Part shown: positions 1 through 64,000 of the stretch, piece by piece
How positions within the stretch are numbered: position 1 is the first letter of the stretch
Layout: every line of letters starts with the position of its first letter
From: Winogradskya humida
GTDB taxonomy: Bacteria; Actinomycetota; Actinomycetes; Mycobacteriales; Micromonosporaceae
Length of the DNA stretch: 64,000 nt
Assembly (NCBI RefSeq): GCF_016862215.1
Contig: NZ_BOMN01000130.1
Span: 1 to 64,000 of the forward strand
Reading direction: 5' to 3'
Position numbers and translations under genes: made by a program
The notes under the pieces: model-generated
Database searches by the model: none
Told to the model about the DNA's origin: nothing
Seen by the model: the letters and a program-made list of their open reading frames with translations, nothing else

Positions 1-24
1 ACCTAACAAAGTCCTACTAGTTCT

Positions 25-648
25 TCAGGACCAGTCACGAGCGACCAGAGCAGCTTGTGTCCGGCTGGAGACCGCCAGTTTCGCGAGCACGTTGCTGACA
101 TGCACTTTGACCGTACGCTCGGCAAGCACCAGGTCACGCGCTATGTCCTGGTTCGACAGGCCACGCCCCAGCAGGGTGAGCACCTCACGCTCGCGCAGTG
201 TGAGACCGCGTAGCCGAGCGCCGGCGTCAGGCGGTGGTCCGGCTTGCGACGGCCAGAGCAGCTGCGCCGCGGACGAGCTCAGGGCGGTCATTCCGGCGTA
301 CGCACTCCGCACCGCAGCCGCCAGCTCCAGCCCGCTCGCATCCTTGAGCACGAACCCGTCAGCGCCCGCGGCCAGCGCCCGCTGCACATCCACCGCCCGG
401 CCCACGGTGGTCAGCATCAGCACCTTCACATCTCTCACGCGCCGGAGGATCTGCACGCCGTCCTCGCCCGGCAGATAGAGATCCAGCAGGATCACGTCTG
501 CGATTCCGGGCTCGTCGTTCAGCAGCTCCAGCAGGGCCGCGCCGTCGGGCAGCTCCGCGACCACGTCGAGATCCGGTTGCGCACCCAGGATCAGGCTCAG
601 GCCCTCGCGGACCAGCGCCTGGTCGTCGACGATCACGAGCCGGATCAT
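25..648 (-). CDS. LuxR-type response regulator
   Basis: A 207-residue NarL/FixJ-type response regulator. The N-terminus MIRLVIVDDQALVREG is a canonical receiver start with the acidic Asp pair. The phosphoacceptor Asp lies in VILLDLYLPGEDG near residue 55, and the switch Lys is in FVLKDAS. A GerE/LuxR helix-turn-helix (LTLREREVLTLLGRGLSN) fills the C-terminus, so it should bind DNA when phosphorylated. The reading frame runs further upstream, but the conserved receiver start fixes the ATG at 648. The likely partner kinase is divergent, with only 6 bp between the two start codons, and neither gene has an obvious ribosome binding site there. Target genes are unknown. Confidence 0.93.
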   Translation of the reverse strand: MIRLVIVDDQALVREGLSLILGAQPDLDVVAELPDGAALLELLNDEPGIADVILLDLYLPGEDGVQILRRVRDVKVLMLTTVGRAVDVQRALAAGADGFVLKDASGLELAAAVRSAYAGMTALSSSAAQLLWPSQAGPPPDAGARLRGLTLREREVLTLLGRGLSNQDIARDLVLAERTVKVHVSNVLAKLAVSSRTQAALVARDWS

Positions 649-654
649 CCGGCC

Positions 655-1692
655 ATGGTATTCAGGACCATGCTGAACGCGTTCCGGGCCCGCTTCTGGG
701 ACCTGGCCCTGGGCGCGGCGATGACCGTCCTCTTTGCTCTTTCGGGGACGGCGGTGTCGCTCCCCCTCGCGGTGGCCCAACTGCTCCCGCTCTTCTGGCG
801 GCGACGCTTCCCATCCGCGGTCCTTGTGATCGTAGGCAGCGCGACGGCGGCGCACACGGTCCTGGGGATGGCCCGCGCGATCGGCTTCTTCCCGGCGACG
901 ATCGCGCTGTACACCGCCGCCACCCACGGATCACCCAAGGTCAAATGGGTGCTGTGCCCGGCGGTCGGAGTGGCCATGGCGGCCGCCAGCGCTGTCCGCC
1001 ACGGCCCGGTCGAGGGCCTGCTGATGGCCATCGTGACGGTGACGGTCGCGTGGCTGGCAGGCATGGAACGCAGCGAGCACCTGCGGCAACGGGTGGAACG
1101 GGCAGCAGCCGAGGACCGCGAGCGCCTTGCCCGCCGGGTGCACGACTCGCTCGCCCGCACGGTCACCGTGATGCTGTTGCAGACCGAGGCCCTACGCGCG
1201 ACAACGTCCCTGGACAGCGCCGCCGAGCAGCGCATCGACACCGTGCTGGGCGCGGGCCGGTCGGCCTTGGCGGAGGTCCGGGAGGCATTGGCCGCCGCCG
1301 GCTCCGGTCCCGCCCTGGGCCCGCGACTGGAGATGCTGCGCGGTGCCGGGCTGAGAATCTCGGGACACCCACCGGCCCGGCTCCCGGCCCCGCTGCAGGA
1401 CATCACCGACCGCCTGATCGCCGAGGCTGCCACCAACGCACTCCGCCACGACGGCCCGGGCACGCTCCTGACGATCACCACGGTGCCGGGCGACGGGACG
1501 CTGACCGTGCGGCTCACCACCGAACCTGGCGGCTCCGCTTCCGGATCTCAGCGCGCGGGCGGCGGCTTCGGGCTGGTCAGCCTCACTGCCGACATCCACG
1601 GGTACGGAGGGGAGCTCACGTTCGGGTCCCGCCACCCGGCCGGCTGGCAGCTCGAGGCCACCTTTCCCGCTCTTGTGCCCGGACATGACTGA
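655..1692 (+). CDS. Sensor histidine kinase, HisKA_3/HATPase type
   Basis: A 345-residue membrane histidine kinase, the usual partner of NarL-type regulators. Four to six hydrophobic segments fill residues 10-135. A HisKA_3 dimerisation helix follows with the phospho-His in RRVHDSLARTVTVMLLQ near residue 162. The C-terminal HATPase_c domain has an N box (IAEAATNALRH) and a Gly-rich loop (GGGFGLVSL). No periplasmic sensor domain is evident. I chose ATG 655 because the membrane region begins directly after it; ATG 670 is possible. The open frame extends back to 244, but that part is antisense to the regulator. It ends in a strong hairpin at 1691-1719. Confidence 0.88.
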   Translation: MVFRTMLNAFRARFWDLALGAAMTVLFALSGTAVSLPLAVAQLLPLFWRRRFPSAVLVIVGSATAAHTVLGMARAIGFFPATIALYTAATHGSPKVKWVLCPAVGVAMAAASAVRHGPVEGLLMAIVTVTVAWLAGMERSEHLRQRVERAAAEDRERLARRVHDSLARTVTVMLLQTEALRATTSLDSAAEQRIDTVLGAGRSALAEVREALAAAGSGPALGPRLEMLRGAGLRISGHPPARLPAPLQDITDRLIAEAATNALRHDGPGTLLTITTVPGDGTLTVRLTTEPGGSASGSQRAGGGFGLVSLTADIHGYGGELTFGSRHPAGWQLEATFPALVPGHD

Positions 1693-1719
1693 AGGCCGGT
1701 CCCGATGGGGCCGGCCTTC
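1691..1719 (+). terminator. Terminator after histidine kinase
   Basis: GAAGGCCGG at 1691-1699 pairs perfectly with CCGGCCTTC at 1711-1719, and the loop can extend the stem with CCC/GGG. It overlaps the kinase stop codon. There is no T tract, which is common for actinomycete terminators. It may also stop transcription coming the other way through tRNA-Ser. Confidence 0.75.
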
Positions 1720-1740
1720 AACGTCGTGCAGGTGGTGCTG

Positions 1741-1790
1741 GGTCTTGCTGGGTCTTGCTGGGTCTTGCTGGGTCTTGCTGGGTCTTGCTG
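1741..1790. repeat. Five perfect 10-bp tandem repeats
   Basis: Five exact copies of GGTCTTGCTG run from 1741 to 1790, preceded by the related GGTGGTGCTG. The last copy supplies the bases read on the minus strand as the CCA end of tRNA-Ser, so the array begins exactly at the tRNA 3' terminus. It is non-coding. The cause could be replication slippage or a scar of past integration at the tRNA. Confidence 0.9.
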
Positions 1791-1876
1791 GCGGAGGATA
1801 CGAGATTCGAACTCGTGAGGGGTTTCCCCCAACACGCTTTCCAAGCGTGCGCCCTAGGCCACTAGGCGAATCCTCC
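1789..1876 (-). tRNA. tRNA-Ser (GGA anticodon)
   Basis: Read on the minus strand, the acceptor GGAGGAT (1876-1870) pairs with ATCCTCC (1799-1793). The discriminator is G and CCA is encoded at 1791-1789. The anticodon stem CACGC/GCGTG encloses loop TTGGAAA, giving anticodon GGA at 1842-1840. A long variable arm and the T-loop GTTCGAATC are present, as expected for serine tRNA. Confidence 0.95.
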
Positions 1877-1959
1877 GTGCGCCAGAATACAGAACCCCTC
1901 GAGCGGGTTTCGCCGGGACCGCCCGGTGGGGTGTCAGAAGCGTTGGGTACGCTGTGCAC

Positions 1960-2047
1960 AGCCCCTCGTGCGGCGTTATCTCGTGAACCTCCCCAGGGCC
2001 GGAAGGCAGCAAGGATAAGCGGGCTCTGGCGGGTGCACGGGGGGTCC
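1960..2047 (+). ncRNA. ffs: Signal recognition particle RNA, small bacterial type
   Basis: The conserved SRP domain IV is clear: CCCCAGGGCCGGAAGGCAGC with its GGAA tetraloop at 2001-2004, then AAGGATAAGC and GGCTCTGG. The closing helix pairs CCCCTCGTGC (1962-1971) with GCACGGGGGG (2035-2044). This RNA binds Ffh for co-translational membrane targeting. Its position directly ahead of dnaX is the usual actinobacterial arrangement. The ends are estimated from the outer stem. TACGCT at 1948-1953 could be its -10 element, but that is weak. Confidence 0.93.
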
Positions 2048-2123
2048 TTCACTTCTGGGGCATCGCGTTTGTTGTTGTCACACCCTCGACGGAGAATGGC
2101 GCGGTCGTCCAGAGGAGGCAGGA

Positions 2124-5100
2124 GTGGCACTGGCCCTCTACCGCAAGTATCGGCCTCGCACGTTTGCCGAGGTCATCGGGCAGGAACACGTTACCGAGCC
2201 GCTGTCGCAGGCGCTGCGCAGCGGGCGGCTGAACCATGCTTATCTGTTCTCCGGGCCGCGTGGCTGCGGAAAGACGTCCAGCGCCCGGATCCTGGCCCGT
2301 TCGCTCAACTGTGAGCAGGGTCCCACGCCCGAGCCGTGTGGCGTCTGTGGTTCCTGTAAATCACTGGCCAACGACGGCGCCGGGTCGATCGACGTCATCG
2401 AGATCGACGCGGCCAGCCACGGTGGTGTCGACGACGCTCGTGAGCTGCGGGAGAAGGCGTTCTTCGCCCCCGCCAACAGCCGTTACAAGATCTACGTCAT
2501 CGACGAGGCGCACATGGTCTCGTCGGCCGGCTTCAACGCGCTGCTCAAGCTCGTCGAGGAGCCGCCGGAATACGTCAAGTTCATCTTCGCCACCACCGAG
2601 CCCGAGAAGGTGCTCGGCACGATCCGGTCGCGGACCCACCACTACCCCTTCCGGCTGATCCCGCCCGCCACCCTGCGCCCCTACCTCCAGCAGCTCACCG
2701 AGGCCGAGGGCGTCCACGTCGACCCGGCGGTCTTCCCGCTGGTCGTGCGTGCGGGCGGTGGCAGCGCGCGGGACACCCTCTCGGTGCTCGACCAGCTCAT
2801 CGCCGGCGCCGGGCCGGAAGGCGTCAGCTACCCCCGGGCGGTGGCGCTGCTCGGCGTCACCGACGTCACGCTCCTCGACGAGATGTGTGACGCGCTGGCC
2901 GCGGGCGACGGAGCGGCGGCCTACCAGACGATCGACCGGGTCGCCGAAGCCGGCCACGACCCGCGCCGCTTCGCCTCCGACCTGCTCGAACGCTTCCGTG
3001 ACCTGATCGTCCTCCAACAGGTCCCGGACGCCGTCGCCAAGGGCTTGATCGACGGCCCGGCCGACCAGCTCGACCAGATGACCGCCCAGGCCACCCGGCT
3101 CGGCCCGGCCACCCTCTCCCGCTGCGCCGACATCGTGCACAACGGCCTGGTCGAGATGCGCGGCACCACCGCACCCCGCCTCCTGCTCGAGCTGATCACC
3201 GCCCGCATGCTCCTGCCCGGCGCGGACGACTCCAGCAACGCCCTCCTCCAGCGCCTCGAACGCATGGAACGCCGCTTCACGGGCTCCGGCGCCATCGACC
3301 TGGCGGCAGCGCCTCCCGCACAGGCACCCGGTGTGGCTGCGGGCGGGGCGGTTGGTGCCGGTGATGCTGTTGCTTCTGGGGGTGGCGGGATCTCGGCTGC
3401 TCGCGCGGCTCTGGCTGCTGCGGGCCGGCGTGGAGGAGCTCCGGCTGCGGGTGGCTCGGCAGCTGCTCCGGTTTCTGCCACGCCGGTGGGAGCGTCGGAT
3501 CCGGTCTCGGCGGCGCCTGCTGTTGCGCCTGTTTCTGCTCCTACGGCCCCTGCTCCTACGGCCCCTGCTCCTACGGCCCCTGCTCCGGTGTCCGCACCTC
3601 CCGCTGCCGAGCCGGTTTCGGCTGCGCCGACCTCGCCGGCTTCCAGGACCGCGCCGGTCTCAAGTTCGCCGGTGTCGAGCGTGCCGGCTTCGAATGCGCC
3701 GGTCTCGGGTTCGCCGGTGTCGGGTTCGCCGGTCTCGGGTTTGCCGGTGTCTGGGGCGCCGGGTTCGAGTGCGCCGGTGTCGGGGGCGGGTGTTTCCGGT
3801 GGGCCGGTGTCGGGCGGGTCCGGGTGGGCTGAGCCTGCGGGGATCATGCCGGATGCGCCCGAGGATGACGTTGATCTGGGGGTTGCTGCGGTTCCGGGGC
3901 AGCTCACCGCCGCCTCCATCCGCGAGCGGTGGCCCGAGGTCATGGTCGCGGTGGGGCGGCAGAGCAAGAAAATCGCGGCACTGGCACAGGGCGCCACGGT
4001 GCGGGACTTCGACGGTCAGACGCTGGTGCTCACGTTCCGATTCCCCGCGCACGCCCGGATGGTCGCGGCAGAGCCTCAGCTGATCGCGGACGCGCTCTAC
4101 GAGGAGTTCGGCGCGCGCTGGTCGATCCGCTGTGACGTCGCGGGCGATGGCGGCGGTGGCGGTGGTGGCTCCGCTCCGCGTCGTCCGCAGGGTCCGTCGC
4201 CGCGAGACAACGGCGGCGGCGCCCGCGAACCCGCACCGGCAGGACCTCCGGCGCCGGCCGCACGTGCAGGCGGGAGCCCAGAACCCGCGCGTGCAGGCGG
4301 GAGCCCAGAACCCGCGCGTGCAGGCGGGAGTCCGGATCCCGTGCGTGGCGGTGGGAGTGCGGAGTCCGCGCGTGCAGGCGGTAGCCCAGAGTCCGCGCGT
4401 GCGGGCGGGAGTGCGGAGTCCGTGCGGGCGGGTGGAAGTGCCCAGGCTGAGCGTGGCGGTGGGAGTGCGGAGTCCGCGCGTGCGGGTGGGAGTTTCCAGG
4501 CTGAGCGTGGCGGTGGGAGTGGCCAGGTCGCGTCCGTGCAGGCGCAGAGCCGGGGACGGGAGCCTGCGCCGGCCCAGGCCGCAGCGGCTGAGGATGATGA
4601 CGGTGGGTGGCCTGAGCCGGTTCGTCCGGGTGGTTCGGCCCGGAGCGTGGTTCCGGAGTCCGTGGAAGAAGAAGACGACGACAACGAGTGGCCAGAGACG
4701 GCCACACTCGGCGGGCAGAGCGCGGATCCCGGGGATGTGGCCGCTCTGCGGTCCGCGCCCGCTGCGGCAGGGGCACCGGTCGGGCCGGAAGGCGCGTCGA
4801 TGGGCACCGGCTTGGCGCCGGGCGGGGGTCCGGAGGCGCCCGTGACCGTCGTGCCGACTGCGTCACCCGACGACTCGGACAACCCGCCGTGGGACGTGGA
4901 ACCCGCCGTCGCCCCCACCGCATCAGCGCACCCAGCATCAGCGCACCCAGCATCAGCGCACCCAACGTCGGCCCACCCGGTGTCGGGCGCCGCGCCTGCC
5001 GCGCCGGTCCCTGCCAAGCCCGCACAGGCCAGGCCCGCCGACCCGCCAGCTCCGGCCAGGGCGCCCGCGGCCAGCAGCGCGATCGCCGCCGCCCGCGCCG

Positions 5101-5513
5101 CCGCGGCCCGAGGAGGCGCCCCCACCAACCGGCCCGGCGCCGCAACCCGCGGCAACGCCGGAGACAGTGGCGGGGCAGCAGCCGGTAACGCGGCGCCCGC
5201 GGCGGCAAGCCCCGTTCGCAGCGCGGCCCAAGCCGCGGCGCTCAAAGCCGCAGCGAACCGCGGCGGCGGCAGCGCCGGCAATAACAGTGGCGCGTGGGCG
5301 GACGGGTCGCCGACCGAGGAAGCGCCTTACGACCCCGAGTACGACGGTCCGCCGCGGCATGCCGATCCGAAGGCGACCATCGAGGGGTTCGATCCCGGTG
5401 ATGAGCCGCTCGACGAGGTCATCGACGAGAAGACCGCGCGGCAGAGCTCCGAGCAGCAGGCGATGCAGTTGCTCCGGGATGCCTTCGGCGCGGAGACGAT
5501 CAGCGAGTCCTGA
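2124..5513 (+). CDS. dnaX: DNA polymerase III subunit gamma/tau with giant repetitive linker
   Basis: This is the clamp-loader ATPase of the replicative polymerase. The GTG at 2124 is set by GAGGAGG at 2112-2118, five bases upstream. Residues 1-370 form the AAA+ clamp-loader core: Walker A GPRGCGKTS, a four-Cys zinc module (CEQGPTPEPCGVCGSC), IDEAHM, and the arginine-finger region. A second folded tau-like domain (SIRERWPEVMVAVGRQSKK to WSIRCDV) spans about 593-671. The last 60 residues (DPKATIEGFDPGDEPLDEV on) look structured or conserved. The rest, roughly 395-590 and 675-1065, is Ala/Pro/Ser/Gly repeat sequence: VSGSP units, a nine-residue RAGGSPEPA family and a SAHPA array. At 1129 residues it is far longer than the E. 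coli protein (643). It heads a dnaX-ybaB-recR cluster. Confidence 0.96.
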   Translation: MALALYRKYRPRTFAEVIGQEHVTEPLSQALRSGRLNHAYLFSGPRGCGKTSSARILARSLNCEQGPTPEPCGVCGSCKSLANDGAGSIDVIEIDAASHGGVDDARELREKAFFAPANSRYKIYVIDEAHMVSSAGFNALLKLVEEPPEYVKFIFATTEPEKVLGTIRSRTHHYPFRLIPPATLRPYLQQLTEAEGVHVDPAVFPLVVRAGGGSARDTLSVLDQLIAGAGPEGVSYPRAVALLGVTDVTLLDEMCDALAAGDGAAAYQTIDRVAEAGHDPRRFASDLLERFRDLIVLQQVPDAVAKGLIDGPADQLDQMTAQATRLGPATLSRCADIVHNGLVEMRGTTAPRLLLELITARMLLPGADDSSNALLQRLERMERRFTGSGAIDLAAAPPAQAPGVAAGGAVGAGDAVASGGGGISAARAALAAAGRRGGAPAAGGSAAAPVSATPVGASDPVSAAPAVAPVSAPTAPAPTAPAPTAPAPVSAPPAAEPVSAAPTSPASRTAPVSSSPVSSVPASNAPVSGSPVSGSPVSGLPVSGAPGSSAPVSGAGVSGGPVSGGSGWAEPAGIMPDAPEDDVDLGVAAVPGQLTAASIRERWPEVMVAVGRQSKKIAALAQGATVRDFDGQTLVLTFRFPAHARMVAAEPQLIADALYEEFGARWSIRCDVAGDGGGGGGGSAPRRPQGPSPRDNGGGAREPAPAGPPAPAARAGGSPEPARAGGSPEPARAGGSPDPVRGGGSAESARAGGSPESARAGGSAESVRAGGSAQAERGGGSAESARAGGSFQAERGGGSGQVASVQAQSRGREPAPAQAAAAEDDDGGWPEPVRPGGSARSVVPESVEEEDDDNEWPETATLGGQSADPGDVAALRSAPAAAGAPVGPEGASMGTGLAPGGGPEAPVTVVPTASPDDSDNPPWDVEPAVAPTASAHPASAHPASAHPTSAHPVSGAAPAAPVPAKPAQARPADPPAPARAPAASSAIAAARAAAARGGAPTNRPGAATRGNAGDSGGAAAGNAAPAAASPVRSAAQAAALKAAANRGGGSAGNNSGAWADGSPTEEAPYDPEYDGPPRHADPKATIEGFDPGDEPLDEVIDEKTARQSSEQQAMQLLRDAFGAETISES
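4262..4530 (+). repeat. 27-bp minisatellite inside dnaX
   Basis: About ten imperfect copies of a 27-bp unit encode the nine-residue RAGGSPEPA family (variants SPDPV, SAESA, SAQAE). The first two copies are identical over their full length. The phase keeps the reading frame, so copy-number change would lengthen or shorten the linker without a frameshift. Shorter in-frame arrays lie at about 3661-3790 (15-bp SGSPV units) and 4921-4970 (15-bp SAHPA units). Confidence 0.85.
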
Positions 5514-5600
5514 CCCTGGCTCCGCGCGCAGGTGACTTCGCGCGGGAGAATGGGTACGCGGGACAATGGCTACAACAGCCCTTCTCAGAGGAGTTATGTG

Positions 5601-5933
5601 ATGCGCCCCGGTGGACAGCCGAACATGCAGCAGATCATGAAGCAGGCGCAGAAGATGCAGCAGCAGGTCGCTCAGGCGCAGGCCGAGCTGGCCGAGGCTG
5701 AGCTGACCGGCACCGCGGGCGGTGGACTGGTCACGGTGGTGGTGACCGGGCTGGGCGAGTTCAAGTCCGTGAAGATCGACCCCAAGGCGGTCGACGCCGA
5801 CGACGTCGAGACGCTGGAGGACCTCGTGCTCGCCGCGATCCACAACGCGGCCGAGGCGCAGCGGGAGCTGACCGAGAAGAAGATGGGTCCGGCCACCGGC
5901 GGTCTCGGCGGCCTCTCCCTGCCGGGGTTCTGA
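5601..5933 (+). CDS. ybaB: YbaB/EbfC nucleoid-associated protein
   Basis: A 110-residue DNA-binding nucleoid protein that typically sits between dnaX and recR. It has the family layout: a Gln/Met-rich N-terminal helix ([19 protein letters not shown]), the central [17 protein letters not shown], and the KIDPKAVD signature. AGAGGAG at 5587-5593 lies seven bases before the ATG at 5601; GTG 5598 is just upstream in frame and an alternative. An open frame back to 5532 has no family similarity and was not used. RecR follows after only four bases, so the two are probably co-translated. Confidence 0.95.
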
Positions 5934-5937
5934 GCCC

Positions 5938-6531
5938 GTGTATGAAGGTGCCATCCAGGACCTGATCGACGAGCTGGGGCGGTTGCCGGGTGTCGGCCCG
6001 AAGAGCGCCCAGCGGATCGCGTTCCACGTCCTGTCCGCGGACCCGGCCGACGTGAACCGGCTGGCCACCACCCTGCGCAAGGTGAAGGAGCTGGTCCGCT
6101 TCTGCACGACCTGCTTCAACGTGGCCGAGTCGGAGCAGTGCCGCGTCTGCCGCGACACCCGGCGTACCAATGAGGTGCTCTGCGTTGTCGAGGAGCCCAA
6201 GGACATCGTCGCTGTCGAGCGCACCGGTGAGTTCCGGGGCCGCTATCACGTCCTGGGTGGCGCCATCAATCCGCTCGAGGGCATCGGCCCGGACAATCTG
6301 CGGATCCGTGAGTTGCTGATGCGCTTGGGCACCGGCGAGGTGAAGGAGCTGATCCTCGCGACCGACCCCAACACCGAGGGGGAGGCGACCGCCACCTACC
6401 TCGCGCTGATGATCAAGCCGATGGGCATCTCGGTGACCCGGCTGGCGAGTGGCCTCCCGGTCGGCGGCGACCTGGAATACGCCGATGAGATCACGCTGGG
6501 CCGCGCCTTCGAGGGCCGTCGCGCCGTCTGA
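5938..6531 (+). CDS. recR: Recombination mediator RecR
   Basis: A 197-residue RecFOR-pathway protein that helps load RecA on gapped DNA. Visible features are the N-terminal helix-hairpin-helix ([15 protein letters not shown]), a four-Cys zinc finger ([16 protein letters not shown]), and a Toprim domain starting [14 protein letters not shown] with the acidic motif ATDPNTEGE. Length is normal for the family. The start is GTG 5938, four bases after the ybaB stop. There is no separate promoter, so it is the last gene of the dnaX operon. Confidence 0.97.
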
Positions 6532-7035
6532 CGGGGTTCATCGCGCCGCCGAAGGGGCCGGAAAGCATCGTCCGGGTATCCGGCCTGGGCTAGCCGGGCA
6601 TCCATCACATGGATGATCCCCCTTCGGCCGCACGGCTCCCCGACCACCCCATCGTGTTTCGGCCCCGTAAACGCGGGATATTTGCCCGGTTCCTCCCACT
6701 TCGCCGTCTCGTAGCCGGTAGTTTTCGGTCTGAACGGGGGCTGAGGTCACGGTCTCATCACGAGCGAGACACGGATAGCAGTCGTGAAGTCGTGGTGGCC
6801 TTGACCGACCCCCCGCCATAGGTGAATGTTCCTAGCGATGGCGGCAAACCCGCTGTCGTGTCCCTCCGTGGCTCGGCCAGACTCGGCCGGTTCCCGGGGG
6901 ACGGCACTCGAGGCTTGCGTTAACCGATCGGTTGCCGGGGCGCTGCGGGAGCCATTGCCTCGGCGGGAGTTCGTTACCCGGCCTGAGGCCGTGGACGACC
7001 GTGCGTCGGTGGCCGGGGAAAGGACCGGCGGATAG
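6532..7035. promoter_or_regulatory. Intergenic region upstream of the oligopeptide operon
   Basis: These 504 bases between recR and the transporter hold no convincing gene. A 7-bp stem CATCCAT/ATGGATG with a 3-base loop lies at 6599-6615, and may end the recR transcript. A perfect 12-bp palindrome, AACCGATCGGTT, lies at 6922-6933, about 100 bases before the first transporter gene, and is a candidate repressor operator. The short frame at 6826-7035 has no family features and looks like chance. Confidence 0.5.
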
Positions 7036-8043
7036 ATGTCGATCGGCCCAGAGGCGTCGATTACCGACGAGAGGTCGGCGCCCACCGACGACCCCGCCGC
7101 GGAGCGTGGTTCCGGCGAGAAGGCGATCGCCGGCCGTTCCCTGAAGCAGATCGCCTGGCGGCGGCTCAAGAGGGACAAGGTCGCGCTTGCCGGCGCCGTC
7201 GTCGTGATCCTGCTCGTGATCATGGCGATCCTCGCTCCGGTGCTGACCCGGCTCTGGGGTTACCCGATCAACGAGTTCCACGGCGACCAGATCGATCCGA
7301 CGATCCAGACCCCGCTCGGTGCGTACGGCGGCATCAGCAAGGACTTCCTGCTCGGTGTCGAGCCCGGCTCGGGTCGCGACATCTTCAGCCGGATCCTGTA
7401 CGGCGCGCAGACCACCCTCGTCGTCGCGATTCTCTCCGCGCTCGTCTCCACGATCCTCGGTGGTCTGCTGGGTCTCGCGGCCGGTTATCTCGGCGGCTGG
7501 GTCGACTCGGTGATCAGCCGGGTCATGGACTTCCTGCTCGCCTTCCCCCAGCTGCTGTTCGCGATCGCGCTGGTCTCGGTCCTGCCGGACGACTTGTTCG
7601 GGTTGGACGGCCGCTGGTCGCGGGTCATCGTGCTGATCGGCGTCATCGGTTTCTTCGGCTGGCCGTACATCGGGCGCATTGTCCGCGGTCAGACGCTCTC
7701 GCTGCGGGAGCGGGAGTTCGTCGAGGCTTCGAAGAGCCTCGGTGCCCGCTCGGGCCGCATTCTCTTCAAGGAGTTGCTGCCGAACCTGGCCGCGCCGATC
7801 CTCGTCTACACGACGCTGATCATCCCCACCAACATCCTCACGGACGCCGCACTGAGCTTCCTCGGCGTGGGCATCCCCCCACCGAACCCGTCCTGGGGCG
7901 GCATGTTGTCGGACGCTTTGACGTATTACACGTTCGACCCCATGTACATGATCATTCCGGGTTCCATGATCTTCATTACCGTGCTGGCCTTCAACCTCTT
8001 CGGTGATGGTCTGCGGGATGCGCTCGACCCGAAGGCCCGCTAG
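7036..8043 (+). CDS. Oligopeptide ABC transporter permease, OppC/DppC type
   Basis: A 335-residue inner-membrane permease of a peptide or dipeptide importer. After an N-terminal cytoplasmic extension of about 40 residues comes the first membrane helix (VALAGAVVVILLVIMAILAP), then five more. The ATPase-contacting EAA loop is present (EFVEASKSLGARSGRI), as is the typical ending LNLFGDGLRDALDPKAR. The ATG at 7036 is the first start after the long intergenic region. It is first in a five-gene transporter cluster, ahead of its binding protein, which is an unusual order. The substrate cannot be read from sequence. Confidence 0.92.
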   Translation: MSIGPEASITDERSAPTDDPAAERGSGEKAIAGRSLKQIAWRRLKRDKVALAGAVVVILLVIMAILAPVLTRLWGYPINEFHGDQIDPTIQTPLGAYGGISKDFLLGVEPGSGRDIFSRILYGAQTTLVVAILSALVSTILGGLLGLAAGYLGGWVDSVISRVMDFLLAFPQLLFAIALVSVLPDDLFGLDGRWSRVIVLIGVIGFFGWPYIGRIVRGQTLSLREREFVEASKSLGARSGRILFKELLPNLAAPILVYTTLIIPTNILTDAALSFLGVGIPPPNPSWGGMLSDALTYYTFDPMYMIIPGSMIFITVLAFNLFGDGLRDALDPKAR

Positions 8044-8093
8044 ATCACGCGTGAGCGTGTGACCGCGGTGCCCGGTGCACCATCGCATGGTCC

Positions 8094-8113
8094 ACGGAAC
8101 CGGTTGGTTCCGT
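8094..8113 (+). promoter_or_regulatory. Intercistronic hairpin before binding-protein gene
   Basis: ACGGAACC and GGTTCCGT form a perfect 8-bp stem around a GGTT loop, in the gap between the permease and binding-protein genes. It ends just before the AAGGAGG / TAGGAG ribosome-binding stretch at 8117-8129. Such a stem can protect the downstream mRNA, help the binding protein be made in excess, or modulate ribosome access. Confidence 0.5.
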
Positions 8114-8134
8114 TTCAAGGAGGTAGGAGAACTG

Positions 8135-9904
8135 GTGGTCAGCAAAACGAGGGCGGTGGCGGCTGCAGGAGTTGCCGTCGCTTTGGGGCTCACCGCCGCG
8201 TGCGGTGGCAAGTCCGACAGCGACAGTGACAGCAGCACCTCCGGCAAGAGCGCTTACAACGCGGCGGTCACGTCGGTAGTCAACGCGAGCGACAAGAAGG
8301 GCGGGACCCTGAACCTCTGGTCCTCCCAGGATGCCGACTCGTGGGACCCGGTGCGCGGTTACTACGCGTTCGTGTGGGACCTGAACCGTCTCTACACCCG
8401 CAAGCTGATGGACTACGCCGGTGCACCCGGCAAGGACGGCCTCAAGCTCACGCCCGACCTCGCGTCGGCCGAGCCGGAGATCAGCGCGGACAAGAAGACG
8501 TACACCTTCAAGCTCAAGTCGGGCATCAAGTTCGACGACGGCACCCCGATCACGTCGAAGGACGTCAAGTACGGCATCGAGCGCGTCTTCGCGCAGGACA
8601 CCGTGCCCGGCGGCCCGACCTACCTGATCGAGCAGCTGGACCAGGGCCAGAAGTACCCCGGCCCCTACAAGGACACCGACCCGAACAAGCTGGGCCTGAA
8701 GTCGGTCGAGACGCCGGACGACTCGACCATCGTCTTCAAGCTGGCCAAGCCGTTCGCTGACCTGCCCTACCTGCTGGCCATGCCGGGCGCGGGCCCCGTC
8801 CCGGCCGCCAAGGACACCGGCGCCAAGTACGGCGAGAAGCCGGTGGCTTCCGGCCCGTACATGATCTCCGAGTACTCCCCGGGCAAGAGCCTCAAGTTCG
8901 TGCGCAACCCCAACTGGGACCAGAGCACGGACACGATCCGTAAGGCGCTGCCGGACGCGATCAACCTGACCATCACGACCAACGCCGAGGACCTCGACTC
9001 CCGCCTCGAGGCCGGGACCGCGGACATCGACGTCGGCCAGACCGGTGTGCAGGCCAAGGCTCGCGCCGAGATCCTGCAGGACCCGGCGAAGAAGGCTTAC
9101 GCCGACGCGCCGGTCACCGGCTTCATCCGGTACGCCGGCCTGGTCACCAAGGTCGCGCCGTTCGACAAGGTCGACTGCCGCAAGGCCGTCATCTACGCCT
9201 CCGACCCGACCACGCTGCAGACCGCTCGTGGTGGCCCGGTGGCCGGTGGCGACATCGGCACGAACATGCTGCCCCCGAACATCGCCGGCTCGGACCCGTC
9301 GTACGACCCGTACGGTCGCGCGCAGGGCAAGCCGCAGGTCGACAAGGCCAAGCAGGCGCTCGCCGCCTGTGGCCAGCCGAACGGCTTCAGCACCAAGATC
9401 GCCGTCCGTAACAACCGGCCGGCCGAGGTCAAGACCGCTGAGGCGCTGCAGGCCGCGCTGGGCGAGGTCGGCATCAAGGCGACGATCGACCAGTACGACG
9501 GTTCGCAGGTCGCCTCGGTGACCGGTTCGCCCTCGAACGTCCTGAAGAACGGCTACGGCATCATCATCGGCGGCTGGGGTGCCGACTGGCAGACCGGCAC
9601 CGGCTACCTGCAGGCGCTCGTCGACAGCCGGTACATCCAGGACAACGGCAACTACAACCTGCCGGAGATCGCGGACCCGTCGATCGACGCGCTGTTCGAC
9701 CAGGCCGCGCTCGAGACCGACCCGGCAAAGGCTGCCGACCTGTACAAGCAGATCAACGAGAAGGTCATGGAGGGCGCGTACTACCTGCCCTTCGTGTTCG
9801 ACAAGGCGCTCAACTACCGCAACCCGCGGCTCACGAACGTCTACATCCACGACGGCTTCGGCATGGTTGACTTCCAGGCCCTCGGCGTCAGCGACGGCAA
9901 GTAA
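8135..9904 (+). CDS. Oligopeptide-binding lipoprotein (SBP family 5)
   Basis: The extracytoplasmic solute receptor of the transporter, about 589 residues. The GTG at 8135 follows AGGAG at 8125-8129, and the resulting signal peptide is VSKTRAVAAAGVAVALGLTAAC with the lipidated Cys at residue 23. A Ser/Asp-rich tether follows, then the SBP_bac_5 fold: KKGGTLNLWSSQDADSWDP at the start, then KTYTFKLKSGIKFDDGTPIT and VASGPYMISEYSPGKSL. Length is typical. An upstream in-frame ATG at 8075 would add residues that spoil the signal peptide. It sits between the two permease genes and is followed by a strong hairpin. Confidence 0.93.
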   Translation: MVSKTRAVAAAGVAVALGLTAACGGKSDSDSDSSTSGKSAYNAAVTSVVNASDKKGGTLNLWSSQDADSWDPVRGYYAFVWDLNRLYTRKLMDYAGAPGKDGLKLTPDLASAEPEISADKKTYTFKLKSGIKFDDGTPITSKDVKYGIERVFAQDTVPGGPTYLIEQLDQGQKYPGPYKDTDPNKLGLKSVETPDDSTIVFKLAKPFADLPYLLAMPGAGPVPAAKDTGAKYGEKPVASGPYMISEYSPGKSLKFVRNPNWDQSTDTIRKALPDAINLTITTNAEDLDSRLEAGTADIDVGQTGVQAKARAEILQDPAKKAYADAPVTGFIRYAGLVTKVAPFDKVDCRKAVIYASDPTTLQTARGGPVAGGDIGTNMLPPNIAGSDPSYDPYGRAQGKPQVDKAKQALAACGQPNGFSTKIAVRNNRPAEVKTAEALQAALGEVGIKATIDQYDGSQVASVTGSPSNVLKNGYGIIIGGWGADWQTGTGYLQALVDSRYIQDNGNYNLPEIADPSIDALFDQAALETDPAKAADLYKQINEKVMEGAYYLPFVFDKALNYRNPRLTNVYIHDGFGMVDFQALGVSDGK

Positions 9905-9967
9905 CAAACCTCGCCCGCACTTGAGTAACGGGTAGATCGAAGGGCAGGTGAAGGCCGCCCGCAGTGG

Positions 9968-10001
9968 GCGGGCGCCGGTTCCGCGAGGAATCGGCGCCCG
10001 C
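9968..10001 (+). terminator. Strong hairpin between binding protein and OppB permease
   Basis: GCGGGCGCCG (9968-9977) pairs perfectly with CGGCGCCCGC (9992-10001). TTCC/GGAA continues the stem through one G.U pair to a GCGA tetraloop, about 15 bp in all. It lies between the binding-protein stop and the OppB start, with no T tract. It may be a partial terminator or stability element that makes the receptor more abundant than the membrane parts. Confidence 0.6.
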
Positions 10002-10021
10002 TCGTTGTACGGCCGATAGTC

Positions 10022-11023
10022 GTGCTGTCTTACCTCATTCGGCGGATCGTCAACGCCGTGATCACGTTGCTGGTGGTCACGATGGTGACCTTCGGCATCT
10101 TCTTCGCGGTCCCCACCATCACGGGGAGCGATCCGGCGCTGCTCTACATCGGCAAGACCGCCGACCCTGCTTCGCTCGAAGGCATCCGTACCAAGCTCGG
10201 ACTCGACGACCCGATCCCGGTGCAGTACGGCAAGTTCCTGAAGGGCCTCGTCGCCGGCCGCGACTACGCCAACGGCGCGGACGTGACGCACTGCGACGCG
10301 CCCTGCCTCGGCTACTCGTTCAAGACCGAGCAGGAGGTGACCCCCCTGCTGATCAGCGACATCCCGGTGACGCTGTCTCTGGCGATCGGGGCGGCGATCC
10401 TGTGGGTCCTGTTCGGCGTGGCCACCGGCGTACTCTCCGCACTGAAACGGGGGACCTTCCTCGACAGAGCGGCGATGACAGGGGCGTTGGCCGGTGTCTC
10501 GCTACCCATCTACTTCACCGGTCAGCTGGCTCTGCTGATCTTCATCCATGAGCTGGGGTGGTTACCGGATGCCGCGTACACCCCGTTCCTGGAGGATCCG
10601 GCGGGCTGGTTCACCGGTCTGATCCTGCCGTGGGTCACGCTGGCGTTCCTGTTCGCGGCGACGTACGCCCGGCTCACCCGCGCCAACATGCTGGAGACGC
10701 TGGGCGAGGACTACATCCGTACGGCGCGGTCCAAGGGACTTCCCGAGCGTACGGTCATCGGTAAGCATGGCCTGCGCGCCGTGCTGACACCGCTGGTCAC
10801 GGTCTTCGGTCTGGACTTCGGCACCCTGCTGGCCGGCGCCATCCTCACCGAGCAGGTGTTCAACCTGCGCGGCCTGGGATATCAGGCGCTGACGGCGATC
10901 CGCCAGAACGACCTGCCGGTGATCCTCGGCGTCACGCTCATCGCGGCGATCTTCATCGTCGTCATCAACCTCATCGTCGACCTGCTCTACAGCGTGATCG
11001 ACCCACGCGTACGGCTGGGCTGA
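10022..11023 (+). CDS. Oligopeptide ABC transporter permease, OppB/DppB type
   Basis: A 333-residue membrane permease, partner of the OppC-type protein at 7036. It starts MLSYLIRRIVNAVITLLVV, the hallmark of the OppB/DppB family. A large external loop is followed by five membrane helices, the EAA loop (DYIRTARSKGLPERTVIGKH), and a typical end (DLLYSVIDPRVRLG). The GTG at 10022 gives the expected N-terminus, though the ribosome site before it is weak. The ATPase gene follows after ten bases. Confidence 0.93.
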   Translation: MLSYLIRRIVNAVITLLVVTMVTFGIFFAVPTITGSDPALLYIGKTADPASLEGIRTKLGLDDPIPVQYGKFLKGLVAGRDYANGADVTHCDAPCLGYSFKTEQEVTPLLISDIPVTLSLAIGAAILWVLFGVATGVLSALKRGTFLDRAAMTGALAGVSLPIYFTGQLALLIFIHELGWLPDAAYTPFLEDPAGWFTGLILPWVTLAFLFAATYARLTRANMLETLGEDYIRTARSKGLPERTVIGKHGLRAVLTPLVTVFGLDFGTLLAGAILTEQVFNLRGLGYQALTAIRQNDLPVILGVTLIAAIFIVVINLIVDLLYSVIDPRVRLG

Positions 11024-11033
11024 GGAGAGAACC

Positions 11034-12098
11034 ATGTCGACTGACTCCCTCGCGGGCCTCACCACGCCGGCCGGTCCCGCCAAGCGCCCGTTCCTCGAGG
11101 TCAAGGATCTGACCGTCCGGTTCAACACCGACGACGGCGTGGTCAAGGCCGTGTCCGGCTCGTCGTTCGCCGTCGAGCGTGGCAAGACACTGGGCATCGT
11201 GGGCGAATCCGGTTCCGGTAAGAGCGTGACCTCGCTCGCCGTGCTGGGTCTGCACCGCACCCGCAGCAACGCCACGGTCTCCGGCGAGATCTGGCTGGAC
11301 GACAAGGAGCTCGTCACCGCCTCCGACGAGGAGGTGCGCAAGCTGCGTGGCGGCAAGATGGCGATGATCTTCCAGGACCCGCTGAGCGCGATGCACCCCT
11401 ACTACACGGTCGGTGCGCAGATCGTCGAGGCGTACCGGGTGCACCACAAGGTGTCGAAGAAGGAGGCCCGGGTCCGGGCCATCGACATGCTCGCGCGGGT
11501 CGGCATCCCGCAGCCCGAGAAGCGCTTCAACGAGTACGGCCACCAGTTCTCCGGCGGCATGCGCCAGCGCGCGATGATCGCGATGGCGCTGGTCAACGAC
11601 CCGAAGCTGCTGATCGCCGACGAACCGACCACGGCGCTCGACGTCACCGTGCAGGCCCAGATCCTCGACCTGATCCGGGACCTGCAACAGGAGTTCGGCT
11701 CCGCGGTCATCATGATCACGCATGACCTGGGCGTGGTCGCCGAGCTCGCCGACGACGTGCTCGTCATGTACGGCGGCAAGGTCATCGAGCGGGGACCGGC
11801 CGCGGACGTCTTCCACGAGCCGCAGCACCCGTACACCTGGGGCCTGCTCGGTTCCATGCCCCGCCTCGACCGGGAGCTGCGCGATCGGCTCACCCCGGTC
11901 AAGGGCTCCCCGCCGAGCCTCATCAACCTGCCGTCCGGCTGCGCGTTCCACCCCCGCTGCCCGTACGCGGGCCGCAACGGCGACCGGTCCTTCACCGAGA
12001 CGCCCGAGCTGCGCGGAGGCGTCCACGCCGTCGCCTGTCACCTTCCGGCCGAAGACCGCCAGAAGATCTACGAGCAGGAAGTCGCTCCGAACCTGTGA
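11034..12098 (+). CDS. Oligopeptide ABC transporter ATPase, OppD/DppD type
   Basis: A 354-residue ATP-binding subunit. It has Walker A GESGSGKSVTS near residue 60, the Q loop (FQDPLSAMHP), the signature FSGGMRQR, Walker B LLIADEPTTALD and the switch His in ITHDLGVV. The C-terminal oligopeptide-transporter extension has the Cys pair in SGCAFHPRCPYAG. GAGGAG precedes the ATG at 11034. It would pair with the OppF-type ATPase to drive import. Confidence 0.95.
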   Translation: MSTDSLAGLTTPAGPAKRPFLEVKDLTVRFNTDDGVVKAVSGSSFAVERGKTLGIVGESGSGKSVTSLAVLGLHRTRSNATVSGEIWLDDKELVTASDEEVRKLRGGKMAMIFQDPLSAMHPYYTVGAQIVEAYRVHHKVSKKEARVRAIDMLARVGIPQPEKRFNEYGHQFSGGMRQRAMIAMALVNDPKLLIADEPTTALDVTVQAQILDLIRDLQQEFGSAVIMITHDLGVVAELADDVLVMYGGKVIERGPAADVFHEPQHPYTWGLLGSMPRLDRELRDRLTPVKGSPPSLINLPSGCAFHPRCPYAGRNGDRSFTETPELRGGVHAVACHLPAEDRQKIYEQEVAPNL

Positions 12099-12173
12099 GC
12101 GCCAGCTGGAGTGAGACAAAAGCGTCATGATCGACTGCACCGGAGCGAGGAACGAGTGAAGGGCCAGGAGAGC

Positions 12174-13232
<1,059 letters not shown>

Positions 13233-13292
13233 GAGCTAAATGCAGATGTCGTAGCTCGGTGGGTGGTGCTGACCGCAACTCCCGTCGAGGCC

Positions 13293-13385
13293 GGGCCCGG
13301 AGATCCAAGCTCCGCCGACTGATAGTCCAGGCTTGGGTAGTAACAGAGCGCCAGCGCTCCAGAACGGATCTCCGGGCCCTTCTTT
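13293..13385 (+). terminator. Branched cruciform element ending the oligopeptide operon
   Basis: A perfect 14-bp inverted repeat (13293-13306 with 13366-13379, GGGCCCGGAGATCC) encloses two smaller hairpins: CCAAGC/GCTTGG at 13305-13310 and 13331-13336, and GAGCGC/GCGCTC at 13346-13359. TTCTTT follows at once on the plus strand. It sits between convergent genes and would end the transporter mRNA. The three-way shape is more elaborate than a simple terminator and could also be a small structured RNA. Confidence 0.6.
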
Positions 13386-13412
13386 GTGCGTGAGTGGCTG
13401 AGCTCCGAAAAC

Positions 13413-15188
13413 CTAAGACCAGGCGATCTGGGGTGACGGGTAGAAGTTGACGCCCTGCTGGGTCCAGCGGGGGCCGTAGGCGCCGAGGCGGGCGGCGAAC
13501 GAGTCCCAGTCGTGGGTCGACCGCGGTGACCAGCCGAGTTCGGCGATCGCCGGCAGGCGCGGGAACGCCATGAACTCGATGTCGTCCAGGTCGCGCAATG
13601 TCTCGGACCAGAGCGGGGCCTCCACGCCGATGACCGCGTTCTCGCCGACACCGGCCACGCGCGTCGCCGGATCCCAGCCGTAGGCGTCGCGCACCTCGAT
13701 CAGGGCGGCCCAGTCCTGGCCCAGCGGCGTGGACGGGTTGTACTTCATGTCCAGGTACGCCTTGTTCGCCGGGGACATGACCACCTTCGTACCGGTCGTG
13801 ACGGCCGCTGCCAGGTCGGGTTCGGTGGTGTCGGTGCCCCAGAACTGCGCGACGGCGGTGGACGCCGCGGGCGCTTTGGCGATCTCGTTCCAGCCGTAGG
13901 CGGTCTTGCCGTATTTCGCGACCAACGGCAGCACCCGCTGCTGGAATGCGACGTAGTCGGCGTCGCTGGTGGCCTGCGCCTCGTCGCCACCGATGTGGAG
14001 GTACGGCCCCGGCGTAATCGCCGCCAACTCCCGGATCACGTCCTCGACGAACCGGTAGGTGGTGTCCGACCCGATGCACAGCGAGCTGTAACCGACCTCG
14101 GTGTCCGTCCGCGGCGCCGGCGCCACGCCGTCACACGTCAGCGACGGGTACGCCACCTGAGCCGCGTTCACATGACCCGGCATGTCGATCTCGGGCACGA
14201 TCGTGACGTAGCGCTTGGCGGCGTACGCAACGATGTCCTTGTATTGGGCTTTGGTCAGGAATCCGGGCCCCTCGCCGTCGACGCCCGTGCCGGCCCCGCC
14301 GCTGACCGAGGTGAGCCGCGGCCAGCTGTCGATCTGGATCCGCCAGCCCTGGTCGTCGGAGAGATGCAGGTGCAGGTAGTTGACCTTGAACCGGCTGATC
14401 TCGTCGATATACGCCCTGACCTCCCTCGGCGTGTGGAAGTGCCGAGCCTCATCAAGCATCGCGCCCCGATAGGCGAACCGCGGATAGTCCACGATGTCGC
14501 CCCCCGCCACCGTCCACACCCGGCGCACCACTCGCGGCGAGTCGATCTCCGCGGGCAGGAGCTGAAGCAACGTACGCGTCCCCGCGAACAGCCCGGCCGC
14601 CTTGTTCGCCCTGATCGTCACGCTCGTCGGGCTCACCGCCAGCCGATAGCCCTCATCGCCCAGCCGGTTGTCGCGCGCACCGAGCATCAATGAGATCGTC
14701 GGCAAAGCCCGCGGTGCGACGGGTAGCACGGGCAACCCGAATCCCGTGGCCGGCCGCAGCTCACGGGCAAGCAGATCACCCACCGAGCGGGCAGCGTCCG
14801 ACCCCGGCTGCGTCCGAATCACGGTCAACGCCCCGAGCCGGAACGTCGCTCCCGGATCGGGCCTGACCTCAACGGGCGCCGGGATGACGCTCGAGAGCAT
14901 CGGCCCAGTGGGCCCGGCGAGCATCGATCTGGTCAACGTCGATGTGGTCAGCGTTGATGTGGTCAGCGTTGATTTGGTCAGCGTTGATTTGGTCAGCGTC
15001 GGGGCGGCGAGCGTTGAGCCGGTCAACATTGATTCAGTCAACATTGATTTGTTCAACGTTGATGTGGTCTGCGTTGCGTCTGTCGGGCCGGATCGGGCCG
15101 GTGCTGCGGCGGCTGGGTGGGGGATGGCGAACAGGGGGAGGGTCAGCGCCGCCGTGGCGAGTAGGCGGGACATGACGGGGATGGCCAT
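13413..15188 (-). CDS. Secreted beta-N-acetylhexosaminidase, GH20
   Basis: A 591-residue extracellular glycosidase that removes terminal GlcNAc/GalNAc from chitin fragments or other glycans. A signal peptide (MSRLLATAALTLPLFAIPHPAAAAP) comes first. A Ser/Thr/Leu tandem-repeat stretch (TLTKSTLTKSTL) follows at about 35-90, then the GH20b domain and the catalytic barrel. The catalytic pair is Asp-Glu in HIGGDEAQ near residue 400, and YLHLHLSDDQGWRIQI marks the barrel strand. The start is ATG 15188; Met6 (15173) is an alternative. A chitinase at 22929 may work on the same substrate. Confidence 0.94.
   Translation of the reverse strand: MAIPVMSRLLATAALTLPLFAIPHPAAAAPARSGPTDATQTTSTLNKSMLTESMLTGSTLAAPTLTKSTLTKSTLTTSTLTTSTLTRSMLAGPTGPMLSSVIPAPVEVRPDPGATFRLGALTVIRTQPGSDAARSVGDLLARELRPATGFGLPVLPVAPRALPTISLMLGARDNRLGDEGYRLAVSPTSVTIRANKAAGLFAGTRTLLQLLPAEIDSPRVVRRVWTVAGGDIVDYPRFAYRGAMLDEARHFHTPREVRAYIDEISRFKVNYLHLHLSDDQGWRIQIDSWPRLTSVSGGAGTGVDGEGPGFLTKAQYKDIVAYAAKRYVTIVPEIDMPGHVNAAQVAYPSLTCDGVAPAPRTDTEVGYSSLCIGSDTTYRFVEDVIRELAAITPGPYLHIGGDEAQATSDADYVAFQQRVLPLVAKYGKTAYGWNEIAKAPAASTAVAQFWGTDTTEPDLAAAVTTGTKVVMSPANKAYLDMKYNPSTPLGQDWAALIEVRDAYGWDPATRVAGVGENAVIGVEAPLWSETLRDLDDIEFMAFPRLPAIAELGWSPRSTHDWDSFAARLGAYGPRWTQQGVNFYPSPQIAWS
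14941..15000 (-). repeat. 15-bp tandem repeats in hexosaminidase gene
   Basis: Four 15-bp units (GATGTGGTCAGCGTT, GATTTGGTCAGCGTT) run head to tail at 14941-15000. Looser copies extend over about 14930-15070. On the coding strand they give the five-residue STLTK/STLTT repeat just after the signal peptide. Such a stretch would be a mucin-like spacer in the secreted enzyme. The unit is a multiple of three, so copy changes keep the frame. Confidence 0.85.
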
Positions 15189-15236
15189 GTGCGGACGCTA
15201 CATAGCCTATCGTCGATCTGTAAAGGAGCCTGCCGG

Positions 15237-15614
15237 TCAGCCCTCGGGCCGGTTCAGGATGCCGACGGCGATCGCGTGGACCGCTTCGAGGTCGGCGGGG
15301 TCCTTGAGGGTGGCTTTGGCGCCCGTCACGGCGTACCACTCGTCGGCGTCCTTGTATTGGACCTTGACCACGACGGTGCCGGCGGAGAGCTCGCTGCGCA
15401 GGGTGAGATCGCCGGTGACGACGCCGACCTCGTCGGTCATCACCCCGCCCTGACCAGCAACGATGTCGGTGCTCTTGCTGTCCCCCGCCGCGGCTGGCTG
15501 CTCAGCGGCGGGCGCTTCGGCGGTAGGAGGCGCTTCGGTGGCAGCAGGCGCTTCGGCGGCAGCGGGCTTGGCCGGGTCTGTTGGGGCGGCCGGCGTCGTT
15601 GCGGGGTCGCTCAT
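15237..15614 (-). CDS. Small protein with Ala/Pro-rich N-terminus, function unknown
   Basis: A 125-residue protein I do not recognise. Residues 1-55 are Ala/Pro/Glu low complexity (AAPTDPAKPAAAEAPAATEA). Residues 60-125 look folded (VGVVTGDLTLRSELSAGTVV, DEWYAVTGAKATLKDP). There is no signal peptide or membrane segment. The ATG at 15614 overlaps the stop of the upstream HNH lipoprotein gene (TGATG), so the two are translationally coupled. Third-position G+C supports coding. Confidence 0.8.
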   Translation of the reverse strand: MSDPATTPAAPTDPAKPAAAEAPAATEAPPTAEAPAAEQPAAAGDSKSTDIVAGQGGVMTDEVGVVTGDLTLRSELSAGTVVVKVQYKDADEWYAVTGAKATLKDPADLEAVHAIAVGILNRPEG

Positions 15615-16273
15615 CAGCACTTCCTCAGCATGTCGTCCAGGGCGGTCTTCTCTTTGTCGGTCACCGTCAGTTTCCAGGTGGTCTTCACCGAGATCCAGTC
15701 TTTGGCGTATTCGCACCAGGAGCTGGTCAGTTCAGGTTTCCAGGTTGACGGGTCCTGGTCACCCTTTGACCGGTTGGACGACGCTGAAACCGCGATGAGC
15801 TGGGGATCGTTGAGATCGTTGGCGAAGTCGCCGCGCTTGTCGGTGTCCCACTTGGCGGCGCCGGAACGCCAGGCGTTGGCGAGCGGGACCATGTGGTCGA
15901 TGTCGACCTTGGACGGGTCGGTGATCTTGTCGCCGTCGTAGAAGCTGGTCCACGTGCCGGCGACCACGTTGCAACCGGAGAGCTTGACCTTGGTGCCGTC
16001 GCGCTGGAGGACCTTGTCGCGGGTGTCGCAGTTGGAGCCCGCGCTGCGCCAGTGGGGGAACTTTTCCCGGCTGTAGCCGCTCATCGAGCTTTCCTTGGCG
16101 ACGGTCAGCTTGCTGAGCTGGGCGTTGGCGTCACCGGCGCTCTGGCCGCCGGAGTCGCTCGTCGTGGTGGCTCCGGGGGAGCCTGAGCCGTCGGTGGTGG
16201 TGACGTCACAGCCGGCGGCTGCGGTCAGGGTGAGGAGGGCAGCGGCGAGGGGAAGGGCGAAACGAGGGGGCAC
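15614..16273 (-). CDS. Secreted HNH-type nuclease lipoprotein (DUF1524 family)
   Basis: A 219-residue exported protein. MPPRFALPLAAALLTLTAAAGC is a lipoprotein signal with the Cys at residue 22, followed by a Ser/Thr/Gly tether. The catalytic region has the family signature DIDHMVPLANAWRSGA with its metal-ligating His, then NDLNDPQLIAVSASSNRSKG. Family knowledge suggests a secreted DNase or RNase-like nuclease used for scavenging or competition. No immunity gene can be identified unless the coupled 125-aa gene downstream serves that role. Confidence 0.88.
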   Translation of the reverse strand: MPPRFALPLAAALLTLTAAAGCDVTTTDGSGSPGATTTSDSGGQSAGDANAQLSKLTVAKESSMSGYSREKFPHWRSAGSNCDTRDKVLQRDGTKVKLSGCNVVAGTWTSFYDGDKITDPSKVDIDHMVPLANAWRSGAAKWDTDKRGDFANDLNDPQLIAVSASSNRSKGDQDPSTWKPELTSSWCEYAKDWISVKTTWKLTVTDKEKTALDDMLRKC

Positions 16274-16417
16274 GTTCCAAAGCGTACGAAACGTACGCCC
16301 GATTCGCGCGGCAAGTCATCCGTGCCGGGTATCTCCCGCGCGCCGCCGGGGTCACCGGTCGACGCGCGGGAAAGCAGCAGGAAAGCAGCGGGAAAGCAGC
16401 GGGAAGGCTGCAGGGAC

Positions 16418-18196
<1,779 letters not shown>

Positions 18197-18224
18197 TCAG
18201 TTCACGAGGAACGACCGGCGCGCA

Positions 18225-18299
18225 TCAACTCCGCGACGAGGTGCCGGCCTGTGATGGGGCCTCGTCGCGGCAGCGAAGGAGAAGAAACGCGTGCAGCAT
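18225..18299 (-). CDS. leuL: leuA leader peptide (attenuation)
   Basis: A 24-codon frame (ATG 18299 to TGA 18225) reads MLHAFLLLRCRDEAPSQAGT and then SSRS. Three consecutive Leu codons (CTT CTC CTT, 18284-18276) plus CTG at codon 2 are the diagnostic feature. Directly after them a perfect 11-bp inverted repeat (18260-18270 with 18231-18241) forms a hairpin whose first arm a ribosome stalled on the Leu codons would cover. A second stem (18195-18216) lies just before the leuA ribosome site. Leu-codon leaders ahead of leuA are described for actinobacteria; the details here are inferred. Confidence 0.8.
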   Translation of the reverse strand: MLHAFLLLRCRDEAPSQAGTSSRS

Positions 18300-18382
18300 G
18301 TCGAGATCAACCCTACGTGAACCGAACGGCCGCGGCTAACTCTACGCCCGGATCGTGGGAACAGAAGGGCACGCGGCGAGCG

Positions 18383-19201
18383 TCACGCGGACGGGGACGG
18401 CACCACGAGATTGTCCGACGGCGTGGTGGCCGGCTCGACCGGCGGCGGTGGGGGCGCGTCCAGTCCCATCGGGTCGCCGCCGGTCACGGGGCCGGGGAGA
18501 TCGATGGTGGAAGGGGGCGCGGCGGGCGTACCCGCGATGGTCAGGGTTCCGAAGCCGACGCGGGCCGCGGTGAGCAGGCCGTCCTCGGCGTAGCAGTAGA
18601 TGCCGACGTCGACCGGCGCGGAGAGCGAAGCGGAGATCGAGTCGATGGAGTAACAGTTACCCGTCGACCCGGGCAGCGGCTGTGCGGCGGTCACCGACAG
18701 CGGGGACTGGCGGTCGGTGAAGACCGGGAGCCACTGCCGGAAGACCCGTTCGGCCTTCGGGTCGTACTTCTTCGGGACGCGGTCGCCCCGGTCGGCCACG
18801 CGTACGCAGGACGGCACCACCTGGTAGGTCGCCGACGAGACCGCGCACTGGAACAACCCGGCCTCGGTCTCGGCGATCGCGACATCCGCGGTGTCCCCGA
18901 GCGCGCCACGCGGGATGTCCACCCGCCAGCTCCCGTCGGTCGCCATCGTGGCCATCACCGAGCGCTGGGACTCACCCGGCACGTCGAACGTGTAGAGCGC
19001 GGTGAACCGGTGATCCTCCGCCCGGGCAGCGCGGGCGGCCAGCTCGACGCGGGCATCGGTGACGTCCTCCTCGGGTGCGCTGGCCGACGGCGAGGGGCCG
19101 GCGGTCGGCTCCGCGGGCTCATCGCCGCACGCCGAGAGCCCGGCGGTCAGCATGGTGGCGGCCAGGGCGGACAAAACGCGCGAGAGGGGGCGGGAGCGCA
19201 T
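18383..19201 (-). CDS. Secreted lipoprotein of unknown function
   Basis: A 272-residue lipoprotein: the signal RVLSALAATMLTAGLSAC places the lipidated Cys at residue 25, followed by an acidic Pro/Ser tether. The folded part (about 45-230) has pairs of Cys (FQCAVSSATYQVVPSCVRV and GNCYSIDS...IYCYAEDG) that could form disulphides. The C-terminal 45 residues are Pro-rich. I do not recognise a family. Its start faces lysC, 220 bases away. Confidence 0.85.
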   Translation of the reverse strand: MRSRPLSRVLSALAATMLTAGLSACGDEPAEPTAGPSPSASAPEEDVTDARVELAARAARAEDHRFTALYTFDVPGESQRSVMATMATDGSWRVDIPRGALGDTADVAIAETEAGLFQCAVSSATYQVVPSCVRVADRGDRVPKKYDPKAERVFRQWLPVFTDRQSPLSVTAAQPLPGSTGNCYSIDSISASLSAPVDVGIYCYAEDGLLTAARVGFGTLTIAGTPAAPPSTIDLPGPVTGGDPMGLDAPPPPPVEPATTPSDNLVVPSPSA

Positions 19202-19421
19202 CGAGACATTCTCGCCTCCCCGTGCGCGAAGCGGCCGTTGCCGCCCCGGAACCCCGCGTCGGCGTGTCGCGGTGCCGTCGTCCGTTCACAGCGTGTTGTG
19301 GTCAACCGGCCGGATTCTGGGATCGCATGCGGGGGCCGAGCCGGGTCGCGGCTAGTCTGGTCAGCGATTGACGCGCTCTTCAGACTTTTTGTCGAGCTTC
19401 ATGTGGAAGGGGCCGGCTGCC

Positions 19422-20687
<1,266 letters not shown>

Positions 20688-20695
20688 AGCCGGCC

Positions 20696-21757
20696 ATGGG
20701 TCGGCAGCCCACCCTCGCGGTCGTCGGAGCCACCGGCTCCGTCGGCACGGTGATGCGTGAGCTGCTGACCTCCCGCCGCAACGTGTGGGGCGAGATCAGG
20801 CTGATCGCGTCGGCCCGCTCGGCCGGCAAGGAGCTGCCCTGCCGCGGTGAGCAGCTGACCGTCCAGGAGCTGACCCCCGAGGTCTTCGACGGCGTCGACG
20901 TCGCGATGTTCGACATCCCCGACGAGCTCTCCCGCGAATGGGCACCCATCGCCGCCGGCCGCGGCGTCACCGTCGTCGACAACTCCCCCGCCTGGCGGAT
21001 GGAGCGCGACGTCCCCCTGGTCGTGCCGGAGATCAACGGCGAGGCTCTGCGTTACCGCCCGCGCGGCATCGTGGCCAACGCCAACTGCACCACCATGACC
21101 ATGCTCATGGCGATCGCCCCGCTCCACCACGAGTACGAGTTGCGCGAGCTGGTCGTCGCCTCCTACCAGTCGGTCTCGGGCGCCGGCCAGATCGGCGTCG
21201 ACATCCTGCACGACCAGCTCAGCAAGGTCGCGGGCGACCGCACCCTCGGCTCCCGCCCCGGCAACGTCCGCCAGGCGGTCGGCGACGACCTCGGCCCCTT
21301 CCCGGCCCCGCTCGCCCTCAACGTGGTCCCCTGGGCCGGCGACTTCGGCCCGCTCGGCTGGTCCTCCGACGAGCTCAAACTCCGCGACGAGTCCCGCAAG
21401 ATCCTCGCCCTGCCCGACCTCAAGGTCTCCGCCACCTGCGTCCAGGTCCCCGTCGTCACCGGCCACTCCGTCGCGGTCCACGCCGTCTTCGGCTCCGAGA
21501 TCACCGCCGACGAGGCCCGCCAGGTCCTCCGCAACGCCCCCGGCGTCATCCTCGTCGACGACCCCGAGGCCGGCGAATTCCCCATGCCCATCGACGCGGT
21601 CGGCACCGACCCGTCCTGGGTCGGCCGCATCCGCCGGGCCATGGACGACCCCCGGGCCCTTGACCTCTTCATCACCGGCGACAACATGCGCAAGGGCGCC
21701 GCCCTCAACACGGTCCAGATCGCCGAGATGCTCGCCGCCGAGATCGCCAGGTCCTGA
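20696..21757 (+). CDS. asd: Aspartate-semialdehyde dehydrogenase
   Basis: Reduces aspartyl phosphate to aspartate semialdehyde, the second step of the aspartate pathway, next to its partner lysC. 353 residues. The N-terminal NADP site is LAVVGATGSVGTVMRELL. The catalytic Cys lies in IVANANCTTMTMLMAIAPL. A substrate-binding Arg/His region (VQVPVVTGHSVAVHAVF) follows. The ATG at 20696, eight bases after the lysC stop, matches the usual N-terminus; the long upstream open frame is a shadow of lysC. Confidence 0.97.
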   Translation: MGRQPTLAVVGATGSVGTVMRELLTSRRNVWGEIRLIASARSAGKELPCRGEQLTVQELTPEVFDGVDVAMFDIPDELSREWAPIAAGRGVTVVDNSPAWRMERDVPLVVPEINGEALRYRPRGIVANANCTTMTMLMAIAPLHHEYELRELVVASYQSVSGAGQIGVDILHDQLSKVAGDRTLGSRPGNVRQAVGDDLGPFPAPLALNVVPWAGDFGPLGWSSDELKLRDESRKILALPDLKVSATCVQVPVVTGHSVAVHAVFGSEITADEARQVLRNAPGVILVDDPEAGEFPMPIDAVGTDPSWVGRIRRAMDDPRALDLFITGDNMRKGAALNTVQIAEMLAAEIARS

Positions 21758-21768
21758 TATCAAGAGCC

Positions 21769-22329
21769 GTGGAATTCGGCCAGGACTACTTCACCGCCCT
21801 CAATTGGGTAACCGCCCTCATGCACGCGACCAGCGCCGCTGACCTGGATCGCCCGACCCCCTGCAAGGACTTCACCGTCCGAACCCTGCAGGGCCACCTC
21901 CTGGGCACGGCCCATCGAGGCCTCGGCACGGCCCGCGGCATCTCCACCCGAGCCATCCCCCACGTGATCACGGACGTCCCCGACGCCGGCCCGGCCGCCA
22001 CCTACGCCGAGCTGGCCGCCGAGATCCGCGCCGCCTGGCTCGAACTCACCCCCGACGACCAGGTCACCGCACCGTGGGGTCCATGCACGGCGTTGAACGC
22101 CGCCCGCGGCTTCACCGTCGAAACCGTCACCCACGGCTGGGACCTGGCCGTCGCAACCGGCCAGCCGAGCGAGGCACCCGACGGGATCGCCGACCGATGC
22201 CTCCACCACGCAGCCACCGTCATCCCGGACCGCCTCCGCGGCGTCATGTACGCCGACCCGGTCCCTGCAGCCGCCACCACCTCCCCGACCGAGCAACTCG
22301 CCCACCTGCTCGGGCACGACAGAAGCTAG
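21769..22329 (+). CDS. DinB-like / mycothiol-dependent maleylpyruvate isomerase family protein
   Basis: A 186-residue protein of the TIGR03086 / MDMPI N-terminal type. The layout is a four-helix DinB fold starting LNWVTALMHATSAADLDRPTPCKDFTVRTLQGHLLG, with the metal-binding His in that segment and a second in TVETVTHGWDLAVATGQ. Related proteins use mycothiol or bind a divalent metal; the substrate here is unknown. GTG 21769 is eleven bases after asd, so it may be co-transcribed. Its stop overlaps the convergent gene by four bases. Confidence 0.82.
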   Translation: MEFGQDYFTALNWVTALMHATSAADLDRPTPCKDFTVRTLQGHLLGTAHRGLGTARGISTRAIPHVITDVPDAGPAATYAELAAEIRAAWLELTPDDQVTAPWGPCTALNAARGFTVETVTHGWDLAVATGQPSEAPDGIADRCLHHAATVIPDRLRGVMYADPVPAAATTSPTEQLAHLLGHDRS

Positions 22330-22811
22330 GACAACGCCACCTCGACGCCGCCCGAGAACATGCTGTCGTGCAGGACGAGCTTGGTGAGCTTGGCCGAGTC
22401 CGGAACGTCGAAGATCAGCTTGCCTCTCGCGCTGTTGCCGGGGTTGATCTCGTTGAGGAACGTCTCGCTGTTCTCGTTGGCGTAGATCTCGGCAGCCCCG
22501 TCGTTCGAGAACTCGGTGCCCTTGGCATCCAGCGCTTTCTGCGACGAACCGTCGAAATACTGAGCCTCCTTGCCGATGTTCTCTACCTTCACCGTGATCT
22601 GGCAGAACTTGCCCTGTGCCTTCTTGTTGAGGAACGAGCTGCCGACCTCGGACTTCGAGCAGTCCATCTTGCTGACCGTGAATTCGAACTTGCCGTCGCG
22701 CACGGGATCGCCGAAGCCGGGCGCCGCCTTCTTCGCAGGTGCGGCGGTGGTCTTCTTGACGGCGGGAGCTGCCGCCGCCGTGGTGGTCTCGGGAGCGGCA
22801 GCTGCGGCCGG
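22326..22811 (-). pseudogene. 5'-truncated DUF4352-type extracellular protein
   Basis: The 125 residues from GTG 22703 to 22326 look like a DUF4352 immunoglobulin-like domain (GKFEFTVSKMDCSKSEVG, GKFCQITVKVENIGKEAQYF, FLNEINPGNSARGKLIFDVP). The same frame stays open upstream to 22811 and reads as a typical linker (PAAAAPETTTAAAAPAVKK). It is closed by an in-frame TGA at 22814-22812 with no start codon before the linker. The signal peptide or membrane anchor such proteins need is missing, and the DNA turns A+T-rich just beyond. Either the 5' end was lost, or a shortened cytosolic form starts at GTG 22703. Confidence 0.65.
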
Positions 22812-22928
22812 TCAATCGGTGGGGGAATTGTTTTAATCTCTGAAGTTTCCTAATAGATATTGCCGCGAAGCAGGCCATCTAGTTCAATCTATGTGTTCCC
22901 CCTCATCCCCACGCGAAAAAGGTGATCC

Positions 22929-24017
22929 ATGCCCAGAAGACGGCTCATGGCGATAGTTGGTGTGGTGCTGGCCGGTGTCGCGACGGCGATTGTTCCGATG
23001 ACCGCTTCCAATGCGGCCGAGGCCTGCGTGGCGGCGTACGGCAGCTCGACGGTTTACACCGGTGGGCAGCGGGCTTCCTACAGTGCGCACAACTGGACCG
23101 CGAAGTGGTGGACGCAGGGGGAGACGCCCAGTACCGGTGGGTCCGGGGTGTGGACCGACAACGGGGCCTGTGGTGGCGGGAGCGACCCGACGACGCCGCC
23201 CGGTGGGTGCAGCTACCCGAACTGGGTGGCGGGGACGTGGTATCCGGCCGGTTCGATTGTGAAGTACTCGAACGGGGGCTACTACCGGGCGAAGAACGAG
23301 AACCCGGGCTATGACCCGATCATCAGCACCTGGTACTGGGAGCCGTACTCCTGCTCCGGTGGCACCACGCCGCCGACGACGCAGCCGCCGGGAAACTCCA
23401 GCTTCCCGGTGACCGAGGCGCAGTTCAACCAGATGTTCCCGAGCCGGATCGGCTTCTACTCGTACGCGGGCCTGGTCGACGCCGTGAAGAAGTATCCGGC
23501 GTTCACCACGACCGGCAGTGACACGGTGAAGAAGCAGGAAGCCGCGGCTTTCCTCGCGAACGTGAACCACGAGTCCGGTGGTCTGGTGTACGTCGAGGAG
23601 CAGAACCAGGCGAACTGGCCGCTCTACTGTGACACCAGCCAGTCGTACGGGTGTCCGGCGGGGCAGTCCGCGTACCACGGGCGTGGGCCTATTCAGCTGA
23701 GCTGGAATTTCAACTACAAGGCTGCCGGGGACGCGCTCGGGATCGACCTGCTGAACAATCCTGACCGGGTCAAGAACGAGGCGTCGGTGGCCTATCAGAC
23801 CGCTGTCTGGTACTGGATGACGCAGCGCGGGCCGGGCACGATGACGCCGCACGACGCCATGGTCAACAGCGCTGGTTTCGGTCAGACGATCCGGAGCATC
23901 AACGGTTCGCTCGAGTGCGACGGGCGTAATCCCGCGCAGGTGCAGAGCCGGGTGGACGCGTACAACCGGTTCACCGCGATTCTCGGGGTCAGCCCGGGAG
24001 CCAATCTCTACTGCTGA
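22929..24017 (+). CDS. Secreted chitinase, GH19 with two chitin-binding modules
   Basis: A 362-residue extracellular enzyme that cuts chitin. The signal peptide MPRRRLMAIVGVVLAGVATAIVPMTASNAAEA comes first. Two CBM5/12-like modules follow (YTGGQRASYSAHNWTAKWW; NWVAGTWYPAGSIVKY), then a Thr/Pro linker. The GH19 domain starts FPVTEAQFNQMFPSR and has the catalytic Glu in NHESGG and the second in VEEQNQANW, with YHGRGPIQLSWNFNY conserved. AAGGTGA (22919-22925) precedes ATG 22929. The region upstream is unusually A+T-rich and may hold its promoter. Confidence 0.95.
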   Translation: MPRRRLMAIVGVVLAGVATAIVPMTASNAAEACVAAYGSSTVYTGGQRASYSAHNWTAKWWTQGETPSTGGSGVWTDNGACGGGSDPTTPPGGCSYPNWVAGTWYPAGSIVKYSNGGYYRAKNENPGYDPIISTWYWEPYSCSGGTTPPTTQPPGNSSFPVTEAQFNQMFPSRIGFYSYAGLVDAVKKYPAFTTTGSDTVKKQEAAAFLANVNHESGGLVYVEEQNQANWPLYCDTSQSYGCPAGQSAYHGRGPIQLSWNFNYKAAGDALGIDLLNNPDRVKNEASVAYQTAVWYWMTQRGPGTMTPHDAMVNSAGFGQTIRSINGSLECDGRNPAQVQSRVDAYNRFTAILGVSPGANLYC

Positions 24018-24020
24018 TTG

Positions 24021-24317
24021 TCACACTGCGAGCTGCGGGCGGGCCGGCACTCCGACGACCACGGGTGCCGTCCCGCGCTGCGGCAGCAGATAGGGCACCG
24101 GGCCGGGCACCAGCATGGATTCCACGGCCGGTGCGATCGAGCGGCGGTCGTTGAGCTGGATCAGGCGTGCGGCGCGGGCCAGGGATCCGGTCTCACCGTC
24201 GCGGAAGCCCTCACGGTAGCCCTTTTCGTATCGTTCGCCGCGGCCGAGTGCGCGGCCGATGGCGAAACAGGAAGAGCCGGCGAGAGCGATCAGGAAGAGC
24301 AGCGCGAAGGGGGTCAC
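24021..24317 (-). CDS. Small membrane-anchored protein, function unknown
   Basis: A 98-residue protein with one N-terminal membrane segment (MTPFALLFLIALAGSSCFAIGRALG), then an Arg/Glu/Gly-rich stretch (RGERYEKGYREGFRDGE) and a Pro/Val tail. GAGAGG lies six bases before the GTG at 24317. It converges on the chitinase, with three bases between stops. No family is recognised. Confidence 0.65.
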   Translation of the reverse strand: MTPFALLFLIALAGSSCFAIGRALGRGERYEKGYREGFRDGETGSLARAARLIQLNDRRSIAPAVESMLVPGPVPYLLPQRGTAPVVVGVPARPQLAV

Positions 24318-24400
24318 GACGAACCTCTCAGAGGTATTGGCTAATTCGCAAAGTAGCCGAAACAGGACATCCCTCTACCCAAGCTGCTGATCAATTACGC

Positions 24401-26638
24401 TTACGGGTGAACAGCGGTGAGCGACCGTCGCGCGAGGACCTGCGGGATGTCCGCGGGGTTGCTCGGGCGGCACAGGTGGTATCCCTGACCGTAGGAGCAA
24501 CCCAGCCGGCGGAGCGCCTCGAGCTGGGCGGCGTTCTCGATGCCTTCGGCCACCACGCGCAGTCCCAGGATGTGGCCCAGTTCGACAATGGTGCGTACCA
24601 ATGCGAGATCTTCGCCGGTGAGCTCGGCCCGCGCGATGAAGGCGCGGTCGATCTTCAGCTCGTCCACCGGCAGTTCCCGCAGGTAGGCCAGGGACGAGTA
24701 ACCCGTCCCGAAGTCGTCGATGGACAGTTGGACGCCCAGCTCACGCAGGCTGGCCAGGGACGCGACGGCCGCATCCGGGTCGCTCATCAGCACCGACTCG
24801 GTCAGTTCCAGCGTCACCGCCCCCGAGGGCAGGCCGGCCACCGCGAGCGCGCGGGTCACGTTCGCCGCGAACCTCGGGTGCACAAGCTGATGACCCGAGA
24901 CATTCACATTCAAGGTCAGATCCGGATGGGTACGCCGCCACGCCGCGACCTGCGCCGCCGACGTCTCCAGCACCCACTGTCCGAGCTCGACGATCAGCCC
25001 GGACTCCTCGGCGATCGGGATGAAGTCCACGGGCGACACCAGCCCCCGCGCGGGGTTGTGCCAGCGGATCAACGCCTCCACGCCCGCGGTCTCGCCGGTG
25101 TCGAGGCGTACGAGTGGCTGGTATTGCAACCGGAACTCATGCTCCTGGAGTGCGCGCTGCAGGTCCGTACGCAGGCTCAGGTAGTTGATCGCCTCGGTGT
25201 GCATGTGCGGCTCGTAGACGACGACCTTGCCGGGACCCTCCTTCTTCGCCCGGTACATCGCCAGATCCGCGTTGCTCAGCAGGGTGTCCGAGTTCGCGGC
25301 CGCGGCCCGGGTGATCGCGACCCCGACGCTGGCGCCGATGAAGATGTCCCGCCCGGCGATGTTGAACGGCTCCTTGACCGTCTCGATCACCCGTTCGCCC
25401 ACGGCGGTCGCCGCGTCCACGGGCGAGTTGTGCAGCAGGACGGCGAACTCGTCGCCGCCGAGGCGTGCCGTGGTGTCGCTCGCGCGTACACATGCCCGGA
25501 TCCGTCCCGCGACCGCGGCCAGCAACTGATCGCCGGCTTCGTGGCCGAGGCTGTCGTTGACGGCCTTGAACCTGTCCAGGTCGATGAAGAGCACGCTGGT
25601 CGGCTCGGTGAGCGCGGCCCGCGACGCCAGCACCCGGTTGAAGATCTTCAGGAACAGCCCACGGTTGGGCAGGCCGGTGACCGGGTCGTGGTGGGCCTCG
25701 CGGACGGCTTCGACCGTACGAGCATCCGTGAGCGCCAGGCTCACCTGCTGAGCGAACGCCGCTAGCTGCTCGCGCTGCTCCGAGTACTGGTCCACAGATC
25801 CGGGGAGCTGCGCGACGAGGGCGCCGGCCATCTCGCCGGTCACGCGTACGGGGGTGGCGACGATCGTGCCCCAGGCCGGATCGTGCGGATCGACGGCCCG
25901 GACGATCACCTGGGCAGTGGCCATGGCCTCCCGCGCCTCGGTATGCGAGCTGTCCGGGTCGGCGAAGTCGTAGCCTTCCGGGCCCGAGGTCGACGCCACG
26001 CTCAGCCGCCGGCCCCGGCCCCCCTCGGCCAGGATCAACGCCACCGGGGCACCGCCGAGCAGCGCCGCCGTCCCGCTGGTGACCGCGTCCAGGATCTCGG
26101 GCAGCGGCTTACGGTTGGAGATCGCGCGCTGGATCGTCAGCAGCGTCTCGACCAGCCGCTGCCGGGTCTGCGCCTGCTCCAGCAGGATCAGCCGCTCGGT
26201 GGCCTCGCGTTCCCGCTCGGCACGCAGGGTGCGCTCGTCGATCAGCACCCGGATGCTGCGCAGGGCGACGCCGAGGACCTGGGCCATGCCCTGGAGCATC
26301 TGGCGTTCCTCGGGGGTGAACGGCTCGTCGAGGCGGCCCACGATCAGCGCGCCTTCGATCGCTTCGCCGAGGGCGCTCGGGACCGCGTACAAATCGCCTA
26401 AAGCAGGGACCGGCAACGTGCCCGGCGCCCTGGCGATCGAGAGAATTCCCTTGGTGGGTACGTCCGACCCGAACCCCCACGCGCCGTGCACCCGATCGCC
26501 GAGCACCACCGCGCCGGCCTCGGCCTCGACCATCTCGCAGGCGCGCTCGACCGCCAGCGAGATGGCCGCGGTCTCGTCCGCCGACGCGTTCACGGCGGTG
26601 AAATACTCGGTGAGCTGATGCGTTGACCACGTATACAT
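24401..26638 (-). CDS. Cyclic-di-GMP signalling protein: GAF-GAF-GGDEF-EAL
   Basis: A 745-residue soluble protein. Two GAF-like sensor domains fill about 10-140 and 165-320, joined by a helical linker. The diguanylate cyclase domain has an intact LGGDEFAVLL with an RxxD inhibitory site (RASD) five residues upstream. The EAL domain keeps all expected catalytic motifs: GVEALIRWHNP, LNVNVSG, LELTES, IDDFGTGYSS, ELKIDRAFI, AEGIEN. Both activities could therefore be functional. It follows the FIST gene after three bases, implying that a FIST ligand sensor and this enzyme act together. Confidence 0.95.
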   Translation of the reverse strand: MYTWSTHQLTEYFTAVNASADETAAISLAVERACEMVEAEAGAVVLGDRVHGAWGFGSDVPTKGILSIARAPGTLPVPALGDLYAVPSALGEAIEGALIVGRLDEPFTPEERQMLQGMAQVLGVALRSIRVLIDERTLRAEREREATERLILLEQAQTRQRLVETLLTIQRAISNRKPLPEILDAVTSGTAALLGGAPVALILAEGGRGRRLSVASTSGPEGYDFADPDSSHTEAREAMATAQVIVRAVDPHDPAWGTIVATPVRVTGEMAGALVAQLPGSVDQYSEQREQLAAFAQQVSLALTDARTVEAVREAHHDPVTGLPNRGLFLKIFNRVLASRAALTEPTSVLFIDLDRFKAVNDSLGHEAGDQLLAAVAGRIRACVRASDTTARLGGDEFAVLLHNSPVDAATAVGERVIETVKEPFNIAGRDIFIGASVGVAITRAAAANSDTLLSNADLAMYRAKKEGPGKVVVYEPHMHTEAINYLSLRTDLQRALQEHEFRLQYQPLVRLDTGETAGVEALIRWHNPARGLVSPVDFIPIAEESGLIVELGQWVLETSAAQVAAWRRTHPDLTLNVNVSGHQLVHPRFAANVTRALAVAGLPSGAVTLELTESVLMSDPDAAVASLASLRELGVQLSIDDFGTGYSSLAYLRELPVDELKIDRAFIARAELTGEDLALVRTIVELGHILGLRVVAEGIENAAQLEALRRLGCSYGQGYHLCRPSNPADIPQVLARRSLTAVHP

Positions 26639-26641
26639 GCG

Positions 26642-27799
26642 TCAGGCCAGCGCAAGCGTGACGAGGGTCAGGGCATGGGTCCCGAGCGAACCACGGATCC
26701 GGGCGATCTCCCCCATCGTGTACGGCCCGCCGAACGGCACACCGGGCAGCGCGGCGGTGATCGTCGCAGCCTCGGCGCGGATGCCCTCATCGCCCAGCGC
26801 GCCCCGCCGCCCACCGCAGTCGAACGTGAAGACCCCGATCGGCGGCCGCCCGTCGAGCCCCGCGACCGCCTCCTCGCACGACGTGGTGGCCCCGGCGACC
26901 AGCGACTCGTGGTCGCTGTCCATCAGCCAGCAGATGGCCCCCTGCGGCATCGTGGCCAGCCCGATCAGCGAACGGTCCGCCTCGTCCGCCGCGACGATGA
27001 TCCGGATGTCCTCGCCACTGCGCCGGGACAGCCCGATCGCCTGCAACCGGGTGTTGTTCGCGAACAGCTCCGCCGGCTCTGTCATGCCCCGGCGGCGCAG
27101 CAGCACGTCCAGCGCGGGTTCGCCGTCCAGCTCCAGGATCCGGGTCTGGTCGCTGCCGGTGATCACCATGGGCGGTTCGACCCGGTGCCAGCCGTGCGCG
27201 ATACCCACCCCCATCGGCGCGTCCGAGCCGATCGCGACACCGACAACCGCGCCGGAGACCACCCGGTCGTCGTGGAACTGGAACGAGCGCTTCCCGGTGT
27301 CGTTGGCCGCCAGCCCGCCGACCAGCGGCACGGCGGCGCCGACCACCGAGTAGGCGCCCCGGACTATCTCGTGCGGGTTGCCGGACATGCCCTCGCAGAT
27401 CATCATCAGCGCGGTGTGCGGCCGGTCCATCCCGTCCAGCGCGTGGGCCACGTCGGCGCCGGCTTCGCGGTGACCGTTGCCGCCGACGTACGCGATGCGC
27501 GTACGGACATCGAACCCGTCCCCACCCAGGGCCGTGACCACCACGCCGTCGGTTGTCGCCCCGGCCTCCGAGGAGATCTCGCCGAGGCTGCTGCCGCCCA
27601 CGACCGTCACCCCAGGCCCGGCCTCGGCCCGGACGGCGTCGAGCAACGCGGGCACGGCATGGTTGACCGAGCAGAAGACAAAGACGGCCTTTGGCGTACG
27701 CCCGGACAGCGCAGCCGCCGTGGCCTCCGCCCCCGCCTTGGCGGAATCCGGCGCCACACTGTGCCCGACCCCGAACCACCGGTCCGTGAGACTCTGCAT
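26642..27799 (-). CDS. FIST domain sensory protein
   Basis: A 385-residue protein with FIST N and FIST C domains, thought from family studies to bind small ligands such as amino acids in signal transduction. The N domain shows KAVFVFCSVNHAVPALL and VVGGSSLGEISSE. The centre has VPLVGGLAANDTGKRSFQF and GVGIAHGWHRV. The C domain includes GVFTFDCGGRRGALG and the ending PFGGPYTMGEIARI. ATG 27799 is divergent from pyrE by 57 bases. It is the first gene of an operon with the GGDEF-EAL protein. Confidence 0.92.
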   Translation of the reverse strand: MQSLTDRWFGVGHSVAPDSAKAGAEATAAALSGRTPKAVFVFCSVNHAVPALLDAVRAEAGPGVTVVGGSSLGEISSEAGATTDGVVVTALGGDGFDVRTRIAYVGGNGHREAGADVAHALDGMDRPHTALMMICEGMSGNPHEIVRGAYSVVGAAVPLVGGLAANDTGKRSFQFHDDRVVSGAVVGVAIGSDAPMGVGIAHGWHRVEPPMVITGSDQTRILELDGEPALDVLLRRRGMTEPAELFANNTRLQAIGLSRRSGEDIRIIVAADEADRSLIGLATMPQGAICWLMDSDHESLVAGATTSCEEAVAGLDGRPPIGVFTFDCGGRRGALGDEGIRAEAATITAALPGVPFGGPYTMGEIARIRGSLGTHALTLVTLALA

Positions 27800-27856
27800 G
27801 ATCTTCTGATCGACCGGTTCGAGAGTTCGCTGAGAGACCTCCTAGGCTGTTACCTC

Positions 27857-28381
27857 GTGACTGACTCAGACCTTGCGCGGCAGGTCCGCGACGTGAGCCG
27901 CCTGACCGGCGAGTTCGTCCTGCGCTCCGGCCGCACCGCGACCGAATACTTCGACAAGTACCAGTTCGAGGCCGACCCGGTCCTGCTCGACCAGCTCGCG
28001 GAACAGATGGCCGTCCTCATCCCCGAGGGCACCGAGGTCCTGGCCGGCCTGGAGATGGGCGGCATCGCGGTCGTCACCGCGGTCGCCCGCCACGCCAAAC
28101 TCCCCACCGCCTTCGTCCGCAAGCAGGCCAAGCAGTACGGCACCGCCCGCCTCTCCGAAGGCGCCGAGGTCGCCGGCCGCCGCGTCCTGATCATCGAGGA
28201 CGTCGTCACCTCAGGCGGCCAGGTCGTCATCTCCACCGAAGAGCTCCGCAAGCTCGGCGCCCACGTCGACCACGCCCTCTGCGTCATCGACCGCCAGGAG
28301 GGTGGCAGCGAGGCCCTGTCCGAGGCCGGCATCACCCTCCGCGCCCTCCTGACCCGCGCCGCCCTCGAGGCCGCGGCCTAA
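27857..28381 (+). CDS. pyrE: Orotate phosphoribosyltransferase
   Basis: Makes orotidine monophosphate from orotate and PRPP in pyrimidine synthesis. 174 residues from GTG 27857; the longer open frame upstream is antisense to the FIST gene. Key motifs are ATEYFDKYQFEADP at the start, GLEMGGIAVVTAVA, FVRKQAKQYGTA, and the PRPP-binding loop RRVLIIEDVVTSGGQ. Its TAA overlaps the cutA stop codon on the other strand by three bases. Confidence 0.96.
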   Translation: MTDSDLARQVRDVSRLTGEFVLRSGRTATEYFDKYQFEADPVLLDQLAEQMAVLIPEGTEVLAGLEMGGIAVVTAVARHAKLPTAFVRKQAKQYGTARLSEGAEVAGRRVLIIEDVVTSGGQVVISTEELRKLGAHVDHALCVIDRQEGGSEALSEAGITLRALLTRAALEAAA

Positions 28382-28704
28382 GCCGTCGTCCCGGTCTCCT
28401 GGATGATCCACTCCAGGTAGGCCGGGTTGCCGTCAGTGATCGGCAGAGCCAGGACGCAGGGCACGTCGTACGCGTGCTCGGCGTCAGCCCGGGCAATGAT
28501 TTCGGGTACGAGCGAGGCGCGGGTGTGCAGGGCTACCCGCGCCTCGGCCTCGTCGTGAACCGCGTTGTCCCACCGGTAGATCGACCGGATCGGGGTGATC
28601 TGATGCCCGCACGCGGCCAGCCGATCCTCCACCAACCGCCTCGTAAACCCGGCCAGCCATTCGGCGTCGGCGGCCGTGATCACGACCTCGCACACCGGCG
28701 TCAT
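28378..28704 (-). CDS. cutA: Divalent-cation tolerance protein CutA
   Basis: A 108-residue trimeric CutA1 fold. The N-terminal strand is CEVVITAADAEWLAGFTRRL, followed by VEDRLAACGHQITPIRSIYRW, where the conserved Cys sits. EARVALHTRASLVPEII and YDVPCVLALPITDGNPAYLEWI follow. The exact role is uncertain in bacteria despite its link to copper tolerance. The ATG overlaps the upstream MerR stop (ATGA), making a two-gene operon. This pairing hints that the regulator senses a metal or other stress. Confidence 0.92.
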   Translation of the reverse strand: MTPVCEVVITAADAEWLAGFTRRLVEDRLAACGHQITPIRSIYRWDNAVHDEAEARVALHTRASLVPEIIARADAEHAYDVPCVLALPITDGNPAYLEWIIQETGTTA

Positions 28705-29081
28705 GCGTAGAGCGCTTCCTCGACGATCGTGCAGCCGCTGGCAGGGCTCTGGGAGAGCTCGATGACGGCGTCGAGGCGGTCCCTCGTACGGGTGAGATCG
28801 ATGATCTGCTGATTGATCCGCTCCCGCTCGTCAGCGAGCCGGGCCCGCGACTCCGGCGTGTTGACCTTGGCATCGACGCACGGCAGCAGCTCAGCGACCG
28901 TCTTGCTGGACAGGCCGGCCCCATAGAGCATCTGGATCAGCTGCACCCGATCGACGGCATCCTCGCGATAGTGACGCTGCCCGCTCGCACTGCGCTCCGA
29001 GGCCAGCAACTCCTGCTCCTCGTAGTAGCGCAACGCCCGGACACTCACGCCCGCTCTCTCCGCCAACTCACCGATCCGCAC
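28701..29081 (-). CDS. MerR-family transcriptional regulator
   Basis: A 126-residue regulator. The GTG at 29081 follows GGAGGTG and gives the canonical VRIGELAERAGVSVRALRYYEEQELL winged helix start; an earlier in-frame start at 29114 is less likely. A dimerising coiled coil occupies about 80-115 (ARLADERERINQQIIDLTRTRD). It keeps a few scattered Cys but no clear metal-binding cluster, so the effector is unknown. It is divergent from an SDR gene whose promoter carries a typical MerR dyad. Confidence 0.92.
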   Translation of the reverse strand: MRIGELAERAGVSVRALRYYEEQELLASERSASGQRHYREDAVDRVQLIQMLYGAGLSSKTVAELLPCVDAKVNTPESRARLADERERINQQIIDLTRTRDRLDAVIELSQSPASGCTIVEEALYA

Positions 29082-29117
29082 AGTGACACCTCCGCACAGT
29101 GACTCCCGTCGCAACCC

Positions 29118-29149
29118 TTGCCTCTGACGTCAACGTCAGGTTCTAGCGT
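29118..29149 (+). promoter_or_regulatory. MerR-type promoter with operator dyad for the SDR gene
   Basis: TTGCCT (29118-29123) and TAGCGT (29144-29149) form -35 and -10 elements with a long 20-bp spacer. Within the spacer lies the perfect dyad CTGACGT-CA-ACGTCAG (29124-29139). Long spacers holding the dyad are the hallmark of promoters twisted open by MerR regulators. The expected start point falls on the ATG at 29157, so the mRNA would be leaderless. Confidence 0.7.
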
Positions 29150-29156
29150 AACCGCC

Positions 29157-29858
29157 ATGCAGATCAGCGGAGCAACCATCCTCGTCACCGGCGCCAACCG
29201 AGGCCTCGGCCGCCAGTTCACCCAGTCCCTCCTCGACCGAGGGGCAGCCAAGGTCTACGCAACGGCCCGCCGCGCCTCCAGCATCGACATCCCCGGCGTA
29301 ACGCCCCTCGAACTCGACATCACCGACCAGGCTTCCATCGCCGCAGCAGCCCTCGCCGCCCCCGACGTCACCATCCTGATCAACAACGCGGGCATCTCCA
29401 CCGGCGTCAGCCTCGTCACGGGAGACCTGAACGACATCCGCCGGGAACTGGACACCCACTTCTGGGGCACCCTCAACATGATCCGAGCCTTCGCCCCGCA
29501 ACTCGCAGGCGGCGCGATCCTCAACGTGCTGTCGGCGCTGTCCTGGTTCGCGTACGACGGCTCGAACGCCTACGCGGCGGCCAAGGCAGCGGCCTGGAAC
29601 ATGACCAACGGCGTCCGCCTCGAGCTGGCCGCCCAGAACACCCTGGTCACCGGCCTCTTCCTCGGCGCCGCCGACACCGACATGGCCGCCTTCTACGACG
29701 GCCCCAAGGTCGCCCCCACCACGGTGGTGGCCGCCGGCCTCGACGCCCTGGAGGCCGGGAAACTGGAGGCTCTCGCCGACGACTGGAGCGCGATGGTCAA
29801 GGCCTCCCTCGCCGCCGACCCCGCCGACTTCTACAAGCAGGCCCTGACCACGAGCTGA
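29157..29858 (+). CDS. Short-chain dehydrogenase/reductase
   Basis: A 233-residue SDR. The cofactor loop is TILVTGANRGLGRQF, suiting NAD(P)H. NNAGIS, the catalytic Ser (NVLSALSWF) and the Tyr-Lys pair (YAAAKAAAWNMTNG) are all present. The ATG at 29157 is the first codon after the predicted MerR-controlled -10 element. Substrate unknown; the divergent MerR gene probably switches it on in response to a small molecule. Confidence 0.92.
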   Translation: MQISGATILVTGANRGLGRQFTQSLLDRGAAKVYATARRASSIDIPGVTPLELDITDQASIAAAALAAPDVTILINNAGISTGVSLVTGDLNDIRRELDTHFWGTLNMIRAFAPQLAGGAILNVLSALSWFAYDGSNAYAAAKAAAWNMTNGVRLELAAQNTLVTGLFLGAADTDMAAFYDGPKVAPTTVVAAGLDALEAGKLEALADDWSAMVKASLAADPADFYKQALTTS

Positions 29859-29944
29859 CAGCGCGGCTGAGCTGCGGCTTTACGGTGGGGGGTATACCGA
29901 TTTCGCGTCCGGGTGGGTGTCGGATACTATTGTCCAGCACGCAT

Positions 29945-30018
<74 letters not shown>

Positions 30019-30034
30019 CCGAGAAGGTGCAGGT

Positions 30035-30069
30035 CAGGCCCGGTTCTCCATCACGGAGGACCGGGCCTG
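30035..30069 (+). terminator. Terminator downstream of tRNA-Pro
   Basis: CAGGCCCGGT (30035-30044) pairs perfectly with ACCGGGCCTG (30060-30069), extended by TCTCC/GGAGG around an ATCAC loop. There is no clear T run. A similar hairpin follows the other att copy at 35914. The rest of 30070-30478 holds no gene that I can support. Confidence 0.7.
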
Positions 30070-30478
30070 CCTCGTTCTCCACCCCTGTTCTGGAGAAAAT
30101 CCTGGAGATGATCTTGTTTCTAGTAGCCTTTTGAGCATCGCCGCCTTGGCTGAGTGCAACTTGGCGGTCAGGGTTTATAACTCAAGTCGGGGGTCAGAGC
30201 GTGAGTTGGGTAACATCACCGGCAGAGTCCGCGTCAGCCTCGTTGTTGGGGCCGCGGAGCAGACAACCGCGTAACGGATGAAGGGCGGCTGACGACGCCC
30301 GGTAGCCAGGCGCTTGCAATGACCCTAGCGGTACCTGGCTTTGAGAAGTCGCTGCTTCCGCGGTAACAGGGTTCTCGGTGTCGCCTCGAAACGGCTTGGA
30401 TGCGGTCTGAGTTCATGCTTGACGCGCGATAACGCGCGACACTGTCCTCGGCCGAAGTACTTCCGCTATCCTGGCTGA

Positions 30479-31045
30479 ATGTCGGCGCCTCCTGGAGCTC
30501 AGTCGAGTAGGAATGCGGCAATCCGAGGACTTCACTCCAAGCGGACCACTGATTTCATGGAGCAGCTACAGCTGAGCTATATCCGGGCGATTGCTGCTGC
30601 GGCGGGATGTGTTGTTACTCAGCCGGAAATCGATGACGGAATAGATATTGAACTCCGGCAACGACATTCGGCGCATGTGAATTTCACAGACAATACTGCA
30701 CGGCTAGAAATTCAGCTTAAATCTACCGCTAGCCAAGCCAACATTTCGGAAAAAGAAATTTCGACGAAAATGCGCCGCGATCGTTTTGATTATTACGCCG
30801 CGCCAGCGCCGTTGAGCGTCCACAAAATTGTCGTGATCATGAAGCAGCCCGTAGATCCAGCGCACTGGACCTATGTTCGCAAAAAGGGTCTAACTCTCCA
30901 CCATGCGTGTTACTGGGTGAACCTTTCGGGTGAAACCTCCTCAGCTTCTGGTTATGTCGCAGTCAACGCGCCTCTTACCCAGGTCTTTGATGACATTGCG
31001 CTCTGTGCGATGATGGAGAGAATCGGGAAAGGGGAAGCGCCATGA
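30479..31045 (+). CDS. DUF4365-like putative PD-(D/E)XK nuclease
   Basis: A 188-residue protein. The core CVVTQPEIDDGIDIELRQ followed by ARLEIQLKSTASQ resembles the DUF4365 family, where an Asp strand and an (E/Q)-x-K strand form a restriction-nuclease-like active site: candidate residues are the Asp in DDGID and E-I-Q-L-K. ATG 30479 lacks a clear ribosome site; TATCCT lies seven bases ahead of it, so the mRNA may be leaderless. Met27 (30557) is an alternative. One counted 60-base stretch (30661-30720) is 43% G+C, against roughly 70% for neighbouring genes, so it was acquired. It overlaps the next gene by ATGA. Likely a nucleic-acid-targeting cassette, but no function is shown. Confidence 0.8.
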   Translation: MSAPPGAQSSRNAAIRGLHSKRTTDFMEQLQLSYIRAIAAAAGCVVTQPEIDDGIDIELRQRHSAHVNFTDNTARLEIQLKSTASQANISEKEISTKMRRDRFDYYAAPAPLSVHKIVVIMKQPVDPAHWTYVRKKGLTLHHACYWVNLSGETSSASGYVAVNAPLTQVFDDIALCAMMERIGKGEAP

Positions 31046-32265
31046 GTGACTGGCAGTCCCCGGCCGATTTTGATACTGGCAGTGACGTGCTACTTGCGGA
31101 GCGTATTACGGCTCTTCTGAGGCACTTCGATTGGACGCCAGTCTCGCGGGAGCCCGGGTTGTACGAAGTTTGGCGCCCGGACGAAGATGAAGATGAGGGT
31201 GACGCAGAGCTACTTATTCCCCTCGACCCAAGTCGAAATGATTACCTGAGTCTCGTGACTAAGGCTCAGCGTCGAATATATAGCCAGTATGGCCGTGAGG
31301 CTCGCAAGCTTTCCCAAACATTGGAGATGCGAGCTTCTTCTTCGCTTGAGGCAACGCGATGGAAGAAGTCAACGCCATCCGAAGCTGCGATTATCGCATG
31401 GGAAGATGGTGAGAGGCTCTACGCCTCGGCCCGCGCGCAACTTGGAGCCTCGGCAAAGGCTACGCGAGAGGCTCGAAGATACCACGGGAATGCCAGCGCG
31501 TACGTAGCGAAGCGTTTTCTTGAGAAAAGCTTTATGGGTCAAACTGAAGTCGGTAGCTTCGTAATCACCGCACTTACACCGGCGCGACAAATTTTCCCGG
31601 CGAGCCGGTACTTTGAAGAAAGCCTTCTCAGTGAAGATTACGGCGGAGAATCTTATTCGGGAAGGCAGATTCTAGACACTTTTGAGCGGGCCCTCTCCGT
31701 TACCCGAGAATGCTTGGACGAGTTTCGGCGATCATCTCGCATGGAGGTCTTCCTTGAAGCCGTTCCCCAAGGTGTTTCCTACGAATTTACAAAAGCGCTC
31801 CGGGATCTGGCACAAGGTAGTGAAGCAGCCGTCGAGATAGCACGGTTGTCCAGTGAAGAAGGGCGGATCACCCCAAGGGAGTTTGCATTCACGCCAGCTG
31901 ATGTTCCGGTCTTGGACCGCGCTTCCCATGAGCTTGCGAGAAATCCTGAACCATTGCGGGTGAGTTTGATTGGCGAGGTTACGCTCCTCAGTCGTTCAAC
32001 TGATAGCGGTGATCGAGTTATCCGACTAAATGTTGAAGACGGTGCGGATATTCGGAAAGCTCGTATCCGACTTTCGGCTGAACAATACGAAATTGCTATG
32101 GATGCGCACAGGCAGGAAGCGAGCCTTAAGCTTGATGGAACCCTAGAGAAAGAGGGCCGTATGTTCTGGGTTTACAATCCTTCGAATCTAGAGATTATTG
32201 AAGGTGTGGAAAGCGATTTTATTGCCGAGGAAGTGTTAAATTCTCGACAGGATCCGTTGTTCTGA
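31042..32265 (+). CDS. Unrecognised partner protein of the DUF4365 gene
   Basis: A 407-residue protein that I cannot assign. It has no signal peptide or membrane segment. The N-terminal 60 residues are acidic (VWRPDEDEDEGDAELLIPLD, with SRNDYLSLVTKAQRRI after it). Residues 80-270 are largely helical and charged. The C-terminal 110 residues look beta-rich (LRVSLIGEVTLLSRSTDSGD, KLDGTLEKEGRMFWVYNP), possibly a small barrel. ATG 31042 overlaps the DUF4365 stop by four bases, so the two are made together. A counted 60-base stretch (31261-31320) is 52% G+C, confirming foreign origin. It could be a target-recognition, structural or immunity partner. Confidence 0.85.
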   Translation: MSDWQSPADFDTGSDVLLAERITALLRHFDWTPVSREPGLYEVWRPDEDEDEGDAELLIPLDPSRNDYLSLVTKAQRRIYSQYGREARKLSQTLEMRASSSLEATRWKKSTPSEAAIIAWEDGERLYASARAQLGASAKATREARRYHGNASAYVAKRFLEKSFMGQTEVGSFVITALTPARQIFPASRYFEESLLSEDYGGESYSGRQILDTFERALSVTRECLDEFRRSSRMEVFLEAVPQGVSYEFTKALRDLAQGSEAAVEIARLSSEEGRITPREFAFTPADVPVLDRASHELARNPEPLRVSLIGEVTLLSRSTDSGDRVIRLNVEDGADIRKARIRLSAEQYEIAMDAHRQEASLKLDGTLEKEGRMFWVYNPSNLEIIEGVESDFIAEEVLNSRQDPLF

Positions 32266-32369
32266 ACTTCGTCGATTATTTGCATTACCCGGCTCGGCGT
32301 GAGAGCTCTTTTATTTCGCGGTAATTTAGAGTCGTCGTAGAAGCTGGTCAAGGGTCACAACGGGTGATC

Positions 32370-32534
32370 TTAAGGACTTTGAGTTGCGCGCACATAGGCG
32401 CCCATCCACAGTTCGCTCAAATCATCCATAAGGCGTCGGCGCATGATTGCTGTGGGGTGCGAATAGCGCGCCTGCACTGATCCATCCGTGTGGCCCATGC
32501 GGTCATCTTGTAGTTTCTTCGGAGCGCCATCTCG
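32370..32534 (-). pseudogene. C-terminal remnant of a tyrosine integrase
   Basis: About 54 codons read KKLQDDRMGHTDGSVQARYS, then HPTAIMRRRLMDDLSELW. This matches the last box of phage-type tyrosine recombinases, with the GH motif and the nucleophilic Tyr in ARYSH. The upstream Arg and H-x-x-R boxes are gone: upstream of about 32534 the frame continues in unrelated sequence. It cannot be active. It is probably what is left of the enzyme that inserted the element at tRNA-Pro. Bases 32266-32369 hold nothing further that I can identify. Confidence 0.72.
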
Positions 32535-32733
32535 GCCGGACAACAGCGCGGCACGCTCGGCGAGGAGCGGCGCACCGGCCGATGCTGGAGTGGGTGCCCT
32601 GCCATAGAGATACCTCCGGTGGGAGCGCTCCGGCTTCCGGGATCGCTGGAGGGGGCGGCCGGGTGACTGCGTACATCCGCTTCCGTCGAAGGTTGATCGA
32701 CGAGGTTCAGCAGCCAGTGCGTAGCCTTCGGGC

Positions 32734-33006
32734 GTGGCTGATGACGGGTTCACGATCAAGCTCACCAGAGATCAGGCGCTCGTCCTGTCGGACTGGCTCT
32801 ACGAGATGATGATGAACAGCCCTGAGTTCAACGATCTCGTGAACCAGGACCGCGCGGTGTGGTCGCCGATGTACGCGATCTCCGGAGCGCTGGAGACGTC
32901 ACTCGCCGAGGTCTTCATGCCTGACTACAGCACTCGTCTGGGCGCCGCTCGCGAACGTCTCCTGGACTCCCTGGGTGACGTCGGCAGGCCGCCGGCCGAG
33001 GGGTGA
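32734..33006 (+). CDS. Small hypothetical protein
   Basis: A 90-residue acidic, helical protein (FTIKLTRDQALVLSDWLYEM, then MMNSPEFNDLVNQD). No signal or membrane segment. Start GTG 32734 without a strong ribosome site. Codon use is like the host chromosome rather than the low-G+C cassette. No family recognised. Confidence 0.6.
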   Translation: MADDGFTIKLTRDQALVLSDWLYEMMMNSPEFNDLVNQDRAVWSPMYAISGALETSLAEVFMPDYSTRLGAARERLLDSLGDVGRPPAEG

Positions 33007-33078
33007 CCCAATGCCGTTTGCGCCGGAGGCCTTAGGTTTCGGGCTCGGAGCGGGACGTTCGCGCTGTTCAAGCAGTGG

Positions 33079-33603
33079 TTAGTCGTTGGCGGGGTCTTCG
33101 CCTTGGGCGGGGCGGTAGCAGGCGGAGCCGATGATGACGGCGAGTTGCTTCGGTGGGTCGCTGCTGGTGATGGTGGCGTTCAGTCCGTTCTGCGGGTTCC
33201 GGCCGGCGACGGATCCGCCGCCGTCCTTGAAGGTTCGGTTCTCGGTGATGTCCCAGCCTTGGCTCTGCCACGCGTCGTGGATGGCCTGGAGTGCGGCTGC
33301 GTGTTTGTCGGCGACGAGGGGGATTGCGGCGAAGCCGGACAGGTTCCAGCGGCCGTCGTCGGTGGTCTCTCCGTTCGGGCCTTCGCAGGGGGCGCTGCGG
33401 TCCGTGAAGTCTGTGAGCTGACCGCCTGCGGCATCGGCGATTGCTTGGGCCTGGTCGCGTACGGCTGCCGAGACCTCGGCCTTGGGTTTGGCCTGCAACG
33501 TGGCCTCCTTCTCTGCGGGCTGGTCGCTGTTGCTGCACGAGGCAACCAGCATGGACGCGGTGAGAACGCAGGCGGTCAGCAGTCGGATACCGAGGCGAGT
33601 CAT
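33079..33603 (-). CDS. Lipoprotein of unknown function
   Basis: A 174-residue lipoprotein: LLTACVLTASMLVASC carries the lipobox with the Cys at residue 23. The mature part is helical at first (AAVRDQAQAIADAAGGQLTD), then a beta region (WNLSGFAAIPL, QSQGWDITENRTFKDGGGSV) ending in CYRPAQGED. The ATG overlaps the stop of the DUF1023 gene (ATGA), so it is the third gene of a coupled operon. Its role may be tied to the hydrolase at the cell surface. Confidence 0.82.
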   Translation of the reverse strand: MTRLGIRLLTACVLTASMLVASCSNSDQPAEKEATLQAKPKAEVSAAVRDQAQAIADAAGGQLTDFTDRSAPCEGPNGETTDDGRWNLSGFAAIPLVADKHAAALQAIHDAWQSQGWDITENRTFKDGGGSVAGRNPQNGLNATITSSDPPKQLAVIIGSACYRPAQGEDPAND

Positions 33604-35261
33604 GACGGCGCCTTTCCGTAGTCAAGCGCGACGCGGTCGTAGCTACCTACCACGATGGCGGCTTGATTACGCAGGCTTGTGGAGTTCGCGTTCCAGTAGC
33701 CGGAGTGGCCGTGCGTGTCGATGGTCAGCACGTTGCCGCCGAACTCGGGGTAGTGCGGGCCGGGGCCGTGGATGTGTTCGTTCGCCAACTCGCCGATGTC
33801 ATCACCCCAGAACGAGATTTTAGCTGCGGTGTTTTCCGGTCGGGCGACGAAGTTGTCGTCTGCCGCGGCGCCGGCCCACACGTGGTCGGTGGGGACGTTG
33901 AACTCGGAGGCGTTGGTGACGCGCATGCCAGGGCTGCCGACCGCGACGATGTCGTCCACGGCGAGACCGTCACCGTGACTGGCTGCTTCGCCGAGCACGG
34001 TGCTGCCGTAGCTGTGTCCGATCGCGGTGATGTGTGCGGGTCCGGTGCCGTCGTGGGTGGCGTGCAGTCCGTTGACGAAGCCGTCGAGTGCGACGGCGCC
34101 GGCTCGTGATTTGTCGCCGGTAGCGGCGCTGACGATGTCGGTGTTGAGTGACGGGGTGTCGTATCCCAGCCAGCCGATCACAGCCACCTGCTCGTCCGGC
34201 TTGAGGATGCCGGCGGCGGTCTTGATGTCCGCTGAGCGGTTGATGAGACCGCGGATGTCGTCGAGTTCCGTGCCGACGCCGGGCACCAGCACAGCCGTAC
34301 GGTCAGCGGTGTCGGGGTTTCCGATGGACACCGCAGCTTGACCGTCGCCGGTGGGATCTATCGTCAGCAGGAAGTAGCGGTTGGTGTCCGGGCCTTGTTC
34401 TGAGCGTTCCAGCTTGTCGAGCAGCATCAGCGCCCGGTCCTGCTGGGCGTTGTTCTGATCGAGTCGGTTGTTGACGTTGTCGCCGATGTAGTCGCGCAGA
34501 GCGAGACGGTTGGCGAAGTCCCTGTCCCCGGAGGGCATGCCGTCGAGGCTGCCGAGCCGTTCGGGGTAGGCGGTCAGGTACAGCTGCTGCGCCTCGGGGG
34601 AGAGGGTCTTCCACCAGGCGTTGACCTGCCGGGGATCGGTGCCGCCGGCCGGGATCGCAGCCTCGGTCAGTCCCAGGGCGTCAGCGGCGGCGCGGGCATC
34701 GTCCTTGGCGTCGCCGTACTCGTACGGCTCCTGCCCGAACGTTTCGGTGATCAGTTCGCCGAGCGCCCGTGCGCACCGGCTGTCGGCATCGGTGGCCTGA
34801 GTCAGGATGTCAGCGATCTGCTGGGCGTAGTCCCGCGCGACGCTCATGCGCTGCTGGACAAGCAGAGCAGAGTCCGGATCGTGAATTTCCGCGTACGTCA
34901 GCTGGGGCGGGGTGACGCTGCCGTCGTCGCCGATGGCGAAGTCCGCAGCCGCAGCCTGGGCGAGCAGTGCACGAAGGCTACGTTGCGAGGCACGCAGCTC
35001 GTCGGCGGCACCGCTGAGTAACGAGCCGATCGTGCGTGTTTGCATGGCCGCGACCTCGAACTCGTCATCGACCTTGTCGAGCAGCGTAAACGCGGCGTCC
35101 GCAGCCGGGCCGGCCCAGGGCGAAGACCGCAACGGCCCGATCAGGTCCGCCGAGGCGTCACCCGCCAGGTCCTCGACGTGCTTGCCGAACGTGGTCCAGG
35201 CATCCCCGGCGGTATCGAGGCCGTCGAGACGGGCATCGCGAAGCTCGGGCAAGCTCACCAT
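33600..35261 (-). CDS. WXG-like plus DUF1023 alpha/beta hydrolase
   Basis: A 553-residue protein. The first 190 residues are helical and resemble WXG100-type secretion partners (DLIGPLRSSPWAGPAADAAF). The C-terminal DUF1023 hydrolase begins near residue 290 (RYFLLTIDPTGDGQAAVSIG). Its nucleophile elbow is IGHSYGSTVLGEA, the acid is likely in VPTDHVWAGAAADDNF, and a His in IDTHGHSGYW. No classic signal peptide; family members are often linked to type VII secretion. The gene lies five bases after a small WXG-like gene and overlaps the lipoprotein gene. Confidence 0.87.
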   Translation of the reverse strand: MVSLPELRDARLDGLDTAGDAWTTFGKHVEDLAGDASADLIGPLRSSPWAGPAADAAFTLLDKVDDEFEVAAMQTRTIGSLLSGAADELRASQRSLRALLAQAAAADFAIGDDGSVTPPQLTYAEIHDPDSALLVQQRMSVARDYAQQIADILTQATDADSRCARALGELITETFGQEPYEYGDAKDDARAAADALGLTEAAIPAGGTDPRQVNAWWKTLSPEAQQLYLTAYPERLGSLDGMPSGDRDFANRLALRDYIGDNVNNRLDQNNAQQDRALMLLDKLERSEQGPDTNRYFLLTIDPTGDGQAAVSIGNPDTADRTAVLVPGVGTELDDIRGLINRSADIKTAAGILKPDEQVAVIGWLGYDTPSLNTDIVSAATGDKSRAGAVALDGFVNGLHATHDGTGPAHITAIGHSYGSTVLGEAASHGDGLAVDDIVAVGSPGMRVTNASEFNVPTDHVWAGAAADDNFVARPENTAAKISFWGDDIGELANEHIHGPGPHYPEFGGNVLTIDTHGHSGYWNANSTSLRNQAAIVVGSYDRVALDYGKAPS

Positions 35262-35266
35262 CTCAA

Positions 35267-35572
35267 CTAGCCCTCACGCAGGAACGCGAAGCGGTCAGCG
35301 CTCACCGCATCGGCCCGGCGATAGTCAGCGGCGGTAGCTGCCAACGCCTCCCCGGTCTGACCCAGGTAACGCTCAAACTTGCCGAACTCGTCAACACGCG
35401 AAGCGGTGACCCTCTCCAGCGCGGCACGTATCAAGAACCCACCGCCCAGCCCGTTGATGGCGACGCGGCTCTCGGGCTCCATGCGGGCGACCGCCTGACG
35501 CAACCGCCCCGCCAAGCCGTCACATTGAACCGCCGCGCCATCCAAGACCGCCGGATCCACCTGCGTCTCCAT
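35267..35572 (-). CDS. Small WXG100/ESX-like helical protein
   Basis: A 101-residue protein beginning METQVDPAVLDGAAVQCDGL, with two helices separated by a Gly-rich turn (AINGLGGGFLI), the size and shape of type VII secretion partners, although a strict WXG is missing. The ATG at 35572 has a GGGGGAC ribosome stretch upstream; an earlier GTG-type start at 35599 is less likely. It is first in an operon with the DUF1023 hydrolase. Confidence 0.72.
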   Translation of the reverse strand: METQVDPAVLDGAAVQCDGLAGRLRQAVARMEPESRVAINGLGGGFLIRAALERVTASRVDEFGKFERYLGQTGEALAATAADYRRADAVSADRFAFLREG

Positions 35573-35854
35573 ACCGTCCCCCCGCTTCCCACCTGGCAAG
35601 TTACCAACCTAAGCGATAGAAGCACGTGAGTACGCACACCTAGCTTTGATGACCTGGCAGGTGCAACTGGTGAGGCCGCTCATGTCTCCGCGTGCAGTCG
35701 GCGTGCCTCTCGGGAGGTGTTCAGCCAGTTACGCCCGCTGATGGATATCGGGGAGTGGATCTCGAAGAGCTGGCCGGCATCTCGACATCCGCCGACGCTG
35801 TGACCTGGCGTTCTGGATAGATCGAGAGGCGCCCGCAGGCGGCGATCCCAATCT

Positions 35855-35890
35855 GGGACGAAGAGGCCGTCGGTTCAAATCCGGCCACCC
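35855..35890 (+). repeat. attR: 36-bp copy of the tRNA-Pro 3' part
   Basis: Identical to 29980-30015. The base after it is T rather than C, giving CACCCTCG instead of CACCCCG, so this end could not complete a proper acceptor stem. The 5' half of the tRNA is absent, so it is not a gene. Confidence 0.9.
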
Positions 35891-35913
35891 TCGACAGATG
35901 TTGCGCCAGGTCG

Positions 35914-35955
35914 GGGCTGGTTCTCCGCAAGGGGGACCGGCCCTGAGCTGTTTTT
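35914..35955 (+). terminator. Terminator just beyond attR
   Basis: GGGCTGGTTCTCC (35914-35926) pairs with GGGGGACCGGCCC (35931-35943) around a GCAA tetraloop, about 13 bp including wobble pairs, and is followed by TTTTT at 35951-35955. This may be the original terminator of the tRNA-Pro gene, displaced by the insertion. Confidence 0.75.
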
Positions 35956-35962
35956 CGAGGGC

Positions 35963-35992
35963 TTGGTCCAAGTCTCCAAATGTTTGGAGCAA
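35963..35992. repeat. TTGCTCCAA-type repeat cluster downstream of fic
   Basis: TTGGTCCAAG (35963-35972), then CTCCAAA-TG-TTTGGAG (35974-35989) extended to TTTGGAGCAA at 35992. The palindrome is the reverse complement of the one at 37623-37638 on the other side of fic. Confidence 0.75.
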
Positions 35993-36018
35993 TTTGGCCG
36001 GGCACCCCCGCAGATGTG

Positions 36019-37371
36019 CTATCTGGTTGCGCTGAGGTCTTTGATGGCGTCGGCGAGGTTGCTCACCGGGGCATAGACGAAGCGCTTGCCGACGCGGCGT
36101 CGTTCCAGCAGGTTTGCCTGTTCGAGGGCCACCAGGTCCTGCCTCGCGGTCTCGCCGGACACGCGATGCGACATCGAGTGCGAGAGAACCGAGTACGTGA
36201 TATCTGGGTGCTTCAGCGAGTTCTGCACGAGGGCGAGCTGCCGGGAGTTGAGGTAGTCAGCCTCGTTGCGGAGCTTGGTGCGAAGCTCCTTGACCTCCGC
36301 CATTTTGCGTGTGAGGTATTGGTTCAGGTGGTCGATGGCGGTGTGGATGACGCCGAGGTGGTAGTCGAAAAAATAGGTCAGGTCGTTGTCGTCCACCTCG
36401 GTGAGCAGGTACGACCTTGCATACTTCGCCTGCGCACCCTTCAGGATCCGGGAAACGGAGATGAACTCCGTGATCCAGAATCCCTGATTGAGCATCGACC
36501 AGTAGAACAGAATGCGCGCTGTTCGGCCGTTGCCGTCCTCGAAAGGGTGCTCGTAGCCCATCATGAAATGGATCGTCAGCGCACGCAGAACTCCGGGAAG
36601 ATATGGCCCGTCGGTGCTGGACTTGGCGTTGGCGAAGTCGCAGAGGGCCTGCATCCGTTCGGGGATCGTCTCTGCGGGTGGCGGAGTGTGGAGAAGTTCT
36701 CCCTGGTCGTCGAAGACTGCGATCCGTGCTTCCGCGGGCGTCTGGAACCTGCCGGCCGACTCGGGGTCGTCGAGTGTGCCTTCCGTGACAATGCGCTGCA
36801 GGTCGCAGATCAGGTCGATGGTGAGCGGTTCATGCCGCAGTTCTCCGACTCGCTCCATCGCGCGGAAGTTGTTCAGAATCATTGTTTCGCTGCGGTCGCG
36901 AGGTGGCCTTCCCGAGCGGATCATTTCCCGTGCCACCCGCCGGGATGTCGAGGCGCCTTCTATTTGGCTGGAGGTCACCGACTCTTCGATGAGGGAATCG
37001 ACGAGATACTGATCTCTGTTGGTGGGGTTGGCAACTTCTTCGTTCAGCCCGATACGGCCACCCGTATTGGTGATGACGAAGTCGACGTTGCGCATCACGT
37101 CATCCGGCAGGCAGTAGTTGAAGAATTTGCCGTGCTCGTCGGCCAGGGGTAGCCGTCGCTGGACCGTCAGCCGGGCGATTTTGGTTGCCGCCCACCACTG
37201 GTCGTGGGTGAGGCCGTTCGGTGGTGTCCGGTGACGCATGGAGTCCCAGTGCAGATATCGGCCCTGAGAAACCCCGTGCGGAAGATCTTGGACGATCTTG
37301 CCGAAGAAGTCTTTGCTCTCCAGGCGCGCGAGTAGCTCGTTCAGCGGCGGTGGAGGCACGGGTATCTGCAT
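36019..37371 (-). CDS. Fic-domain AMPylase-type protein with winged-helix C-terminus
   Basis: A 450-residue Fic protein, a family that attaches AMP or related groups to target proteins. The active-site loop is complete: MGYEHPFEDGNGRTARIL. An N-terminal inhibitory helix motif is present (SSQIEGAST, S-x-x-x-E-G), so activity is probably self-restrained. The last 80 residues form a winged-helix-like domain (VSGETARQDLVALEQANLLE), suggesting DNA binding. ATG 37371 with AGGAG upstream gives a typical start (MQIPVPPPPLNELLARLESK). The frame is open to 37641, but that part is the repeat array. Sampled lines are 53-58% G+C, so it looks acquired. No separate antitoxin gene is seen. Confidence 0.92.
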   Translation of the reverse strand: MQIPVPPPPLNELLARLESKDFFGKIVQDLPHGVSQGRYLHWDSMRHRTPPNGLTHDQWWAATKIARLTVQRRLPLADEHGKFFNYCLPDDVMRNVDFVITNTGGRIGLNEEVANPTNRDQYLVDSLIEESVTSSQIEGASTSRRVAREMIRSGRPPRDRSETMILNNFRAMERVGELRHEPLTIDLICDLQRIVTEGTLDDPESAGRFQTPAEARIAVFDDQGELLHTPPPAETIPERMQALCDFANAKSSTDGPYLPGVLRALTIHFMMGYEHPFEDGNGRTARILFYWSMLNQGFWITEFISVSRILKGAQAKYARSYLLTEVDDNDLTYFFDYHLGVIHTAIDHLNQYLTRKMAEVKELRTKLRNEADYLNSRQLALVQNSLKHPDITYSVLSHSMSHRVSGETARQDLVALEQANLLERRRVGKRFVYAPVSNLADAIKDLSATR

Positions 37372-37455
37372 GTCTCCGAATCTCCTGCTGACTGGTGTCG
37401 GTCGAAGCGAGCTGCGCCCAGAGCCGTTGAAGTCGAACATCGTTCCAGCCACAGC

Positions 37456-37498
37456 TTGCACCAAGTTTGCTCCAAGTTGCTCCAAGTTCTTGGAGCAA
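37456..37498. repeat. 10-bp repeat array upstream of fic, block A
   Basis: TTGCACCAAG (37456-37465), TTGCTCCAAG (37467-37476), TTGCTCCAAG (37477-37486) and the inverted CTTGGAGCAA (37489-37498). The last two form a 22-bp dyad. Spacing of 10-11 bp puts all copies on one face of the helix, as for a cooperatively bound regulator or iterons. It lies 85 bases before the fic start. Confidence 0.85.
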
Positions 37499-37598
37499 AT
37501 GGCTCTGGGATGAGTCGGCGAGTCGCTGACCCCGGCGTCTCGAAGGGCCTTGAGCTGCGGTTCTTCTTGGTGTCCGGCGCTGGTCAGGATGCTGTCGG

Positions 37599-37661
37599 CT
37601 GCTCCAAATTTGCTCCAAGTTTCTCCAAACATTTGGAGCAAGTGGCTGGGAGTTGGAGCAA
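37599..37661. repeat. 10-bp repeat array upstream of fic, block B
   Basis: Copies at 37599-37608 (CTGCTCCAAA), 37610-37619 (TTGCTCCAAG), 37620-37629 (TTTCTCCAAA), then inverted at 37632-37641 (TTTGGAGCAA) and 37653-37661 (TTGGAGCAA). The centre is a CTCCAAA-CA-TTTGGAG palindrome. Bases 37662-37951 hold nothing else I can support. Confidence 0.85.
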
Positions 37662-37951
37662 GGGGCCCGGGTTTCGGGTGGGGCGTGGCAGGTCTGCGAA
37701 GAATTTGGTCCCGGATTTCAGGGGTGTTGACCAGTGACTATGCCGTCGGTGGGCGCGTTGCGCGGGCAGGGTGGGGTTGCATCTAGTCGTGTGCTCGGTA
37801 AGCATTAGACCAGTAGTCACGGGACGACTCAGGTGGCTGCCGGCTAGTGCTCTGCTCGATGACTTTGGGTGGGGCGGGACCGGGCCTCGGAGGGTGAGGG
37901 CTGGATGGCTTGGCGGCGACCTCTACACCCGCGGAGTGGGAGAGAACGGTC

Positions 37952-38206
37952 ATGTGTGAGCCAGGGGGAAGGGTGGAGCGGCCTCGGCGGAGCCTGGGGG
38001 AGGTGAAGGTTCAGGCGGGGGTGGCGAAGTCGGCGCTTGCGGTTGGGGGCGGGTTTGCTGGGACTGCGGCGGCGGCGCTTGTTGCTGCTGTTCAGGCTGG
38101 GATTGGGGATCGGGCGGTTCAGTCGGGGTTGTTTGTGATCTGTGGGATTGCTGGGTTGACGCTGGTTACCGCGGCGGTGATGGTGCGGGGGATTTTCAAG
38201 GTGTGA
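37952..38206 (+). CDS. Small two-helix membrane protein
   Basis: An 84-residue protein with a basic N-terminus (MCEPGGRVERPRRSLGEVKV), a helix ALAVGGGFAGTAAAALVAAV and a second (GLFVICGIAGLTLVTAAVMV). GGGAGAG lies about eight bases before ATG 37952; a start at 37910 is also open. No family recognised. G+C returns to host level here, marking the end of the accessory region. Confidence 0.6.
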   Translation: MCEPGGRVERPRRSLGEVKVQAGVAKSALAVGGGFAGTAAAALVAAVQAGIGDRAVQSGLFVICGIAGLTLVTAAVMVRGIFKV

Positions 38207-38246
38207 GCGGGGGTGGCCCGGGGAGGGGGCGGGCCACCGGAAGGGC

Positions 38247-39140
38247 TCAGCGGGGGATGAGGGTCAGCAGGGAGGCTTCGGGGCGGCAGGCGAAGCGGAT
38301 GGGGGCGGTGGGGTGGGTGCCGAGGCCGGCGGAGACGTGGAGGAAGGCGTTGGAGTCGGGCCAGCGGTGGAGGCCTTTGGCCATGGTTCGGGGGAGGTCG
38401 CAGTTGGTGACCAGGGCGCCGTAGGCGGGGACGCAGACCTGGCCGCCGTGGGTGTGGCCGGCCAGGAGGAGGCCGAAGCCGTCGGCGGCCATGGGGTTGA
38501 GGACGCGGGCGGCGGGGGTGTGGGTGACGCCGATGTGCAGGTCGGTTTCCGGGGAGGCGGGGCCTGCGACCGAGGGGTAGTCGTCGCGGTCGATGTGGGG
38601 GTCGTCGACGCCGGCGAATTCGATGGTGCGGCCGCCTGCTTTGAGGGTGGTGCGGGCGTTGTTGAGGTCGGCCCAGCCCGCGGTTGTCAGGGCGGTCCGG
38701 AGGTCTTCCGAGGGGAGGTCGACGCCCTGGACGTATTCGCCCTTGCCGAAGACGTAGGTCAGGGGGTTCTTCCAGACCGGGCCGCGGTAGTCGTTGGAGC
38801 CGAAGACGAAGACGCCCGGGATTTCCAGCAGCGGGTTCAGGGCGCGCAGGACGCCCGGGACGGCGTCCGGGGAGGCCATGTTGTCGCCGGTGACGACCAC
38901 GAGGTCGGGGTCGGTGCCGGCGAGGGCGGCGACCCAGGCCTGCTTGCGGCGCTGGTCAGGCATCATGTGCAGGTCTGAGATGTGCAGGATGCGCAGGGGC
39001 TCGGCGTCGGGTTCCAGCATCGGGACGTCGAAGCGGCGCAGGGTGAAAAGGTTGCGTTCGACCAGGGCGGCGTACGCGAAAGTGGCGGCGCCGGCGGCGG
39101 TCAGCGTGGCGGCTGCGGTGATAAGGGGGCGCTTGCGCAT
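38247..39140 (-). CDS. Membrane-anchored metallophosphoesterase
   Basis: A 297-residue calcineurin-like phosphoesterase. After a membrane anchor (LITAAATLTAAGAATFAYAA) come the metal-binding motifs in order: LHISDLHMMPD, VVTGDNMAS, VFGSNDYRG, GVTHTPAAR and LAGHTHGGQV. Substrate unknown; related enzymes cut phosphodiesters. ATG 39140 is the natural start; the longer frame runs into yqeY antisense. The neighbour PBP gene matches the order Rv3682-Rv3683 of M. tuberculosis as I recall it. Confidence 0.92.
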   Translation of the reverse strand: MRKRPLITAAATLTAAGAATFAYAALVERNLFTLRRFDVPMLEPDAEPLRILHISDLHMMPDQRRKQAWVAALAGTDPDLVVVTGDNMASPDAVPGVLRALNPLLEIPGVFVFGSNDYRGPVWKNPLTYVFGKGEYVQGVDLPSEDLRTALTTAGWADLNNARTTLKAGGRTIEFAGVDDPHIDRDDYPSVAGPASPETDLHIGVTHTPAARVLNPMAADGFGLLLAGHTHGGQVCVPAYGALVTNCDLPRTMAKGLHRWPDSNAFLHVSAGLGTHPTAPIRFACRPEASLLTLIPR

Positions 39141-39165
39141 GACGGCAAGAGTAGTTTGACCGTCC

Positions 39166-39618
39166 ATGGGAACGCTGAAAGACCGCCTGACCGATGACCT
39201 GCACACCGCGATGAAGGGCCGGGACGAGCTCACCACGTCCACGCTGCGAATGGCGCTTTCCGCTGTCCGCACCGCCGAGGTCTCCGGGAACGCCGCGCGG
39301 GAGTTGTCAGACGACGAGGTGCTTGCCGTCCTGACCAAGGAGGCGAAGAAGCGCCGCGAGGCGGCAACCGCGTTCAAGGACGCCGGCCGGACCGAGCAGG
39401 CTGAGAAGGAGACCGCCGAGGGTGACCTGCTCGCCCACTATCTCCCGGCCCAGCTGACCGATGAGGAGATCGACACCCTGGTTGCCGACGCGCTCACGGC
39501 GGGCGGTTTCACCAGCAAGGCACAGATGGGCCCGGCTATGAAGTCGGCCCAGGCCGCAGTGGCCGGTCGCGCCGAGGGAGGCCGGGTCGCAGCATCAGTA
39601 CGCCGTCAGCTCGGCTGA
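39166..39618 (+). CDS. GatB/YqeY domain protein
   Basis: A 150-residue YqeY-family protein. Features: MGTLKDRLTDDLHTAMKGRD, TLRMALSAVRTAEV, KKRREAATAFKDAGRTEQA, LLAHYLPAQLTDEEI, and the tail GRAEGGRVAASVRRQLG. It resembles the tRNA-binding tail of the GatB amidotransferase, but its own role is uncertain. ATG 39166 is divergent from the metallophosphoesterase by 25 bases. Followed by a bidirectional terminator. Confidence 0.93.
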   Translation: MGTLKDRLTDDLHTAMKGRDELTTSTLRMALSAVRTAEVSGNAARELSDDEVLAVLTKEAKKRREAATAFKDAGRTEQAEKETAEGDLLAHYLPAQLTDEEIDTLVADALTAGGFTSKAQMGPAMKSAQAAVAGRAEGGRVAASVRRQLG

Positions 39619-39635
39619 CGAGTCACGGAGCTGGA

Positions 39636-39673
39636 AAACGGGCGGGCCACCGGTGAAGGTGACCCGCCCGTTT
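39636..39673. terminator. Bidirectional terminator between yqeY and the PBP gene
   Basis: AAACGGGCGGG (39636-39646) pairs perfectly with CCCGCCCGTTT (39663-39673), with an inner CACC/GGTG stem. A and T runs flank both sides, so it can work for both convergent genes. Confidence 0.88.
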
Positions 39674-39690
39674 CGTGGCGTCGGTGCCGA

Positions 39691-42099
39691 CTAACGACGT
39701 GGAGGCTTGGCCGGGTCGTCCGGCTTGTCCTTGTCCTTGTCGTCCTTAGGGTCTTCCTTCTTGCCCTTGCTGATTTCGATGCTGACGAAGCCGTTCTTGA
39801 TGGTCCTGCCGCTGGGGTTGGTGCCCGCGGCTGTGCCCTTGGGGCAGTCGGACTCGACTTCCTGGCCGGTCGTGGCGCTGAAGCCGGCGCTTTCGACGCG
39901 GGACTTGGCGTTGTCGATGGTGGCGCAGGTGACGTCGGGGATCGAGCGCTGGTCGCCGATGGAGATCTTCTTGCTGCCGGGGCGCTTGAACTGGACCTTG
40001 GGCTTGCCCTTCAGGAAGTCCTTCATCGTGTTCCACACCGCGGGGTTGACGATGGAGTGGTCCATGCGGTCCGTGTGGTTCTGCCAGTCCGGGTTGACCA
40101 GGTAGCCCGCGACGGCGAGCGAGCTGCTGCCGATGATCAGGGCGGCGGTCTTGTCGTGGTCGGTGGTGCCGGTCTTGCCGTAGATCGGGTGGTCGATGAT
40201 GCCGTGGGCCTGCGGTGCGGTGCGGCCCTGGCAGTTGCCGAGCTGGGCCGAGTCGCCGACGGGGCAGCGGGCGGCGTCGAGCGCGGCGCGGGCCACGTCG
40301 GGTGAGGTGGCCCGGGTGCAGTGCGGCTTGCCGACGTCGAGTTTGTCGCCGCTGATCGTGGTGATCTGCTCGACCGGGGTCGGGGTGCAGTACATGCCGT
40401 CGCCGGCCAGGGTTGCGTACGCGTTGGCCATGTCGAGCGGCGTTGACGAGGAGACGCCCAGGGTGAACGCGCCCCACTGGTGTGCGGAGGCCTCGTCGTT
40501 GGCGAAGTCGTAGTCCTGCTTGGCGCGGAACTGCACACCGAAGCGTTTGGCGACGTCGACGACCTTCTCGGCGCCGACCCGCTCCTGCAGCGGCACGAAG
40601 TACGTGTTCACTGATGCGCCGAAGCCGGTCCACATGTTGAAGACGCCGGCCTCGCTGGCGGACGCGTTCGACGGGCAGTAGTACTTGCCGTTACAGGTCG
40701 ACGGGCCGGGCGCGACGATGTACTTGGAGATGTACTTCGCCGGGGCGTTGATCGAATACGCCAGGGGGTAGCCGTTCTCGAGTGCCGCCACCATGGTGAA
40801 CATCTTGAACACCGAGCCGGCCTGGTAGCCGTTGATGTCGCCACCACCGCTGAGCAGCGGGTTGGTGGTGTTCGGGTAGGTGCTCTTGATCTTCTTCTTC
40901 GCCTTGGCGGGGTCCGAGGAGATCTTGTTGTTCGCGTCGTCGAGCTTGAACTTACGGTTCGCGGCGAGCGCCCGGACCTTGCCGGTGCCGGGCTGGATGC
41001 CGGCGAGTAGCAGCGCGTTCTTGTTGGTGTCCTTGATCTCGTCGCTGATGTTCGCGCGGGCCGCGTTCTGCGCCTTGATGTCGAGCGAGGTCTGGATGCG
41101 GTAGCCGCCGCCCTTGAGCCGGCGCTCGCGGTCGTACGTGGTGCTGCCGAACTCGTCGCGGCTGAGCCACCAGCGGTAGAAGTAGTCGCAGAAGAAGCCC
41201 CAGCTGTTCGTCTTCACCGAGACGCAGCCGTTGCCGACGTGCTGGACCGTGCGGCTGATCTTGACCGCGATCGCCTTCTGGTAGTCGGCGGGGGTGATGA
41301 AGCCGAGCTCCTGCATGTCGTTCAGCACGTAGTTGCGCCGGTCCAGCGCCTGCGGGTAGCCGCTGGCGGTGGTCGGGTTGAACGCCGTGGGCGCCTTCAC
41401 CATGCTCGCCAGCAGTGCTGCCTCAGCAACCGAGAGATCCTTGGGCTTCTTCTTGAAGTAGACCTGGGAAGCCGCGGCGACGCCGTAGGAGCCGTTTCCG
41501 AAGGGCGCCTGGTTGAGATAGTGCTCCAGGATCTGTCCCTTGGAGAGCTCCTTCTCGACCTGCATGGCGTACTTCATCTCGGTGATCTTGCGCTTGGGGG
41601 TGTCCTTGGTGGCGTCGACGACTTCCTGCGGATTTGTCGCGGAATAGGCCAGCGACATTCGGACGTACTGCATGGTGAGCGTCGAGGCACCCTGCTGGGA
41701 CTTGCCGCTCTTGTTGTTGACGAACGCGCGGGCGACGCCCTTGAGGTCGACGCCGTTGTGTTCGAAGAACTCGTGGTCCTCCGCCGCGACGATCGCGTTC
41801 TGCATGTTCTTCGAGATGTCCTTCAGCGGCACTTCGCTGCGGAACTCGTCATAGAAGACTGCGATCTGCGTCTTGTTGTCAGAAGCGAAGATACGGCTTA
41901 CCTGAGGCGTGTTGGCCGTTTTGAGTTCGCTGGGAAGGCTTGCGAAGGTTTCGCCGCCCGCCTTTGCCGCAAGGCCTGACATCGCCACCGCCGGGAATGC
42001 CGCCGCGGCGACGACAACGCCCGCGAGCAGGCCACAGATCAGCAGCGAGGTCGCATTGGCGAAGATGTTGTGATCGCGTCTGCGCATCCAGGAGGTCAC
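39691..42099 (-). CDS. ponA2: Bifunctional penicillin-binding protein with PASTA domain
   Basis: An 802-residue cell-wall synthase. A membrane anchor (LLICGLLAGVVVAAAAFPAV) is followed by the GT51 glycosyltransferase (IVAAEDHEFFEHNGVD, GASTLTMQYVRM, EKELSKGQILEHYLNQAPFG). The transpeptidase has the catalytic Ser in GSVFKMFT near residue 430, the SVN motif in GASVNTYF, and YGKTGTT near 642. One PASTA domain (ISIGDQRSIPDVTCATIDNA on) and a Lys/Asp-rich tail end the protein. Position beside whiB and the metallophosphoesterase fits mycobacterial ponA2. Confidence 0.95.
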   Translation of the reverse strand: MTSWMRRRDHNIFANATSLLICGLLAGVVVAAAAFPAVAMSGLAAKAGGETFASLPSELKTANTPQVSRIFASDNKTQIAVFYDEFRSEVPLKDISKNMQNAIVAAEDHEFFEHNGVDLKGVARAFVNNKSGKSQQGASTLTMQYVRMSLAYSATNPQEVVDATKDTPKRKITEMKYAMQVEKELSKGQILEHYLNQAPFGNGSYGVAAASQVYFKKKPKDLSVAEAALLASMVKAPTAFNPTTASGYPQALDRRNYVLNDMQELGFITPADYQKAIAVKISRTVQHVGNGCVSVKTNSWGFFCDYFYRWWLSRDEFGSTTYDRERRLKGGGYRIQTSLDIKAQNAARANISDEIKDTNKNALLLAGIQPGTGKVRALAANRKFKLDDANNKISSDPAKAKKKIKSTYPNTTNPLLSGGGDINGYQAGSVFKMFTMVAALENGYPLAYSINAPAKYISKYIVAPGPSTCNGKYYCPSNASASEAGVFNMWTGFGASVNTYFVPLQERVGAEKVVDVAKRFGVQFRAKQDYDFANDEASAHQWGAFTLGVSSSTPLDMANAYATLAGDGMYCTPTPVEQITTISGDKLDVGKPHCTRATSPDVARAALDAARCPVGDSAQLGNCQGRTAPQAHGIIDHPIYGKTGTTDHDKTAALIIGSSSLAVAGYLVNPDWQNHTDRMDHSIVNPAVWNTMKDFLKGKPKVQFKRPGSKKISIGDQRSIPDVTCATIDNAKSRVESAGFSATTGQEVESDCPKGTAAGTNPSGRTIKNGFVSIEISKGKKEDPKDDKDKDKPDDPAKPPRR

Positions 42100-42403
42100 C
42101 TGAGCAGGGTACGCGAAAGGCGCCGATGACCAAGCGTCGAGAAGGTCACGGTTCGCCCAGAATGAGTCTGTACCGCCAGTCGTCAGGTCATCACGATTTC
42201 TGAGAATTCACGGCAACTTTTCTCCGTCCGGTCAGTACGGGATGCCCGGAACTCCCGAGGTATACGTATTTGAGGGACAACGTTGCGTAATCGCCCGACT
42301 ACGGAGCATGATGGTCCGGCGAGCTATCGCACGACGTCTGTACGGCTTGGGGGACATGAGCCAACGGGCGTCAGGGGGTGAATGCAAGGGGGGACGTGAA
42401 CAG
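42100..42403. promoter_or_regulatory. Divergent promoter region, PBP and whiB
   Basis: About 300 bases without a supported gene. The part at 42200-42300 is A+T-rich for this genome and includes GGTATACGTATTTG and a CAACGTTG palindrome (42278-42285), so promoters for one or both genes are likely. No specific operator can be named. Confidence 0.4.
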
Positions 42404-42706
42404 ATGGGGATGATCAGCGACTGGCCCAGCATGGCGGCGTGTCAGAGTGGCGACCCTGACGCGCTTTTCGTGCAGGGCGCCGAGCAGAACGTGGCCAAGA
42501 GAATCTGCCGCAGCTGCCCGGTCCGCTACGAATGCCTCGCGGATGCGCTGGACAACCGGATTGAATTCGGTGTCTGGGGAGGCATGACCGAACGGGAGCG
42601 CCGCGCGCTGCTGCGACGGCACCCGCATGTGGCCAGCTGGCGGAAGATGTTCGAGGCCGCACTGCGCGAGAAGGGCGCAGACAAGGTGTTGGTCTCCACT
42701 CGCTGA
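42404..42706 (+). CDS. whiB4: WhiB-family iron-sulphur regulator
   Basis: A 100-residue WhiB protein. All four cluster Cys are present (SMAACQSGD, RICRSCPVRYECL), followed by the turn motif EFGVWGGMTERERR and a basic tail for DNA or sigma-factor contact. The AAGGGGGGA stretch at 42386-42393 supports ATG 42404; the frame is open back to 42242. Neighbours (PBP and two ArsA-like ATPases) match M. tuberculosis whiB4, which senses redox state. The assignment to that subgroup rests on gene order and sequence feel. Confidence 0.93.
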   Translation: MGMISDWPSMAACQSGDPDALFVQGAEQNVAKRICRSCPVRYECLADALDNRIEFGVWGGMTERERRALLRRHPHVASWRKMFEAALREKGADKVLVSTR

Positions 42707-42707
42707 C

Positions 42708-43916
42708 CTATCCCGCGAGTGCAGTGCCGATCGTTCGCAGCCCGTCGACGTCATGGACATCGGCGGGCTGCGCTGTGACCGCCACCGCCGGGACCTGTGG
42801 GAACGCGTCGGTGAAGCGGGCGGCCACGCGCACCTCGCGCTCGATCTGCCGGAGAAGGCCGGCGTGTACCCGCAGCGCCTCCGCGGTGACCTGCTGGTCT
42901 CCCTCAGTGTCGAGCTCGGCGGCCGCCGCCTCGGCCTCGGCGAGGGAGATCGAGTCGAACGCGACCTCGTGCGTGCGGTTGAGCACCAGACCGGCCAGCG
43001 GCATGCGCTCGGCCACCAGCCGCTCGGCGAAGTAGGCAGCCTCCCGGACGGCGTCCCGCTCCGGGGCCGCGACCAGCAGGAACGCGGTCTGCGGGTCCTG
43101 CAGGATGCGGTAGGTCTCGTCGGCGCGCTGCCGGAAGCCACCGAACATGGAGTCGAGCGCTGCCACGAACCCCGACAGGTCGGTCAGCAACTGGGCGCCG
43201 AGGATCTTCTGCACGGCCCGGGAGAACACCCCGAACGAGGCCGTGACCAGGCTGAACATGCTCCGGCCGCCGCGCGCGGGCGCCATCAGCAGGCGCAGCA
43301 TCCGGCCGTCGAGGAACCGCGACAGCCGTGCGGGGGCGTCGAGGAAGTCGAGCGCCGAGCGCGACGGCGGGGTGTCGACGATGATCAGGTCCCACTCGTC
43401 GGCCGAGCGCAGCTGACCCAGTTTCTCCATGGCCATGTACTCCTGGGTGCCGGAGAACGTGGAGCTCATGGCCTGGTAGAACGGGTTGGCGAAGATCTCC
43501 GCGGCGCGCTGCGGAGAGGTGTGCGTCTGCACGACCTCGTCGAAGGTCCGCTTCATGTCGAGCATCATGGCGTGCAGCTCACCGCCGGTGGCCTCGGTGT
43601 CGATGCCCTTGACCTGCCGCGGCGTGTTGTCCAGCTCGGTCAGGCCCATCGACTGGGCGAGCCGGCGGGCCGGGTCGATGGTCAGCACGACCGTGCGCCG
43701 GCCGTGCACCTCCGCCGCGCGCAGCCCGAGAGCCGCGGCGGTGGTCGTCTTGCCCACGCCGCCGGCGCCGCAGCAGACCACGATGCGGGTGGCCGGGTCG
43801 GCCAGCAGCGCGTCGACGTCCAACAGCGGAGCGGTCTGATCAGCCACGCTTCGAGCGTACTGACTCTTGGCATCCGAAGTGGGGTGGGAGGCTGCGGAGT
43901 GTGGCGGGTCAGACAC
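42708..43916 (-). CDS. ArsA/Get3-like anion-transporting ATPase, second of pair
   Basis: A 402-residue P-loop ATPase. The deviant Walker A is CCGAGGVGKTTTAAALGL, with DPARRLAQSMGL and the Walker B-like IIVDTPPSRSALDFLDAP. No metal-binding Cys triad of arsenite pumps is evident. The GTG at 43916 overlaps the upstream partner by eight bases; GTG 43847 is possible. The pair corresponds to Rv3679-Rv3680, for which redox or membrane-protein handling roles have been proposed. Confidence 0.92.
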   Translation of the reverse strand: MSDPPHSAASHPTSDAKSQYARSVADQTAPLLDVDALLADPATRIVVCCGAGGVGKTTTAAALGLRAAEVHGRRTVVLTIDPARRLAQSMGLTELDNTPRQVKGIDTEATGGELHAMMLDMKRTFDEVVQTHTSPQRAAEIFANPFYQAMSSTFSGTQEYMAMEKLGQLRSADEWDLIIVDTPPSRSALDFLDAPARLSRFLDGRMLRLLMAPARGGRSMFSLVTASFGVFSRAVQKILGAQLLTDLSGFVAALDSMFGGFRQRADETYRILQDPQTAFLLVAAPERDAVREAAYFAERLVAERMPLAGLVLNRTHEVAFDSISLAEAEAAAAELDTEGDQQVTAEALRVHAGLLRQIEREVRVAARFTDAFPQVPAVAVTAQPADVHDVDGLRTIGTALAG

Positions 43917-44859
43917 CCATCAGTAGTTCGGAGAGCCGGTTGAGGCCGTCACGGTCGACGCCGCCGTCGAGCAGGGGCAGCTCGACCACGGGATAGTCGG
44001 CCTCGAGGAGCTCGGTACGCAGTGACTCCTCCAGCTCCCGGCGCGTCAGATGTGCCTTCGCCTCGGACTGCAGGCCGGCGACGGATGCCGGGTCGCTCGG
44101 CAGGCCCGCCGCGATCAGGCCGCGTTTGAGCTCGGTCTTCGTGAGCCGTGCGCCGGCCAGCAGCGGCGGCCGGGCGCCGTTGACGATGATCCGGCCCACC
44201 GGGATGTTGAGCGCGGTGAGCTCCTCGATCGCGTCGAGGCTCTCCTGCACCGGCATCTCCTCGAGCAGCGTCACCACGTGCACCGAGGTGATCGGCGAGC
44301 GCAGCAGCGAGGCGACCCCGTCGCTCTGGGTCTTGATGGGCCCCATCTTCGCCAGCCGCGCGGTCTCGGTCGTGACGTTGAGGAACCGCCCGATCCGGCC
44401 GGTCGGGGGCGCGTCCAGCACCACCGCGTCGTACGCCCGGCGGCCACTGTCGGAGCGCGTGGTGGCCTCCTTGACCTTGCCGGTGAGCAGCACGTCGCGC
44501 AGGCCGGGGGCGATCGTGGTGGCGAAGTCGATCGCGCCGATCTTGCGCAGCGCCCGGCCGGCCGCGCCGAGCTTGTAGAACATGTCGAGATATTCGAGCA
44601 GCGCCTCCTCGGGGTCGACGGCGAGGGCGCGCACCTCACCGTCGGCCCTGGGCGGCGTGGCGATCCGCAGCTCCTTGTAGGGCAGCGGCTCGAGCCCGAA
44701 GAGCTGGGCGATGCCCTGCCGGCCCTCGACCTCGACCAGCAGGGTGCGATGCCCGCCCGCGGCGAGACCCAGCGCCAGGGCGGCCGCGACGGTGGTCTTG
44801 CCGGTGCCGCCCTTGCCGGTCACGACGTGCAGACGTGCCGGCCACTCGTTTCGCCCCAT
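43909..44859 (-). CDS. ArsA/Get3-like ATPase, first of pair
   Basis: A 316-residue partner ATPase. Walker A is HVVTGKGGTGKTTVAAALAL, with both signature lysines. Other motifs are VEVEGRQGIAQLFGLEPLPY, VVLDAPPTGRIGRFLNVT and IIVNGARPPLL. No membrane segment. ATG 44859 is the first gene of the pair, and the two probably form a heterodimer. The upstream 294-aa gene may be in the same transcript, 25 bases away. Confidence 0.92.
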   Translation of the reverse strand: MGRNEWPARLHVVTGKGGTGKTTVAAALALGLAAGGHRTLLVEVEGRQGIAQLFGLEPLPYKELRIATPPRADGEVRALAVDPEEALLEYLDMFYKLGAAGRALRKIGAIDFATTIAPGLRDVLLTGKVKEATTRSDSGRRAYDAVVLDAPPTGRIGRFLNVTTETARLAKMGPIKTQSDGVASLLRSPITSVHVVTLLEEMPVQESLDAIEELTALNIPVGRIIVNGARPPLLAGARLTKTELKRGLIAAGLPSDPASVAGLQSEAKAHLTRRELEESLRTELLEADYPVVELPLLDGGVDRDGLNRLSELLMGV

Positions 44860-44884
44860 GAGATCGAGAGTACGACCAGACCGG

Positions 44885-45769
44885 TCAGCCGCTGACGTCG
44901 CAGACGAGCCAGCCTGTCTTACGGATGACGGTGAACGTGAGCCGCTGTTCGGCGCTCTTCTCGTCGTCGGTGGTCATCGTCAGCTGGACGCCGACGGTGG
45001 CCCGCTCGGTGCTCAGGCCGGACACCGACGGGTTCTCCCAGCTGAAGGACGGCGCCTGGTACTCCGTCGCGTACGCCCTGATCTGGTTGACCCTGGTCTG
45101 CAGCTCGGCGGCATCACGGGCCTCGCGGCAGACGAGGTTTTCCGCGGCGGTCGCGTTCTGCTGGGTGTAGATCGCGGTCATGAAGCGGTCGACCGCGGTG
45201 GCCGGATCGGGCGCGCCCTTGCCGCTGTCCGCGTCGCGCAGCAGGAGATAGGCCGAGACCGTCCCGCCGGCGAAGAGCAGAAGGACCAGGACAAGGGCCA
45301 GAACGATCCAGCGCCCGGTACGCCGCCGCGGCCGCTCGTCGTCGTACGCCGTCTCGGTGGCGTGCGGATCGAACGGCACCTCCCAGGGATGCGGCAGCAT
45401 GCTGAGCGGGATGGCCTCGTCGGGCTCGTCGTGCTGCACTCCGGGCTGCACCTCGGCCGGCGGGGAGTGCTCGAAGGCGAGATGGTCCGGCGCATGGGTG
45501 TGCCACTCGCCCGGCTTCTCGTGCTTGGCGCGGAACGGCTCCGCGGACAGCCGCTGGTGCCAGCCGACCTGATTCTCGTCCTCGTCCGGCTCCTCGGCCG
45601 AGTGCTGGGCCGCCCAGGGAATGAGCGGCTCGAACTCCTCCGTCGGATAGTCGGCGGGGTAGACCGTGGGGGGTTGATGGGGGTTTTCGCCCGGGTATGC
45701 GCCCATGGGCGGCCACTCGGGCAGACCCGCGGTCGTCTGCGCGGGCCCGCCTGGCGACGGTTGCGTCAT
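44885..45769 (-). CDS. Single-pass membrane protein with extracytoplasmic domain
   Basis: A 294-residue protein of unknown function. Residues 1-145 are acidic and Pro/His-rich cytoplasmic sequence. A basic patch and a membrane helix follow (RRTGRWIVLALVLVLLLFAG), then an exported domain (about 180-294) with a pattern seen in NTF2-like / DUF4878 proteins: DPATAVDRFMTAIYTQQNA ... RLTFTVIRKTGWLVCDV. AGGGAG precedes ATG 45769. It probably senses or binds something outside the cell. Confidence 0.82.
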   Translation of the reverse strand: MTQPSPGGPAQTTAGLPEWPPMGAYPGENPHQPPTVYPADYPTEEFEPLIPWAAQHSAEEPDEDENQVGWHQRLSAEPFRAKHEKPGEWHTHAPDHLAFEHSPPAEVQPGVQHDEPDEAIPLSMLPHPWEVPFDPHATETAYDDERPRRRTGRWIVLALVLVLLLFAGGTVSAYLLLRDADSGKGAPDPATAVDRFMTAIYTQQNATAAENLVCREARDAAELQTRVNQIRAYATEYQAPSFSWENPSVSGLSTERATVGVQLTMTTDDEKSAEQRLTFTVIRKTGWLVCDVSG

Positions 45770-45871
45770 CGTGCTCCCTGATGAGGCCCGGGGGCCGCAC
45801 CTCCCCGCCATGAGCGTAATGGAATCCGGATGCCCGCGAGGCAGCTCCGGCTGCCTGACTAGGCTGGCGCA

Positions 45872-46027
45872 ATGCAGAAGTGGGAATACGTGACGGTGCC
45901 TTTGCTGGTCCACGCGACCAAGCAGATCCTCGACAACTGGGGCGAGGACGGCTGGGAGCTCGTGCAGGTTGTGCCGGGGCCGAACCCGGACCAGTTGGTG
46001 GCTTACATGAAGCGGGCCAAATCGTGA
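45872..46027 (+). CDS. DUF4177-type small protein
   Basis: A 51-residue gene too short for most automated cut-offs: MQKWEYVTVPLLVHATKQIL, then NNWG-like and DGWELVQVVPGP motifs. The WEY start and GWELV core are typical of DUF4177. Its stop overlaps the RidA start (GTGA), so they are coupled. The same small gene sits beside the RidA gene in mycobacteria (Rv3678A by memory). Confidence 0.85.
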   Translation: MQKWEYVTVPLLVHATKQILDNWGEDGWELVQVVPGPNPDQLVAYMKRAKS

Positions 46028-46509
46028 CGACGCCGGTTGCGGGTGAGGGTGGCGCGGAGGTCTACGCGAAGCTCGCCGAGATGGGCCTGACGCTGCCGAG
46101 CGTGGTGCCGCCGCTCGCGGCGTACGTTCCGGCTGTGCAGTCGGGCAACTACGTCTACGTCTCCGGGCAGCTGCCGATGGTCGACGGGAAGCTGCCCTAC
46201 ACGGGCAAGGTCGGCGCCGACGTCACCGTCGAGCAGGGCACCGAGCTGGCCCGTAACTGCGCGCTGAACGCGCTCGCCGCGATCGACGCGCTGGTCGGGC
46301 TCGGCCGGGTCGTGAAGATCGTCAAGGTCACCGGCTTCGTCGCCTCCGCCGAGGGTTTCACCGGTCAGCCCGCCGTGATCAACGGTGCTTCGCAGCTCTT
46401 CGGTGACGTCCTGGGCGAGCAGGGCCGCCACGCGCGCAGTGCGGTCGGTGTCGCGGAGCTGCCACTGGGTGCTCCCGTCGAGGTTGAGGTCATCGCCGAG
46501 ATCGCCTGA
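46024..46509 (+). CDS. RidA-family imine/enamine deaminase
   Basis: A 161-residue YjgF/RidA protein of the longer actinobacterial type. Motifs: PPLAAYVPAVQSGNYVYVSG, QLPMVDGKLPYTGKVG, ARNCALNALAAIDALVG and RSAVGVAELPLGAPVEVEVI. RidA proteins destroy reactive 2-aminoacrylate-like intermediates; this subfamily's substrate is unproven. GTG 46024 overlaps the DUF4177 stop. Confidence 0.92.
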   Translation: MTTPVAGEGGAEVYAKLAEMGLTLPSVVPPLAAYVPAVQSGNYVYVSGQLPMVDGKLPYTGKVGADVTVEQGTELARNCALNALAAIDALVGLGRVVKIVKVTGFVASAEGFTGQPAVINGASQLFGDVLGEQGRHARSAVGVAELPLGAPVEVEVIAEIA

Positions 46510-46605
46510 CCTGTGGGTTTTGTCGCCGGACGTGACCGTGGGTGACCGGGTCGCACAATACGTGCTCGGCTGCGGGGCGTTCGGCGACGTACCATTCGCT
46601 GGGGG

Positions 46606-47412
46606 GTGGCGTCTGTGTCGTCGCAGGTGGAAACGGTGCCGGTCGAGCAGTTGCCGGGGTGGCTCACGCTGCTGCGTGCGCCCAACGCGGGGCCGATGAC
46701 GCTGGACGGCACCAATACCTGGGTGCTGCGCGCGCCCGGCTCGCCCGATGCCGTGGTGATCGACCCGGGCCCGGATGACGCCGGCCACCTCGCCTCGATC
46801 GCCGAGCACCAGCCGCTCGCCGCGATCCTGATCACGCACGGCCACCACGATCACGTCGAGGGTGCCGAGACGCTGTCCCGGATGCTGGGCGGCGTCCCGA
46901 TCCTGGCGGCCGATCCGAAGCACGGCGATGCTCTGCCGGAGCGGGCGCGGATGGCGGGGCTCGAGGTCGAGGTGATTCCGACACCGGGACACACCGCGGA
47001 TTCCGTGTGTTTCTCCGTCACCGACGGGCAGGCTCCCGCGATCTTCACCGGAGACACGATCCTGGGCCGGGGCACCACGGTTGTCGCGTGGCCCGACGGC
47101 GATCTCGGGGACTATCTGGCGAGTCTCGGGGCGCTCCGGGCGTACAAAACTCTGATGTTGCCCGGTCACGGCCCGGTGCGGAGCGACTGCGGTGAGCTGG
47201 CAGCGGCTTATCTGACCCACCGTGAGCAGAGGCTCGCGCAGGTGCGGGCCGCGATGGCGGGCGGGGCCGACACGCCCGAGGCGATCGTGGACGTGGTCTA
47301 CCCGGACGTGGACCCGAGTGTCCGTTTCGCGGCAGAATGGTCCGCCCGCGCGCAACTTGAATACCTGAGGCGGGAATCACAGGCGGCCCCTGAACAGTTG
47401 GACCCGCTGTGA
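46606..47412 (+). CDS. Metallo-beta-lactamase-fold hydrolase
   Basis: A 268-residue MBL hydrolase. Metal ligands are visible: ILITHGHHDHVEGAETL, IPTPGHTADSVCFSV, FTGDTILGRGTTVV and LPGHGPV. The C-terminal helical tail (YLTHREQRLAQVRAAM) is typical of the LACTB2-like/endoribonuclease group, so RNA cleavage is possible. Start GTG 46606. Its stop overlaps the next gene by four bases (GTGA). Corresponds to Rv3677c in order. Confidence 0.92.
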   Translation: MASVSSQVETVPVEQLPGWLTLLRAPNAGPMTLDGTNTWVLRAPGSPDAVVIDPGPDDAGHLASIAEHQPLAAILITHGHHDHVEGAETLSRMLGGVPILAADPKHGDALPERARMAGLEVEVIPTPGHTADSVCFSVTDGQAPAIFTGDTILGRGTTVVAWPDGDLGDYLASLGALRAYKTLMLPGHGPVRSDCGELAAAYLTHREQRLAQVRAAMAGGADTPEAIVDVVYPDVDPSVRFAAEWSARAQLEYLRRESQAAPEQLDPL

Positions 47413-50400
47413 CCTGTCCAGTGTGCGGGACCGTCGCCGTTCCCGGTGCCCGTTTCTGCCACAACTGTGGTGCGGCGCTGCCCGCTGCGGCAACACTCCC
47501 GGCGGCGGAGCGGCGCATCGTCACCGTGCTCTTCGGCGACCTCTCCGACTTCACGTCCTGGTCCGAGGATCTTGACCCCGAGCGGGTCGGCGCGGTCACC
47601 GACCGGGTGCTCGCCGCCCTGGCCGGCGCGGTCAAGACGTTCGGCGGGCACGTCGACAAGCTCACCGGTGACGGGATCATGGCCGTCTTCGGCGCGCCCG
47701 TCGCGCATGAGGACGACGCCGAGCGGGCCGTCCGGGCCGCGCTGAGCATGCAGCGTGCAGTCCGCCGGGTCCTCGACGACGAGCGTGGAGGCGGCGCGCC
47801 GCTGGGCCTGCGCGTCGGGCTGAACACCGGCGAGGTGGTCGCGGGCATCCAGGCCTCGATCGAATACACCGTCATCGGCGACACCGTGAACACCGCTGCC
47901 CGGCTGGCCGACGCCGCCGCGGTCGGCGCGGTCTACGCGGGCACCCGCACCTCGGCCGGCACGCGGCACATCGCCAGCTGGCGACAGTTACGGGCGTTGC
48001 GGCTCAAGGGGAAGCGCGAGCCCGTCCCGGCGTACGAGCTGCTCGGCCTGCACGACGCCCCCGGCACCCGATCGGGCCTCGGCGACGAGGCCCCCTTCGT
48101 GGGCCGCGAGACCGAGCTGGGCCGCGTCGCGGGCCGGCTCGCCGAGGTGATCGACTCCGGTTCCCCGCGCGTCATGGTGATGACCGCGGAGGCCGGCATC
48201 GGCAAGACCCGGTTCGCGGGCGAGGTCAAGCGGCTCGCGGCCGGATACGACGTCGGTCCGGGCCGGTTCGCCAGCCACACGGGCGCACGGGTGCTGCGGG
48301 CCCGCTGCCGCGCGTTCGGCGAGCGCCGCCGCTTCGCACCCCTGGCCGACCTGGTCCGCAAGGCCGCCGGCCTGCCCAAGGACGTGGCCGCCACGATGAC
48401 CCGCTCGGTGGTCGAGGAGCGGCTGCGCAAGGTCGTCTCCCGGCTGGTCCGCGACGGTGAGACCCCCGACGTCGACCTGGACCGGCTGCTCGCGCTGCTC
48501 GGTTATGGCGAGGCACCGGCCAACCCGGTCGGCCCCAACGCGGTCGCCGAGTGGCAGCCGACCGGCGGGACGCTGCCCGAGACCGAGACCATCCCCGCGG
48601 CTGTTGCCGGGCTGCTCAGCGCGCTGGCCAAGGAGGCGCCGCTGGTCGTCATCGTCGACGACCTGCACGACGCGAGCTCCGAGACGATCGACGCGCTCGG
48701 CGGTGTGCTCTCGCGCCTCGACGGGCCGGTTGTCCTGCTGCTGCTCGGGCGCCCCGAGCTGGTGCGCACGGCGGGGGCGCTGACCAGGCTCGCCGACGCC
48801 GAGATCCACACGCTGCCCCCGCTGCGGGGTGCCGACGCGTCGCGGTTGCTCACGTCGTACCTCAATGGGGGAAAGCTTCCGCAGTCCGACGCCGACCGGT
48901 TGCTCGCCACCGCGCAGGGCAACCCGTTCTACCTCGCCGAGCTGGTCACGCTGCTGATGGAGCGGGGCGCGCTGATGCCGGCCGTCGGTGCCAACGCCGC
49001 CGGCAGATGGCAGCTCGCCGACGGTTCCATGGGCAGTCAGCTGCTCTCCCGCGACCTGGCCGCGGTTCTCGCCGCCCGCATCGACGCGCTGCCGGGCGAG
49101 CCCCGCTCGGTGCTGCGTGACGCCGCGGTCGTCGGTGACACGGTGCCGACCGGCGTGATCGAGGCGCTGCGTGAGCGGCGGGCCCCCGGTGACGCCCGGC
49201 CCGGCGCGGTCGCCGCCGTCGAGCTGGAACGAGCCGTCGACGAGCTGCTGCAACGCCGCATGCTGCACCGGGTCCGAGGCGGTTACGCGTTCAGCACCCC
49301 GTTGATGCGCGAGGCGGCGTATGCGGGCATCGGTAAGGCCGACCTGGCTGACCGGCACGCTTATCTGGCGCGCTGGGCTGCCCCCGAGACGGTCACGGCG
49401 CTCGGCTACGACGGCGCCTCGCGACTGAGCCTCGGCGAGAACGAGCGGGACGCGTTCGTCGCCTCCCACGCCGAGTGCGCGGTCGAGCTGGCCGACGCTG
49501 TCCGGCTGCGCCCCGACGCCACGGCCCGCGAGGTCGCGCCGCTGGGGGTCGATGCGCTCGGCCGGATGGCGCGGCGGGCGTTGGCGAATATCGAACCGGC
49601 CGCTTCCATCGCGTACGCCGAGCGGGCCGCGGCCATCGCCAAGGACGGCCTGGCCCTGCCCGATCAGCTGGTCCACGCCCGGGCCCTGCTCCGGTTGGGC
49701 CGGGCGCACGAGGCGCTGGCCTTCGGCGAGAAGATCGCCCAGAGCTCCGTCGACGAGCCCGTGTGCCGTGCCGAGGCGCTGCTGGTCGTCGGCCGGGCGC
49801 AGGAGGCGCTGGGCGAGCAGACCCGGGCCGTCGCCGCCTGGCAGGAGGCCCTGGAGGTCGCCACCGATGCCGAGCTGGCTCCCGAGCGTGCGAACGCGAT
49901 GCGCCGGCTGGGCATGGCCGACTTCCTCTCGGGCAAGCTCAGCCAGGCCAGCAGCCGGTTCGCGGCGGCCTATCAGGTCACGCTCTCCGCGGGCGACCGG
50001 CACGGCCAGGCCTGGGCCCTGCAGAACCTAGCGTGGGTGACCACCACGCGAGGTGACTTCGCGGGCACGGATGCCGTGCTCGGGCGTGCCGCGCGACTCT
50101 TCGCCGAGCTGGGTGACCCGGTCGGCCGTTCCTGGCTGCGCGGGACCACGGCGTTCGCGCGGCTGCTCGCCGGGCGGCTGCACGAGTCACGCCGGCTGGC
50201 CCGGATCTTCCTGCCGTTCGGTGACCGGGTCGGCGAGGGCTGGGCGGTGGGAACGCTGCGGGCCGTCGAGGCGTACGCATCCGCCGAGCTGGGCGACCTG
50301 GCCGAGGCGGACCGCGAGGCGCGCCGGGCGTTCCGGGACTTCGACGCGGTCGCCGACGACTGGGGCCGCGGGCTCGCACTGGTCGTGCGGGGTGGCATCG

Positions 50401-51053
50401 CCCGCAGCCTGGGCGAATACGACCACGCGCACGATCTGCTCACCGACGCGCTCGACTACGCGGACCGCACGGGTCACCCGTTGCTGCTCGGCATGGCCGG
50501 CACCTTGCGCGGGTTCGTGGCGCTGCAGCGCGGCGAGGTGGACGCCGCCGAGGCCGACGCGCGCAGAGTGATGACGGCGGTCGAACCGCACAATCCGCTC
50601 GCACCGGCACAGGTCGGACCGCGGGTGCTGCTCGCCGAGGCGCGGCTTCGGGCCGGGGATCCGGCCACGGCGGTGGGGCTGCTCGCCCCGATCGCCGGTG
50701 ACACCGGCGCGTCGCTGCTTTTCTCGCGGCGGCAGGCGCTCGCTTCGTACGCCTCGGCGTTGCTCGCCGACGGTCAGGCGGAGTCCGCGGGCGTCTGGAT
50801 CCGGCGGGCGCGCGAGGTCAAGGCCGAGGACGTCCGCAGCTCGGTGGTCGTCGCATTGGTGCAGGCCAGGGTGGACGCGGCGGGTGGTGACCTAGCCGCT
50901 GCGCGGGACTCGGCCGAGGAGGCTGTGCTGCTCGCGTACTCTACGGAACAGTCCAGCGAACGGGTCGCCGCGGAGGAGGTCAGGGACGCTCTGGCTCTCT
51001 CCATCGTGGAACGTCCGGAATCTGTCGCGTACGCGTCTGACGTGCCGGGATGA
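47409..51053 (+). CDS. Zinc-ribbon / class III adenylate cyclase / AAA-ATPase / TPR regulator
   Basis: A 1214-residue multidomain signalling protein. Residues 1-25 form a zinc ribbon (CPVCGTVAVPGARFCHNC). Residues 35-200 are a class III cyclase domain with both metal Asp (LFGDLSDFTSW and LTGDGIMAVFG) and the transition-state Asn-Arg in GDTVNTAARLAD, so cAMP or cGMP synthesis is plausible. From about 225 comes an AAA/NACHT-like ATPase with Walker A AEAGIGKTRFAGE and Walker B LVVIVDDLHDAS. From about 650 to the end are helical repeats of TPR type. GTG 47409 overlaps the MBL stop. A Crp-type receptor lies 5 kb away. Confidence 0.93.
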   Translation: MTCPVCGTVAVPGARFCHNCGAALPAAATLPAAERRIVTVLFGDLSDFTSWSEDLDPERVGAVTDRVLAALAGAVKTFGGHVDKLTGDGIMAVFGAPVAHEDDAERAVRAALSMQRAVRRVLDDERGGGAPLGLRVGLNTGEVVAGIQASIEYTVIGDTVNTAARLADAAAVGAVYAGTRTSAGTRHIASWRQLRALRLKGKREPVPAYELLGLHDAPGTRSGLGDEAPFVGRETELGRVAGRLAEVIDSGSPRVMVMTAEAGIGKTRFAGEVKRLAAGYDVGPGRFASHTGARVLRARCRAFGERRRFAPLADLVRKAAGLPKDVAATMTRSVVEERLRKVVSRLVRDGETPDVDLDRLLALLGYGEAPANPVGPNAVAEWQPTGGTLPETETIPAAVAGLLSALAKEAPLVVIVDDLHDASSETIDALGGVLSRLDGPVVLLLLGRPELVRTAGALTRLADAEIHTLPPLRGADASRLLTSYLNGGKLPQSDADRLLATAQGNPFYLAELVTLLMERGALMPAVGANAAGRWQLADGSMGSQLLSRDLAAVLAARIDALPGEPRSVLRDAAVVGDTVPTGVIEALRERRAPGDARPGAVAAVELERAVDELLQRRMLHRVRGGYAFSTPLMREAAYAGIGKADLADRHAYLARWAAPETVTALGYDGASRLSLGENERDAFVASHAECAVELADAVRLRPDATAREVAPLGVDALGRMARRALANIEPAASIAYAERAAAIAKDGLALPDQLVHARALLRLGRAHEALAFGEKIAQSSVDEPVCRAEALLVVGRAQEALGEQTRAVAAWQEALEVATDAELAPERANAMRRLGMADFLSGKLSQASSRFAAAYQVTLSAGDRHGQAWALQNLAWVTTTRGDFAGTDAVLGRAARLFAELGDPVGRSWLRGTTAFARLLAGRLHESRRLARIFLPFGDRVGEGWAVGTLRAVEAYASAELGDLAEADREARRAFRDFDAVADDWGRGLALVVRGGIARSLGEYDHAHDLLTDALDYADRTGHPLLLGMAGTLRGFVALQRGEVDAAEADARRVMTAVEPHNPLAPAQVGPRVLLAEARLRAGDPATAVGLLAPIAGDTGASLLFSRRQALASYASALLADGQAESAGVWIRRAREVKAEDVRSSVVVALVQARVDAAGGDLAAARDSAEEAVLLAYSTEQSSERVAAEEVRDALALSIVERPESVAYASDVPG

Positions 51054-51084
51054 TCTGGTCCGCCGGTCGCGTATTTTCTAACCC

Positions 51085-52572
51085 GTGACGGATACCCCGC
51101 CGAACCGACTGCCCGTGCCCTACGTGCCAGGCATGTCCGGCTTGTCTGTCATGGCCCGGGGTGGTTACGCCACCGTCTACCGGGCCACGCAGGACTCCGT
51201 CGGCCGTGACGTGGCGATCAAAGTCGAGAACAGGACCCTGGACAGCCCTCGTGATCAGGCGCGCTTCCTGCGGGAGGCGAAGGCCGCCGGGCGCATGTCG
51301 TCGCACCCGCACGTCGTCGACCTGTTCGACGTCGGCGTGACCGTCGACCAGCACCCGTACCTCATCATGGAGCTGTGCGACGGGTCATACCTGGACCGGA
51401 TGCGGGTCTCCCCGCTGAATGCCGCCGAGACCCGCGACCTGGGTGTGAAGATCGCGGACGCGCTGGTGCACTCGCACGCCAACGGGGTGCTGCACCGCGA
51501 CGTCAAGCCGGCCAACATCCTGTATTCGCACTTCAACCCGGCGGTGCTGGCGGACTTCGGGCTGGCGGTGCTCGGCGAGATGCGTGACTCCTCGGTGACG
51601 CTCGAGGTGCTGACCCCGGCGTACGCGCCACCGGAGATGTTCTCCCACGCCGACCCGTCCGGGGCCGTCGACGTCTACGCGCTCTGCGCCACCCTCTACG
51701 CGGTGATGGCGGGCCGGCCGCCGCGCTGGGAGAGCGACCGCAGCCCCAGCCTGATCACGCTGATGGACCTGTTCAACCGACCGATCCCGGACCTGCCGGA
51801 CATCCCGCGGGCGCTCATCGAGGTGTTGCGCTACGGCATGCACAACGAGCCGCGCGCCCGGCCCAACGCGGAACAGCTGCACGACCTGCTTGCCGACCTG
51901 CGCATCGACCCGCCGGCGGGCACGGCACCGGCTGTCTACCGCGCGTCGACCTTCGTGCCGCCCGCGCCGCGGCCGGTGTCAACGCCGCCTGCGCCCTCGC
52001 CGCAGCCGCGTCCGATTCCGCCGGTGACCCCGACCAGGGACACCGCGGACGAGACGCCGACCGTGCACACCGGAGATCAGAAACGTGGCAAGCGGAAGTG
52101 GCTCTTCGGCGGCTTCAGCGTCTTCCTGATGCTCGCCATCGCCGCCGGCGGCGTCCTGCTCGCCAAGGACCAGGCGCCGAATGTGCGGACGCTGGCGGCC
52201 CGGGTGAAGGCATCACAAAGCGCGTCCCTTTTGCCGGGATGTGGTGATGCGGAGGCGCATTGTCCGAGTGAGGTGGAGTGCTACACGCCGCAGGGCGGGA
52301 CCGCTCACAAGATCACCTGCACGGGGGAGCACAGCTGGGAGGTCTTCGCGGTGGGCTCGCTGCCCGCAGGTCTCGACCCGGCTGACCGCGCGGCGGTGAC
52401 GAGTGACCCCAGGGTGCAGCGTGTCTGCAGCCCGGCGATGTTCACGCGGACCACCACCCGCACCGACAGCGCCGCGTGGGCACTGTCGGTGCTCCCGCCG
52501 ACCACCGGAAACAGGACGTTCCGCTGCCTCGCCGGTCAGCACGGTCTCAGCGGTGCGGTGCTGGCGGGCTGA
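51085..52572 (+). CDS. Receptor-type Ser/Thr protein kinase
   Basis: A 495-residue Hanks-type kinase. The glycine loop is short (MARGGYATVY). The catalytic set follows: VAIKVENRTL (Lys), REAKAAGRMSSHPHV (Glu), HRDVKPANILYS, VLADFGLAV and YAPPEMFSHADPSGAVDVYA. After a Pro-rich linker there is one membrane helix (WLFGGFSVFLMLAIAAGGVL) near 340. An exported domain with six Cys (PGCGDAEAHCPSEVECYT, HKITCTGEHSWEVFAVG, FRCLAGQHG) resembles septum-formation-type sensor domains. GTG 51085 lies 31 bases after the cyclase gene, so they may share a transcript. Confidence 0.93.
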   Translation: MTDTPPNRLPVPYVPGMSGLSVMARGGYATVYRATQDSVGRDVAIKVENRTLDSPRDQARFLREAKAAGRMSSHPHVVDLFDVGVTVDQHPYLIMELCDGSYLDRMRVSPLNAAETRDLGVKIADALVHSHANGVLHRDVKPANILYSHFNPAVLADFGLAVLGEMRDSSVTLEVLTPAYAPPEMFSHADPSGAVDVYALCATLYAVMAGRPPRWESDRSPSLITLMDLFNRPIPDLPDIPRALIEVLRYGMHNEPRARPNAEQLHDLLADLRIDPPAGTAPAVYRASTFVPPAPRPVSTPPAPSPQPRPIPPVTPTRDTADETPTVHTGDQKRGKRKWLFGGFSVFLMLAIAAGGVLLAKDQAPNVRTLAARVKASQSASLLPGCGDAEAHCPSEVECYTPQGGTAHKITCTGEHSWEVFAVGSLPAGLDPADRAAVTSDPRVQRVCSPAMFTRTTTRTDSAAWALSVLPPTTGNRTFRCLAGQHGLSGAVLAG

Positions 52573-52574
52573 CT

Positions 52575-52660
52575 GTTCGGGGTCTCGCACCGCTTCGGAA
52601 TCGGCCCCGCCTGTTCAGGGTCTCGCACCGCTTCGGAATCGGCCCCGCCTATTCGGGGTC
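52575..52660. repeat. 38-bp tandem duplication
   Basis: Two near-identical 38-bp copies (52575-52612, 52613-52650, differing at one or two bases) and a 10-base partial third. The core is GGTCTCGCACCGCTTCGGAA. It lies between convergent genes and runs into the last codons of the biotin carboxylase gene at 52649. Confidence 0.85.
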
Positions 52661-54658
52661 GAGCACCGCGAGCAGTTCGCCGGTGTCGACCTCGGCGCCC
52701 GGATGCACCGGCAGGGAGGCGACCACGCCGGCGGACGGCGCGTGGACGGGGTGCTCCAGCTTCATCGCCTCGAGGGTGAGCAGGAGCTCGCCCGCGCGTA
52801 CCCGCTGACCCGGCACGACCAGCACACGGCGCACGGCACCCGGCAGCGGCGCGATCAGGGAGCCCTCGGCGGCCTCCGGCGCGGGCAGCGGGAAGCGTGA
52901 CAGCTCCCGCAGCGCGACTGAACCCTCGGGGCTGTCCACGTACGACACCTCGCCGACCCGGTGCACCTTCAGCGTCAGCCGGATGCCGTTGACGTCCAGA
53001 TCCACCCGGCTGCCGTCGGCGTGCACGACCACCGTCGGCGGATGGTCGTCCAGCGTGGGCGCCTGACCCAGCCCTGCCAGGTCCAGCTCCTCCGGGTCGA
53101 CCGCGCGGACCCACCAGCCCGACAGCTCGCCGTGCCGGTTCATCCGATAGCCGACCTCGACCGGGCCGGCCGGGCCGTCGTACACGGCGGTCTGTGATCC
53201 GGAAGGTACGTTGCGCCACCCCGACGGCAGCGACCGCAGCACCGGGGCACTCGCCCGGCGGGCAGCGGCGCCGGCGAGGGCAGCGGCGAGGCAGGAGATG
53301 CGGACGGCGTCCACCGAGGACAGCAGCGGCGCGAACACCTCGGGATGCCGGTCCAGGAAACCGGTGTCGACGTCCCCGGCGCGGAAAGCCCCGTGCCGCA
53401 GGACCCGGACGAGCAGGTCACGGTTCGCGACGACCCCGTGCAGTTCGGTACGCGTCAGCGCGGAGGCGAGCATCCGTGCCGCCTCCTGCCGGGTCGGCGC
53501 CCACGCGACCAGCTTGGCGAGCATCGAGTCGTGGTGCGCGCCCACCACCGAGCCGTCGACCACACCCGAGTCCAGGCGCAGTCCGGGCTGGGGCAGGGGC
53601 CGGAACGAGCCTGCCACGTCGGGGACCTTGAAGCGGTGCAGGGTGCCGGAGGCGGGCAGCCACGCGTACGCCGGATCCTCCGCGCAGATCCGCACCTCGA
53701 TGGCGTGCCCGCGGATCGGCGGCGGGCCGGGCATCGGCAGCGTCCCGCCCTCGGAGACGAGCAGCTGGAGCCGGACGAGGTCGTACCCGGAGACGCACTC
53801 GGTCACCGCGTGTTCGACCTGCAGGCTCGGGGTCAGCTCGATGAACCAGAAATCGCCGTGATCGTCCAGCAGGAACTCGACGGCGCCGACGCCGACGTAC
53901 CCCACTGCTCGTACAGCGAGAATCGCGGCGCGGCAGAGCTGCTCACGCAGGGCGGGGTCGACGGCCGGAGAGGGAGTCTCTTCGATGATCTTCTGGTAGC
54001 GCCGCTGGACCGAGCACTCGCGCTCGCCGAACGGCACGACCGCGCCGTGGGTGTCGGCGATGATCGGCACCTCGATGTGCCGCACGTTCTCCAGGTAGGG
54101 CTCGCAGAAGACGTCGTCGCCGGTCTCCTGCCGGGTCGAGGCGACCGCCTCGGCGAGCGTGACCGGGTCGCGGACGACCCGCATGCCCTGCCCGCCGGAG
54201 CCGCCGGCCGGTTTGATCAGCACCGGGAAGAGGGTGACCTCGGTGGGGTCGGTCGCGGTGGCCAGCACGGGTACGCCCGCCTCGGCGACGATCGCCTTGG
54301 TGTGAACCTTGCTGTGCAGCGTGCCCAGGGTCTTGGCCGGCGCACCGACCCAGATCATGCCCGCGGCGGCCACCTCGGCGGCGAACTCGGGATCCTCGGA
54401 GAGCGGCCCGTTGCCGGGATGGATGGCGTTCGCGCCGGCACGTTTGGCCGCGGCGAGGATCAGGTCACCCCGGAGGTAGGTGTTGGCCGGTGCGGAGCCA
54501 CCGCTGAGCCGGACCGCGTAGTCCGCCTCCGTGACGTGGGGGGCATCTGCGTCGGCATCGGAGTAGACGGCGACCGTCTCGATGCCGACGAGGCGGCACG
54601 TGGCGAAGACCCGGCGGGCGATCTCCCCACGGTCGGCCACCAGAAGACGTCGGATCAC
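52649..54658 (-). CDS. Acyl-CoA carboxylase alpha subunit (biotin carboxylase + BCCP)
   Basis: A 669-residue biotin-dependent carboxylase subunit. The biotin carboxylase domain starts IRRLLVADRGEIARRVF and includes the ATP-grasp loop PAGGSGGQGMRVV and FIELTPSLQVEHAVTE. The biotin carrier at the C-terminus has EAMKLEHPV, where Lys is the biotinylation site (EAMKM in most homologues). Works with the beta subunit 36 bases upstream. Substrate could be acetyl-, propionyl- or another acyl-CoA; residues do not settle it. Confidence 0.94.
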   Translation of the reverse strand: MIRRLLVADRGEIARRVFATCRLVGIETVAVYSDADADAPHVTEADYAVRLSGGSAPANTYLRGDLILAAAKRAGANAIHPGNGPLSEDPEFAAEVAAAGMIWVGAPAKTLGTLHSKVHTKAIVAEAGVPVLATATDPTEVTLFPVLIKPAGGSGGQGMRVVRDPVTLAEAVASTRQETGDDVFCEPYLENVRHIEVPIIADTHGAVVPFGERECSVQRRYQKIIEETPSPAVDPALREQLCRAAILAVRAVGYVGVGAVEFLLDDHGDFWFIELTPSLQVEHAVTECVSGYDLVRLQLLVSEGGTLPMPGPPPIRGHAIEVRICAEDPAYAWLPASGTLHRFKVPDVAGSFRPLPQPGLRLDSGVVDGSVVGAHHDSMLAKLVAWAPTRQEAARMLASALTRTELHGVVANRDLLVRVLRHGAFRAGDVDTGFLDRHPEVFAPLLSSVDAVRISCLAAALAGAAARRASAPVLRSLPSGWRNVPSGSQTAVYDGPAGPVEVGYRMNRHGELSGWWVRAVDPEELDLAGLGQAPTLDDHPPTVVVHADGSRVDLDVNGIRLTLKVHRVGEVSYVDSPEGSVALRELSRFPLPAPEAAEGSLIAPLPGAVRRVLVVPGQRVRAGELLLTLEAMKLEHPVHAPSAGVVASLPVHPGAEVDTGELLAVLDPE

Positions 54659-54694
54659 TGCTCTGCTCTACCTTTCCGGAAACTTTTCAGGCCG

Positions 54695-56140
54695 TCAGGG
54701 GCGGAAGACGCCGACGTGTTCGGCGCCTTCCACGGCCGCGCTGTGAACCGCGGACAGGCAGAGGCCGAGGACCGTACGGGTGTCGCGTGGGTCGATGATG
54801 CCGTCGTCCGGGAGCTTGCCGAGCGGGGCGTCCGAGGCGCGCTCCGCCGGCCAGCTGAAGAGGAACCGGGGTTCGTACGCGCGCCCGTAGATGCCGCCCG
54901 CCTCCTCACCCGGGGTCGCGCCGATCATCAGTGTGAGGTGCGGGACGGTGGACTTGGCGACGGCGTGCACGAGCGGGGCGCCGTGGCGTACGTCGGCCGC
55001 CTCGTGCTGCTCGGCCGTGGGTGCCCCGGTGTACTGCACGAACAGCAGCGTGGTCGACGTCGCGTTGGCGAGCTGGATGAAGTGCACCGCCTTCTGCGTC
55101 TCCGCCGGGGAGAACGCGCCGCCCAGGTTGGCCAGCACGCCGATCGGGTAGCCGTGCAGCTCGCCCCAGCCGGTCACCAGCGCGGTGCCCTGGGCGGGCT
55201 TGAACTCGTCGAAGTCGCTGCCGTCGAGGATCCGCGCGAGCACCTCGCGCGGTTCGAACTGCGATCCCGGGCCGGTGCCGGCCATCGTCAGCAGGTCCTC
55301 GGCGTCGTGCCGGGGCGGGGCCGGGGGGAACGAGCGGGGGAACGGGCCGCGTTTGCGCCAGTTGAAACGGCGTACGCACTGCCGGGCCAGGCGCAGCCCG
55401 TCGCGCTCGTCCTCGGCCAGCTGGTCGGCCGGGCCGGTCACCCCGGCGGGGACCGTGGGCGCGCTGCGTACCTCGGGGGCGGGCCGGCCGTTCGCGCCGG
55501 ACGCCCGGACCGGCTGCGGGTGGATGGTGAGCATCTTGGCGTGCCCGCGCACCATGATCGTGTAGTCGGAGAGCGCCGGGAGGTAGGCCGCGTCCCCGGT
55601 CGTCGCGCCGAAGACGACGCAGACGGTCGGCACCCGGTCGGCGGTGAGCTGGCTCAGGTCCCGCGCGATCGCCCCGCCCGGTGGTGGCCCGGCCGGTGCC
55701 GCGGCGCCGGTGGACTCCACCAGGTTCACCAGGGGCAGCCGGTTGACCGCGGCGATCCGGGCCGCCCGCCGGATCTTCTCCACGGTGTACGGGTTCACGG
55801 CGCCACCGTCGACGGTCGGGTCGTTGGCGACCACGACACACTCCACGCCCTCGACCACGCCGATGCCCGTGACAACACTCGCACCGATAGGGAACTCCGA
55901 GCCCCACGCCGCGACGGGGGAGAGCTCCAGGAACGGACTGTCCTGGTCGAGCAGCATCTCGACCCGTTCCCGCGGCAGCAGTTTGCCGCGCGCGTGGTGC
56001 CGGGTGACCCACTTCTCGCCGCCACCGGCCCGCGCCGCCTCCAGGGCCGCCTCGAGCTCCGCGAGCCGCTCCAGCATCGCGCTGCGGTTCGCCAGGTACG
56101 AGGGCGTACGCGGGTCGATCGCGGTGTCCAGCACGGTCAT
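54695..56140 (-). CDS. Acyl-CoA carboxylase beta subunit (carboxyltransferase)
   Basis: A 481-residue carboxyltransferase. The N half shows KWVTRHHARGKLLPRERVEM and VTGIGVVEGVECVVVANDPT. The C half includes TGWGELHGYPIGVLANLGG and GEEAGGIYGRAYEPRFLFSW. GGGGTGACG precedes ATG 56140; the frame is open to 56251. Together with the alpha subunit it should transfer CO2 to an acyl-CoA, perhaps in branched-chain amino acid or odd-chain metabolism. Confidence 0.94.
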   Translation of the reverse strand: MTVLDTAIDPRTPSYLANRSAMLERLAELEAALEAARAGGGEKWVTRHHARGKLLPRERVEMLLDQDSPFLELSPVAAWGSEFPIGASVVTGIGVVEGVECVVVANDPTVDGGAVNPYTVEKIRRAARIAAVNRLPLVNLVESTGAAAPAGPPPGGAIARDLSQLTADRVPTVCVVFGATTGDAAYLPALSDYTIMVRGHAKMLTIHPQPVRASGANGRPAPEVRSAPTVPAGVTGPADQLAEDERDGLRLARQCVRRFNWRKRGPFPRSFPPAPPRHDAEDLLTMAGTGPGSQFEPREVLARILDGSDFDEFKPAQGTALVTGWGELHGYPIGVLANLGGAFSPAETQKAVHFIQLANATSTTLLFVQYTGAPTAEQHEAADVRHGAPLVHAVAKSTVPHLTLMIGATPGEEAGGIYGRAYEPRFLFSWPAERASDAPLGKLPDDGIIDPRDTRTVLGLCLSAVHSAAVEGAEHVGVFRP

Positions 56141-56312
56141 GTCGTCACCCCGCTGTGCTGCACGCCCGCCACCTCGTTCAAGACCGCGCCCTTCCGCCCG
56201 TGTAGTGCCTCTCGACCACCTCCGTAACGAACGGCGAACCGGGTGCGACACGGATCTTTGCGGGCGGGCTTCGTACCCGGATCATGCATTTGTCCGTTAT
56301 CCGGGCACGCTA

Positions 56313-56338
56313 AAGGGCCGTCCGTGTGGACGGCCCTT
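56313..56338 (-). terminator. Terminator downstream of crp
   Basis: AAGGGCCGTCC (56313-56323) pairs perfectly with GGACGGCCCTT (56328-56338) around GTGT. On the minus strand it follows the crp stop by 44 bases and is followed by TTA. It separates crp from the carboxylase pair, so those genes need their own promoter near 56200. Confidence 0.85.
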
Positions 56339-56382
56339 CGCGGGTGTTCTTATTCTCTTTTTTGCGGGTATGTCCGCTGTGC

Positions 56383-57060
56383 TCAGACTCGAGCCCGGCG
56401 TGCCAGACGCTCGGGGTCGAGGATGATCACGCTCTTGCCGTCGAGCCGCAGCCAGGCCCGGGACGCGAAGTCCGCGAGCGCCTTGTTGACCGTCTCGCGG
56501 GAAGCGCCGACGAGTTGCGCCAGCTCCTCCTGCGTGAGGTCGTGCGTCACGCGCAGCACGCCACCGTCACGAGTGCCGAAGCGGCCCGCCATCTGCAGCA
56601 GGTTCTTCGCCACCCGGCCGGGCACGTCGGTGAAGATCAGGTCCGCGAGCGCGTCGTTCGTCCGGCGCAGCCTGCGAGCGAGCACGCGCAGCAGTTGCTC
56701 CGCGATCTCCGGCCGGTTGTTCAGCCACGGGCGCAGCGACGACTTCTTCAGCCGTGCGAGCCGCGTGTCGGTCACCGCGGTGGCCGTGGCCGTCCGCGGG
56801 CCCGGGTCGAACAGAGCCAACTCGCCGAGCATGTCCGACGGACCCATGATCGAGACAAGGTTCTGCCGGCCGTCCGCGGCGCGGCGGCCAAGCTTGATCT
56901 TTCCGGAGAGAACGATGTAAAGGCTGTCGCCCGCCTCGCCCTCATTGAAGACGATGTCGCCCTTTCGGAACTCGATCGTCTCCATCTCCTTGGCGAGCGC
57001 CTCGGCAGCCTCCGGGTCAACGCCCTGGAAGATCCCGCTGCGAGCCAGTACCTCATCCAT
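56383..57060 (-). CDS. crp: Cyclic-AMP receptor protein, Crp/Fnr family
   Basis: A 225-residue transcription factor. The cyclic nucleotide pocket is intact: [20 protein letters not shown] and the phosphate-binding cassette [20 protein letters not shown]. The C-terminal helix-turn-helix is [24 protein letters not shown], the actinobacterial Rv3676/GlxR type. It lacks Cys clusters, so it senses cAMP rather than oxygen. The adenylate cyclase-like gene at 47409 may supply its ligand. Divergent from a CapA gene; a 15-bp dyad sits between. Confidence 0.95.
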
Positions 57061-57155
57061 CGCTGTACCTCCGACTACGCGCTTCAGCCGCGCAACATCA
57101 GTCTAGGCGTACGCGGGCCACAAACGGGCGGGCACCCCTCGATCTGGATCTCGCA

Positions 57156-57170
57156 GCGTAACTATTACGC
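57156..57170. promoter_or_regulatory. 15-bp inverted repeat between crp and capA
   Basis: GCGTAA-CTA-TTACGC is a perfect dyad in the divergent 200-base region, 96 bases upstream of crp. It could be an operator shared by both genes. It does not match the usual TGTGA-N6-TCACA Crp site. Confidence 0.5.
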
Positions 57171-57262
57171 CCATCGGTGGCCGAAAACTGTCGCTCTCGG
57201 TGAGCGAAAGTCAGTCATTCGACGGTCGTCGAGCTTGCTGCCCGACGGTATCGTCCCGATCG

Positions 57263-58456
57263 ATGAATGCCCACCCCCCGCAGCACCGTCGGGCCCTCTT
57301 CGGACGCCCAATTCTGACAATTACCATCGTTCTGGCCGCACTGGTAGGTGCCGGACTCGGTGGCATGGCGCTGGCTGATCGCGACGACGACCCGTCCGCC
57401 GCGACGTGGAAGCCGGCCCCCGCGGCGACGTCCTCCAAGGCGTCAGGAGCCGCCAAGCCGACGACCGAGTCGGCTACTGAGAGTGATGATGCCATTACCT
57501 TCTCCGCTACCGGGGACATCATCATGGGCAGCGCGCCGAACAAGCTGCCCGCCGGCGACGGCGACGACTTCTTCGACTCGGTGAAGGAGGGGCTCAAGTC
57601 CGACCTGGTCATGGGCAACCTCGAGCAGCCGTTGACGACCGACACCGGCACCTCCAAGTGCGGCTCCCCGGCGCGCGCCAACTGCTTCGCGTTCCGGTCG
57701 CCCCCGGCGTACGCCGAGCACCTCAAGGACGCCGGCTTCGAGCTGCTCAACACCGCGAACAACCACTCCAGTGACTTCGGGCCCCAGGGTTACGCCAACA
57801 CGGTCAAGGCGCTGGACGGCGCCGGGCTCAAGCACACCGGTGCCAAGGGCGAGATCACGGTGGCCGAGGTCAAGGGCGTGAAGGTCGCGGTGGTGGGCTT
57901 CTCGCCGTACGCCACGGCGAACAACGTGAACGACTACGCCGCCGCCAAGGCCGTGATCGAGGAGGCCAAGGGGCAGGCGGACCTCGTCGTCGTCCAGGTG
58001 CACATGGGCGCCGAAGGCTCGGACAAGGGTCATGTGAAGTCGGGCAGCGAGCTGTTCTTCGGCGAGAACCGGGGCGACCCCAAGAAGTTCGCCCGCACGG
58101 TCATCGACGCCGGTGCCGACGTAGTGGTCGGGCACGGGCCGCACGTGCTGCGGGGCATGGAGTTCTACAAGGGCAAGCTGATCGCCTACAGCCTCGGCAA
58201 CTTCGCCGGCGGCGGTAAGACGCTCAGCCGCACCGGGGTTCTCGGGTACGGCGGCATCCTGCACGTGACCATCACCAAGGACGGAACGTTCAAGGGTGGC
58301 AAGTTCCTCTCCACGGCGCTGAACTCCGTCGGGACGCCGACCCGGGACAGCGAGAACGAGCGGGGCCTGGCGCGCGTCCGGGAGCTCTCCACCGCTGACT
58401 TCGGGGACACGGCCGCGGTGATCGGTAAGGACGGATCGATCGAACCGCCCGCGTGA
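57263..58456 (+). CDS. CapA-family poly-gamma-glutamate-type protein, membrane-anchored
   Basis: A 397-residue metallophosphatase-like CapA/PgsA protein. A membrane anchor (ILTITIVLAALVGAGLGGMA) and a Thr/Ala linker precede the catalytic domain: FSATGDIIMGSAPNKL, NLEQPLTT, NTANNHSSDFG, VQVHMGAEGS, VVGHGPHVLRGMEFYKG and YSLGNFAGGG. The exact role in the envelope is unknown in actinomycetes. ATG 57263 has no ribosome site upstream, so a leaderless mRNA is possible. Confidence 0.92.
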   Translation: MNAHPPQHRRALFGRPILTITIVLAALVGAGLGGMALADRDDDPSAATWKPAPAATSSKASGAAKPTTESATESDDAITFSATGDIIMGSAPNKLPAGDGDDFFDSVKEGLKSDLVMGNLEQPLTTDTGTSKCGSPARANCFAFRSPPAYAEHLKDAGFELLNTANNHSSDFGPQGYANTVKALDGAGLKHTGAKGEITVAEVKGVKVAVVGFSPYATANNVNDYAAAKAVIEEAKGQADLVVVQVHMGAEGSDKGHVKSGSELFFGENRGDPKKFARTVIDAGADVVVGHGPHVLRGMEFYKGKLIAYSLGNFAGGGKTLSRTGVLGYGGILHVTITKDGTFKGGKFLSTALNSVGTPTRDSENERGLARVRELSTADFGDTAAVIGKDGSIEPPA

Positions 58457-58474
58457 CGACGTACTCTTGGCCGC

Positions 58475-59305
58475 GTGAGTCGTCCCGCAACCTTGCCCGT
58501 TTCCGCCGTGCTGGCCCGGTCAGCGAAGCGGTTCGCCGGGGAGACCCCGATCGGCCGCAAGCGCCGGGCCCGCAAGATGGCCCGGGTGCTCGCCGAGACG
58601 CATCCCGACGCGCACTGTGAGCTCGACTTCGAGACGCCGCTGCAGCTGGCCGTCGCGACCATCCTGTCGGCGCAGTGCACCGACAAGAAGGTCAACGAGG
58701 TCACCCCGATCGTCTTCAAGCGCTACCTCAGCGCGGCTGACTACGCGGCGGCCGACCGGATGGAGATGGAGGCGATCCTCCGGCCGACGGGCTTCTTCCG
58801 AGCCAAGACCGACTCGCTGATCAAGCTGGGTCAGGCCCTGGAGGAGCGGCACGAGGGCGTCCTGCCGCACACGCTCGAGGAGCTGGTCGCGCTCCCGGGC
58901 ATCGGGCGCAAGACGGCCAACGTGATCCTGGGCAACGCATTCGATGTCCCGGGCATCACCGTCGACACGCACTTCCGCCGGTTGGTCAACCGCTTCGGCT
59001 GGGTGCACGAGGAAGACCCGGTGAAGATCGAGTTCCTGGTCGCCGATCTCATCGAGAAACGCGACTGGACCATGTTCTCGCACCGGATCATCTTCCACGG
59101 CCGCCGCGTCTGCCACGCCAAGAAGCCCGCGTGCGGCGCCTGCAGCCTGGCCACCATGTGCCCGTCATATGGCCTCGGCCCGACCGAGGCAGCCCCCGCC
59201 GCGAAGCTCCTGAAGGGCCCCCGCGCCCGCGAGCTGGCCGTCCAGGTCGGCCTCGACCCCGACCTCGTGCCCGCGGCGGCGATCGCGACCCCGGACGTTC
59301 CGTGA
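58475..59305 (+). CDS. nth: Endonuclease III
   Basis: A 276-residue base-excision repair glycosylase/AP lyase for oxidised pyrimidines. The helix-hairpin-helix [17 protein letters not shown] holds the catalytic Lys, and [14 protein letters not shown] the Asp. The iron-sulphur cluster Cys are spaced C-x6-C-x2-C-x5-C ([17 protein letters not shown]). A 30-residue N-terminal extension and a 40-residue Ala/Pro tail are actinobacterial traits. GTG 58475; the stop overlaps the next gene (GTGA). Confidence 0.97.
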
Positions 59306-59859
59306 TCCGTGGCTTCCGGTGGTCGATCGCGCCGATGGCGTTGCTCCTCTCCGCCTGCGCCGCAACCGCAGTGACGCCAACCCCGTCCGTTTCATCCCCC
59401 TTTGCGGGCTGCTCCTTCGCGGGTGGGAACGGCCCCGCGCCAGACCTGCCGGCGGTGACCCTGCCCTGCTTCACCGGCGGCGCCGAGGTAAAGACCGGTG
59501 ACCTGCGCGGGCCGGCGGTCATCAACCTCTGGAGCTCCAACTGCGCCCCGTGCCGCGACGAGTTGCCGGTGATGCAGGCGTTGGCCGACGCGACCACGGG
59601 CAAGCTTCAGGTGCTCGGCGTCGACACCTTCGACACTCGGGACGCGGCCGCGTCGTTCGCCACGGACTTCGGCGTCACGTTCCCCACCCTCTACGACCGC
59701 GACCGGAAACTGCTGCTGGGCCTCGGAAAGACGGCGCTGCCCGTGACCGTGTTCCTCGATGCGGACGGGAAACGCTTCGTCTACACGGGTACGGCGCTGG
59801 ACAAACCCACCCTTGGGACGCTCGTGCGCACCCACACCGGTGTGACGGTGACCGGATGA
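59302..59859 (+). CDS. TlpA-like thioredoxin-fold lipoprotein
   Basis: A 185-residue exported thiol-disulphide protein. Lipoprotein signal [12 protein letters not shown], then a thioredoxin fold with the active site [13 protein letters not shown] (CxPC-type), [20 protein letters not shown] and the cis-Pro in [11 protein letters not shown]. Probably maintains redox state of envelope proteins. Coupled to nth (GTGA) and to the NUDIX gene (ATGA). Corresponds in order to Rv3673c. Confidence 0.93.
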
Positions 59860-60560
59860 GCGCCGGCCTGCCGAGTTGGTGGGAGCCGCTGCTCACGCGG
59901 GTCAGCACGGCACGTAGCGAGGACTTCACGCCTATCCGGCCGCCCAGCAGTGGGGGACGGGCGAGCGCTGTGCTCGTACTCATGGGGGAGGAAAAACCCG
60001 GAGAGCCGGACCTGCTGATCCTGCAGCGGGCCGCGACCATGCGTACCCATGCCGGTCAGCCCGCCTTCCCGGGCGGCGCGGCCGATCCGACGGACCGCGA
60101 CCCGGCAGCGACCGCTCTGCGGGAAGCTCAGGAAGAGGTCGGTCTCGACCCGGCGACGGCGACGGTCCTCACGACGCTGCCGGAGCTCTACATCCCGGTC
60201 AGCCGATTCGTGGTCACCCCGGTTCTGGCCTGGTGGCACGCCCCGCACCCGGTCTGGCCCTGCCAGCCCGCGGAGGTCGCGAGGGTCGCCCGGCTGCCCA
60301 TCGCCGAGCTCGTCGACCCTGCCAACCGCCTACGGGTACGCCACCCGAGCGGCTGGGTCGGCGACGCGTTCCAGGTCCAGGGCATGCTCGTCTGGGGTTT
60401 CACCGCCGGAGTCATCTCGACGCTGCTCGATATGGCCGGTTGGAGCGTGCCCTGGGACGCGGGCCGTGTCCTGGGTTTGGAGGGGCTCGATATCCTGCCC
60501 CCACGGGGTTCCGACCCGGCCACTGCGGCACCGACCGCCTCCGACGAGGTGGTCTCGTGA
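59856..60560 (+). CDS. NUDIX hydrolase, CoA pyrophosphatase type
   Basis: A 234-residue NUDIX enzyme. The CoA-pyrophosphatase pattern QPAFPGGAADPTDRDPAATA precedes the box end ALREAQEEVGLD, which has the metal-binding Glu residues. LPELYIPVSRFVVTPVLAWW follows. It probably cleaves CoA or a related nucleotide diphosphate. ATG 59856 overlaps the upstream stop by four bases. Confidence 0.92.
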   Translation: MSAGLPSWWEPLLTRVSTARSEDFTPIRPPSSGGRASAVLVLMGEEKPGEPDLLILQRAATMRTHAGQPAFPGGAADPTDRDPAATALREAQEEVGLDPATATVLTTLPELYIPVSRFVVTPVLAWWHAPHPVWPCQPAEVARVARLPIAELVDPANRLRVRHPSGWVGDAFQVQGMLVWGFTAGVISTLLDMAGWSVPWDAGRVLGLEGLDILPPRGSDPATAAPTASDEVVS

Positions 60561-60582
60561 CCGTCACTTCTATCCTGAGCGA

Positions 60583-61761
60583 GTGCTTGTGGTCGATGGA
60601 ATCCTGATCCTGCTCATGGTGGTCTTCGCGATCAGCGGCTACCGGCAGGGTTTCGTCATCGGCGCACTGTCCTTCGGCGGATTCTTCAGCGGCCTGCTCA
60701 TCGGCCTGCAGATCGGCCCGCTCATCGCCAACCAGTTCGCGAGCAGCACCACCCGCCTGATCGTGGCCCTGGTGTCCATCTTCGCGCTGGCGGTGCTTGG
60801 CCAGACCCTCGCCGGCTGGCTCGGCACCAAGGTCCGCCGCGCCATCGAGAGCCGCCCCCTGCAACGCCTCGACGACGCGGGCGGCGCGCTGGTCTCGGTC
60901 GTGGCGGTGCTCCTGGTCGCCTGGCTGATCGCGGTCCCGCTCGGCTCGACGCCGTTCCCCGACATCAACCGCCAGGTGCGCAGCAGCTCGGTCCTCAACG
61001 GCATCAACTCGCTCATGCCGGCCGAAGCCCAGGCACTCTCCTCCAGCCTGCGCGAATCCCTCAACACCAACGGCTTCCCCGACGTCTTCGGCGGCCTCAC
61101 CCGCACCGACGCCCGCGAAGTGGCCGCACCAGACCCGGCCCTCGCCAAATCCCAGGTGGTCGTCAACTCCCGCAAGTCCGTCATCAAGGTGCTGGGCACG
61201 GCCCCGAGCTGCTCCCGTCGCATCGAGGGCTCCGGCTTCGTCTACGCCGACGAACGCATCATGACCAACGCCCACGTCGTCGCCGGCACCCGCGACGTCC
61301 AGATCGAAACCCAGAACGACAAACTCGAAGGCAAAGTCGTCGTGTACGACCCGGAGCGCGACCTCGCCGTCATCTACGTCCCCGGCCTCAAAGCCCCGGT
61401 CATGCCGTTCGTCAAGAAGCCCGCCGCCACCGGGGCCAACGCCATCGTCCTCGGCTTCCCCCTCGACGGCCCCTACAACGCCCAGGGCGCCCGGGTCCGC
61501 GACGTCAGCAAAATCACCGGCCCCGACATCTACGACGCCGGCAAGGTCACCCGCGAGATCTACACGATCCGGGCCCTCGTCCAGAGCGGCAACTCCGGCG
61601 GCCCCCTGATCGCCCCCAACGGCGACGTCCTCGGCGTCATCTTCGCCGCCGCGGCCGACGACCGGAACGTCGGCTTCGCGCTCACCGCAGCCGAAGCCGC
61701 CGGCACGGCCACCCTCGGCATCCAGCGCACCCGAGGCGTCAAAACCGGCGAATGCGCCTGA
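60583..61761 (+). CDS. marP: Membrane-embedded trypsin-like serine protease
   Basis: A 392-residue protease with four N-terminal membrane helices (ILILLMVVFAISGYRQGFVI and three more) of the CvpA-like fold, followed by a periplasmic trypsin domain. The catalytic triad is visible: His in IMTNAHVVAGT, Asp in PERDLAVIYV and Ser in VQSGNSGGPLIA. Two Cys (APSCSRRI and the terminal GECA) may form a regulatory disulphide. Mycobacterial MarP protects cells in acid. Start GTG 60583; GTG 60589 is equally possible. Confidence 0.93.
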   Translation: MLVVDGILILLMVVFAISGYRQGFVIGALSFGGFFSGLLIGLQIGPLIANQFASSTTRLIVALVSIFALAVLGQTLAGWLGTKVRRAIESRPLQRLDDAGGALVSVVAVLLVAWLIAVPLGSTPFPDINRQVRSSSVLNGINSLMPAEAQALSSSLRESLNTNGFPDVFGGLTRTDAREVAAPDPALAKSQVVVNSRKSVIKVLGTAPSCSRRIEGSGFVYADERIMTNAHVVAGTRDVQIETQNDKLEGKVVVYDPERDLAVIYVPGLKAPVMPFVKKPAATGANAIVLGFPLDGPYNAQGARVRDVSKITGPDIYDAGKVTREIYTIRALVQSGNSGGPLIAPNGDVLGVIFAAAADDRNVGFALTAAEAAGTATLGIQRTRGVKTGECA

Positions 61762-61817
61762 CCGCCCCCCCCCGTGCGCTGAGCCTGACCGTTTCCCTGT
61801 ACTGAGAAGAAGGCATC

Positions 61818-62243
61818 ATGCCGCGGAAGCGGCCAAGCATCCTTCGGCAGACCTCTTTGCCCAAAACGTTGTGGCACGACGTGCCCCACGTGCCGGGCGT
61901 CGACAAACGCAGCCAGCATGAGATCAGCGGCATCGAATGGAGAACGGCTCAGGACTGGGCTCGTGGCGGTCTCTGGCCCGGCGCCGTCGGCGAAGCGCTG
62001 AAGGCCTGGCAGCAGATCGTCGAACAGCCCCGGACACGGGTGTTTCTGCCGTGCGCCTGCTGCGGCCGTCATCCGCGGGCGCTTCTGCAGGAAGCCATGG
62101 ACGGTCTCACCACGCCCACCGCTCGGCGCCTGCTGAACCTGATCGGCCCGCTCGACGACGACTTCCGCCGGCACACGCGCATGGATCCACACCAGCCGGG
62201 CGGTTCGCCGTGGTGGGAACAACGGTTACCGCTTCACGACTGA
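61818..62243 (+). CDS. Conserved-looking protein, function unknown
   Basis: A 141-residue protein. GAAGAAGG precedes ATG 61818. A CxxC pair (FLPCACCGRHPRALLQEAMD) could bind zinc, and the C-terminal part is basic and helical (TPTARRLLNLIGPLDDDFRR). No signal or membrane segment. I do not recognise a family. Its last codons run into a hairpin-repeat array. Confidence 0.75.
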   Translation: MPRKRPSILRQTSLPKTLWHDVPHVPGVDKRSQHEISGIEWRTAQDWARGGLWPGAVGEALKAWQQIVEQPRTRVFLPCACCGRHPRALLQEAMDGLTTPTARRLLNLIGPLDDDFRRHTRMDPHQPGGSPWWEQRLPLHD

Positions 62244-62246
62244 GGC

Positions 62247-62383
62247 GGTCCGCTCGGACCTTTCACGACTGCGGTGGTCCGCTGGGACCTTTCGCGACTG
62301 GGGTGGTCCGCTCGGACCTTTCGCGACCGGGGTGGCCCGTTGGGACCTTTCGCGACTGGGGTGGTCCGCTCGGACCTTGGGCG
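62247..62383. repeat. Five tandem 29-bp hairpin repeats
   Basis: Units start at 62247, 62276, 62305, 62334 and 62363, a strict 29-bp period, with the last one partial. Each begins GGTCCGCTCGGACC, a 5-bp stem with a GCTC loop, then TTTCGCGACTGGGGT. It fills the gap between two convergent genes. Repeats are contiguous with no spacers, so it is not a CRISPR array. Confidence 0.9.
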
Positions 62384-62387
62384 GGGG

Positions 62388-63833
62388 CTAGGTGGCGCCG
62401 GCGAAGCGGCGGACCGTTAGTAACGCTGCCAGCGTGGAGAGCAGGAAGAGGGCTGCGGCGGGCCACCAGGTGTGGGTTTCTGCGGGGGCTTCGGCCTGGC
62501 CGCCGGCGATGGCGCTGCCCGCGTTGGTGCCGGGGACGAGGGCGCCGACCGTTCCCTTGCCGGTGGTGTCCGGGGCTGACTGGGCCTGGCCGCCGGATGC
62601 GGGGGCGCTTCCGATGCGGGCCACACCGGGCGACGCCGTGGTGTCGAGGGGGTTCTGGACGACGGTGGGGAGCTCGGCGGTCAGGGCGCCGGTCGGGTCG
62701 ACCATGCCGTAGCCGTACTCGTCGTCGCGGCCGGGGACGCCGCGGTCCTTGGCTGTCTTGAGGATGCGGTTGACCACTTCACCGGCGGGCATCGTGGGCC
62801 AGCGGGAACGGATCAGGGCTGCGGTGGCCGACACCATCGGGGCGGCGAAGCTGGTGCCCTGGACCCGCCAGTAGCCGTCCGGGCGGGCGCCGACGAGCTG
62901 GGTCGCTGGGGCGGTCACCACGGTTTCCTTGCCGGTGATCGAGCCGGACCAGAGGTCGGTCCCGTCCTTCTCCATGCCCGCCACCGCGATCACGCCGGGC
63001 TCGCGGGCCGGATACCAGACGCCGGTCGAGGTCGAGGTGCTCGCGTTGCCCGTGCAGGCCACCACGACCACGTCCTTGGCGAACGCGTAGTCGAGGGCCG
63101 CTGCCAGCGCCGCGCTGCTGCCGTTGCCACCGAGCGAGAGATTGATGACGCGGGCGCCGTTGTCGACCGCCCAGCGGACTGCCTTTGCCACGATCATCGC
63201 GTCGTCGTAGCGGTTCTCGCGGTCCAGGACCCGCACGGGAAGGATCTTCGCTTTGGGCGCGATGCCCACCACGCCTGCGTTGTCGTCGGAGCGGCCCGCG
63301 ATGATGGCCGAGACCGTCGTGCCGTGGCCGACGAGGTCGGTGTCGCCGTCGCCCTCCGGGTCGACCAGGTCGAGGCCCTTGAGTACCTGGCCCTGCAGGT
63401 CGACATGGTCGGCGTCGACCCCGGAATCGATGACGGCGACCGTGACGCCTTCGCCGGTCGAGTAGTTCCACGCGCCCGCGACGTTCAGCGTCTTGAGATG
63501 CCACTGCTCAGCCCGCACCGAATCGCCGATCACCGGCGCCGCCACCGCCGTGCCCGCCCTCAGCCCACCTGCCGAGCCGCCCAGACCTGTTGCCGGGCCG
63601 CCCGAAGCCGTGGCCGAGCCGTCCAGACCTGTTGCTGAGCCGCCCGAAGCCGTGGCCGAGCCGCCCAGATCCGTTGCCGAGCCGCTTTGTGACGCGGTCG
63701 GGACGGTGAGGGCGGGATGGCCCTGGGCTCGTGGTGTGGGTGGGGCGGAAAGGGCCGGGGCGACGGTGAGGGTGGCGCAGAGGCAGGCGGCTGAGGTCGC
63801 GGCTGCGAGGCGGGCCGGGATGTGGCCTACCAA
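62388..63833 (-). CDS. mycP: Mycosin: type VII secretion-linked subtilisin protease
   Basis: A 481-residue membrane-bound S8 protease. A signal peptide (PARLAAATSAACLCATLTVA) is followed by a Gly/Ala/Ser repeat region (about 48-95). The catalytic Asp is in VAVIDSGVDADHVD, His in LVGHGTTVSAIIAG and Ser in QGTSFAAPMVSATAAL. A Pro/Gly linker and a C-terminal membrane helix (WWPAAALFLLSTLAALLTV) anchor it. The start appears to be TTG 63833, as an in-frame TAG lies upstream and no ATG or GTG intervenes. Mycosins process ESX substrates; other ESX genes would lie beyond the window edge. Confidence 0.93.
   Translation of the reverse strand: MVGHIPARLAAATSAACLCATLTVAPALSAPPTPRAQGHPALTVPTASQSGSATDLGGSATASGGSATGLDGSATASGGPATGLGGSAGGLRAGTAVAAPVIGDSVRAEQWHLKTLNVAGAWNYSTGEGVTVAVIDSGVDADHVDLQGQVLKGLDLVDPEGDGDTDLVGHGTTVSAIIAGRSDDNAGVVGIAPKAKILPVRVLDRENRYDDAMIVAKAVRWAVDNGARVINLSLGGNGSSAALAAALDYAFAKDVVVVACTGNASTSTSTGVWYPAREPGVIAVAGMEKDGTDLWSGSITGKETVVTAPATQLVGARPDGYWRVQGTSFAAPMVSATAALIRSRWPTMPAGEVVNRILKTAKDRGVPGRDDEYGYGMVDPTGALTAELPTVVQNPLDTTASPGVARIGSAPASGGQAQSAPDTTGKGTVGALVPGTNAGSAIAGGQAEAPAETHTWWPAAALFLLSTLAALLTVRRFAGAT
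63581..63690 (-). repeat. 42-bp tandem repeat in mycosin gene
   Basis: Two 42-bp units (63581-63622, 63623-63664) and a partial third encode the GSATASGGPATGLG type repeat after the signal peptide. Differences are mostly third-position. Copy change would keep the frame. Confidence 0.8.
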
Positions 63834-64000
63834 CGCGCACCGCCATGCCGGGGCCGTCGCGGAGCAACAGCACCACTACCAGCACCGACGCCACCGCGGC
63901 CACCGCCACCACCGCGACCCTGGGTGATTACCTGGGCCGGGTCATGCCGTGTCTGGCACGCCCTGGCCTCGGGCCGTGCCGCGCGGGACGCGGTGGGCCG
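63827..64000 (-). CDS. Possible 3' end of a gene upstream of mycosin
   Basis: A frame open from the window edge to TAG at 63829-63827 overlaps the mycosin TTG start, as in a coupled operon. The last residues are Gly/Arg-rich (GRGGGGGRGGVGAGSGAV). Third positions are mainly G or C over the first half, but other frames are also open here, so coding is uncertain. Confidence 0.25.
   Translation of the reverse strand, partial: RPTASRAARPEARACQTRHDPAQVITQGRGGGGGRGGVGAGSGAVAPRRPRHGGARW

Follow-up and report, generated by a model that had tools for sequence, protein, structure and literature searches.

A divergent PDC-M02 gene pair from a tRNA-associated element of Winogradskya humida, encoding a likely DREN-type nuclease and a partner with a predicted OB fold

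Introduction

According to a survey of nuclease families, DUF4365 belongs to the Mrr subfamily of PD-(D/E)XK nucleases (PMC6299218). Among the described systems close to the gene pair considered here are the SPARDA systems, in which a nuclease domain of this kind, DREN, functions together with an Argonaute. In NbaSPARDA, D41, Q60 and K62 are reported from cryo-EM as the catalytic residues of DREN, and the same study reports isolated DREN to be a monomer with no detectable activity and to be active as a tetramer on the Argonaute filament (PMC12205087). Another DUF4365-APAZ protein is reported to degrade DNA nonspecifically after its Argonaute has found its target; Q62 and K64 potentially belong to its active site (PMC10810196).

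A second point of reference is PDC-M02, a two-component entry of the PADLOC collection, in which PDC denotes a phage defence candidate (PMC11514479). Neither the term PDC-M02 nor an experimental test of the pair was found in the literature searched, with supplements and most subscription journals lying outside that search. PDC-M02 is treated here as a widespread, already listed candidate anti-phage system, apparently without an experimental test in print.

We examined a two-gene cassette located in a 64,000-nucleotide stretch of the Winogradskya humida genome (assembly GCF_016862215.1, contig NZ_BOMN01000130.1, positions 1 to 64,000), termed the window below. A first-pass annotation made from the sequence alone had described this cassette as a low-G+C pair within a tRNA-bounded element and as the best candidate in the window for an undescribed system. 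The genes, termed A and B, and the parts of their products that are discussed below are as follows.

30479..31045, + strand: gene A, DUF4365/PDC-M02A protein of 188 aa, likely nuclease as judged by sequence (Pfam, PADLOC; immediately precedes B at 51 of 55 loci)
30644..30646, + strand: codon of Asp56 (GxD), likely catalytic (invariant in alignment A4; aligned with catalytic D41 of SPARDA DREN)
30713..30721, + strand: codons of Gln79-x-Lys81, likely catalytic (alignment A4; DREN Q60 and K62)
31042..32265, + strand: gene B, PDC-M02B partner of 407 aa (PADLOC; AlphaFold2 model, mean pLDDT 85.7)
31942..32214, + strand: predicted OB-fold domain of B, residues 301-391 (AlphaFold2 model, fold alignment, profile match)

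Results and discussion

The gene pair is a divergent member of PDC-M02

Genes A and B are both on the + strand and share an ATGA, as had been noted at first pass. The G+C content of the pair is 52.4% and that of the whole window 68.2%, and every 1787-bp stretch that begins outside the interval from about 28.7 to 33.5 kb has a G+C content of at least 59.9%. The 60-base counts given earlier for the pair were reproduced (43.3% at 30661-30720 and 51.7% at 31261-31320), and the accompanying estimate of near 70% for the surroundings is fair, although slightly above the value measured for the window.

The proposed DUF4365 identity of protein A was confirmed by Pfam (PF14280, E 3.3e-20, 73 bits against a gathering score of 24.3). 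In PADLOC-DB v2, A matches PDC-M02A with an E-value of 5.9e-61 (PDLC04276 over residues 8-188 of 188) and B matches PDC-M02B with an E-value of 8.8e-130 (PDLC04310 over residues 19-390 of 407). Like the listed system, the locus thus has A before B with both proteins matched over almost their whole length, and the adjacency of the two genes on one strand, with the ATGA overlap, agrees with our own reading of what a two-component system entails. That the pair belongs to PDC-M02 is nearly certain. The description of B as an unknown protein holds insofar as Pfam and NCBIfam searches returned no family for it, but B does fall into a named PADLOC family, and since both components are already profile families, the reading of the pair as an undescribed system was dropped. 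The window pair differs from other members in its divergence, as its best identity to any fetched relative is 33% for B and 43% for A, both at locus L115. A and B also have weak phage-family matches, to phrog_27905 (E 1.3e-11) and phrog_27927 (E 1.8e-5).

Protein A carries the catalytic residues of a DREN-type nuclease

All 40 A proteins of an alignment (A4) share D52, D56 and Q79, and K81 is conserved in at least 90% of them. A looser GxD...QxK pattern is present in 50 of 51 A proteins, the sole exception being an ORF fragment of 71 aa. When a profile of A was compared with the PDB up to an E-value of 1, the only match was 9jsb_D, the DREN-APAZ chain of a SPARDA complex, at an E-value of 0.5 that is not significant by itself. 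In this alignment D56, Q79 and K81 correspond to D41, Q60 and K62, so that the DDGID and EIQLK strands singled out at first pass as an active site contain residues that align with the catalytic residues of a solved relative. A PDB search with the sequence of A alone gave one match, which was unrelated (E 0.23). Judged by sequence against the solved DREN domain, protein A probably has the nuclease core, with the catalytic D followed by Q-x-K that characterizes DREN-type PD-(D/E)XK enzymes.

The likeness to the DREN proteins of NbaSPARDA and TmuRE-Ago consists of the DUF4365 domain and of the D and Q-x-K residues in the same order. Unlike these proteins, A is a stand-alone domain with no Argonaute and no APAZ match, and its partner has a predicted OB fold. 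Membership in SPARDA was ruled out, as neither A nor B matched APAZ or Argonaute in Pfam or PADLOC; a Pfam scan of four other ORFs, three of them within the element described below, likewise gave no Argonaute or APAZ match. The genome of the window holds a second DUF4365 domain (G000:C113:106290-106694, locus L155), which lies within an open frame of 1263 aa.

Protein B has a predicted C-terminal OB fold

The AlphaFold2 model of B is confident, with a mean pLDDT of 85.7. Residues 301-391 of the model align structurally with SSB, RPA, PriB, RecO and RecG, and show the order strand-strand-strand-helix-strand-strand, which corresponds to the five strands of an OB fold with a helix between strands 3 and 4. 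A profile of B also matches DnaE OB domains, with an hhalign probability of 61%. The list of fold matches is filled by this one domain and hardly covers residues 1-300. We conclude that residues 301-391 of B are predicted to form an OB fold, and it is from this fold that binding of nucleic acid by B is suggested.

Sequence searches gave little beyond the PADLOC family. No PDB match was obtained with B alone, and a profile of B gave only unrelated matches (E 0.42 and 0.44). A Pfam scan of 46 B homologues revealed no widely shared family (at most three members, E 2.7e-4), and a scan of genome contigs with B alone produced no match. In one profile scan with B, three of the 12 genomes with a match were matched through DnaE OB domains and were rejected as instances of PDC-M02.

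The second viral Foldseek match of the B model is a phage protein annotated as DUF6575 (E 2.1e-7), a domain that occurs in one of 21 experimentally selected E. coli defence systems (PMC9519451). The structural match is loose (TM 0.26-0.28, rmsd 15.7), DUF6575 is absent among the families found in the 46 B homologues, and the main text of the paper on those defence systems makes no use of the term DUF4365 (PMC9519451). As a functional precedent for B, DUF6575 is a lead only.

A proposed mechanism for A and B

Given that A belongs to DUF4365 with its catalytic residues intact and that B has a predicted OB fold, an effector with a partner that senses nucleic acid, or positions the effector on it, is a sensible reading of the pair. 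We favour, with a probability of roughly 0.55, a mechanism in which B senses or takes up position on nucleic acid associated with infection and switches on A, a DREN-type nuclease. In this mechanism A would be a metal-dependent PD-(D/E)XK enzyme that is quiet alone, as reported for the DREN domain alone. Through its OB fold and N-terminal part, B would recognize a form of nucleic acid that appears during entry of a phage or plasmid, with single-stranded or processed DNA as the likeliest trigger, and would gather or position A. Protein A would then cut nucleic acid, stopping either the invader or the cell. We infer each of these elements, namely the nuclease activity, the binding of nucleic acid by B, the control of A by B and the outcome in phage or plasmid defence, from the features described above.

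If this mechanism is true, DREN nucleases, the collateral nucleases of SPARDA, would also act outside Argonaute systems under a different sensor, and PDC-M02 would be a testable two-gene system with an active site that is clear for mutation. A more specific and more speculative version, which we consider possible and hold only tentatively, would make PDC-M02 a counterpart of SPARDA that works without an Argonaute. An OB-fold protein would take the place of guide-directed recognition, detecting a general nucleic-acid signature of infection and bringing stand-alone DREN nucleases together in an active state, and one lineage would have been domesticated beside thrS to become near-core in a large actinomycete genus.

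The pair is carried by an element inserted at tRNA-Pro

The element that contains the pair has the following features.

29945..30020, + strand: tRNA-Pro (cgg), integration site (ARAGORN)
29980..30015, + strand: left attachment repeat of 36 nt, within the tRNA (exact direct repeat; junction against the empty site of genome G041)
32397..32528, - strand: C-terminal remnant of an integrase, about 44 aa, in ORF 32370-32765 (similarity to integrase ORFs of relatives)
33079..33603, - strand: probable lipoprotein, other cargo of the element (sub-threshold lipoprotein matches only)
33600..35261, - strand: Abhydrolase_8 protein, other cargo of the element (Pfam E 1.8e-37)
35855..35890, + strand: right attachment repeat of 36 nt (exact direct repeat; junction against the empty site of G041)

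The earlier claim of a tRNA-bounded element is well founded, as an exact 36-nt repeat of the 3′ end of tRNA-Pro is present on both sides and the site is uninterrupted in a near relative (G041). Window positions 29301-30069 and 35855-43000 match one unbroken stretch of this genome at about 95%, and its empty site has a single tRNA followed by the same Fic gene that lies 3′ of the right repeat in the window. Because the flanks are present in G041 without the insert, the window carries a site-specific insertion of 5.9 kb. Two relatives have integrase ORFs near tRNA-Pro, one of 521 aa and one of 549 aa, and the integrase remnant shares 67-68% identity with residues 455-498 of the first and 478-520 of the second. 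Comparison of the remnant with PHROG gave an integrase match with an E-value of 0.028. The PDC-M02 pair is cargo of this 5.9-kb element, which inserted at the 3′ end of tRNA-Pro and whose integrase is reduced to a remnant.

A second, partial copy of tRNA-Pro(cgg) was found 1.8 to about 28 kb away in eight of 16 relatives fetched at this site (L048-L060 among the loci), some of which were picked for that copy, so that the fraction should not be read as a frequency. In Actinoplanes this tRNA gene seems to be a hotspot of integration. The Fic-domain gene (36019-37641) lies just outside the element, and direct and inverted repeats of the type CTCCAAATGTTTGGAG (window 35974-37647) flank and enter it; these repeats are possible operator sites.

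The two genes form a conserved unit with a similar pair in a phage

The possibility that the two genes rarely occur together was refuted by a comparison of 55 loci, all with B (L032-L046 and L095-L134; L001-L031 are outside the count). The loci come from actinomycetes and from plasmids of other phyla, and in 51 of them A immediately precedes B on the same strand. The other four are L045, with an ORF of 110 aa only, L098, where 188 bases separate the start of B from the end of the contig, and L132 and L133, where A is missing and B is shortened. Over the 51 pairs, the identity of A correlates with that of B (Spearman 0.66, Mantel p 0.001). The pair is plasmid-borne in Methylobacterium, Gluconobacter, Tistrella and Entomospira. 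In genome samples drawn from species collections, PDC-M02B was present in 54 of 394 genomes of the class, with genus g33 included, and in 18 of 100 relatives, with the genome of the window included. The pair is thus a conserved two-gene unit that lies in a mobile element in the window and whose relatives occur on plasmids and near defence genes.

A similar arrangement exists in Leptospira phage LE1, where A has a homologue in the product of LE1-0038 (24%, E 4e-4) and the next gene (LE1-0037) encodes a 381-aa protein. The top viral fold match of the B model is a 381-aa LE1 protein (E 1.1e-18, TM 0.55-0.59), which from its length we infer to be the product of the gene after LE1-0038. This pair is like that of the window in having an A homologue followed by a gene that probably encodes the fold match of B, and unlike it in being phage-borne. 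A tblastn search of phage records with B of the window gave no match at E 1e-3 and an IMG/VR scan with A2 gave none, and the phage link consists of the fold match of B and the A homologue. Two Mycobacterium prophage records (MW584173.1 and MW584189.1, 446-928) hold a DUF4365-type homologue of A (25%, E 4e-6).

A tight operon with an ATGA overlap, carried on an element and on plasmids and resembling a pair in a temperate phage, is also what a toxin-antitoxin or addiction module might look like, with A as a nuclease toxin, B as its inhibitor, stabilization of the element as the main function and defence as a by-product. The shortening of B where A is missing, at the thrS site of L132 and L133, fits such a module as well. 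We regard it as unlikely, given that B is large, conserved and predicted to contain an OB fold, that several copies lie within DISARM or restriction loci, and that the near-core copies described below, with their catalytic residues intact, should not require addiction.

Related pairs are found among defence genes

By tree, the nearest relatives of B are at L115, L096 and L095. The pair of L095 adjoins hsdM and hsdR of a type I restriction system. That of L096 adjoins two genes.

L096 6779-7804, - strand: Mrr_cat ORF (E 2.8e-22)
L096 8108-9010, - strand: match to the PADLOC model of an Argonaute-associated REase (E 4.8e-26)

At L115, the closest by identity, the scan showed no defence gene, and L117, which belongs to the same seven-row clade as B of the window, has genes for RepSA, FtsK, GntR and an integrase.

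DISARM systems consist of drmA, drmB and drmC together with further drm genes, and parts of such systems recur beside PDC-M02. At L110, L111 and L134, drmA and drmB lie beside the pair; at L122 and L123 the pair lies between Orf5 and DrmD on one strand; L099 has Orf5-like and DrmD-like genes with the pair, and L100 a drmB-like gene some kilobases from it. The pair is also found without DISARM, neither A nor B has a drm match in PADLOC, and the element of the window has no ORF longer than 553 aa and hence no drmA or drmD; the window pair is not a DISARM system. The regions L122:5478-13690 and L123:5804-13630, with an Orf5/HEC-06-like gene, the pair and DrmD on one strand and a GajB-like UvrD helicase nearby, each form a compact multi-gene defence locus. 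At L106 and L114 the pair precedes genes for an SNF2 helicase and for type IIG restriction, and on one plasmid its neighbours include DUF262, Abi and HicA genes.

We considered 24 actinomycete loci of variable position with long flanks (L095, L096, L099-L104, L106-L117, L121-L123 and L134), for which the scans were partial and partly of hand-picked genes; 11 showed defence genes, 12 showed none and L117 is in a conjugative-type element. In a PADLOC comparison at E 1e-15, 137 models were matched by the 101 neighbours used and three by the 112 control proteins used. These proteins are subsets of 139 neighbours (covering 14 of the 20 loci) and of 173 controls (covering 13 of the 20 regions of the same genomes). 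L110, L122, L123 and L134 were outside the comparison, and the ORFs were picked by a simple script. Many of the 137 are related models that match the same few proteins (the commonest has three members), and the three control models have one or two members each. Among hand-picked neighbours, no PADLOC match was obtained for four of 10 in each of two sets at E 1e-5, and for three of 10 at E 1e-3, where some of the remaining matches were to generic models only. A check with nine neighbour queries matched none of 20 controls and is biased, as the queries were drawn from the test loci; the comparison at E 1e-15 is the fairer of the two.

Such neighbourhoods, above all the Orf5-A-B-DrmD order on one strand at L122 and L123 and the adjoining drmA and drmB at L110, L111 and L134, would also be expected if A and B were an accessory module that works with the helicases and methylases of neighbouring DISARM, type I or type IIG systems, with B bringing A to unmodified or processed DNA. 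This is quite unlikely as a general account, since no ORF in the window element is large enough for such a helicase and since the thrS-linked loci and 12 of the 24 variable-position loci lack such genes in the parts scanned. On these grounds the pair can probably stand alone.

A near-core lineage is linked to thrS

PDC-M02B is present in 89 of 101 genomes of genus g33, which is probably Streptomyces. In 16 of the 29 g33 loci, which were fetched by choice, thrS lies downstream on the same strand (L097, L098, L105, L118-L120 and L124-L133). The distance is at most about 700 bases, or the ORF calls overlap, in 15 of these 16, and it is 3.4 kb in L119. The thrS-linked loci have at least four further genes in common with one another in best-match lists, and the catalytic residues are intact in those of their A proteins that are part of alignment A4. 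Nine thrS-linked B proteins were included in the tree, where they group as a single clade (100/100) that neighbours the seven-row clade containing B of the window; the tree is rooted at its midpoint, which does not fix the branching order between clades.

This lineage is the main point that falls outside a purely mobile defence reading, and it provides a case, amenable to study, in which a defence-type pair has become fixed in a genus. A housekeeping role, in which A would be a nuclease of repair or of RNA or DNA processing and proximity to defence genes would be secondary, could account for the frequency of B in g33 and the single thrS-linked clade, but is very improbable in view of the defence neighbourhoods and of the patchy occurrence elsewhere (54 of 394 and 18 of 100 genomes, counted as above). 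Loci L038 and L103 have seven to eight neighbouring genes in common. Their PDC-M02 pairs nevertheless fall in separate halves of the B tree, which looks as though the same chromosomal location had acquired different pairs.
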